Assembly: GCA_017645765.1 (NCBI GenBank)
Contig: JAGCNV010000075.1
Span: 1 to 36,595 of the forward strand
Reading direction: 5' to 3'
DNA from: a bacterium
GTDB taxonomy: Bacteria; UBP6; UBA1177
DNA length: 36,595 nt
Positions within the stretch are counted from its first letter, which is position 1, and each line of letters opens with the position of its first letter. Under the pieces are notes generated by a model. The model was given only the letters and a program-made list of their open reading frames with translations, did not search any database and had not been told where the DNA came from. This document shows, piece after piece, positions 1 to 36,595 of this stretch. The position numbers and the translations under genes are program-made.

Positions 1-191
1 GCATAATCTCTTGCACCTTTGGAAACCTGCAGAATTACAGGAGATTTTGTTTCGACACAGGCCATAATGATTGCCTGGAGCTGCTCCATGTTGTTGAAGT
101 TGTAGGCAGGGATCGCGTAACCGCCTTTAACAGCCTTTGCGAAAAGCTCTTTTGTGTTTACAAGACCGAGTTCTTTGTAACTTACTGTCAT
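1..191 (-). CDS. fba: Class II fructose-1,6-bisphosphate aldolase, N-terminal part (runs off the window)
   Basis: The minus-strand reading frame starts at ATG 191 and runs off the left edge after 63 complete codons. The N-terminus contains the segments GYAIPAYNFNNMEQLQAI and SPVILQVSKGAR, the typical opening of class II (zinc-dependent) fructose-bisphosphate aldolases, where the 'PAFNVNN' strand begins the TIM barrel. The enzyme splits fructose-1,6-bisphosphate into DHAP and glyceraldehyde-3-phosphate in cytosolic glycolysis and gluconeogenesis. A GGAG-type ribosome binding site sits just upstream of the ATG. The zinc ligands and the catalytic region lie outside the window, so subfamily cannot be judged. 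It is transcribed divergently from the gene at 405. Confidence 0.85.
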   Translation of the reverse strand, partial: MTVSYKELGLVNTKELFAKAVKGGYAIPAYNFNNMEQLQAIIMACVETKSPVILQVSKGARDY

Positions 192-325
192 TTTTGACTC
201 CATAAATGGTTGAAAAAACTTAAAACGCGGAATTATAGCCGGAATTGAGAAAAAATAAAGAGCTTAAATGGCAGGAGAAAATATAAAAATTTGCCAATGA
301 AATCGATGAATTTGTCGTTTTTTTT

Positions 326-370
326 AAATTTTTGTCAGAAAAACTGGCTCTTTATGTAACTAAATATATG
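326..370 (+). promoter_or_regulatory. Shared upstream element, copy 1 (ends GTAACTAAATATATG)
   Basis: This AT-rich block contains GTCAGAAAAA, then a short variable stretch, then GTAACTAAATATATG, 34 nt before ATG 405. Nearly the same block precedes the gene at 1531, and its last 13-15 bases recur before the paralogue at 6118 and, truncated, before the remnant at 7888. Recurrence only upstream of these exported-protein genes suggests a shared promoter or operator. TAAATATA could be a -10-like core. No regulator is identifiable. Confidence 0.45.
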
Positions 371-404
371 TTTGTTTGGTTTTTTAACTTTAATGGAGGC
401 TGTT

Positions 405-1325
405 ATGAAAAAATTACTTGCTATTCTTGCAATGCTTACGGTTGCAACAACACTTTTTGCCGAAGACGGAAGTATTTCGTGTGAATCTGATCTTGGAAAA
501 TGCACATTTACTCTTTCGGCGGATTCATTCTCAAAAGAGTGCACCTGCCGCGACGGTAGCGGAGTCGGGGAATCTGAACTTCCGTCTGAGGGAGGGACTC
601 TCGAATCGACATTGCCGACAGAGGAAGAATGCAAAGCTGAGATCGAAGACTTCTGTGGAAACGCAGGAATAAGATGCGAGAACAATGCCGGCGAATGCGA
701 AATAGAAGCGGACGGAAACTATGACTGCCGCTGTTTCGGATTGATGGAAATTACTTCAGGAAACATAGAAGCCAGCGAGAAAGCATGCAACAGCAAACTT
801 GTCGAGCTCTGCGGAACGGAACCAGCGACAGCAAAAACTCTCTGCACAGATTCCGAAATTTTTAATGAATGTCTTACCTACGCGAAGAGTTTTACGAACA
901 CATGCTACGAGCCTATGACAGATGAAGAAATTGAAGCTGCTCTCGATCTTCCGGCAGAAACCAGCAACACGACTGCAGTCCTTGCTTTCTGTTGCCAGAG
1001 CTATGAAATGAAAGAGGAATTCAAGACCTCTTATGAATGTGTCGAGGCGGCTGAAAGCTGTGAAAACGGTGAATGCTGCGACACTTGCGATGTTTTTGTT
1101 CTTGAAGAATCAAACGAGAAAGATGACGATGAAGTCATTTCTCCTGCTCCGGACGACAGCGCTGACGCAGGCGACACTGAAGTCCCGGCTGAAGATGCAA
1201 CAGGCAATGCCGATGGTTCTGATGCTCCGGCTGACGGTGACGATTCTGCACCCGCAACCGATTCAGAATCTTCCGCTGAAAAAGAAGAAAGCAAGTCCGA
1301 CGGCTGCTCGATGCTGTTTATTTAA
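405..1325 (+). CDS. Cys-rich exported protein, paralogue 1 with conserved C-terminal tail
   Basis: The 306-residue product begins with a Sec signal peptide (MKKLLAILAMLTVATTLFA, cleavage likely after AxxLFA). ATG 405 is chosen over an in-frame ATG at 372 because GGAG lies 9-12 nt upstream of it and it opens exactly on the signal peptide. The mature part carries many paired cysteines (CESDLGKCTF, CTCRDG, CENNAGECEIEADG, CDCRC-like spacing, CCDTC), suggesting a disulfide-stabilised periplasmic or surface protein. The C-terminal quarter is an Asp/Ala/Pro/Ser-rich low-complexity linker, followed by a tail ending SDGCSMLFI. The gene at 6118 shares the same architecture and tail. I do not recognise a family with a known function. 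Confidence 0.75.
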   Translation: MKKLLAILAMLTVATTLFAEDGSISCESDLGKCTFTLSADSFSKECTCRDGSGVGESELPSEGGTLESTLPTEEECKAEIEDFCGNAGIRCENNAGECEIEADGNYDCRCFGLMEITSGNIEASEKACNSKLVELCGTEPATAKTLCTDSEIFNECLTYAKSFTNTCYEPMTDEEIEAALDLPAETSNTTAVLAFCCQSYEMKEEFKTSYECVEAAESCENGECCDTCDVFVLEESNEKDDDEVISPAPDDSADAGDTEVPAEDATGNADGSDAPADGDDSAPATDSESSAEKEESKSDGCSMLFI

Positions 1326-1440
1326 TTTATTCCAACAAAATCCTTTTCCGTAACTTGTCAAAATAACAAAAATCTCTTTCCATTTCTTGTAAAATTAAAA
1401 AAAACTGCAAAAATTCTTTAATAAAATCAATATGTTACCG

Positions 1441-1453
1441 TTTTTTTTTTTTT
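1441..1453 (+). repeat. Homopolymeric T tract (13 T) upstream of a lipoprotein gene
   Basis: Thirteen consecutive T residues lie directly before the shared upstream element of the lipoprotein gene at 1531. Tracts this long are prone to slippage and could alter promoter spacing or curvature. It could equally be a neutral AT-rich upstream tract. Confidence 0.5.
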
Positions 1454-1454
1454 G

Positions 1455-1500
1455 AATTTTTGGGTCAGAAAAATTGCTATTTTGTGTAACTAAATATATG
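1455..1500 (+). promoter_or_regulatory. Shared upstream element, copy 2 (ends GTAACTAAATATATG)
   Basis: This block repeats the element before the gene at 405 almost exactly: GTCAGAAAAA, a variable six to seven bases, TTTGTGTAAC, then TAAATATATG. It ends 30 nt before ATG 1531, a similar distance to that seen at 405. Conservation of both ends with a variable middle fits a promoter or operator shared by neighbouring exported-protein genes. Confidence 0.45.
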
Positions 1501-1530
1501 ATTATTTGTTTTTTTATTTTGGAGGATTTT

Positions 1531-2565
1531 ATGAAAAGATCAAAGATTTTAGCAGCTGTTCTGGTTTTTTTGCTTTTTGCCGGTTGCGGAAGCTCAAAAA
1601 ACGATAATCAGCATGAAAATCAGGATTTAACTGATACAGTGACTGAGGAAGACGCCGACACAGTTGACATCGAGCCGGCGGATGCAGATTCTGACGGCGA
1701 TTCCGATTCCATGCCGGAACCTGACAACGATAATGCCGATACTCAGCCAGATGATGATGCAGACAGCGATCACGGCAGAAAACAGGGCGAACTTTACGGC
1801 GAATGCTATCCGGACGACACATGCAACGCCGGTTTGACCTGCGATATAGAGAACAATATCTGCATAAGGGACAACAGCACTCCTGATGACGATGCTGACA
1901 GCGATTCTGCCGATGACTCTGACACAGAACCGGAAGAAAACGATGATGATGCCGACACTGACACGCTTCCGGATACGGATCCTTCAGGCTGCGCTTACGA
2001 CAGGCAGGGAAACACCTGCACGACCGACAAAGAATGCGGTTCCTGCATGATTTGTGCAAGTGCAAAATGCGTGAGAGGCTGCACAAACAACAATGACTGC
2101 GAGGCAGTACTCCCGAATTCAGGTCTTAAATGCAACAAAAAACTGGCGCGCTGCGTCAATATCTACGGTTCAAACCAGGCCTGCTCGGAAACGAACTGCC
2201 CGATCGGATGCTGTTATGCCAAAAAAGGTTTAAGCGCTCTGAGATGTGAAGCGAACCCGAATATTTCGACATGCGGAGTCTGCGCTCAGGGAAAAATCTA
2301 TTCCCCCGAAGACGGCGGAACATGCATTCCTGCCGTATGTTCGTCAATAGACGACAACTGCCCGTCCATCAATGCCGGTGCGACCAAGCCAAACTGTTAC
2401 GTGTGCAAAACAAGTGAACTTATCTGTGCAAAAAACAATACTTACGGATGTTCCTCTACGACTGTCGTCAACACGGCACAATGCGTTCCCGCAGGTCAGA
2501 TGTGCATCGAAGGAGTGGACAACTGCTGCTCAGGCAATCCGTGCGTAAACGGATACTGTTACTGA
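1531..2565 (+). CDS. Cys-rich lipoprotein with Asp-rich linkers
   Basis: The 344-residue product starts at ATG 1531 behind a GGAGG ribosome binding site. Its N-terminus is a lipoprotein signal ending in the lipobox LFAGC, so it should be lipidated at that Cys. Next comes an acidic linker rich in Asp, Pro, Glu and Thr, a short Cys-rich module (YGECYPDDTCNAGLTC), a second acidic linker, and a long C-terminal Cys-rich region with many C-x(4-8)-C spacings. Such lipid anchor + acidic spacer + disulfide-rich architecture is typical of surface lipoproteins in deltaproteobacteria-like genomes, usually of unknown function. One linker segment (1897-1962) is nearly identical to DNA in the downstream lipoprotein gene. 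It is 16 nt from that gene and probably cotranscribed with it. Confidence 0.75.
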   Translation: MKRSKILAAVLVFLLFAGCGSSKNDNQHENQDLTDTVTEEDADTVDIEPADADSDGDSDSMPEPDNDNADTQPDDDADSDHGRKQGELYGECYPDDTCNAGLTCDIENNICIRDNSTPDDDADSDSADDSDTEPEENDDDADTDTLPDTDPSGCAYDRQGNTCTTDKECGSCMICASAKCVRGCTNNNDCEAVLPNSGLKCNKKLARCVNIYGSNQACSETNCPIGCCYAKKGLSALRCEANPNISTCGVCAQGKIYSPEDGGTCIPAVCSSIDDNCPSINAGATKPNCYVCKTSELICAKNNTYGCSSTTVVNTAQCVPAGQMCIEGVDNCCSGNPCVNGYCY

Positions 2566-2581
2566 AATTCGGAGGTGAATC

Positions 2582-5500
2582 ATGAAAAGAATCCTGTTTC
2601 TTACATTAATTTTCATGCTGTTTGCATCGTGCGGCGGCAAAAACGAAACGATCAGCGACAACGACATTCCCGATATTCCTGCAGATGATTCTGACACAGC
2701 TTCTGTTGATGATACGGATAGTGCTCCGGTTGATGACGCGGATTCTCAGCCGGAACCAAGTGACGATGACACTGATACTGAGCCGGTTGATGATACAGAT
2801 TCTCAGCCTGAACCGGATGACGATGATGCAGACACTGAGCCGACTGACGATGCAGATTCTGCGCCTGAACCAAGTGACGATGATGTTGATAGCGATTCAG
2901 CTGATGACTCTGACACAGAACCGGAAGAAAACGATGATGATGCGGACACTGAGCCGGTTGACGATGCAGATTCTGCGCCTGAACCAAGTGACGACGATGT
3001 GGACACTGATCTGACCGATGAGGCGGATTCCCAGCCGGAACCCAGTGATAATGATGTGGACACCGAGCCGACCGACGACGCAGATTCTCAACCCGAGCCA
3101 AGTGATGACGATGCAGACAGCGAGCCGACGGATGATGCTGATTCCCAGCCTGAAGCAAGTGATGATGATGTCGATACAGCTCCGCTCAACGGTGAAACAT
3201 GTGCCGAAGTCGGCGGAACATGGAACGAAGAAGAACAAAAATGCACAAAAATTGTGGAATGCAGCGGTAAACCCGCAAACAGTGAATGGAGCAGTGAACA
3301 CACAAGTTACACAATGGAATATACTGACGGCGGATGGCCCACTGAGATTGATGCAAGATATATTTCTCTATCCAACGGCTACTGCGGCTTCAGCTGCATC
3401 GAAAACTATTTCTGGAACGGCTCGGAATGCCTGAATCCGTGTGTCGGCAATCCATGCCAGGGTTTGGAAAATTCAACAGAAGAATGCATTCCGAAAAATG
3501 TGGAAGAGTATGAATGCAGCTGCGAAAGCAAATATACATGGAACGGCTTGGAATGTGTTGTACCGCTCGGCAGAATTTGCACGAATCAGGACAAGTGCTA
3601 CGACAACTCTAATTTGATAACATGCCCCTCATCGCCACGTGACGATTTCTTCGGTCAGGACGCTCAATATGCAGCTGCCGGCTATTGCAAACCTCAGAGT
3701 TTTACACTTCTGACATTTTCGGATGAAGATGAAGCAGTAGTTTTTGACAACAACACAAAGTTGATGTGGCAGCATACTCCCACAATACAATGGCTGCTTT
3801 GGGGTTCCGCAAAAGGTTACTGTAACTCTCTGACTTATGGCGGATACAGTGACTGGCGTTTACCGAGTCCTATAGAATTCCACACTATATCTGACATCAA
3901 CAAATATGATCCGGCATTTGACACAAACTATTTTCCCAAACTTACCCCGACTACTTCTATTCTTTTTCCCGAAGACGGAATTTTAAGTTCAGCACGTTTC
4001 TGGACATCACAGGAAGACAATAGTGATCCCGCAAAGGCAAAGGCATATTACATACAATACGGTGATTCTTCATGCTTCAAAGAAACAAAAACAGAAAAAA
4101 AATATAATGTAATGTGCGTCCGTGGAAACGAGCTTCCAAAGCCCTCATTTACAACAGAGACCATAAACGGAGATGTCGTTGTAACAGATTCTACTACGAA
4201 ACTCATGTGGCAGAAAACGACTGTAAACAGATCCTGGGGAGGTGCTTTAAACTACTGTGAAAAGTTAAAATACGCCGGTCACATAGACTGGAGACTTCCC
4301 AACAGAAACGAATTGGCTTCTTTGTTAAATTACGACAAATCAAGTGGTCCATATTCCGATTTTCCCGGCATTCCGTCAAAAGGATTTTGGACATCATCTA
4401 CCTATACGAACGGCTATGGTACCGCTTGGTTAGTAAGTTTCGATCTAGATGGCGGCAGTATTGGTATTCAGAGTCTGGGCTATGCCAGTAAATATACATA
4501 TCCTGTGAAATGTGTCAGAAACTCGGATACTGAGCCGGTCAACGGTGAAACATGCGCCGAAGCCGGAGGGACATGGAACGAAGAAGAACAAAAATGCACC
4601 AAAATCGTGGAATGTAGCGGCAAACCCGCAAACAGTGAATGGAGCAGTGAGCACACAAGCTACACAATGGAATATCTTGACCATCAATGGACAGACGAGA
4701 TTGATGCAAAATATATCGATGATTCCAACGGATACTGCGGCTTCAGCTGTACTGAAAACTATTTCTGGAACGGCGAGGAATGCCTGTGGAATCCGTGTGT
4801 CGGCAACCCTTGTCAGGATGTGGAAAATTCAACGGAAGAATGCATTCCGGAAAATGCGGAAGAATATGAATGCATCTGCGAAAACGGATATGTCTGGAAC
4901 GGTTCTGAATGCAGACACCCTGTTCCTTTGGGCAACATCTGCACGGGTCAGACTTTGTGTTATAAAAATCCGGAATGTCCGGCAGAAGGTGAAGACCTTT
5001 TCGGACAGGATGCACAGTACACGAGCAAATGCACGGCACAGAGTTTCAACCTTAAGACGATTTTTAAGCAAACAGTCGTGGTTGACTACAACACAGGCTT
5101 GACTTGGGAACAGTCGCCGTCTAAAAACTCATACACTTGGGATGATGCACCGAACCACTGTGCAGATTTGAACAACTCGAATTACGGGGGAAAAAGCAAC
5201 TGGCGTGTTCCGAATCCTCTGGAATTGCTGACTATCGTTGACAACAGCAGATATAATCCTGCACTGAATTCCAATTTTACAGCATTCAGCGATAAAGTCT
5301 GGACATCGAAAGAATATAAAGGCAATACGGACTATGCTTATGTATTTATACCTTATTCCGGAATGTATTACGGAAAAAATTCGGCTGACTACTCGAAAAC
5401 CTTCCATAAACATGTTCTTTGTGTCAGCGGAGACGAGATGCAGCCTGCGACATCTGATAATTTTACGACTCAGACAATAAACGAAGCAGTCGTAGTCAAA

Positions 5501-5851
5501 GATTCCGCAACAGGTTTGATGTGGCAGAAGGAATATACGACAGGCAACTGGGGGCATGCACTTAAATACTGTGAGGATTCGACTTATGCAGACTATTCCG
5601 ACTGGAGACTTCCCAATAAAAACGAGCTGGCCTCTCTTATAAATTATGAAAAACCTGAAGCCCCTTATTCATATTTTCCTGATATGCCAAACAACACAAG
5701 TAACCGTTTTTGGTCTTCAACTACTCATTCATCTGACGATTCCTATGCTTGGGTCGTGTATTTCAAATATGGGAGTGTGGGCGAAACCACTTCGTACATG
5801 ATCAATAAGAGCAGCGGCAACTATATCAGGTGTGTCCGGAACGCCGATTAG
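2582..5851 (+). CDS. Large lipoprotein with Asp-rich repeats, EGF-like modules and four DUF1566 domains
   Basis: The 1089-residue product starts at ATG 2582 after GGAGGTGAATC. The lipobox is MLFASC. Residues about 30-200 are an acidic repeat of DDAD-(S/T)-(Q/E)PEPSDDD type. Two copies follow of a block made of a Cys-rich/EGF-like segment (NGETCAE..GGTWNEEEQKC, then NPCVGNPCQ) and two DUF1566 domains. Four DUF1566 units are visible by the recurring series KLMWQ or GLTWEQ, then DWRLP or NWRVP, then FW(T/S)S or VWTS, then a terminal VxCVRG/N. DUF1566 is frequent in secreted proteins and relates to the C-type-lectin-like fold family; binding partners are unknown. The two halves are similar at DNA level (3188-3552 versus 4541-4911), indicating internal duplication. 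Confidence 0.85.
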   Translation: MKRILFLTLIFMLFASCGGKNETISDNDIPDIPADDSDTASVDDTDSAPVDDADSQPEPSDDDTDTEPVDDTDSQPEPDDDDADTEPTDDADSAPEPSDDDVDSDSADDSDTEPEENDDDADTEPVDDADSAPEPSDDDVDTDLTDEADSQPEPSDNDVDTEPTDDADSQPEPSDDDADSEPTDDADSQPEASDDDVDTAPLNGETCAEVGGTWNEEEQKCTKIVECSGKPANSEWSSEHTSYTMEYTDGGWPTEIDARYISLSNGYCGFSCIENYFWNGSECLNPCVGNPCQGLENSTEECIPKNVEEYECSCESKYTWNGLECVVPLGRICTNQDKCYDNSNLITCPSSPRDDFFGQDAQYAAAGYCKPQSFTLLTFSDEDEAVVFDNNTKLMWQHTPTIQWLLWGSAKGYCNSLTYGGYSDWRLPSPIEFHTISDINKYDPAFDTNYFPKLTPTTSILFPEDGILSSARFWTSQEDNSDPAKAKAYYIQYGDSSCFKETKTEKKYNVMCVRGNELPKPSFTTETINGDVVVTDSTTKLMWQKTTVNRSWGGALNYCEKLKYAGHIDWRLPNRNELASLLNYDKSSGPYSDFPGIPSKGFWTSSTYTNGYGTAWLVSFDLDGGSIGIQSLGYASKYTYPVKCVRNSDTEPVNGETCAEAGGTWNEEEQKCTKIVECSGKPANSEWSSEHTSYTMEYLDHQWTDEIDAKYIDDSNGYCGFSCTENYFWNGEECLWNPCVGNPCQDVENSTEECIPENAEEYECICENGYVWNGSECRHPVPLGNICTGQTLCYKNPECPAEGEDLFGQDAQYTSKCTAQSFNLKTIFKQTVVVDYNTGLTWEQSPSKNSYTWDDAPNHCADLNNSNYGGKSNWRVPNPLELLTIVDNSRYNPALNSNFTAFSDKVWTSKEYKGNTDYAYVFIPYSGMYYGKNSADYSKTFHKHVLCVSGDEMQPATSDNFTTQTINEAVVVKDSATGLMWQKEYTTGNWGHALKYCEDSTYADYSDWRLPNKNELASLINYEKPEAPYSYFPDMPNNTSNRFWSSTTHSSDDSYAWVVYFKYGSVGETTSYMINKSSGNYIRCVRNAD
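2680..3180 (+). repeat. Acidic coding repeat (DDADSxPEPSDDD units)
   Basis: Degenerate in-frame repeats built mainly from GAT/GAC, GAA, CCG and CAG/GAG codons encode units such as DDADSQPEPSDDD. They form a flexible spacer between the lipid anchor and the folded modules. A 66-bp piece at 2888-2953 closely matches 1897-1962 in the preceding lipoprotein gene. Repeat number is likely to vary between strains. Confidence 0.75.
3188..4911 (+). repeat. Internal duplication: copies at 3188-3552 and 4541-4911
   Basis: Both copies encode NGETCAE(V/A)GGTWNEEEQKC, the CSGKPANSEWSSEHTSYTME segment, NGYCGFSC, ENYFWNG, and an EGF-like module (ENSTEECIP..EEYEC). DNA identity is high over the first 150 bp and falls after that. 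Each copy is followed by a pair of DUF1566 domains, so the duplicated unit is about 1.35 kb. Confidence 0.8.
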
Positions 5852-6055
5852 CGCACTTCTACCGGATAGTTTCCTCAAAAAATGAAAAGTTCCAGAGAGA
5901 CTTTCCGAAAATACTGTACGCTTGAAGGCTATACTCGCGGAAATCGGTAAATAAAGTTCTGATTTGTAAAAAAATGCAAAAAAAATTATCAATAAAATCA
6001 AATAGTTATGAAATTTTTCGGGGGGCAATTTTTTTTCAATAAAAATCGGATTTTT

Positions 6056-6071
6056 GGGAACTAAATATATG
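6056..6071 (+). promoter_or_regulatory. Shared upstream element, copy 3 (GGGAACTAAATATATG)
   Basis: The core ACTAAATATATG seen before the genes at 405 and 1531 recurs 46 nt before ATG 6118. About 60 bases upstream lies CAATAAAATCAAATAGTTATG followed by a six-G run and a T-rich stretch. That whole arrangement is repeated before the deleted paralogue at 7888, so the two upstream regions derive from one another. Confidence 0.45.
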
Positions 6072-6117
6072 TGTTTTTGGCGAAGGCCGTATGTTTTTTA
6101 ACTTTATGGAGGTTGTT

Positions 6118-6954
6118 ATGAAAAAATCACTTGTTTTGGTTGCAATGCTTGCAGTGGCAACAACACTTTTTGCTGAAACTGAAATGGTTTCATGCGAATC
6201 GGATCTTGGAAAATGCACTTACACGCTTTCTGATGATTCATTCAGTAAGAACTGTATTTGCCGTGATGAGACCGAATTTAATGATTACGAAGACGGAACT
6301 ATCGAATCGACTCTGCCGACAGACGATGAATGTGATGCGGAACTTAAAAAAGTCTGCAAAGATGCCGGTATCAAATGTGAAAATGAAAAAGGAAAATGCA
6401 CTGTTAAACCGAACGGCAAATATGAGTGCGTCTGCACTAACTTTCAGTGGATACCTGCCGGAAACGGCGTTTTCAGTGATGAAGGATGCAACACAATTCT
6501 TGCAGAAATCTGTGAAAACGAAACTATGACTGCAAGAAAAGTCTGCAAAGAAGAAGAAATTCGCAATGCATGTGTTTCTTACGTTGAGAAAATCAAAAAC
6601 ACTTGCTTCGACCCCATCAACGGAATCGACGACATTCTTGATGCTCCGCTCGATTATTCAGATTTGACGGCACTTGAAATTGCAGATTGCTGTCAGTATG
6701 AAGAGTATAGAAACGAATACAAAACCGAATTTGAATGTCTTGAAGCGTCTGGAACATGCAACACATGCGTTGATATGCCTTTTGACGAGGGCGAAGAGGG
6801 CAAAGAAGATGCAGCAAACACTGATGTAGCCGGAAACGGTTCCGCTTCTGCAGAAGAGGCCGCTGACGGTGATTCCGCACCCGCAACTGATTCAGAATCT
6901 TCCGCTGAAAAAGAAGAAAGCAAATCCGACGGCTGTTCGATGCTGTTTATCTAA
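6118..6954 (+). CDS. Cys-rich exported protein, paralogue 2 with conserved C-terminal tail
   Basis: The 278-residue product starts at ATG 6118, preceded by ATGGAGG and opening directly on a signal peptide (MKKSLVLVAMLAVATTLFA). It aligns with the protein at 405 through the first 60 residues (SCESDLGKCT(F/Y)TLS(A/D)DSFSK), the spaced cysteine pairs in the middle, and the C-terminus (DSAPATDSESSAEKEESKSD then GCSMLFI). The middle has diverged more than the ends. Export to the periplasm or surface is supported; function is not recognisable. It lies in tandem with a related but deleted copy at 7888. Confidence 0.75.
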   Translation: MKKSLVLVAMLAVATTLFAETEMVSCESDLGKCTYTLSDDSFSKNCICRDETEFNDYEDGTIESTLPTDDECDAELKKVCKDAGIKCENEKGKCTVKPNGKYECVCTNFQWIPAGNGVFSDEGCNTILAEICENETMTARKVCKEEEIRNACVSYVEKIKNTCFDPINGIDDILDAPLDYSDLTALEIADCCQYEEYRNEYKTEFECLEASGTCNTCVDMPFDEGEEGKEDAANTDVAGNGSASAEEAADGDSAPATDSESSAEKEESKSDGCSMLFI

Positions 6955-7016
6955 AATTGCGAGCAAGTCTATCCGAAAAAATCAGAAATTTTTTTCTAAT
7001 TTTTATTCTAAAAGTC

Positions 7017-7044
7017 TTGACATTGAGATTAAAATGCGTAAAAT
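7017..7044 (+). promoter_or_regulatory. Consensus sigma-70-type promoter
   Basis: A perfect TTGACA at 7017-7022 is separated by 16 nt from TAAAAT at 7039-7044. This predicts a start near 7050-7052. No protein-coding start with a ribosome binding site follows until 7212, and an intrinsic terminator intervenes, so the direct product should be an RNA of about 150 nt. Confidence 0.6.
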
Positions 7045-7050
7045 ATTAGG

Positions 7051-7200
7051 TGCAAGTAACTCAGTGTGCTTGCTTTGCGTTGATCCAAAGTTCTGGGCTG
7101 GCATCCAGTCCTTTGGGGAGCTCTAGAGGGTTCGGCATTCAGCCACAAGCCAGCAAATAAAATGTCATTAAATGCTTGCTTCCCGCAAGCATTTTTTTTT
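7051..7200 (+). ncRNA. Candidate structured small RNA or leader with predicted pseudoknot
   Basis: The interval lies between a consensus promoter (7017-7044) and an intrinsic terminator (7172-7200) and has no plausible coding sequence. By eye it folds into a hairpin: CCAAAG (7085-7090) pairs with CTTTGG (7111-7116), and CTGG (7093-7096) pairs with CCAG (7105-7108). The 8-nt loop contains GCTGGC (7097-7102), fully complementary to GCCAGC at 7149-7154, so an H-type pseudoknot is possible. TGCTTGC at 7067-7073 could also compete with the terminator's 5' arm for its 3' arm. It matches no tRNA, tmRNA, SRP RNA or riboswitch I know. It could be an independent sRNA, an RNA antitoxin, or a leader of the gene at 7212. 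Confidence 0.45.
7172..7200 (+). terminator. Rho-independent terminator
   Basis: ATGCTTGC (7172-7179) and GCAAGCAT (7185-7192) form a perfect 8-bp stem with a 5-nt loop, followed by a run of Ts to 7200. It lies 11 nt before the start codon at 7212, so read-through would feed that gene. Confidence 0.85.
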
Positions 7201-7211
7201 GGAGTTAAAAG

Positions 7212-7790
7212 GTGGATGCTTTATATAATGCGGCTTTTCTCTTTAAAAAACTGCTTGATACCGAGTATGTTTTTGTTCTCGGTAAAAAGAATGTCAAAGC
7301 AACAATTCATCTGATTTTTCACGATACGAATTTCTATCATCTTGCCGGATTGCAGCATCTGGAAGATATTGCGCATTTGAGAAGAAACAAGAAGGAAATT
7401 TTCGAGAAAATACTTAATCGGCAGATAAAAATTGAGGATCTTCAAAAATCACGGTTTTACAAAGATATTGAAAGAAGAGTCGCTGCGCTGTCGCTATTGC
7501 CGTCTTTGCTGGACAGCAACGAGACCATTTTCAAATATAATAAGGAAAGAAACAGTTTTTCTCTGATAGATGCGGATTATCTGCTTGAAAATACATCAGA
7601 TAAGCAAACTCTCTATACTTTTCTTGCAAAATACCCAGATAACAATTTTTTCTGCCGTTCTTTTTTTCCGAAAGAGAAAAAAGATTATTCAATAGGGCAG
7701 ACAAGATGGACGCTGCTTTCTAAGAAAAAAATCAATAAATCAGCAAATACGGAAGAAATCTTGTTCCTGCATAAGAATTTTAAAGGATAA
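7212..7790 (+). CDS. PBECR4-like nuclease-domain protein (putative toxin)
   Basis: The 192-residue protein starts at ATG 7212 with GGAG 8 nt upstream, immediately after the terminator. It has no signal peptide or membrane segment, so it is probably cytosolic. The pattern YVFVLGKK, then HLIFHDTNFYHLAGLQHLEDI, then a Lys-rich helix (ILNRQIKIEDLQKSRFYKDIERRVAALSLL split across the family core) resembles PBECR4 domains (phage-Barnase-EndoU-colicin-RelE-like nucleases). Those occur in phage and mobile-element proteins and are predicted RNases. This is recognition from sequence pattern only; catalytic residues were not confirmed. The isolated small gene behind a structured RNA suggests a toxin-antitoxin-like unit, but no antitoxin protein gene is adjacent. 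Confidence 0.5.
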   Translation: MDALYNAAFLFKKLLDTEYVFVLGKKNVKATIHLIFHDTNFYHLAGLQHLEDIAHLRRNKKEIFEKILNRQIKIEDLQKSRFYKDIERRVAALSLLPSLLDSNETIFKYNKERNSFSLIDADYLLENTSDKQTLYTFLAKYPDNNFFCRSFFPKEKKDYSIGQTRWTLLSKKKINKSANTEEILFLHKNFKG

Positions 7791-7806
7791 GTCTGTAAAA
7801 ATTTGT

Positions 7807-7886
7807 CAATAAGATCAAATAGTTATAAAGTTTTTCGGGGGGGGTAATTTTTTTTCAATAAAAATCGAATTTTGTGGTACTAAATA
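7807..7886 (+). promoter_or_regulatory. Duplicated upstream region of the Cys-rich paralogues, now fused to a gene fragment
   Basis: CAATAAGATCAAATAGTTAT, a run of eight Gs, TTTTTTTTCAATAAAAATCG and GTACTAAATA repeat, in order, the upstream region of the gene at 6118 (5990-6071). The match stops inside the ACTAAATATATG core and passes directly into the 3' part of the coding sequence, marking a deletion junction near 7886. Confidence 0.6.
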
Positions 7887-7887
7887 A

Positions 7888-8118
7888 GAAACCTGTGAAA
7901 ACAAAGAATGTTGCAGCGCGTGCGGGCTTGACGAGAGCGAATGGATGGATGGTGTCTCAGAAGAAGATGCTGACGCTGCAAATACCGAAGCTCCGACAAC
8001 CGGTGCAACGCCGGAAGATACTACGGACGGTGATTCTGCACCCGCAACCGATTCTGGATCTCCAGCAGAAAACAAAGAAGAAAGCAAATCCGACGGCTGT
8101 TCGATGCTCTTCATCTAA
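7888..8118 (+). pseudogene. Remnant of a third Cys-rich exported paralogue (5' part deleted)
   Basis: The frame ending at TAA 8116-8118 encodes TCENKECCSACG, an acidic Ala/Thr/Asp linker, then DGDSAPATDSGSPAENKEESKS and the terminal SDGCSMLFI, matching the C-terminal parts of the proteins at 405 and 6118. It opens directly after an in-frame TAA (7885-7887). Signal peptide, ribosome binding site and the N-terminal two thirds are missing. The promoter-proximal region of a paralogue sits right before it, so one internal deletion of roughly 0.7 kb explains the structure. An internal ATG at 7945 lacks a convincing ribosome binding site. Confidence 0.7.
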
Positions 8119-8171
8119 TTTCCCGAATTTTTTTAAGAATCAAAAAATATCTAAGATTTTTGCTGTGAAAT

Positions 8172-9608
8172 CTACTTTGCGTCGGGACGGTTGACTTTCT
8201 GGTGATAATCTTCAGGTTTGTACTGATATTTCAGGTTGAAGCAGGCAAAACAGAAATCGTCGAAATTGTGTAAGATCTTGCCGAAATCGGCGATTTCGAT
8301 GTGCTTCAGCGAATCGGCGCCTAAGTATTCGCAGATCTCGTCGTGGCTTTTTACTGCCGCGATAAGTTCGTTTTTAGTCGGAGTGTCGATGCCGTAGTAG
8401 CAGCTTCCGATGACTTTCGGAGAACCGATCCTGATGTGTATCTCCCTTGCGCCGGCATTTCTCAGCATTCTCGTGATTTTGCGGAGAGTGGTGCCGCGGA
8501 CGATGGAGTCGTCGACAAGAACGACTTTTTTGCCTTCGAAGAAGTCGGGAAGGGGATTGAATTTGTGGCGGACGCCTTCATCGCGCTGTTTCTGGTCGGG
8601 TTTCGTGAAAGTCCTGCCGACATAGTGGTTTCTCAGAAGTCCCATGTCGAAAGAGAGTTTCGCGCTCTGAGCGTAGCCTAAAGCGACGAAGTTCGAGGAG
8701 TCCGGAACAGCCATTACGACCGTGTCGTCGCCGAAACCGAGTTCTTTATCGTAATCTGAAAGCTGTGCGCCGATCTTTTTGCGGACATCGTAGACTTTTT
8801 CGCCGAAAACTTTCGTGTCGGGGCGCGAGAAGTAGATGAGTTCGAACACGCAGTGCTGTGTTTTGCCGGCGTTTACTGCGACCGTGACCATCGGTTTGCC
8901 TTTTTCGAGCCTGATTATCTCGCCGGGGCGCATTTCTCTGATCATTCTTGCTCCGACTATGCCGAAAGCGCAGCTTTCAGATGCGAGGACTACGCCTTCC
9001 GACGGAATTTCGCCGTTCAGGTCGGCTTCGTCGTTGAGAGTTCCGATGACGTAAGGCCTGTATCCGTGCGGATCGCGGAATCCGAACATTTTGTCGCGGT
9101 ACATCAGAATTGACGAAAACGCTCCTTTGAGCTGTTTCTGCGCTTCGATTATCGAATCTTCGATCGTAAGTTTTTTGTGAAGAAGGTAGAATGCGATGAG
9201 TCTGCCGATAAGTTCGCCGTCGTTGTCGCTTTTGAAGGTGAAGCCGTAGTCGTTCTCAAGCCACGTGCGGATTTCGTAGTAGTTGATGATGTCTCCGTTG
9301 CTGCATATCGCGAGGTGCGGCCCTTCTGGAAGCTCGATAACATGCGGCTGGCTGTTGGTTTCGTCGCTTTTTCCCGCAGTCGGGTAGCGGACGTGACCGA
9401 TGGCGATGTTTCCGCTGTATTTCTTGAGTATCTCTTCCGTCAGAACGTTTTTGACAAGTCCCATTCCTTTGTAGCAGAAGATGTTTCCGCGCTCGTTTCT
9501 TGCCGCCAGACCGCAGCTTTCCTGACCTCTGTGCTGAATTGAAAAAAGGAGTTCCGCAACGAGGGTTTCACTGTCTGAAACATTGAAGACACCGGCTATA
9601 CCGCACAC
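8172..9608 (-). CDS. purF: Amidophosphoribosyltransferase (glutamine PRPP amidotransferase)
   Basis: This enzyme makes 5-phosphoribosylamine from PRPP and glutamine, the first committed step of purine synthesis. I choose the GTG at 9608: it follows GGGAGG at the right distance and places Cys2 at the processed N-terminus (V/M-CGIAGVF), the Ntn-hydrolase glutamine-amidotransferase nucleophile. The product is 478 residues, normal for the family. The PRPP-binding motif VVLVDDSIVRGTT is at about 362-374. Cysteines at 253, 403, 453 and 456 (the last two in CFAC) match the four-cysteine pattern of the [4Fe-4S]-type enzyme known from Bacillus. It is a stand-alone minus-strand gene; no other pur gene is visible. 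Confidence 0.95.
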   Translation of the reverse strand: MCGIAGVFNVSDSETLVAELLFSIQHRGQESCGLAARNERGNIFCYKGMGLVKNVLTEEILKKYSGNIAIGHVRYPTAGKSDETNSQPHVIELPEGPHLAICSNGDIINYYEIRTWLENDYGFTFKSDNDGELIGRLIAFYLLHKKLTIEDSIIEAQKQLKGAFSSILMYRDKMFGFRDPHGYRPYVIGTLNDEADLNGEIPSEGVVLASESCAFGIVGARMIREMRPGEIIRLEKGKPMVTVAVNAGKTQHCVFELIYFSRPDTKVFGEKVYDVRKKIGAQLSDYDKELGFGDDTVVMAVPDSSNFVALGYAQSAKLSFDMGLLRNHYVGRTFTKPDQKQRDEGVRHKFNPLPDFFEGKKVVLVDDSIVRGTTLRKITRMLRNAGAREIHIRIGSPKVIGSCYYGIDTPTKNELIAAVKSHDEICEYLGADSLKHIEIADFGKILHNFDDFCFACFNLKYQYKPEDYHQKVNRPDAK

Positions 9609-9771
9609 ATTAACCTCCCAAAAAAGAAAAATTCGCGCGACTTTACATTTAAAAAGTTTTTTTTGCAAGATGCGGAAAGAATAAAATGAATTTTTGTTTT
9701 TTCCGGTGTTTTGGGTACAATATTCGGTTTTGAGTTGGTAGTGGTATTTTTATTTCTTATAGGAGGATTAA

Positions 9772-12700
9772 ATGAAAAAATTCATGGCGGCAGCACTCGT
9801 TCTGATGCTGCTTTTATTTGCTGCATGCAGCGACGGGAAAACATCGGAAGAGATAAGTGATGACGATTCCGATACTTCGGATACCGATTCGCCGGATGAC
9901 GGCGACACAGAACCGACTGAACCAACGGAACCTACGGAACCTACAGAGCCGACAGAACCTACGGAACCTACTGAACCGACTGAACCTACGGAACCTACTG
10001 AACCTACGGAACCGACTGAACCAACAGAGCCGACTGACACCGTGATCAATGTCAAAGATGTTCCTGAAACTGTTGACTGCCATGAACTTCCGGCACTTTC
10101 AAGCGGTGTCTGCGAAGTCAAAAAAGGAAACGGCGCGAAACTTATAAAAGGTAATGTTCTTTCAGGAAACAAGGCTTATATCGGCGGCGAAGTGCTGATA
10201 GGAGATGACGGTTTCATAAAATGCGCCGGCTGTGACTGCCCGGCTGAAGGCGCAACTGAAATTACCTGTCCGGGAGCAACGGTAACTCCGGCTCTGATAA
10301 ACGGCCACGACCATTTGGGCTATGTCAAGCACAAACCGAGTGACTGGGGTGATGAGAGATTTGCTCACCGCCACGAGTGGAGAAGAGGCAAGAACGGTCA
10401 TACAAATCTGCAGGACAGGGACCATATCGAGGGTAAATCTTCCAAAGAGCAGAAACAGTGGGCGGAACTCCGTCAGCTTATGTCGGGAACTCTCGCGATT
10501 GCAGGAAGCGGCGGCGCGGAAGGTTTCCTGAGAAATATTGACCAGAATTTCATGGAAACTTTCGGTCTCGGCGGAATGGAAGTCAACTACCAGACTTTCC
10601 CGCTCGGCGATTCAAACGGATTCATGGCTGACAGCGGCTGCGAATACAACAACATGAGAGATGAAAAAGACCTCGATCACGACTGCTACCTTCCGCACGT
10701 TTCTGAAGGAATCAACAAAGCGGCAAGAAACGAATTTCTGTGCCTCTCAGGCAGTCAGGAAGGAGCGATCAACATTGTGAAAGAAAATTCGGCTTTCGTT
10801 CACTCTGTCGGAATAAATGCGGAAGACGGAAAAAAACTTGCGGACGGCAAAACTGCGGTAATCTGGTCTGCGAGAACCAATGTTTCGCTTTACGGAAACA
10901 CCGCTCCCGTTACGATGCTCAAAAATCAGGGCGTTCTCATCGGACTCGGCACAGACTGGCTTCCGAGCGGCTCGATGCATATTCTGAGAGAGCTTGCATG
11001 CGTTGATTATCTCAACAAAAATCACTTCAACAACACTTTCTCAGATTATGAAATCTGGAAAATGGCAACATCCAACAATGCTGCTGCACTCAGGATCCTC
11101 GATGCTACCGGCGCGATCCGTCCCGGACTTATCGGCGACATAGTCGTTTTTGACGCGAAAGGTGTAGACAACCCGTACAGAGCTGTCATTGCAGGACATG
11201 AGAAGAAAGTTGCTCTCGTTCTCAGAGGCGGCCAGGTGTTCTACGGCGATGAGAATGTTGTTACTGCACTTGATTCAGCAAATGAATGCGAGAAACTTTC
11301 AGTATGCGATGTCAATAAGAAAGTGTGCGTAAAGGAAACAGGCATGAACTTATCAACATTGCAGAGCAAAAACAGTGACCAGTACAAACTTTTCTACTGC
11401 GGAACTCCCGACGACGAGCCGACATGCGTTCCTCAGCGTACAAGAAGCGAGGATGAGGAGCATCCTTACTCCGGCCCGAAAGAAGGAGACAAGGACGGTG
11501 ACGGCATAAAAGACAGCGATGACAACTGCCCGGAAATTTTCAATCCGATCCGCCCGCTTGACGGCAACAAACAGGCTGATTCGGATAACGACGGAGTTGG
11601 TGATGCATGCGATCCGTGCCCGCTTGCAAAAGACACTGACAACTGCAAAGCTGTAAATCCTTTTGACGAGGATGGCGACGGAATTCTCAACGCACTTGAC
11701 AACTGCCCGTTTGACAGCAATCCTGCTCAGGAAGATAAAGACGGAAACGGAATAGGTGATGCTTGTGATGTAAATGCGGTCACGATTTATGAAATCAAGC
11801 AGAAAAATGTTTCTGAAGGCACTCTGGTTAAAGTCGAGGGAATTGTCACGGCATATAAAGACAAAAATTTCTTCATGCAGATCGATCCGGCTGACCATGA
11901 CAGCACTTTGAAAGAGCAGTTCAGCGGAATTTATGTCTACAAATCGACTGCTGCCGTAAAAGTAGGTGATAAAGTCAGAGTTTCAGGAAAAGTTATGAAC
12001 TACTATGACCAGCTCCAGATTGCTAATATCGAAAATGTCGAAGTTGTAGCGGCAAATAAAGGTGTTCCTGCTTTTGTCACTGTCGATCCGGCAAAAGTAA
12101 AAGACGACGGTGCACAGAAGGATGCCTACAACGGTGTTCTTGTAAAAGTCGAAAATGTCGATGTCACCGAAGCGGCTGACAAATACCATGTTTTCGGCGT
12201 AGCAAACGGACTTAAAGTCGATGACGATTTCTATTCGTACACAGATCCGGCAGTCGGAACACATTTTGATTTAATCAGCGGCGTTCTGGCTTACACTTTC
12301 AACCACTCAAAGATTCTTCCGAGATCGGCAGACGATTTTGGCATCGATCGCTGCAAAAATGCCGGCTGTGACGCCTCCTACTCGGAGTGCAATCCGGATA
12401 CCGGAAACTGTGATGCGCTTCCTGGATTCTGTGTCGGAAACGACGACTGCGAGACCGGATATGTCTGCAACGCAGCGCATACCTGTGAGGTCAAGACATG
12501 CGCCGGCGACAGCGACTGCGAGACCTATGAAAAGTGCGGCGAAGGCAGTGTCTGCGAGCTTCTCGAAGGCAGGTGCGTGCATAACACCGACTGCGCTGCG
12601 AACGAGTTCTGCAACAGCTCGAACGAGTGTGAAGGAGCAAAAATTGTTATGAACGGCGGTTTCGAAAGCGGCGATCTGACAGGCTGGAAGGGTAGTAAAA

Positions 12701-13092
12701 CGAATATTTCGGACATCAACATCGAAGTTGTGACCGGCAATGCCAGAACGGGAACATACTCGGTTAAACTTACGGGTATCGCAAGCGACAATAAACGCTT
12801 CACGACTCAGTCGATAGCTCTCACGGCGGGAGATTACACCTGCGAGGCTTATGCGAAAGGAACCGCAGAGAGTGCAGCTTTAAGAGTTTACTCGACAAAT
12901 GTTCAGGGCAACAGCACCGGCTACTACCCGGCATCAAACTTCTGGACTGAAATCAATTCAAACGACTGGACAAAACTCTCGATGACTTTCAAACTGAATG
13001 CAGATGACAACGATGTCCAGATCATTCTTTTCGATTCGAAAGGTGACGGACTTCTTACCTATTTCGATGATGTCTTCTGCACGCAAAATTAG
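9772..13092 (+). CDS. Multidomain lipoprotein with TEP repeat, amidohydrolase, TSP3, OB-fold and lectin-like domains
   Basis: The 1106-residue product starts at ATG 9772 behind AGGAGG, with a lipobox LLFAAC. An acidic stretch and a (T-E-P)n spacer (about residues 46-88) lead to a metal-dependent amidohydrolase domain (about 115-505). Its conserved metal/catalytic positions appear as H179 and H181 in GHDH, H309 (YLPH), H344 (FVHS) and D395 (GTDW), with a closing GLIGDIVVFDA. Then come two thrombospondin type 3 calcium repeats (DGDGIKDSDDNCP, DEDGDGILNALDNCP), an OB-fold segment (EGTLVKVEGIVTAYKDKNFF), a Cys-rich region and a C-terminal jelly-roll-like domain opening NGGFESGDLTGW, typical of carbohydrate-binding modules. 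It should be anchored in the envelope; the substrate is unknown. The enzyme domain in such a surface lipoprotein is unusual. Confidence 0.8.
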   Translation: MKKFMAAALVLMLLLFAACSDGKTSEEISDDDSDTSDTDSPDDGDTEPTEPTEPTEPTEPTEPTEPTEPTEPTEPTEPTEPTEPTEPTDTVINVKDVPETVDCHELPALSSGVCEVKKGNGAKLIKGNVLSGNKAYIGGEVLIGDDGFIKCAGCDCPAEGATEITCPGATVTPALINGHDHLGYVKHKPSDWGDERFAHRHEWRRGKNGHTNLQDRDHIEGKSSKEQKQWAELRQLMSGTLAIAGSGGAEGFLRNIDQNFMETFGLGGMEVNYQTFPLGDSNGFMADSGCEYNNMRDEKDLDHDCYLPHVSEGINKAARNEFLCLSGSQEGAINIVKENSAFVHSVGINAEDGKKLADGKTAVIWSARTNVSLYGNTAPVTMLKNQGVLIGLGTDWLPSGSMHILRELACVDYLNKNHFNNTFSDYEIWKMATSNNAAALRILDATGAIRPGLIGDIVVFDAKGVDNPYRAVIAGHEKKVALVLRGGQVFYGDENVVTALDSANECEKLSVCDVNKKVCVKETGMNLSTLQSKNSDQYKLFYCGTPDDEPTCVPQRTRSEDEEHPYSGPKEGDKDGDGIKDSDDNCPEIFNPIRPLDGNKQADSDNDGVGDACDPCPLAKDTDNCKAVNPFDEDGDGILNALDNCPFDSNPAQEDKDGNGIGDACDVNAVTIYEIKQKNVSEGTLVKVEGIVTAYKDKNFFMQIDPADHDSTLKEQFSGIYVYKSTAAVKVGDKVRVSGKVMNYYDQLQIANIENVEVVAANKGVPAFVTVDPAKVKDDGAQKDAYNGVLVKVENVDVTEAADKYHVFGVANGLKVDDDFYSYTDPAVGTHFDLISGVLAYTFNHSKILPRSADDFGIDRCKNAGCDASYSECNPDTGNCDALPGFCVGNDDCETGYVCNAAHTCEVKTCAGDSDCETYEKCGEGSVCELLEGRCVHNTDCAANEFCNSSNECEGAKIVMNGGFESGDLTGWKGSKTNISDINIEVVTGNARTGTYSVKLTGIASDNKRFTTQSIALTAGDYTCEAYAKGTAESAALRVYSTNVQGNSTGYYPASNFWTEINSNDWTKLSMTFKLNADDNDVQIILFDSKGDGLLTYFDDVFCTQN
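9909..10037 (+). repeat. In-frame 9-bp repeat encoding Thr-Glu-Pro
   Basis: About fourteen tandem units of the form ACNGARCCN (Glu-Pro-Thr in register) with synonymous variation encode the TEP spacer of the lipoprotein. Unit length is a multiple of three, so copy-number change would lengthen or shorten the spacer without a frameshift. Confidence 0.85.
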
Positions 13093-13210
13093 TTCCCTGG
13101 GTGTTTTTTTAGCAAAAATCCACTTTAAAAACTTTTTTAACCCAATTCTCTATTGTAAAAAAATTTTACATTGTTTTTACTGAAAAACCCAATTAAATCA
13201 AGTGTTTGTT

Positions 13211-13227
13211 TTGGCATATTTTTTGCT
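13211..13227 (+). promoter_or_regulatory. Candidate sigma-54 (-24/-12) promoter
   Basis: TTGGCATATTTTTTGCT matches the sigma-54 consensus TTGGCACR-N4-TTGCW, with GG and GC dinucleotides at the exact required spacing. It lies 42 nt before ATG 13269. This would make the aminotransferase gene dependent on an enhancer-binding activator. No activator site was recognised, and AT-rich DNA can produce such matches by chance. Confidence 0.4.
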
Positions 13228-13268
13228 TGCTTTAGCCGATTTTTTGTTTTTTAACTTAGGGAAAAAAG

Positions 13269-14399
13269 ATGAAAGGAACTGCTTGTTACAGTAAGACTGA
13301 AAGAAATTTTGCTTCCGATTTTATAGAAAATTTAGAGCCTTATTCGCCGATTTCGAGCCGCGACAAAATCGTTTCCGGGCTTGCCAACTGCGATCTTCCG
13401 CCGCTCAAGCTCGATTGGAATGAATCGACTTTGCCGCCCTCAGTTGCAGTTAAAAACGCGATAATAAATGCTCTCGCATGCAACGACAATCTGCTAAACT
13501 GGTATCCTGAGCTTTCAAGCAAGGAACTCCGCCGCAAACTCGCAGCTTATTCAGGGCGTGCGATGGAAGAGATCCTCGTCACGAACGGAAGCGACGATGC
13601 TCTTGATCTCATCTGCAAAGTTTTCCTTGATCCGAAAGACGAAGTAGTCGTTCCTTATCCGACTTACACCCACTTTCTGACCTACATCCACACACGCGGC
13701 GCAGTCGTTAAAAAGGTCGAAACTCCTGATCCTTTCAAGCCGGACATTGCTTCAGTCCTTGAAAATGTAACACCTGCAACAAAAATGATTTATATCGTAA
13801 ACCCGAACAATCCGACGGGGGTTCTTCTTTCAAAACAGCAGATAGCAACACTCTGCTCGATTGCGAGCCACTGCGTCGTTATCGTTGACGAGGCTTACTA
13901 CGAATTTGCGGGCGAAACGGTTCTCGACCTCATAGATACCTATCCGAATCTCATCGTAACGAGAACTTTTTCGAAAGCGTGGGCTCTTGCGGGCTTAAGA
14001 GTAGGGTATCTTCTCACGAATCTTTCGCTTATTGCGCAGCTTTCGAAGGTTCTCAACCCGAAAAGCGTCAGCGTTCTTGCCCAGATCGCGGCTACTGCGG
14101 CACTTGACGACAAGCAGTATATGGAAAAATACGTGACAGACGTCAGAAACAGCAAAATTGCGATGCTCGATTTCTTCCGCAACCGTGGTATCACCGCTTT
14201 CGACAGCAAGGCGAACTACATCATGGTTCAGCATCCGCACCTGCCGAAACTCCTTGAGGAAATGGAAAAAGAGAACATTTTTGTCCGCGACAGGAGTTCT
14301 TTCAAAATGCTTCCGGGCTTCTTCAGAGTCACTTTAGGCGACCATCTCCAGACCGAAGACTTTCTTGCCAGAATGGATAGAGTCCTCGACAGAGTATAA
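13269..14399 (+). CDS. hisC: Histidinol-phosphate aminotransferase-like class I/II PLP enzyme
   Basis: The 376-residue product belongs to fold-type I aminotransferases of the HisC branch. LDWNES near residue 48, the NWYPELSSKELRR segment, the VTNGSDDAL phosphate-binding turn (104-112), IVNPNNPTG (176-184), D207 in VDEAYYEF, and the Schiff-base lysine K236 in TFSKAWALAGLRVGY are all present. HisC converts imidazole-acetol phosphate and glutamate to histidinol phosphate in histidine synthesis. No other his gene is nearby, so a role with aromatic or other amino acids is possible. AGGG precedes the ATG. A candidate sigma-54 promoter lies upstream. Confidence 0.85.
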   Translation: MKGTACYSKTERNFASDFIENLEPYSPISSRDKIVSGLANCDLPPLKLDWNESTLPPSVAVKNAIINALACNDNLLNWYPELSSKELRRKLAAYSGRAMEEILVTNGSDDALDLICKVFLDPKDEVVVPYPTYTHFLTYIHTRGAVVKKVETPDPFKPDIASVLENVTPATKMIYIVNPNNPTGVLLSKQQIATLCSIASHCVVIVDEAYYEFAGETVLDLIDTYPNLIVTRTFSKAWALAGLRVGYLLTNLSLIAQLSKVLNPKSVSVLAQIAATAALDDKQYMEKYVTDVRNSKIAMLDFFRNRGITAFDSKANYIMVQHPHLPKLLEEMEKENIFVRDRSSFKMLPGFFRVTLGDHLQTEDFLARMDRVLDRV

Positions 14400-14516
14400 A
14401 AACATTTCCAGAAACTAAAAATTACACCGTTTAAAAATTTACCAATAAAATTTTAAAAATATTTGTATATTATAGATACTTGAGTAATATTCTGCGTCTG
14501 ATTGTGAAGGGGGATC

Positions 14517-15740
14517 ATGGCTTCGGGAATTTTTAACAAGAATCTGGTTTTGGTTGTTTCGGGCGGTATTGCGGCCTATAAATCGGTTTGTCTTCTGCGT
14601 GAACTTACCAAACTTGGCGCTTCTGTCCAGGTCGTAGGAACTGCTAACTCGCTGAATTTTATAGGAAAATCAACTTGGGAGGCACTTTCCGGCAAAACTC
14701 CGCTCTTTGATTCTTTTGAGACTTTTGATTCTTCAAAAATCACCCACATCACACTGGCTCAGGATGTTGACGCAGTTATCGTTGCTCCCGCTACGGCGAA
14801 TATTATCGCAAAGGCTGCGTGCGGAATCGCTGACGATCTTGCTTCGACAATTCTTTCGGCGGCGACTGCTCCAGTTCTTTTCGCTCCGGCGATGAATACG
14901 GCGATGTTCGAGAATCCTGCAAATCTTGAAAATATCGAACGGCTGAAAAAGCGCGCAAATGTTTATTTCGCAGATCCTGAAAGCGGCTGCCTTGCCTGCG
15001 GAACGAGCGGAAAAGGGCGAATGGCCGGGCCTGAAGAGATAATTTTCAAACTTGAAGAAATTTTCTATCCCGTAAAACACAGCGGCTTAAAGTGGCTTGT
15101 CACCGGCGGCGCGACGCGGGAATACCTCGATCCGGTACGTTTTGTCACGAACGGTTCTTCGGGGAAAACCGGTTTCGCTGTTTCGGAAGCGGCTTTGAAA
15201 TCGGGCGGAGATGTAACTTTCATCGGTGTGAATGCAGAGCCGAAAATCAATCCGGGATATTCTGTGATAAAGACTGTGACTGCGGCTGAAACTGCTGAAA
15301 CAGTTGAAAAAAACGTCAAAGATGCCGATATTTTCGTTATGAGTGCGGCTATTGCAGACTATTCGCCGAAGAAAAGCGCACAGAAGATCAAAAAGGGTGA
15401 AAACTCGATAACTGCTGAATTTTTCAGGACAAAAGACATTCTTACGGAATCGGTTAACTGGACAAAACCGGGTGCAGTGAGGATAGGTTTTGCCGCTGAA
15501 ACGGAAAATCTTGAAGAAAACGCGCGGAAAAAACTTGAGAAAAAGCAGCTTGATTTTGTTGTCGCAAACCAGGTTTCAACTGAATTTAATCCTTTCGGTG
15601 CCGACACGAACACGGTAAAAATCGTTTTTGCGGACCGGGTTGAAGAGTTTAAAAATATAGAAAAATCGCAACTTGCCGATATTATTGTTAAAAATGCCTT
15701 AAATCTGTATGGGGTGAAATGCAATGGCGGAAAAAACTAA
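14517..15740 (+). CDS. coaBC: Bifunctional phosphopantothenoylcysteine decarboxylase / phosphopantothenate-cysteine ligase
   Basis: This 407-residue enzyme couples cysteine to 4'-phosphopantothenate (CoaB) and decarboxylates the product to 4'-phosphopantetheine (CoaC, FMN-dependent). The CoaC half shows GGIAAYKS, the active-site H77, PAMN (124-127) and SGCLACGTSGKGRM with Cys158/Cys161. The CoaB half begins near 190 with WLVTGGATREYLDPVRFVTN and contains SAAIADYSPKKSAQKIKKGE. Length is normal. GGGGGATC precedes the ATG. Its 3' end overlaps the next gene by 17 nt, so it heads a compact transcription unit that also includes coaD. Confidence 0.95.
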   Translation: MASGIFNKNLVLVVSGGIAAYKSVCLLRELTKLGASVQVVGTANSLNFIGKSTWEALSGKTPLFDSFETFDSSKITHITLAQDVDAVIVAPATANIIAKAACGIADDLASTILSAATAPVLFAPAMNTAMFENPANLENIERLKKRANVYFADPESGCLACGTSGKGRMAGPEEIIFKLEEIFYPVKHSGLKWLVTGGATREYLDPVRFVTNGSSGKTGFAVSEAALKSGGDVTFIGVNAEPKINPGYSVIKTVTAAETAETVEKNVKDADIFVMSAAIADYSPKKSAQKIKKGENSITAEFFRTKDILTESVNWTKPGAVRIGFAAETENLEENARKKLEKKQLDFVVANQVSTEFNPFGADTNTVKIVFADRVEEFKNIEKSQLADIIVKNALNLYGVKCNGGKN

Positions 15741-16170
15741 CGATAAAAATCTGACTTCGACTCAGGAAGATTACCTTGAGGCGATTCTTGAGCTTACCGA
15801 AAAAAGGGTTGTTGCAAGAAATATGGAGCTTTCGAGCAAACTCGGTGTACGCCGTGCTACAGTCACGAGAGCACTCAAGCTTCTGACCCAGAAAGGGCTT
15901 GTCAACCACGAAATGAACGGGTATGTCACTCTGACTGATGAAGGAAAGGCTATCGCTCAGGATATTCTGGCTCGTCATGAGCTTTTCAGGCATTTTTTCA
16001 GAGATATTCTCAATCTCGAAGAGGATGAAGCCGATGAAATCGCCTGCAAGATTGAGCACACGGTTTCCGGGAATGCTCTGAAAAAGTTCAGGCTTTTCAT
16101 AAAACGTGCCGATGAATGCGAGGGCAAATGCCCGAATTCATTGAAATTAAAGAAGGAAGAGGCGGAATAA
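15724..16170 (+). CDS. DtxR/MntR-family metal-responsive transcriptional regulator
   Basis: The 148-residue protein has an N-terminal winged helix (TSTQEDYLEAILEL, then RNMELSSKLGVRRATVTRALKLL split across helices 2 and 3) and a short dimerisation/metal domain with HELFRHFFRDIL and EADEIACKIEHTVS. These correspond to the His/Glu/Cys metal-site positions of MntR and DtxR. Family members repress manganese or iron uptake when metal-bound. There is no C-terminal SH3-like domain, which fits the short MntR-like form. No transporter is adjacent. The start overlaps the end of coaBC, implying translational coupling. Which metal it senses cannot be decided here. Confidence 0.8.
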   Translation: MAEKTNDKNLTSTQEDYLEAILELTEKRVVARNMELSSKLGVRRATVTRALKLLTQKGLVNHEMNGYVTLTDEGKAIAQDILARHELFRHFFRDILNLEEDEADEIACKIEHTVSGNALKKFRLFIKRADECEGKCPNSLKLKKEEAE

Positions 16171-16829
16171 TGGAAAAGGAATTTCTCCCTGGAGAAACTG
16201 TCATTCTTGCCGGTGAAATTTCACCATATCTTTTTCAGATAAAGCGCGGTAGCGTGAAACTTGAAGGAAACGGAGAAAGTTTTTTCCTGTCAGAAGATGA
16301 TTTTTTCGGCGAGGAAGGATGTTTTTTTGCCAAACCGTCTCTTTTCAACGTGACTGCCGGAGAAGAAACGCTTCTGGAGCTTATGGAAAGCGCTGAAGCT
16401 GAAGAGTTTTTTGCCGGAGATCCGAAGGCTGCATTTGCCCTTTTCATCAAAAATTCGGCGAGAGCGAATGAAAAGATGGAACCTTTTAACGAGATGAGTC
16501 CTCAGCATATAAAGCTTGTTGCCGGTGTTCTTCCGTATGTCGTTAAAAAGGAAGGCTCGGAACCTGTCAACGAAGCGGAAATAGATCTCGAAACTCTTGC
16601 CTCGCAGATAGAGCTTACTACTGACAACCTGTTGAATTTGTTGAACTTGTCAAAAATGCTGGGCTATGTTTCGTTTGTCGAAGGAAAGATGCTTACCTGT
16701 GGCAAGGAGAAACTTGCGGCGCTTTTTAAAAAATATAACCGGGAACATATTTTTGCCGGAGTAAAAGGCGAAAAGGGTGTCGGTGCGGTCTCTTTTTTGA
16801 ATGTTGTGAATCAAAAGACAAAAATATAA
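16170..16829 (+). CDS. Cyclic-nucleotide-binding-domain protein, possible Crp/Fnr-like regulator
   Basis: I choose ATG 16170, which overlaps the preceding stop (TAATG) and follows GGAAGAGG; upstream in-frame ATGs lie inside the previous gene. The 219-residue product opens with a beta-roll typical of cNMP-binding domains (FLPGETVILAGEISPYLFQIKRGSVKL, broken by glycine turns, then EDDFFGEEGCF). The C-terminal half is helical and contains a possible DNA-binding segment (DLETLASQIELTTDNLLNLL), as in Crp-type helix-turn-helix domains, though the match is weak. The phosphate-binding cassette arginine/serine motif of cAMP binders is not evident, so the ligand may differ. Confidence 0.6.
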   Translation: MEKEFLPGETVILAGEISPYLFQIKRGSVKLEGNGESFFLSEDDFFGEEGCFFAKPSLFNVTAGEETLLELMESAEAEEFFAGDPKAAFALFIKNSARANEKMEPFNEMSPQHIKLVAGVLPYVVKKEGSEPVNEAEIDLETLASQIELTTDNLLNLLNLSKMLGYVSFVEGKMLTCGKEKLAALFKKYNREHIFAGVKGEKGVGAVSFLNVVNQKTKI

Positions 16830-16850
16830 ACTTTGGAGAAGGTGGTAACA

Positions 16851-19800
16851 ATGAAAATCGTATGTCCTCACTGCAGTACGAACTATCAGATAGACGATTC
16901 GAAAGTTCCGGAGAAGGGACTTCCGGTAAAATGTTCTGTCTGTGGAAACAAGTTCAGAGTTTTCAAAGAACAGGAGAACGAAGAGAAACCTGAATCTCCG
17001 AAAGAGGATGAGATTCAGGAAAATAAAAACTCTTCCGATATGGATTCTCTTTTTGATTCTATGCCGTCAAACAACAATAAGGCGGCTGATGATCTTGATG
17101 CTCTGCTTGGCGGTGATTTCAGTCAGAAACAGCAGGATGAAACTCCTCAGAATGAAGACATGCCAGAAGACGGAGGAATAGAGATCGCTTCCTACCATGA
17201 TGAAATATCCGATTCGGCCCATTCTTCAGATGCGAAGAGCGTTTCTTTAGGCGAAAGCGGAAATGCAGATCTCGATCTTGCCAGCGACCGTTTCGATGCA
17301 GATGACGATCTGTTTGCAGATAATCCTAAAAACACGATCGGAAATGACGCAAATGAGGATGCAGACGCGCTCTTTTCGGACGATCCTCAGAAAAACGCTT
17401 CGGCAAAATCTGATTTTGACGATCTTTTTTCGGATCAGCCTAAGAAAAGCACAGCTGGCGGAGCAAAAAAAGAGGAAGACGACCTTTTCGGAGATGATAA
17501 CGATGATCTTTTCAGTGATGTTCCGAATGATAGTAAAAGCGGAAATTCTGAAGATAATGCCGATGATTTCCTGAAAGAGCTTTTCGGAGACGCACCTGCA
17601 TCAAAACCGCAGCAATCAAGTCAGAAAATCTATTTCAGAAACAGAAAAACCGGCAAAGTTATCGGTCCTGTCGATGAATCGCAGGTCGACGAACTTATGG
17701 TAAACGGTGAAATTACGGAAGATGACGACATCAGCTACGACGGTGTAAGCTGGAATGACGAGGATGCACATTCTTCCGCTCCGAAGAGTTCGGATACTTC
17801 TTCAGCTTCAGAATTTTCTCTCGGTCTTGATCAAGCGGAAGATTCCATGGATTCTCTTCTTTTTGAAGAAGGGACCGCAATCAACAAGGAAAACAGCGTT
17901 GTGGAAGAGATCAATCTGGACGAAGACGTCAGCAAGGTCGAGCATGTCTATATTCCTGATGAATTCAACGACACTATGACCGGAATAGCAAAAGGAAAAC
18001 CGAAAAAAGAGAGAAAACGCGGCGGTAGTTCGGCTCTGTTTTACATCGCTACTTCCGTTGCAACTCTTGCGATTCTGGCGATCGTTGCCGGCGGTGCATA
18101 CTATTTCTACACCAAGCGCAACAATTCTGCCGATATTCTTGACAACATCAGCGAGCAGATAGCGGTCAATACGGGAACTCTGGCTGATGTAAGAGAAGCT
18201 CTCGACAAGGATACTCCGGAAGACTATATCAACAGCATCGGTATTCTGAAACAGTATATAAAGCCGGATGATTCGGCTCCCAGCGCTGTCGGTCTTGACG
18301 GTCAGGTCAAGATGAACCTTCTCATTTCTTACAACAGAAGAATTGAATCTTCATCTTCAATAAACGAGAAAATAACGGCTGCAATGAAGAAGGCTCAGGG
18401 CAATATCGACCTTGTCAAAGCCAAAGCTCTGTATCTTTATGAGCAGAAACAGTACGACGAGGCGGCGGAACTTATTCAGCCGTTTACCGATAAAAACGAT
18501 CAGGAGGTCTTCTATATTCTTGGTTTGATCGCAAGCGGAAAGAACGATCTTGAAAAAGCGGAGAATTTCTTCAACACCGGTTTTATTCAGGGCGGCGGCA
18601 AAAGCGTAAAGATCATGTACGCACTTGCAAACATGAAGTATCAGAACGGTGACACCCAGTCGGCAATGGCGTTCATCAACAGAATAATTTCAGAGTCTCC
18701 GAACTACATCAAAGCTTATCTGCTGAAGTCGAAGATCCTTATGAACAGCGACAACAAGCTTGCAGAAGCTGAAAAGTTCCTTAAAAATATAGACAGTAAT
18801 ATTATTGCAAAGGCTGATGATTCGCAGAAAGCTGAATATTATCAGATGCTTGCGAATATCTCGACGAGAATGGGCTCATTCAAGGAAGCTATAAAATACT
18901 ACGAAAAAGCGGTCGAAATAAATCAGACTGATACCGAAGCAATTACAAAAATCGCTGATTTCTACGTTCAGATTTCAGATTCTACAAAGGCTATGGAATA
19001 CTACGACATGGCTCTGAAAATAGATCCGAAACACTCCGCTTCGATAATCGGAAAGACCGAGATCTACGTTCTTCTTGGACAAAAGGAGAAAATATATCTT
19101 GAACTTGCAAAACTCGATCTCAAAACCCTGACGAATCCTCAGCTGCTGGCTAGAGTTGCAAAAATTTATTCGAATATCGGCGACAAGGCGAAGGCGCTGG
19201 AATTTTACGATCTTGCGATAAAATCAGATCCTTCTTATATCGAGCCTTATATTGCCAAAGCTCATATTCTTCTGGTTGATTTCAACAAAGTCAAAGATCT
19301 TGAGCAGATTCTTGTTGTTCTCGAAAAATTGGGAAAAGACAGATATCCGTATCACTTGGTAAAAGCGATAATCGACCACAAAAATGCCGATTACAAGAGT
19401 GCGGCCGAGCATTTCAGACTGGCTGAAGAAAAGAATTCCGCCGGTGACGAAAGGGTTTATTTCTTCTACGGCGAATTCCTCAAAGACCAGCGGAAATATG
19501 CCGAAGCTTCCAAGATGCTTGCAAGAGCACATAAAATAGATCCCGGGAATTACGATTATATGCACTCTTATGTCGATAGCCTCGAAAAGGAGAGAAAGTG
19601 GCAGACGATTATATCGATGCTCGAGCAGAAAACTTTTGTCGAAAAGAGAATGTATAAAAGTTATGTTTCCCTTGCTAATTCGTATTTCCACATCAAATCT
19701 TATGAAAAGGCGCTCAACACCATAAACAAGGCGCTTGAGCTTGATTCCCAGAAGACATCTGTTTACTACCTCAAAGCGAAGATTCTCTACACGATGGAAC

Positions 19801-20669
19801 GTTATCCGGAAGCTGAAAAGGAGATCGATACGGCAGTCGTTCTCGACATGAAGAATTTCGACAACTATATGCTTTATGCAAGGATTCTGTCGAAACGCGG
19901 CGACTACAAAGGTGCGGTCGAAAAGATCGAAGCGGCTGAAAAAATCGACCCTGCGGATCAGGATCTTCTTCTGATGAAAGGCGTTATCTACAAAAATCTG
20001 GATGATTACAGAAGCGCTCTCAAGTATTTCAACAGAGTTACGAATAATTCTCTGAAGAAAGACGCTTACCTTGAAATCGGAGAAAGCTATCTTCAGCTTG
20101 GTAACCGCAGCAAAGCTCTGGATTACCTCAAAAAAGCGGAAAAGTCGGGCAACCGTGATGCCGTCAAGCTGCTTGCCGGAATATACTACGAGTCAGGCGA
20201 TATCAACAAGGCGATAAACTACTACAAAAAAGTTCTCGCCGGAAATAAAAAAGATGTCGATTCGATGAGCAAACTCGGCTATATCTATAAGGAAAGAGGC
20301 GATCTGCCTACCGCTCTCCGCTATTTCCAGCGCTGTCTTAAAAATATCAGCGATCCGAACGAGAAAAGCATGATCCAGGACGAGGTTTACTATATCAAGC
20401 AGAATATGCCGCAGAGCAGTGCTCCGGCACCGAAAGCTGCAAAAGAAGGTGATTCTGAAGAGGCGGTAGAGGAGGCTGAAGACCTTTACGAAGAAGGAAT
20501 GTACGTTATCGAGGACGATCCTGAAGAGGCTGAAAGGCTTTTCCAGGAAGTTATGAAGACAGTCTCCAAAAACAACGAATTCTACAAAAAGGCTCAGAAG
20601 GCACTCAACAAAATAAATTCCGAAGAGCGTAAAAAACAGGAAGATCAGAACGCGGGTGAGGCAGAGTAA
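16851..20669 (+). CDS. MJ0042 zinc-ribbon / GYF / single-TM / TPR-repeat protein
   Basis: The start is taken at ATG 16851, 5 nt after GGAGAAGGTGG and opening directly on the zinc ribbon; an ATG at 16833 is less well placed. The 1272-residue product has an MJ0042-type zinc ribbon (C5-P-H-C8, C28-S-V-C31), a long acidic disordered region with repeated (D/S)DDLFxD motifs, a GYF_2-like domain (about 259-308), one membrane helix (about 394-420), and then a large array of tetratricopeptide repeats to near residue 1180. The TPR part should be periplasmic and the zinc ribbon cytosolic. It looks like a scaffold linking cytosolic and periplasmic partners. A 1-nt stop/start overlap couples it to coaD. 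Confidence 0.8.
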   Translation: MKIVCPHCSTNYQIDDSKVPEKGLPVKCSVCGNKFRVFKEQENEEKPESPKEDEIQENKNSSDMDSLFDSMPSNNNKAADDLDALLGGDFSQKQQDETPQNEDMPEDGGIEIASYHDEISDSAHSSDAKSVSLGESGNADLDLASDRFDADDDLFADNPKNTIGNDANEDADALFSDDPQKNASAKSDFDDLFSDQPKKSTAGGAKKEEDDLFGDDNDDLFSDVPNDSKSGNSEDNADDFLKELFGDAPASKPQQSSQKIYFRNRKTGKVIGPVDESQVDELMVNGEITEDDDISYDGVSWNDEDAHSSAPKSSDTSSASEFSLGLDQAEDSMDSLLFEEGTAINKENSVVEEINLDEDVSKVEHVYIPDEFNDTMTGIAKGKPKKERKRGGSSALFYIATSVATLAILAIVAGGAYYFYTKRNNSADILDNISEQIAVNTGTLADVREALDKDTPEDYINSIGILKQYIKPDDSAPSAVGLDGQVKMNLLISYNRRIESSSSINEKITAAMKKAQGNIDLVKAKALYLYEQKQYDEAAELIQPFTDKNDQEVFYILGLIASGKNDLEKAENFFNTGFIQGGGKSVKIMYALANMKYQNGDTQSAMAFINRIISESPNYIKAYLLKSKILMNSDNKLAEAEKFLKNIDSNIIAKADDSQKAEYYQMLANISTRMGSFKEAIKYYEKAVEINQTDTEAITKIADFYVQISDSTKAMEYYDMALKIDPKHSASIIGKTEIYVLLGQKEKIYLELAKLDLKTLTNPQLLARVAKIYSNIGDKAKALEFYDLAIKSDPSYIEPYIAKAHILLVDFNKVKDLEQILVVLEKLGKDRYPYHLVKAIIDHKNADYKSAAEHFRLAEEKNSAGDERVYFFYGEFLKDQRKYAEASKMLARAHKIDPGNYDYMHSYVDSLEKERKWQTIISMLEQKTFVEKRMYKSYVSLANSYFHIKSYEKALNTINKALELDSQKTSVYYLKAKILYTMERYPEAEKEIDTAVVLDMKNFDNYMLYARILSKRGDYKGAVEKIEAAEKIDPADQDLLLMKGVIYKNLDDYRSALKYFNRVTNNSLKKDAYLEIGESYLQLGNRSKALDYLKKAEKSGNRDAVKLLAGIYYESGDINKAINYYKKVLAGNKKDVDSMSKLGYIYKERGDLPTALRYFQRCLKNISDPNEKSMIQDEVYYIKQNMPQSSAPAPKAAKEGDSEEAVEEAEDLYEEGMYVIEDDPEEAERLFQEVMKTVSKNNEFYKKAQKALNKINSEERKKQEDQNAGEAE

Positions 20670-21157
20670 TGACTAAAACTGCGATCTATCCCGGCAGTTT
20701 CGATCCTTTCACCCTCGGACATCTAGACATTGTCAACCGTGCCAGAACGATTTTTGACAAAATCTATATTGCGATAGGGGAAAACGGAAGCAAAAAAAAC
20801 CTTTTCACTGCGAAAGAGCGCAAAGAGCAGATCGAGGAGATTTTCAAGGACGATCCTGCGATAACGGTCATGATTTTTAACGATCTTCTTGTCGATTTCG
20901 CGCGTAAGGTCAACGTCTTTACAGTTGTTCGCGGTCTGCGCGCCGTTTCCGATTTCGAATATGAATTCCTCATGGCTTCGACGAACAGGGCGATGGAACC
21001 GAAAATCGAATCGGTCTTTTTCATGACTTCCGACAAATATTCCTTTTTGTCGTCCAGTATCGTCAAAGAAGTTGCTTCGAAGAACGGAACTTACCTTTCT
21101 CATTTTGTAACTCCCAATGTCGAAAAGGCTTTGCGCGAGAAATTCAGGCTGATGTAG
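20669..21157 (+). CDS. coaD: Phosphopantetheine adenylyltransferase
   Basis: This 162-residue nucleotidyltransferase adds AMP from ATP to 4'-phosphopantetheine, giving dephospho-CoA. The N-terminus YPGSFDPFTLGHLDIVNRA contains the T/HxGH adenylylation motif (TLGH, 15-18). RGLRAVSDFEYE and SSSIVKEVA are the other conserved CoaD segments. Length is typical. The start overlaps the stop of the TPR gene (TAATG). Together with coaBC at 14517, two CoA-pathway genes flank the regulator and scaffold genes within one operon-like run. Confidence 0.95.
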   Translation: MTKTAIYPGSFDPFTLGHLDIVNRARTIFDKIYIAIGENGSKKNLFTAKERKEQIEEIFKDDPAITVMIFNDLLVDFARKVNVFTVVRGLRAVSDFEYEFLMASTNRAMEPKIESVFFMTSDKYSFLSSSIVKEVASKNGTYLSHFVTPNVEKALREKFRLM

Positions 21158-21182
21158 TGTTTTGAGTTTGCCGGAGTTTTAA

Positions 21183-22751
21183 ATGTATAATGAAAAGAAA
21201 AATAATTTTACGGTTTGGGTCTTCGCTGCCGTAATAGCGATACTTGCCCTTCTTGTCGTTTTTTACAGAGCGGGCGGCGGTGAAACATCTGAAGAAAAGA
21301 CTGTAGAGACCTCCCCAGAGACGCCTCCGAAAGAATCAAAACACGCGGAACAACCAACCGTACAGACGTTTCATGAAACGTCTCTACAAAAAACGTCTCC
21401 GCAAAATGATAACACACACCGCAAAAACGCGGAAATGCGTGAAAACGAGGAAACCGCGGGAGATGCGATACCGGAATCAACTCCGTCAGAGCCGCAGAAG
21501 GATGCAGAGGATATTGAATCCAGTGAAATTGCAGGCGGAGCCGATGTCGAAGTCGTGAAGGACAAGGACTCAACAGCAGATTCCGAAGGTTTCCTGCACG
21601 GCAAAATTCTTCCGAAGAAAGGTATAGAAGAGGCGCTTCTCAAAGTTCCCGGACTCCAGCTCAAACACGCGATGGAAATAAGCAACGCTATCAGATACGA
21701 TGTCGATCTCTCGCAGATAAAGGCGGGAGAGGACTTCAAAGTGAAGTTCGACAAAGACGGCAATGTCGAAGAGTTCGTCTACTATCCCGATATCGTCACT
21801 TTCCACATTCTGAAGCGTGATCCTGTTGAAAAGAAACTTAAATATATTGCGAAAACTCTGCCGACAGAGCGCAGATTCAGGATAATCGAAGGCAGAATCG
21901 ATTCGACTCTCAACGAATCTCTTGTCAAAAGGGACGATGTCACGAGAAATATCCGCGCCGTTACGGTCGGGATCCTTGAGTGCATCGTAAGTTTCAGCAC
22001 CGACGCTCGAAAAGGCGACGAATACAGGATTTTAGTCGAAGACAGATACTACAAGGGGGAAATGGTGCCGGGTTCAAAGGTGCTTTATGCTTCATACCGC
22101 GGCAAACAGGCTGGTTTCAGCGAGGCTTTCAGGTATGAGGACGAAGAGCCGAAATCGGCTTTCAACGCGCACTATACCGACAAGGGAAAGGCGCTTATTC
22201 CGAGTGCGATGAGACTTCCGCTCGATACGATCCGCATCACGAGTCCGTTCGGCATGAGGCGTCACCCGATAACCGGAAAAATGACGCAGCACCACGGTGT
22301 TGACTACGGTGCGCCGGTCGGAACGCCTGTTTATGCAGTTGCTCCAGGCAAAGTAATCGAAGTCAAACAGACTCCGCTCGGAGGAAAGCAGGTTACGATA
22401 AACCACGCCGACAACACGAAAACCTACTATCTTCACCTGAGCGCGTTCCATGTCAGTGTAGGAACTGCGGTTTCGGCGCGTCAGAGGATAGCTTCGGTCG
22501 GAAACACCGGAAGAAGCACAGGCCCGCATCTTCATTTAGGCATCAAAGATCCGAAAGGAAACTGGCTCAATCCGCTGAAAGTAAAGATGATCGCGACTCC
22601 GCAGCTTGACAACAAGCGTATGCCGCGCTTCAAAAAACAGATGGATGAGATCCTTAAACTTCTCGACAACACCGCCCAGTATCAGGAGTGGATGAGAAAA
22701 TACGATGAAGGGCCGCAACCCGGTGACTTCTATCAGCAGTATAAAGAATAA
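21183..22751 (+). CDS. Membrane-anchored M23-family (LytM-type) peptidase
   Basis: The 522-residue product has an N-terminal membrane helix (about 10-28), a long low-complexity linker, a middle domain beginning GILPKKGIEEALLKVPG that resembles the OapA/Csd3-like N-domain, and a C-terminal M23 domain. Zinc-site residues are intact: H370 and D374 (HHGVDYGAP), H418 (YLHLS), and H449-x-H451 (GPHLHLG). M23 enzymes cut peptidoglycan cross-links in the periplasm, so it is likely active in cell-wall remodelling. GGAG precedes ATG 21183, 25 nt after coaD. A palindromic element lies inside the linker-coding DNA (21360-21387). Confidence 0.88.
   Translation: MYNEKKNNFTVWVFAAVIAILALLVVFYRAGGGETSEEKTVETSPETPPKESKHAEQPTVQTFHETSLQKTSPQNDNTHRKNAEMRENEETAGDAIPESTPSEPQKDAEDIESSEIAGGADVEVVKDKDSTADSEGFLHGKILPKKGIEEALLKVPGLQLKHAMEISNAIRYDVDLSQIKAGEDFKVKFDKDGNVEEFVYYPDIVTFHILKRDPVEKKLKYIAKTLPTERRFRIIEGRIDSTLNESLVKRDDVTRNIRAVTVGILECIVSFSTDARKGDEYRILVEDRYYKGEMVPGSKVLYASYRGKQAGFSEAFRYEDEEPKSAFNAHYTDKGKALIPSAMRLPLDTIRITSPFGMRRHPITGKMTQHHGVDYGAPVGTPVYAVAPGKVIEVKQTPLGGKQVTINHADNTKTYYLHLSAFHVSVGTAVSARQRIASVGNTGRSTGPHLHLGIKDPKGNWLNPLKVKMIATPQLDNKRMPRFKKQMDEILKLLDNTAQYQEWMRKYDEGPQPGDFYQQYKE
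21360..21387. repeat. Palindromic element inside the M23 peptidase linker
   Basis: AGACGTTTCATGAAACGTCT at 21364-21383 is a perfect 20-bp palindrome. With four flanking bases on each side, 13 of 14 pairs match over 28 nt. Further GAGACG/ACGTCTC motifs lie within 70 bp on both sides. It resembles the small palindromic (REP/MITE-like) repeats of other bacterial genomes, inserted in frame in a linker. Confidence 0.6.
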
Positions 22752-22768
22752 ATTTTAAGGAGGACGAC

Positions 22769-23620
22769 ATGAAAAGATTTTTGATTTTATCAGCTGCGGT
22801 TTTCGCGATGTTTTTAGTTGCAAGCTGCGGCTCGGAAAGCAGCAATGAGCCCGCAGGCGGAAACGAAGATGATTTCAAGGCGGTCGATGTAGGCGAATGC
22901 CGTTTTGATGAGCCTCCGCTTTCTTTCAAAGACAGGATCTATACCGAACAAAAAGATGAATTTTCATGCAAAGAGTATGTCGAAGTCACTGAAAAAGCAG
23001 AGAAAACCATTAAATTCAACTGGTTCGGCGAAATGCGCTGCGGTATCGACTGGGAATACGGCTACAAAATTGAAGGAATCGAAAACAATGTTCTCAAAGT
23101 CAGCATTTTAGAGCGCGACACAGACCTTGATCTGGCTGCAGACTGCGACAGCTGCTGCTATCTTATGCCGATAGAATACACCGCTCCGACCGCTGAAGAA
23201 ATCGATTCAATCAAAACAATCGAAATCAATTACGAAGGCAAAAACCACAAAGCTGCTTTCCCGATCGACGAAGAAACGACCGAAGAACCTGACGAAGAAG
23301 CTCCGCTTCAGTGCGAGTATGACGGACAAAATTATGATGACGGTTATAAAATCGCAGTTGATGTTTGTCAGACTCCAACTTGCACCAACGGTCATTTTAT
23401 TTTCCTGGACTGGCTGGCCTGCGAGCACTGTTATTACGGCGGTTTTGATAACCCGGACAACACGACTGATAATCAAGGGGAGATTGGTGACAAACAGCAT
23501 TTCACATGTCCTGACGGCAGCAAGGTCGACTGGTGCGAATGTGTTGCTGATGACACCGATATTCTTGGCAGAAAGTGGAAATGCACCGACAGAGCAGATC
23601 TCAACTGCCCGAAAGAATAA
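22769..23620 (+). CDS. Small Cys-containing lipoprotein of unknown function
   Basis: The 283-residue product starts at ATG 22769 after AAGGAGG, 17 nt past the M23 gene, and has a lipobox (LVASC). The mature part begins with a short Glu/Ser linker and an apparently beta-rich domain (about 40-165) with several cysteines. An acidic spacer (TTEEPDEEAPLQ) precedes a C-terminal Cys-rich region with regularly spaced C, W and D residues. I recognise no family. The position suggests cotranscription with the M23 peptidase, and both should act in the envelope. Confidence 0.65.
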   Translation: MKRFLILSAAVFAMFLVASCGSESSNEPAGGNEDDFKAVDVGECRFDEPPLSFKDRIYTEQKDEFSCKEYVEVTEKAEKTIKFNWFGEMRCGIDWEYGYKIEGIENNVLKVSILERDTDLDLAADCDSCCYLMPIEYTAPTAEEIDSIKTIEINYEGKNHKAAFPIDEETTEEPDEEAPLQCEYDGQNYDDGYKIAVDVCQTPTCTNGHFIFLDWLACEHCYYGGFDNPDNTTDNQGEIGDKQHFTCPDGSKVDWCECVADDTDILGRKWKCTDRADLNCPKE

Positions 23621-23746
23621 AATAAATCTTCATCTGTTTAATTCTATTTTTCAACGATAATCCCTGACAACAATTTTTGACTTAAAACCGGCTTTGACTA
23701 AACTTTTACGTTCCTTTCTTTAACAACAGATTTTTTGGAGGAAATC

Positions 23747-25291
23747 ATGTCAAAGGTTGCAGAAGCAGTAGCAAAATTCAAAAAAGTTTCGATCGATTAC
23801 GATCATTCGGGTCTCACGGATGACGTTAAAAACGCGCTTCCTTACCTTAAAAAGGCGATGGACGGCATCACGAGGATCTTTCTCCACCAGCAGAGCGAAG
23901 GTCTTCCAGATGTTTACGACGAGGTTATGGCTGGAAACGACGAGGAAAAGAAGGATTTTTTCAAACTTTTCATGGGTCCGTGGGGACAGCTTGAAAACTA
24001 CAAATCGCTTTTCCCGGAATACAACGACAGGCCGCGCACATGCGCTTTCTACCCGGTAGATATCACGAAAGAAGAGTGGGAAAAGGCTCTTTCGGAAATG
24101 AGCGAAGAGGAGAAGGAGCTTATGATGGACAACTATTCGGTCGTTGTCCGCGAAAACGGCAAACTCAAGGCTATTCCTTACCATGTTTACTATGCCGAAG
24201 AGCTCGCAGACATATTCGACAACATGGAAGCTGCTGCAAATGCTGTGGAAAATCAGGAACTTAAAGAATATTTGCTTGCACGCGCCGAAGGTCTTGTAAC
24301 GGGCAATTACCGTGATTCCGACGCAACATGGGTCCGCATGAAAAACGTTCCGATCGACCCTGTTATCGGCCCGTTCGAAGTCTATGCAGACGATTTCATG
24401 GGGATCAAGGCGACTTATGAAGCATTCCTCATGGTCGTTGACCACGAAAAAGGGGCGAGACTTCACGAAATCGAGCAGAACCTTAACAAAATTTCGGAAA
24501 TTTTCCCGCTTCCGGCTGAGTCCAAAGCAGCTGTCGGCGGCATGGCTCCGATGATCGTCGTTCACCAGATCTACACCGGCGGCGAAGCGGCTCAGGGCAT
24601 CATGGCAAGCGCGTTCAACCTTCCGAATGACGCATGGGTACGCGGAAATGTCGGCTGGAAACAGATCATGATCTACAACATCATGAAGGCTAAGTTCGAC
24701 ACCTGCACCGTAAAAATCGCGGAAGAAGTTTCTCACGGCAAGATCCACGCCGATTTCGATCCTTACTTCTACTTTGTTCTTATGCACGAAGTCAGCCACG
24801 GCCTTGGCCCTGCTTACAGAAAAGACGGAACTCCCGTTGCAAAGGCGATAGGCAAGAACTACACCGCAGTCGAAGAGGCAAAGGCAGACACAGGCAGCCT
24901 TTACTCGCTCCTTAAATGCGGCGGAAAATACGGAATTCCGGGATTCGACAAAGAGAGGATCCTCAACAGCTTCTTCGCAGGTCTTTTCCGCTCGATGAGA
25001 TTCGGCGTTCACGAAGCTCACGGCGCGGCAAACGTTGTCGAATACAACTGGCTCAAGGAAAAAGGCGTTATCAAAGTTCTCCCGAACGGCGACTTTGAAA
25101 CTGACTCAACCAATTTGGTAGAAGCAGCTGAATCACTTCTTTACGAGCTCTGCAGGATCGAAGCGGAAGCTACTCCGGAAGAGGCTGAAGCATTCCTTAA
25201 GAAATACGCAGAACCCGGAAAAGACATTCTCGATGCACTCGACAAACTTGTAGAGATCCCGATCGACATCAGAGTCGAATACAAACTTTAA
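23747..25291 (+). CDS. Peptidase M49 (dipeptidyl peptidase III)-like metallohydrolase
   Basis: I start at ATG 23747, 7 nt after GGAGG; the frame is open upstream only from a TTG. The 514-residue protein has no signal peptide. It carries H347-E-V-S-H351 followed by GLGP, and E376-E-A-K-A-D381 about 25 residues later. This pairing of an HExxH-like zinc motif with EExKAD/E is the signature of the M49-like family. Known M49 enzymes have an HExxGH insertion; here the motif reads HEVSH, as in the bacterial 'Zn-dependent hydrolase' branch. The physiological substrate is unknown, perhaps cytosolic oligopeptides. It is the last core-type gene before the accessory block. Confidence 0.7.
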   Translation: MSKVAEAVAKFKKVSIDYDHSGLTDDVKNALPYLKKAMDGITRIFLHQQSEGLPDVYDEVMAGNDEEKKDFFKLFMGPWGQLENYKSLFPEYNDRPRTCAFYPVDITKEEWEKALSEMSEEEKELMMDNYSVVVRENGKLKAIPYHVYYAEELADIFDNMEAAANAVENQELKEYLLARAEGLVTGNYRDSDATWVRMKNVPIDPVIGPFEVYADDFMGIKATYEAFLMVVDHEKGARLHEIEQNLNKISEIFPLPAESKAAVGGMAPMIVVHQIYTGGEAAQGIMASAFNLPNDAWVRGNVGWKQIMIYNIMKAKFDTCTVKIAEEVSHGKIHADFDPYFYFVLMHEVSHGLGPAYRKDGTPVAKAIGKNYTAVEEAKADTGSLYSLLKCGGKYGIPGFDKERILNSFFAGLFRSMRFGVHEAHGAANVVEYNWLKEKGVIKVLPNGDFETDSTNLVEAAESLLYELCRIEAEATPEEAEAFLKKYAEPGKDILDALDKLVEIPIDIRVEYKL

Positions 25292-25301
25292 TTCGTATAT
25301 T

Positions 25302-25403
25302 TTTCAGCGTCACAACGCAATCACCACTCGCATTTCCTCATTCTTAGACTCAACATTGTCTAACATCTAAATTTTAAAATCATTCAATAAAATCAAGTAG
25401 TTG
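25302..25403 (+). repeat. Dispersed repeat R1 (modules A and B)
   Basis: This is the full form of a roughly 100-bp repeat. Module A contains ACGCAATCACC, a CGCATTT segment and CTCAACATTGTCTAACATCT. Module B contains TTTAAAATCATTCAATAAAA followed by TCAAGTAGTTGTT. It nearly matches R4 at 29176-29277 in the same orientation, starting just after the stop of the M49-like gene. The two copies bracket three minus-strand accessory genes. Confidence 0.75.
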
Positions 25404-25471
25404 TTTTTTGCTATGTGGGGCCTTTTGGTATGGAAAAGCAACGGAATATCCGCGATTTTCTGTCTAGGATT

Positions 25472-26896
25472 TCATTTTATCGTCACATATTTTTGTTTAC
25501 TGCTGTTAGGTTTGTCGGGAATCGTCATTGCTATCATGCCGCTCTCAAGCAGCTGTTTTAGATATTTTGATGTTGATTTTCTTTCCTTGAATCCAAGATA
25601 TTCGGAAATTTCTTTGATGCTTTTCGGATTAATACAGAAATCGAGAATCTTCTGCTTTATCCCGTCAGACTTCAAACTGCCGGAAATTTGATCTTCGACT
25701 TGGGTATCGACTTGGGTATCAACTTGGGTAGCGCTACCCAAGTCCAGTTTGTAGAAAGGGATTGTGACAACAATTGAATTTTCTCTGAAATCAAAAGCAT
25801 TTTTCCCGTAAATCTCAATGATTTTCGGAACTCCGCGTCCCGATTTTTCACTTATATGCAACTGTAAAAATATTTCTGACAGTTTGGCATTAACAGGAAC
25901 GGATTCTCCTGCGAAAAATCCCTCTACGGTCTGTTCTGGTGGCAATTTCCCTCTGGATAAAATCTCAATGCGGTCATCATAAACGGTGAACATCGGTTCA
26001 TTTCCTTTTACCCACATATTGTGCAGGAATGCGTTGATTATCGCTTCTCGGAACGCATCATTATCAAAAAGCATCACTTCTTTCCGTTCTACTATGCGGT
26101 TCGTCTCGTCTGCCTGCGGGACATTTAACACTTTGCCGTAGTCAAGCACACGGTCAAGAGCCATTAGAAGAGACATGTTTCCGAATTCTCTGACAGCATA
26201 CATAGGAGAGGCCTTTGTTTTTCCTTTAAATAATGAAAACCTTATCGGAATGTGAGGATTGTCAGATAGAAGTTGTGCCAGCATGTTGTATTTGCCGTCA
26301 GTTGTCAGCAATCCAAGATTTTTCAGGAAAGTTTTCTTGTTCAGAGTTATTCCCTTGACGCTATAATAGACAAAAAGTTGTTCGAAGGTGAGTTCCTGAT
26401 ATTCCGATTCGGTGTTTTCCAATGTCGGAACTCCGTTTCTGAGAACGCTGAAAAGCTGGGATTCGTGTTCCGGAAAATTTATCAGATTGACTTTGCTTGA
26501 TCCAATGCGCAGAAACCTTGTTTTGTCGAAAGATGTAGGAACTTTTTTGGCAGTCGGAATAATGAGGATCACGAGTCTTTTTCCCTGAAAAATAGTTTCC
26601 TGAAAGCGTAAAGCGATGTCAGGTTTTGTCTGCCGCGCGAGAAAATGGGTTAGGGGCTCGCTGTTTACATTCCGGCGGTAGTCGAAATTCGTTCCGACCA
26701 CTTTGTGGGTTTTGTCTTCGATTCCCCAAATCATGTAGGAATGTTCCCGCCCTGCGAGAGCAGCGGCATTGGAAAGTGCGGAAACATATTCGCCCAGAAT
26801 TCTTGGTTCAAACCAATTCACCTTGAATTCAAACCATTCTTCTTCATACTTGTGGGCGACCAAGTCTTTGATTAAGGCAGTGATACCGTCGATCAT
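25472..26896 (-). CDS. AlbA_2/Schlafen-type ATP-binding protein with winged-helix C-terminus
   Basis: The 474-residue product begins at ATG 26896 with AGGAGG upstream. Residues about 15-140 form an AlbA_2 (Schlafen AlbA) domain (EWFEFKVNW, SNAAALAGREHSYMIWGI). A GHKL-type ATP-binding domain follows (about 275-370: FREAIINAFLHNMW, then KSGRGVPKIIEIYG). After a TQVDTQVDTQ linker, a winged helix closes the protein (QKILDFCINPKSIKEISEYLGF). Such COG2865-type proteins are putative transcription regulators often found in mobile or defence regions. An inverted repeat GTAAAAATTTAC (26915-26926), upstream of the start, could be an operator. The linker DNA contains tandem and inverted repeats. R1 lies just beyond its 3' end. 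Confidence 0.75.
   Translation of the reverse strand: MIDGITALIKDLVAHKYEEEWFEFKVNWFEPRILGEYVSALSNAAALAGREHSYMIWGIEDKTHKVVGTNFDYRRNVNSEPLTHFLARQTKPDIALRFQETIFQGKRLVILIIPTAKKVPTSFDKTRFLRIGSSKVNLINFPEHESQLFSVLRNGVPTLENTESEYQELTFEQLFVYYSVKGITLNKKTFLKNLGLLTTDGKYNMLAQLLSDNPHIPIRFSLFKGKTKASPMYAVREFGNMSLLMALDRVLDYGKVLNVPQADETNRIVERKEVMLFDNDAFREAIINAFLHNMWVKGNEPMFTVYDDRIEILSRGKLPPEQTVEGFFAGESVPVNAKLSEIFLQLHISEKSGRGVPKIIEIYGKNAFDFRENSIVVTIPFYKLDLGSATQVDTQVDTQVEDQISGSLKSDGIKQKILDFCINPKSIKEISEYLGFKERKSTSKYLKQLLESGMIAMTIPDKPNSSKQKYVTIK
25697..25743. repeat. Three 12-bp direct repeats plus one inverted unit in the linker of the AlbA_2 gene
   Basis: Units of the form RACTTGGGTAKC occur three times in direct order, and a fourth unit (GCTACCCAAGTC) is inverted. 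The last two form a perfect 22-bp palindrome at 25722-25743 with arms ACTTGGGTAGC and GCTACCCAAGT. On the coding strand the units encode the TQVD linker. Length changes would stay in frame. Confidence 0.8.
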
Positions 26897-27072
26897 GAGA
26901 TCCTCCTAAAGTAAGTAAAAATTTACCTTTGTATCTTTGCCAAAACCAAAACAAAAGTATTGTAGTCAATTATTGGAAAAATGCGAGAGAAAAAGATTTA
27001 AAAATCAAGAGCATTAATTAAATTTTCCGCTGAAACACAATCTCTGAAACCTGTGTTTCACTCCAATTTTTT

Positions 27073-27115
27073 ATAACTTAAAATTTTAAAATCATTCAAT
27101 AAAATTAGATAGTTA
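27073..27115 (+). repeat. Dispersed repeat R2 (module B only)
   Basis: AAAATTTTAAAATCATTCAA followed by TAAAATTAGATAGTTA matches module B of R1 and R4. Module A is missing here. It lies in the gap between the AlbA_2-type gene and the 3' end of the DinD-like gene. Confidence 0.65.
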
Positions 27116-27158
27116 CGCTATTGAAATAAGAAAGGGGATTTTTTATAATGCAGAGGTA

Positions 27159-28019
27159 TCATTTTTCTTCGTCAGCCGGTAATTTGCCTGCGTTTTCAGC
27201 CAGTTTTTTGTCTTGGGATGTTGTGCGTCTTTCTAATTTTTTTATATCCTCGGCTGCTGGAAGTTCTTCGGGTTTTATTCCTCTTTCCACGAGCATGGAA
27301 CGGACAGAAGAGTTGTTTTGAACATGCTCTGTCGTGATGTCACCTTCGCCGAACAGATCCTTTTCTTCGACATTGTAATTTGTCATTTCTGTCGCAAGAT
27401 TTTTGGCGGCTATTGTCAGTGTCGGCAGAAAATCAGCAAGAGGGCGGTTTTCCTTTATGCCTAATTTTTCTTTCATTTTTTGTGTCGAGCAGCCGCCGAA
27501 CAAAGCTGTGTCGCCTTTGGAGCGTATTCTGGCGAATCCCAAGTCGTCAACTCCGCGCTGATATATGTTTTGCGACAGCCGTTTTTCTGATTCTTTCAAT
27601 TTTGTGCGGGCCACAGACCGTTCGATATATGAAATTCGTTCCTCGATCAACTCCTGTTTCCGTGTCTGCACTGCGAAATATGCCTGAGCGAAGGCTATTT
27701 CCTCTTTTTTGACATCTCCGTTTTGCGCAATCAGGTAACAGGCGTAGCGAGTGAGCATATAATCTTTGACGGCTCTTTGTGATCCGCTGCCGAGTTGAAC
27801 CATTTTCGTGACCTCACGAAAATGGTCGGGAACCGTTATTCCGGCTGTTTCGCACGAGTCCATTGAACGCTTGACGGCTTTTTCAAAATTTTCCCATCTT
27901 TCATAGCCCAACAAAGGCATAAGCTCGCGTGCATACCAGAATTCGACATCTGAATTCGGAATATTGTTAATGGTTCTGTCAAAATTTTCTTTAATTTTTA
28001 CAATTTGCATTTTATCCAT
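27159..28019 (-). CDS. dinD: DinD-like DNA-damage-inducible protein D
   Basis: The 286-residue product matches DinD/BRO-N-type proteins. It has an N-terminal BRO-like fold (FWYARELMPLLGYERWENFEKAVKRSM), DHFREVTKMVQLGSGSQRAVKDY, YACYLIAQNGD, AFAQAYFAVQTRKQELIE, and the C-terminal half with GDTALFGGCSTQKMKEKLGI and NRPLADFLPTLTIAAKNLATEMT. In E. coli DinD is LexA-regulated and inhibits RecA filaments. No LexA-like box was recognised upstream, and the ribosome binding site is weak; ATG 28010 is an alternative start. It sits in the repeat-bounded accessory block, as is common for DinD homologues outside enterobacteria. Confidence 0.8.
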   Translation of the reverse strand: MDKMQIVKIKENFDRTINNIPNSDVEFWYARELMPLLGYERWENFEKAVKRSMDSCETAGITVPDHFREVTKMVQLGSGSQRAVKDYMLTRYACYLIAQNGDVKKEEIAFAQAYFAVQTRKQELIEERISYIERSVARTKLKESEKRLSQNIYQRGVDDLGFARIRSKGDTALFGGCSTQKMKEKLGIKENRPLADFLPTLTIAAKNLATEMTNYNVEEKDLFGEGDITTEHVQNNSSVRSMLVERGIKPEELPAAEDIKKLERRTTSQDKKLAENAGKLPADEEK

Positions 28020-28120
28020 TATCGGTCACATCAAAAAGTTCTTTAGTATTATAATTAGAAAAATATTTTATTCAAGTTTTATAATCCGATATTTTGCAGT
28101 TTTATAATTGTTCCTTATTA

Positions 28121-28160
28121 ACGCACTTCCTCATTCTCAGACTCAACATTGTCTAATATC
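28121..28160 (+). repeat. Dispersed repeat R3 (module A only)
   Basis: ACGCACTTCCTCATTCTCAG followed by ACTCAACATTGTCTAATATC matches module A of R1 and R4. It ends against the stop codon of the ORF6N gene, so the repeat's right half is missing or replaced by coding sequence. Confidence 0.65.
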
Positions 28161-29075
28161 TCACAAATTCCTCATAATTTCTTGAATCCACGATGAATCC
28201 AAGATTTCGAAACCGAAGCATTTTTTGCCTAAATCCTTGAGAGAAGCTCCGATGTGGTAAAGGATTTTATTGTCGATAATCAAAAATCTGTCATGGATCT
28301 TTTCTGTATGGTTCAGCTCAAGCAGCGGATATTGTTCGTTGAATTTTTGGATATCAAGTGACGTGATTTTTGTTTTTGGATAGGTATAAATCCTAACTTT
28401 TACACCGCTTTTCTTCTTTGCGAAGCGTTCCAGAACCGTTAAATCGACATAGTTGTCAATCAGAATAATCTCTTTTTCAGCTTCAGCGATAAATGACTCG
28501 AATTTCGCGTAGGCATCGAAAATCTGCCCTTGGAAGAAGATTCCTCCCTGTTCGTCTTCAATTTTGTATCTGTCCATTCTATCGAAAAGTTCATCGATTT
28601 TTTTGTCGGATTCCAATAGATGGAGTTCTGTGTTGATCTGTCGTTTTTCCATAAAATCCAATCGTTGAAAAACTTGAGCATTTATTTTGAGAAAGCGGCG
28701 CAGAGCGACAAAAACGCGCATTATCTGGATGTTTATTTCGACAGCATTTTTGCTTCTTAACACTGACGACAGCATTGCAACTCCTTGTTCTGTGAAAACA
28801 TACGGCGGACGTCGCAAGCCCATTTTGTCAGAATTGGAAGTCACAAATTGTGACCTCCAAATTTCAAATTCTGCCTTATTTAATTGAAAACAAAAATCTT
28901 CCGGAAACCGCTCGATGTTTCTTTTTACTGCCTGATTCAAAACCTTGGTTTCCACGCCGTAAAGTTCAGCCAGATCGCGGTCTATCATCACATGCTGACC
29001 TCGAATAACCAATATTTTACTTTCAATGTCGAGTTTGGGTTGATTTTCATTGTGAATTATTATCTCGTTTTCCAT
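28161..29075 (-). CDS. ORF6N-domain protein with PLD-like C-terminal region
   Basis: I start at ATG 29075 rather than the TTG two codons upstream. The 304-residue product opens with an ORF6N domain (ILVIRGQHVMIDRDLAELYGV, with VLNQAVKRNIERFPEDFCFQL and PYVFTEQGVAMLSSVL), a DNA-binding module of phage and mobile-element regulators. The C-terminal half (about 185-304) contains EIILIDNYVDLTVLERFAKK and HDRFLIIDNKILYHIGASLKDLG. These resemble half of a phospholipase-D-like fold, although the usual HxK has become HDR, so catalysis is doubtful. This fusion is a known family layout. Its stop codon abuts repeat R3. Confidence 0.75.
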   Translation of the reverse strand: MENEIIIHNENQPKLDIESKILVIRGQHVMIDRDLAELYGVETKVLNQAVKRNIERFPEDFCFQLNKAEFEIWRSQFVTSNSDKMGLRRPPYVFTEQGVAMLSSVLRSKNAVEINIQIMRVFVALRRFLKINAQVFQRLDFMEKRQINTELHLLESDKKIDELFDRMDRYKIEDEQGGIFFQGQIFDAYAKFESFIAEAEKEIILIDNYVDLTVLERFAKKKSGVKVRIYTYPKTKITSLDIQKFNEQYPLLELNHTEKIHDRFLIIDNKILYHIGASLKDLGKKCFGFEILDSSWIQEIMRNL

Positions 29076-29175
29076 GCCCAAAGACCAAAAATAAGTTTTT
29101 CAACATTCTTGTTGTAATTAAATTTGAAAAATTATCAATAAATTTTGATTATAAATTAAATATTTTAGTTTTTTG

Positions 29176-29277
29176 TTCAGCGGTATAACGCAATCACCAA
29201 TCGCATTTCATTATTTTCCTACTCAACATTGCCTAACATCTAAATTTCAAAATCATTCAATAAAATTAGATAGTTGT
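29176..29277 (+). repeat. Dispersed repeat R4 (modules A and B)
   Basis: This copy matches R1 over about 100 bp in the same orientation, with scattered substitutions: AACGCAATCACCAATCGCAT, CTCAACATTGCCTAACATCT, then TCATTCAATAAAATTAGATA ending GTTGTT. It lies upstream of the BREX-like operon, about 80 nt before ATG 29357, so module B may serve as its promoter region. Confidence 0.75.
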
Positions 29278-29356
29278 TGCTTGAAAAAAGGGTTGCTTTT
29301 TGAACGGTAATTTTTATAATGCCATCGTTTTTTTGCTGGAGAAAGAGGGTGGTGTG

Positions 29357-31309
29357 ATGTCATCAGTTTTTTCACATTATTCGGGAGAGATAAATTCTTT
29401 GAAAAGAAACATCTTAAAATCATGCCAAGAAACTCTACAAGAAAATATTAGAATTGAGTTGCAAACGTTTCTTGATGACTGGAGAAAAGAAAATAAAAAA
29501 ATCAAAGCTAAAGAATTGTTAGAGGTAGGAAGGGATTTTCTGTTTGATTTTAATTTTGAAGATCAAACTGGAAGATTCGTTTACTGGTATGAGAATTATA
29601 AAGACAATGTGTGTGACCAAATTGATAGTTTTTTTAAAGATTTCAAAGTAGGTTTGCTAGATGGAAGTGTCGATAAAAAAATGATGCATGAAGCCGCGGA
29701 GCTAATACAAGATTATAACGAATTGATACAAGACTCTCAATGCTTTGAAAATTTTAAGAAATTGCTTGAAATAATAGGCGAGGAATTGTATGCGGAATTA
29801 GAAAAAGAATTTTCAAGTCAGATTGATTTTTACAATGTCGAATTTGGTAAACCAACATCCTATGCATACTCTGACGAAAAATTTTTAACATCCAAGCAAA
29901 AGTTTGTAGAAAAACCTGTAAAAATAGATGAAAAATTAAGTGATAAAATACAAAATGTTTTGCAAGAACACTATCATTATGGCTTGAAAATAGATTCTTG
30001 CATTGAAATACAAAAATTTCGTCAATTTTTTAATGCAACAGATGTGCTTCCTGAAGATAATGAAAAATTAAAAAACATTATCCTTTCTGTCGGAGAGCTT
30101 ATAGAAGGCAAAGTTTTCGCAAAGAACGATGAATTAGTTGAAGATCTAAAAAATATTATTAAAAACATTAATGATTTAGGCATGACTGTTGTTTACTATG
30201 AAGCCTTGTTTGAACAATACAGTGAATGGATGGAAGAACATTTTATAACATCTGAAGAAATGCTTAAAGAATTGCTTCAAAAAAACATCAAAGATTATTC
30301 TTTTTCCAAGAATTTTATCTCAATAGGCCCTAAAAAAACACAAAAAGAAGCTGTAATAGATGAAATAAAACATGCGTGGGGTAATCAAAAAATAGAAAGT
30401 GTCGAGGATTTGAATAACAAACTGCCCTATATTCCATTTAATAAAATTCGCACTATAATTTCAGGGAATGATTCCTTTGTTCTTGTTTCTGATGGAAAAT
30501 ACTTCTTTTTGGATAGGTTTGATATTTCCGAAGAAGAGGCTGAAGATATTTTTGAAGTTATAGATTCAATATGTAAAGAAAAAGGGTTCGCTTCCTTTTC
30601 TGATTTGCCTCTTAGTAATATTGAAGAAAAAAACTTTGAGTTACCGCCATTTGCCTTACATAATGCTGTATATAAGAAAATACTATCAGGAAAATATATT
30701 CGGAATAGCAAAATTCTTACAAAAAATAAGCCTGACTTAGATGTGATATTTTTGCTTAAAAAATATATACAAAACAAAAATGATTGTTCTTTTAATGAGA
30801 TTGCGGAGAAAGTCGTAGAACTGACTGGTAGTACTAATCGTCAATATGCTTTCCAAGCCCTGTATGATGAAATGGTTCGCGTCGATAAAAACCGCTTCGT
30901 ATCAAATGATGCCGTTAGTTTTGATACAAATGAAATTGATAAGGTTCTTGCTTCTTTTATCACAAATCATTTTACAGCAATCCGTGATATTACCACTTTT
31001 GCAATGTTCCCTTTGTGCGGACAAAGTTGGAATCATTATTTACTTGAGAGTTATTGTTATAAGTATAGTAAAAAATATAACTTACATCTTCTTAACTTCA
31101 ACGATAAAAATGCTGGAATCATTGCCGAAAAAGATTATGACAAGAATTATAAAGATATGTTAGCATTAGCCCTTGCTAGAATGGATGTTGAACTAAAATC
31201 CGAAACAGCTGGCGCTTATTTGTTTAAAAATGGGTATCTGGCAAAAAGCAAGTATGCTAACTTAGAAAAAATAGTCCAAATGGCAAAGGAATTAAAAGAG
31301 GAACCGTAG
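29357..31309 (+). CDS. Unrecognised 650-residue protein, first gene of the BREX-like operon
   Basis: I start at ATG 29357, preceded by GAGGGTGG; an upstream TTG at 29300 is less likely. The protein is soluble, Glu/Lys-rich, and has no signal peptide or Walker motif. The N-terminal 350 residues look mostly alpha-helical with possible coiled coil. The C-terminal 300 residues contain segments resembling tandem winged-helix domains (RTIISGNDSFVLVSDGKYF ending in FLD, then DVIFLLKKYI and ITNHFTAIRDITTF). That is an impression, not a match. The gene is strikingly AT-rich: bases 29401-29460 hold 16 G/C of 60, compared with 30 of 60 at 10501-10560. It ends 1 nt before the BrxP-like gene, implying cotranscription and a shared role. 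Confidence 0.6.
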   Translation: MSSVFSHYSGEINSLKRNILKSCQETLQENIRIELQTFLDDWRKENKKIKAKELLEVGRDFLFDFNFEDQTGRFVYWYENYKDNVCDQIDSFFKDFKVGLLDGSVDKKMMHEAAELIQDYNELIQDSQCFENFKKLLEIIGEELYAELEKEFSSQIDFYNVEFGKPTSYAYSDEKFLTSKQKFVEKPVKIDEKLSDKIQNVLQEHYHYGLKIDSCIEIQKFRQFFNATDVLPEDNEKLKNIILSVGELIEGKVFAKNDELVEDLKNIIKNINDLGMTVVYYEALFEQYSEWMEEHFITSEEMLKELLQKNIKDYSFSKNFISIGPKKTQKEAVIDEIKHAWGNQKIESVEDLNNKLPYIPFNKIRTIISGNDSFVLVSDGKYFFLDRFDISEEEAEDIFEVIDSICKEKGFASFSDLPLSNIEEKNFELPPFALHNAVYKKILSGKYIRNSKILTKNKPDLDVIFLLKKYIQNKNDCSFNEIAEKVVELTGSTNRQYAFQALYDEMVRVDKNRFVSNDAVSFDTNEIDKVLASFITNHFTAIRDITTFAMFPLCGQSWNHYLLESYCYKYSKKYNLHLLNFNDKNAGIIAEKDYDKNYKDMLALALARMDVELKSETAGAYLFKNGYLAKSKYANLEKIVQMAKELKEEP

Positions 31310-31310
31310 T

Positions 31311-33647
31311 ATGTATTCTTATACTTTCGATTTTAAAACCGGAGGAATTCTGCTAAATTCTACCCCAACTAACTTTTCTAAAGAGCCGAGACCTGTCTAC
31401 GCAAAAGAGATGGACATTTTGGGCTTTGACAAATATTGGAGCTATGAATCTCAGAACGAAACTCCCTATATGTGGGCTGAGTCTAACATTTATTGGTATA
31501 AAGGATCGCAAATTGCAAAAACAAAGGGTGGCGATCTATACACCAGGCCAGAACTGCAGCCAGTTCGAGATGAAAACGGAGATATAGTTTTTGGTTCAAC
31601 TTCAGGATATGTTTTAGAACCTATCGATATTGAAAGGATGTGTGCTCTTAACGAAGATCTCCTCTCTGTCATTGAGGATTCGACAGTAAAAAAGATCGTC
31701 AAGGAATACGAAAAGTTTCGAGATAAGCTTGATATCTTTCACGTGGCATTTTCAGGAGGAAAAGATAGCGCTGTTTTATTAGATCTTGTGAAGAAGGCGC
31801 TTCCTAGAGACAGCTTTGTAGTGATTTTCGGAGATACCGGAATGGAATTCCCTGATACATATGAAGCAGTCAAACATACGAAAAAGGAATGTGAGGATGA
31901 CGAAACCCCCTTCTATGTTTCTCAATCACATTTTGATCCGAAGGATTCTTGGAAGCTGTTTGGACCACCTGCAAGAGTTTTGCGTTGGTGTTGTAGCGTC
32001 CATAAAAGCACTCCTCAAACGCTGAAAATGCGTGAGATTACAGGAAAAGACAATTATATTGGCTTGGATTTCGTCGGAGTTCGTGCACATGAAAGTATTG
32101 CTAGAAGCAGATACGAATACGAGAATTTCGGGAAAAAGCAGCGTGGCCAATATAGTTTCAATCCGATTTTAGAATGGACTTCAGCAGAAATATGGCTTTA
32201 TATTTTCTACAACCATCTCTATATCAACGAGACATATAAAAAGGGAAACTCGCGGGCTGGCTGTTTGTTTTGTCCAATGGGCGGCGGCGCCAGTGACTTT
32301 TTCCGGAGAAATGCCTATACAGAAGAGGTCGATACATATATAGGTTATGTAAAGGACTCTTATTCTTCTTCTGATCCTCACAAAGCGGATTCGTATGTCA
32401 TGAATGGCGGATGGGGTGCAAGAAACAACGGAAGGGATTTGAAAAACAATAAGTTTAGATGCATCGAAAACAGCACAAAAGGATATATAACTATTACCGC
32501 TATTGAACCTTCCACAGACTGGAAAGAGTGGATGAAAACGCTCGGGATATTAACGGAGATAGATACGGGGTATTCTGTAAGATTCGAAGACCAGGACATA
32601 GCTTTTGATTATAGGCCAACGAATAATGGCTATATAGTATCTATACCTGATCGGATTACAATCGAAAATCCAAAATTTATCAGGCTATTTAAACAGGTTT
32701 TTAGAAAAGCAGTTTACTGTTCGGCGTGTCGAGTTTGTGAAACAAATTGCCGGAACGGCTGCATAAAGTTTATGGATGGTAAAGTCAGCATAACGAACTG
32801 CGTTCATTGCTACCAATGTCATGCAATAGATAGCGGCTGTTTGTTATTTCATTCATTAAGGCATCCACAAGGAGGAGGAAATGGAATGAAGAGTTTGAAT
32901 TCATTTGCAGATCATGCGCCTAAACGTGACTGGCTTGTCTCGTTTTTTGAGCTTAAAGAAGATTTCTTTACAGAGCATACTCTCGGGCCCATGATGTACG
33001 ACATGTTTAGAAGGTTTTTGAGAGATGCCGGTCTGAATGAAAAAAACCATTTCACTGCGTTTGCCCAGCTAATCGACGATATTGGGTGGGAAACAGATAC
33101 TGCTTTAGGGTTGATGCTAGTCAATCTGGCAATGGATAATCCACAGATTGCTTGGTACATCACAAACATGGATATCGGGTATTTCTATGAGAGAAGTCAG
33201 ATTGAGGATATGCTTGTTGCTTTGGACGTAAAACCTAAGGATGCAAAATCCATCACGAAGGCTTTTAAGAGGATTGTTGAAACACCATTTGGTACGACCC
33301 TAAATTTTGGGTATGTTACTGATGACGACGATATGGTTCGTACAAAGTGTTCCATTAGTGATAACCGCGTCGTTCTTTATGCTCTTTATAAATTTGCTGA
33401 AAAATGCAATCTGGCCAAAGAGTTTAGTGTTTCTTATCTTAGAAATGAAACCATAGAAAGGGATGGCATCAGCCCCATTCGCATATTTGGACTATATGAT
33501 GAGGAGGAATTGAAGTCGATTCTTCTTGGTCTTTCATCAGCTTATCCTGAGTTCATCAACGCAACATTTACTAATGATCTTCAAACAATAACGCTCAGGG
33601 ATAAAACCAGCGAGGATGTATTGAATCTGTTCAAGGAGGAACTGTGA
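31311..33647 (+). CDS. brxP: BrxP-like PAPS-reductase-family protein with ferredoxin and DUF4007 domains
   Basis: The 778-residue protein has a PAPS-reductase/ATP-pyrophosphatase domain with the PP-loop S148-GGKDS, FGDTGMEFPDTY, WCCSVHK and a GCLFCPMGG cysteine motif. A ferredoxin-like segment follows: C470-x2-C-x2-C-x3-C, then C497-x2-C-x2-C, suggesting iron-sulfur clusters. From about residue 525 a DUF4007 domain begins (FADHAPKRDWLVSFFELKEDF, FLRDAGL, IGWETDTALGLMLVNLA). A PAPS-reductase-family protein is the hallmark of type 4 BREX, where it is called BrxP; DndC of phosphorothioation systems is a cousin. Spacing of 1 nt on both sides and AAGGAGGA before the next start indicate one operon. 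Confidence 0.75.
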   Translation: MYSYTFDFKTGGILLNSTPTNFSKEPRPVYAKEMDILGFDKYWSYESQNETPYMWAESNIYWYKGSQIAKTKGGDLYTRPELQPVRDENGDIVFGSTSGYVLEPIDIERMCALNEDLLSVIEDSTVKKIVKEYEKFRDKLDIFHVAFSGGKDSAVLLDLVKKALPRDSFVVIFGDTGMEFPDTYEAVKHTKKECEDDETPFYVSQSHFDPKDSWKLFGPPARVLRWCCSVHKSTPQTLKMREITGKDNYIGLDFVGVRAHESIARSRYEYENFGKKQRGQYSFNPILEWTSAEIWLYIFYNHLYINETYKKGNSRAGCLFCPMGGGASDFFRRNAYTEEVDTYIGYVKDSYSSSDPHKADSYVMNGGWGARNNGRDLKNNKFRCIENSTKGYITITAIEPSTDWKEWMKTLGILTEIDTGYSVRFEDQDIAFDYRPTNNGYIVSIPDRITIENPKFIRLFKQVFRKAVYCSACRVCETNCRNGCIKFMDGKVSITNCVHCYQCHAIDSGCLLFHSLRHPQGGGNGMKSLNSFADHAPKRDWLVSFFELKEDFFTEHTLGPMMYDMFRRFLRDAGLNEKNHFTAFAQLIDDIGWETDTALGLMLVNLAMDNPQIAWYITNMDIGYFYERSQIEDMLVALDVKPKDAKSITKAFKRIVETPFGTTLNFGYVTDDDDMVRTKCSISDNRVVLYALYKFAEKCNLAKEFSVSYLRNETIERDGISPIRIFGLYDEEELKSILLGLSSAYPEFINATFTNDLQTITLRDKTSEDVLNLFKEEL

Positions 33648-33648
33648 G

Positions 33649-36455
33649 ATGGCGATACAGAACTTAAAATACTGCGAGTACTTTGATGTCAATGAGAAGT
33701 ATTTCCCGTGCATTGACGAGTCAGCAATCAATAGCGGAGCTTCATGGGATGATACTTATCCTCATACCACTTTTATTGATTTACTGAATCTGACCGAAAA
33801 GATGTTGGCTGGAAATACCAATCGTTCCATCTGGATCCATGGTGCCTATGGTACCGGTAAATCAAAGTGTGCATACACACTCAAAAAAATCCTTGAAGTA
33901 CCTGAAGATGAAGTCAAGGCATACTGGGACAAATTCGAGTCTCTTAAAAAGAATCCCGCTCTTCTGGCCAAGCTTCTTGGACATAAAACTCAAGGGATCG
34001 TCACGGCATATCGATATGCTTCAGGAAGCATTACTACACCTCGGCAGCTTTTCTTTGCTGTTCAGGAGAGTGTAAAAAAAGCCTTAGATGCTCATAATGT
34101 TGCTTACAAAGGGGAAAAGTCATTAAAGGATAGTGTAATTGCATGGCTGGAGGATCCCATACATAACCAGTTCATGAATGCACTTCTTCAGAAGCCAAAG
34201 TGGATCTCCACCTTCTCACAGTCTACGGCAGACGAGATCATCAATACGCTAAAGAAAAGCGATAATGTTTCTTCTTTGATGGATGATATCTTTGCTCTTG
34301 CTGCTCAGGAAGGTATAACAGCGCTCGACCTAACTGCAGATTCTCTTAGAAACTGGCTTGTCGATATCATCGACAGAAACAATATCAAGCTCGTTCTTAT
34401 TTGGGACGAGTTTAGTGACTATTTCCGCCAGAACAGTACATCTTTGGGTGAATTCCAGAAGATTGTTTCAATCTGTCAGGAGAAGCCTTTTTATTTCATT
34501 ATAGTTACGCATCCGTTGTCCTCTCTTGCAAAGAGTTATGACAGCAGCGACAAAACAAACCCATGGTCAGTAGTTCAGCAGCGCTTTGATAAGGTTGAGA
34601 TAACGCTGCCAGACAACATTGCATTTGACTTGATAGGTCATGCCTTTAATGTGAAACCTGCAGCAAAGGCAAGCTGGGAACAGATGACTGGGGACTTAAA
34701 TTCATCAGTTAATAGTGCCCGTGCGGCTGTTACAAAAGCAGCAAATATCAAGAGTGAAAATGTGATGCGGGACATTTTGCCCATTCACCCAATAGCCGCG
34801 CTTGTCCTTAAAAACATCGCCTCTGCATTCCAATCTAACCAACGAAGTATGTTTGATTTCATTAAGACGCCTAAAGATATGGATGTTAAGGCTTTTCAGT
34901 GGTTCATTCAAAACACAAGCCCTCTTTCAGATCGGCCGTTCTTAACGGTAGATATGTTATGGGATTTCTTTTATGAGAAGGGAAAAGACTACCTATCCTC
35001 TGATATAAAACTGATCCTGGACACCTTCCCGCAGCAAACACAGCTAAATGAAAACGAGAAAACGGTTCTCAAGACTGTGCTTATTATGCAGTCGATTGAC
35101 CAACGACTGGGCGGTTCTTTATCTATTTTGAAACCTACTGATCAGAATCTAAGCTATGCTTTCGAGGGCGATGCTTCTGAACTGGAATCATCTTGCAAAA
35201 ATATAGCAAAGGCTTTGGTAAAGAAAGGCGTTCTCATCGAGAATCCCATCGCCGACGGGAAAAAAGTTTATTCGGCTGCTGTTCTCGCTGGGGATGGAGC
35301 GAAAATTGACGCCTTTAAGAAGGACATTAGAGAAAAGCAAGGGACTACCGCAAAATTAGTCTCCGAAGCTCCTGCAGTAGCAACTGCTCTTAATTTGGCA
35401 CCTGCTCTTAAGTTGCGGTATGCGATACATGACGACATAGATAGTGGGAAGCTCCCGGTAGTTACTATTTCAGATTTTAAAAAGACAATGGATAACCTGA
35501 AATCTAAGGATCAGGACTGGCATTTCTATGCTGTTTTAGCACTTGCAAAGACAGAAGAAGAGGCTCAAACATTCCGGACGTTGATAAAGAATACTGTTAC
35601 AGATCCCACATATAAGAACATTTCCGTAATTGACGCGCTCTCTACTCCTCTTGGATTGGAGGCGTTTGAGCAATACGTCGATTATTCTGCCATGTCCTTA
35701 TATTACAGTGGCAACAATGGACAGCAATCTAAAGAGAATGCAAAGAAAGCTAAAAACGTGTTGGAACGTGACTGGAAAGACCGAATTCACGATGGTCAGT
35801 TCATCGTCTTTACATACGCAAATCAAGATGGCGAAAAGGCAACTGGTGCAGATGCGGTCCAAACCATCATGCAGACTATTGTCTTGAATAGATTCAAGCA
35901 TGTTCAGGACTTCACTAAAGGTCTTTCCGAGTCCCAGCTTAAGCTTATAAATCAAAAGCAGGTTGCGAGATATGGTATAATAGGTGGTGAAATTAAGGGT
36001 GTCATTAAGGGATGTGAAACATCGGTATTAGGAAAGGTGTGGTCGAAAAAAGAGTATTGGAACGACGAAAGCCTTTCCGGAGACCATATTGTAATCATTA
36101 AAAAGGCCATCGATAAGATGATTAAAGATGCTTTTAACTCCAACGGAAAGATTTCTATCGGGGAAATATATGATTGCCTTGAAACCACTTTTGGATTCTC
36201 TGTTTGCAATCTGTCAGCATTTATAACTGGCTTCTTACTGAAGGAGTATAGTTCCGACCCATATCGTTCTATGGATGCTGAGGGACATATGGATGCTATG
36301 ACGCCTGACAAGCTTGCCGAAATGATTAGCAACTACTATGGAAAGAATCCAAAGCCAACTTATATTGTTAATTTGACTGAAGAAGAAAAGGCTTTCTATG
36401 AATTGACCAAAAGCGCATGGAATATCACTCCTAATTCGTGTTCATCCCCCAGCCA
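33649..36455 (+). pseudogene. brxC: BrxC/PglY-like BREX P-loop ATPase, interrupted by an IS element
   Basis: About 935 codons are present before the insertion. Walker A is G65-AYGTGKS72, and Walker B is LVLIWDEFSDYF with D253/E254. HPLSSLAKSYDSS and LPIHPIAALVLKNIASAFQSNQRSMFDF are further family-like ATPase segments. BrxC/PglY proteins are large (often about 1200 residues) and essential for BREX defence. The frame is native through AWNITPNSCSSPS and then enters IS DNA, ending at a stop at 36535-36537, so the C-terminus is lost or lies beyond the element. Position directly after a BrxP-like gene agrees with type 4 BREX order (brxP, brxC, pglZ, brxL). The later genes would lie outside this window. 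Confidence 0.7.
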
Positions 36456-36595
36456 TGTTCTGACCCCCAAAGTTTGGACACCCATTAAAGAGAGGTGGAA
36501 AAATGGGAGTAAATCATTATCCTTTGGAGTTGCGTGAGCAGGTTTTGACAGAGTATGAGTTGGGCTTGGGCGGTTATCGGAGATTGGCGAAACGA
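36456..36595 (+). mobile_element. IS3-family insertion sequence, left end (continues beyond the window)
   Basis: TGTTCTGACCCCCAAAGTTT followed by GGACACCC resembles the terminal inverted repeats of IS3-family elements, IS150-like branch (TG at the tip, GACCCC, then an A/T run and GGACA). An orfA start follows 47 nt in. The element is inserted in the sense orientation inside the BrxC-like gene. The right end and target-site duplication are not in the window, so the exact left boundary could shift by a few bases. Confidence 0.7.
36503..36595 (+). CDS. IS3-family transposase OrfA, N-terminal part
   Basis: ATG 36503 follows AGAGGTGG and is open to the window edge (31 codons). The peptide MGVNHYPLELREQVLTEYEL continuing GLGGYRRLAKR is the opening of the OrfA helix-turn-helix domain of IS3-family transposases, which binds the terminal repeats. 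OrfB (DDE catalytic part) would lie beyond the window. Confidence 0.75.
   Translation, partial: MGVNHYPLELREQVLTEYELGLGGYRRLAKR

What the first reader, a model, noticed from the sequence alone, without database searches (positions are those of the whole stretch)
29357..36455. Type 4 BREX-like operon with an additional first gene
A BrxP-like protein followed by a BrxC/PglY-like ATPase matches the described order of type 4 BREX (brxP, brxC, pglZ, brxL). Here a 650-residue unknown protein precedes brxP with a 1-nt gap, so it is probably a component of the same system. To my knowledge such a protein is not part of the core type 4 definition.
Basis: partly seen in the sequence, partly recalled or inferred. 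Interest (0 to 1): 0.68.

Follow-up and report, generated by a model that had tools for sequence, protein, structure and literature searches.

The report
Extra DNA-binding gene in type-4 BREX
The unknown gene in front of this broken phage-defence operon is a real and regular part of a whole branch of type-4 BREX systems; it encodes a fast-changing, probably DNA-binding protein that published descriptions of the system do not mention, and it may decide what the system recognises.

Summary
Window 29357-36455 carries gene A (650 aa), brxP and the first two thirds of brxC, with 1-nt gaps, cut at 36456 by an IS end that recurs at other contig ends. The rest of brxC, pglZ and brxL were not found in this genome's assembly.

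Relatives complete the picture. With gene A as bait, 15 of 15 clear homologues (Clostridia, phage-like contigs) lie directly upstream of brxP; complete loci read A-brxP-brxC-pglZ-brxL, often followed by a cysteine desulfurase. With BrxP as bait, every testable locus of this BrxP clade has gene A; the more distant Methanosphaera-type loci lack it.

Gene A has no Pfam, NCBIfam or PADLOC family. AlphaFold gives its conserved C-terminal 450 residues as six tandem winged helices. Its N-terminus is a changing set of modules: a novel ~110-aa domain, phage-integrase SAM-like, or RNA polymerase alpha-CTD plus sigma-70 region 4. It is the fastest-diverging gene of the operon, and in one close pair divergence jumps at the A/brxP border.

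Best reading: an exchangeable DNA-recognition subunit of phosphorothioate-based BREX, for marking sites or sensing invaders. Membership in the system is well supported; the mechanism is inferred.

The parts
29357..31309 (+). Gene A: additional first gene of the type-4 BREX operon, 650 aa
   Evidence: ORF; no Pfam/NCBIfam/PADLOC family above cut-off; homologues directly upstream of brxP in all relatives tested
29357..29929 (+). Gene A N-terminal variable part (residues 1-191), predicted helical, low confidence; not alignable with the N-termini of relatives
29930..31303 (+). Gene A conserved C-terminal region: array of about six winged helices (window residues ~192-255, 258-323, 329-384, 392-456, 463-516, 524-591) plus C-terminal helices
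   Evidence: AlphaFold models of window protein and of L047 homologue, boundaries mapped; Foldseek to tandem winged helices of SelB and UFL1/DDRGK1
31311..33647 (+). brxP: PAPS-reductase-type PP-loop protein (SGGKDS at residues 148-153) with eight invariant cysteines of ferredoxin type (470-510) and a DUF4007-like C-terminus
   Evidence: PADLOC PDLC02510 E 9.6e-245, Pfam PF01507 E 1.2e-29; invariant residues; hhalign of the C-terminus to DUF4007 proteins 83.7%
33649..36455 (+). brxC (PglY-like ATPase), 5' two thirds only
   Evidence: PADLOC PDLC02485 E 0, profile 4-921 of 1376; intact relatives are 1381-1404 aa
36456..36595 (+). End of an IS element inserted in brxC; contig end
   Evidence: same sequence at other contig ends of the genome

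Best explanation
Gene A is a standing component of one branch of type-4 (phosphorothioate-based) BREX, encoded as the first gene of A-brxP-brxC-pglZ-brxL. Its protein is an elongated nucleic-acid-binding subunit: a conserved C-terminal array of about six winged helices that belongs with the BrxP/BrxC machinery, plus an interchangeable N-terminal set of modules. The likely mechanism is that the array docks on the BrxP/BrxC complex and on DNA, while the N-terminal modules decide which DNA or DNA-protein target is engaged, either the sites to be phosphorothioated or the invading DNA, much as a specificity subunit does in restriction-modification. Shown here: linkage, order, co-inheritance, domain architecture by prediction, rapid divergence. 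Inferred: DNA binding, contact with BrxP/BrxC, role in recognition.
For: (1) Linkage: gene A as bait gave 5 loci in genome contigs, 5 viral contigs, 1 phage record and 4 further genomes in a Clostridia sample; all 15 have brxP immediately downstream. In 391 Clostridia genomes gene A (E<1e-80) and this BrxP clade (E<1e-240) occur in the same six genomes (chance 2e-13, without allowing for kinship). (2) BrxP as bait: all 12 further testable loci with BrxP at least 36% identical to the window's have gene A upstream. (3) Co-inheritance: C-terminal divergence follows BrxP (Spearman 0.84 over 171 pairs), N-terminal divergence does not (0.24); BrxP and C-terminal trees agree in their main groups. (4) Fast evolution: median identities A N-terminus 21%, A C-terminus 25%, PglZ 31, BrxC 36, BrxP 47, BrxL 62; the C-terminus is lowest of the five genes in 95% of pairs. 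L051/L041: BrxP 94%, A C-terminus 61%, A N-terminus 31%; DNA identity steps from 62-77% to 84-89% at the border. (5) Architecture: tandem winged helices (pLDDT mostly 80-92), Foldseek to SelB winged-helix arrays; N-terminal Phage_int_SAM (PF13102 E 1e-11 in L212; PF02899 E 4.7e-6), RNA_pol_A_CTD E 4.8e-27 and Sigma70_r4 E 1e-9 in L160. (6) PT systems are described as needing a PAPS reductase, an ATPase and a DNA-recognising component (PMC12707154).
Against: No biochemical data. Winged helices can bind RNA or protein (SelB, UFL1). BrxP already has a DUF4007-like C-terminus proposed to be the BrxA-like DNA scanner (PMC12839542), so recognition may not need gene A. Type-4 loci of the Methanosphaera type lack it. 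The window protein's own N-terminus has no recognisable module and a poor model. The Foldseek matches have low TM-scores.
Confidence: 0.5

Rival explanations
1. Gene A is the invader sensor or trigger of the system: the fast-changing N-terminus recognises a phage protein, phage transcription complex or DNA end, and relays this through the winged-helix array to PglZ/BrxL; modification sites are set by BrxP itself.
For: Divergence typical of arms-race proteins; N-termini with RNA polymerase alpha-CTD and sigma region 4 domains could report on phage transcription; DUF4007 in BrxP could cover site recognition.
Against: Most modules look like nucleic-acid binders rather than protein sensors; gene A sits next to the modification gene brxP rather than next to pglZ.
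Confidence: 0.27
2. Gene A is the operon's transcriptional regulator, like BrxR in front of some type-1 BREX operons.
For: First gene of the operon; HTH-like, sigma-4 and alpha-CTD domains; distant stand-alone relatives in Clostridia carry Sigma70_r4.
Against: 594-1449 aa, hypervariable and packed against brxP; some loci have a separate WYL-domain protein, the BrxR type, downstream (L149, L212); regulators are not usually the least conserved gene of their operon.
Confidence: 0.1
3. Gene A is only a structural scaffold, the counterpart in this branch of BrxA or BrxB, without a recognition role.
For: Core BREX complexes are thought to include HTH-array (BrxA) and iSTAND (BrxB) parts (PMC12839542); winged helices often mediate protein contacts (SelB, UFL1 hits).
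Against: No BrxA or BrxB model in PADLOC matches; a pure scaffold does not explain interchangeable N-terminal modules or the divergence step at the gene border.
Confidence: 0.1
4. Gene A is an unrelated passenger that happens to precede brxP.
For: Absent from the Methanosphaera-type loci; lower G+C than brxP in the window (30.5 against 40.1%).
Against: 15 of 15 gene-A-bait loci and all testable BrxP-bait loci of the clade keep it, with gaps mostly of 0-5 nt and congruent trees.
Confidence: 0.02

Closest known systems
Type-4 BREX (brxPCZL), phosphorothioate-based
   Same: BrxP, BrxC, and in relatives PglZ (NF033445), BrxL (TIGR02688) and a cysteine desulfurase, in the described order
   Different: One more gene at the front, 594-1449 aa, not among the components listed in PMC12839542 or in the brxPCZL definition of PMC11931770 and PMC12707154
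SspBCD phosphorothioation systems
   Same: BrxP resembles SspD and BrxC resembles SspC; SspB is the DNA-recognising HTH component
   Different: Gene A matches no SspB model; the SspB-like part (DUF4007) is the BrxP C-terminus
HsdS-type specificity subunits of type I restriction-modification
   Same: Works-like comparison only: conserved part shared with the operon, exchangeable variable part, fastest-diverging gene, sharp divergence step at the border
   Different: No sequence or domain relation found; different predicted fold; recognition not demonstrated
BrxA / DUF4007 HTH arrays
   Same: Tandem HTH or winged-helix architecture proposed for DNA scanning
   Different: Gene A has about six winged helices plus N-terminal modules, matches no BrxA model, and coexists with DUF4007
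Tandem winged helices of SelB and UFL1/DDRGK1
   Same: Fold arrangement
   Different: Low TM-scores, no sequence relation, other functions
Stand-alone clostridial proteins L089-L092
   Same: Same C-terminal domain (profile E 1e-36 to 5e-52), some with Sigma70_r4
   Different: Not near BREX genes; 20-28% identity

Membership tests
Type-4 BREX | BrxP with PAPS-reductase domain | tested here: met
   PDLC02510 E 9.6e-245 full length, PF01507 E 1.2e-29
Type-4 BREX | BrxC/PglY ATPase directly after brxP | tested here: met
   PDLC02485 E 0, truncated by an IS in the window, intact in relatives
Type-4 BREX | PglZ and BrxL in the operon | tested here: inconclusive
   Contig ends before them and they were not found in the assembly; present in every complete relative with NF033445 and TIGR02688 matches
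Type-4 BREX | DUF4007 (fused to BrxP or separate) | tested here: inconclusive
   BrxP residues 534-768 match PDLC02511 (E 1.9e-11); hhalign to DUF4007 proteins 83.7% probability; Pfam DUF4007 itself did not score
Type-4 BREX | Cysteine desulfurase near the operon (56% of taxa in PMC12839542) | tested here: inconclusive
   Contig ends in the window; found downstream of brxL in at least 13 relatives
Type-4 BREX | DNA phosphorothioation and phage resistance | not testable with these tools
   needs LC-MS/PT-seq and plaque assays
BrxA/BrxB/SspB (for gene A) | Match to the family's profile | tested here: not met
   No PADLOC model for these matches any of six gene A proteins
HsdS-like specificity subunit (for gene A, works-like) | Changes the recognised or modified DNA sequence | not testable with these tools
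   only indirect: exchangeable N-terminus, fastest divergence

The most novel reading that the evidence does not exclude
Gene A is the site-determining subunit of a phosphorothioate-based BREX branch: a winged-helix rail with swappable DNA-binding heads, so that exchanging heads changes which sequence is sulfur-marked and which DNA is attacked. This would be a modular specificity system built on a plan unrelated to HsdS or to methyltransferase recognition domains.
Probability: 0.35. Interest if true: 0.78.

Novelty: new variant of a known kind. Interest (0 to 1): 0.6.

Why it matters
It is open how phosphorothioate-based BREX, which has no methyltransferase, recognises its sites and tells self from foreign DNA. 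An overlooked gene that is always present in one branch, carries DNA-binding-type modules and changes faster than everything around it is a concrete candidate, and allele swaps would test it directly. Present annotation (Pfam, NCBIfam, PADLOC) leaves this gene out, so heterologous tests with brxPCZL alone from this branch could fail for want of it.

Tried and rejected
Plasmid collection: no gene A homologue. Viral contigs with the single window protein as bait: nothing; alignments worked better. Own family: one weak 42-residue match, not followed. PADLOC BrxP model over the own phylum: only ferredoxin/PAPS-reductase background apart from the window. Weak Pfam and NCBIfam hits of gene A (LAMB1, TRS130, aspartate kinase, KARI_C) are below cut-off and rejected as helical or chance matches. 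PDB sequence search of gene A: nothing. Viral fold library: nothing credible. The PADLOC Cas11 match (E 4e-4, one member of six) is rejected as chance. A recurrent low G+C of gene A was tested as a sign of exchange: only a weak tendency (15 of 22 loci, p 0.04), so not used as an argument. Loci L109/L110 found with BrxP are Ssp-like (SspC/SspD/DUF4007), not type-4 BREX, and were not counted. Loci L145/L155 have a 299-319 aa first gene with only profile-level similarity to the first three winged helices (84%), and L142/L143 a divergent one (90%); they were not counted as gene A.
Full report
What is there. The window is one whole contig (C89 of genome G000). Gene A (29357-31309, 650 aa), brxP (31311-33647) and brxC (33649 onward) are co-oriented with 1-nt gaps. 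BrxP and BrxC are certain from PADLOC models. brxC is cut at 36456 by a sequence (TGTTCTGACCCCCAAAGTTTGGACACCC) that recurs at other contig ends of the same genome, i.e. an IS end that also stopped the assembly. The remaining third of brxC, pglZ and brxL were not found in the assembly, so this copy is either broken and partly lost, or the rest was not assembled.

Origin. The window's phylum is represented by only 28 held genomes, and no other of them has a full BrxP. In the BrxP tree the window falls among clostridial sequences (77% identical to Ruminococcus flavefaciens). The operon was therefore probably acquired from gut Clostridia (inference). The IS shared with other contigs argues against a stray contaminant contig.

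Relatives. Gene A as bait: genome contigs L047-L051, viral contigs L041/L046 and L157-L160, phage-like record MT835511 = L212, and G182, G184, G285, G380 in a sample of 391 Clostridia genomes. All 15 have brxP immediately downstream, and all loci long enough read A-brxP-brxC-pglZ-brxL. In G285 gene A is split over two contigs, and in L050 brxP is interrupted. L048 and L049 are two strains of one species. In the 391-genome sample, gene A and this BrxP clade occur in exactly the same six genomes. BrxP as bait in two further order-level samples gave 12 more testable loci with BrxP at least 36% identical to the window's; all have gene A. At 34-35% BrxP identity (L141, L152, L153) the first gene is a 1064-1108 aa protein related to gene A by profile (E 1e-34 to 1e-42). 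Methanosphaera-type loci (L043, L108; L107 has no gene directly upstream) lack it. Gene A therefore marks one large branch of type-4 BREX, not all of it.

System identity of the relatives. L047 PglZ matches NF033445 BREX_PglZ_4 (E 4.5e-162), L093 BrxL matches TIGR02688, and the downstream enzyme is a NifS/DndA-like cysteine desulfurase, present in at least 13 loci. This agrees with the cysteine desulfurase reported for type-4 BREX in PMC12839542.

What gene A is. No Pfam, NCBIfam or PADLOC family reaches its cut-off for the window protein, and no solved relative appears. The C-terminal 450 residues are shared by all homologues. AlphaFold on the window protein is good for residues 190-500; on the L047 homologue with ten sequences it is good for most of the protein (mean pLDDT 77, C-terminal region mostly 80-92) and shows six successive helix-helix-helix-strand-strand units: tandem winged helices. 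Foldseek returns winged-helix arrays of SelB and UFL1/DDRGK1 (E 1e-4 to 1e-3, low TM-scores). No catalytic domain was recognised.

The N-terminus is modular. Many homologues start with a ~110-aa domain (motif W-x3-E-x3-L ... S-x2-LR ... G-x2-ID-x3-RN-x2-GI). In a sample of 385 Clostridia genomes this was found only in the six gene-A genomes, apart from weak matches to the rest of that profile in three others. Others carry a phage-integrase SAM-like domain (PF13102 E 1e-11 above cut-off in L212; PF02899 E 4.7e-6), or RNA polymerase alpha-CTD plus sigma-70 region 4 (L160, L141). In L087 (G184), L142 and L153 a first-type module is encoded as a separate small ORF next to gene A. The window's own N-terminus (about 190 residues) matches none of these.

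Evolution. Over 171 pairs of operons the median identities are A N-terminus 21%, A C-terminus 25%, PglZ 31%, BrxC 36%, BrxP 47%, BrxL 62%; the gene A C-terminus is the least conserved of the five genes in 95% of pairs. Its divergence tracks BrxP (rho 0.84) and the trees agree in the main groups, so it travels with the operon; N-terminal divergence does not track (rho 0.24). In the closest pair (L051/L041) BrxP is 94% identical and gene A 61% (C) and 31% (N). DNA identity steps from 62-77% to 84-89% at the gene border, and third-codon differences are also higher in gene A (0.58 against 0.35). That points to exchange of gene A alleles, not only faster amino-acid change.

Mechanism. Shown: linkage, order, co-inheritance, predicted architecture, exceptional divergence. 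Inferred: that the winged-helix array binds nucleic acid and the BrxP/BrxC machinery, and that the N-terminal modules choose the target. Published descriptions of PT systems name three activities: PAPS reductase, ATPase and a DNA-recognising component (PMC12707154). In type-4 BREX the third role has been assigned to the DUF4007 part of BrxP (PMC12839542). Gene A is a further candidate, either for site choice or for invader sensing. I favour recognition over sensing about two to one, on the DNA-binding nature of the modules and the position next to brxP.

Novelty. The type-4 section and all text searches of PMC12839542, and the brxPCZL definitions in PMC11931770 and PMC12707154, do not mention such a gene. 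Supplements, and the main paper on type-4 phosphorothioation, could not be read. It is a new component of a known kind of system.

Noticed in passing
L042 around 4165; L050 4682-7807: brxP is interrupted in two loci next to large serine recombinase genes (L042: two recombinases directly before a brxP fragment starting near codon 315; L050: brxP ends at residue 486, recombinase with PF00239/PF07508 1.5 kb further): mobile elements or prophages integrated inside the defence gene.
   Followed up: partly
L089, L090, L091, L092: A family of 411-1110 aa stand-alone clostridial proteins shares gene A's winged-helix domain (profile E 1e-36 to 5e-52), with sigma-70 region 4 in three of them; not near BREX genes and unannotated.
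   Followed up: partly
L149 16094-17001; L212 26937-27920: WYL-domain protein downstream of the cysteine desulfurase in two complete operons; possible BrxR-like regulator at the 3' end of type-4 BREX.
   Followed up: partly
window 25472-29081, - strand: Three genes upstream in the opposite direction: Schlafen AlbA_2/HATPase/Fic-like-C protein, DinD-like Bro-N protein (NF008573, E 1e-106) and an ORF6N protein (PADLOC PDC-S05); looks like a defence island, and Schlafen genes are reported BREX neighbours (PMC12839542).
   Followed up: no
L145 98-1057; L155 12101-13000: Still more divergent type-4 loci have a 299-319 aa first gene with profile-level similarity to the first three winged helices of gene A: perhaps a minimal version.
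   Followed up: partly
window 2582-5851: 1089-aa protein with four Lcl_C domains (PF07603, E 2e-99), unrelated to the finding.
   Followed up: no
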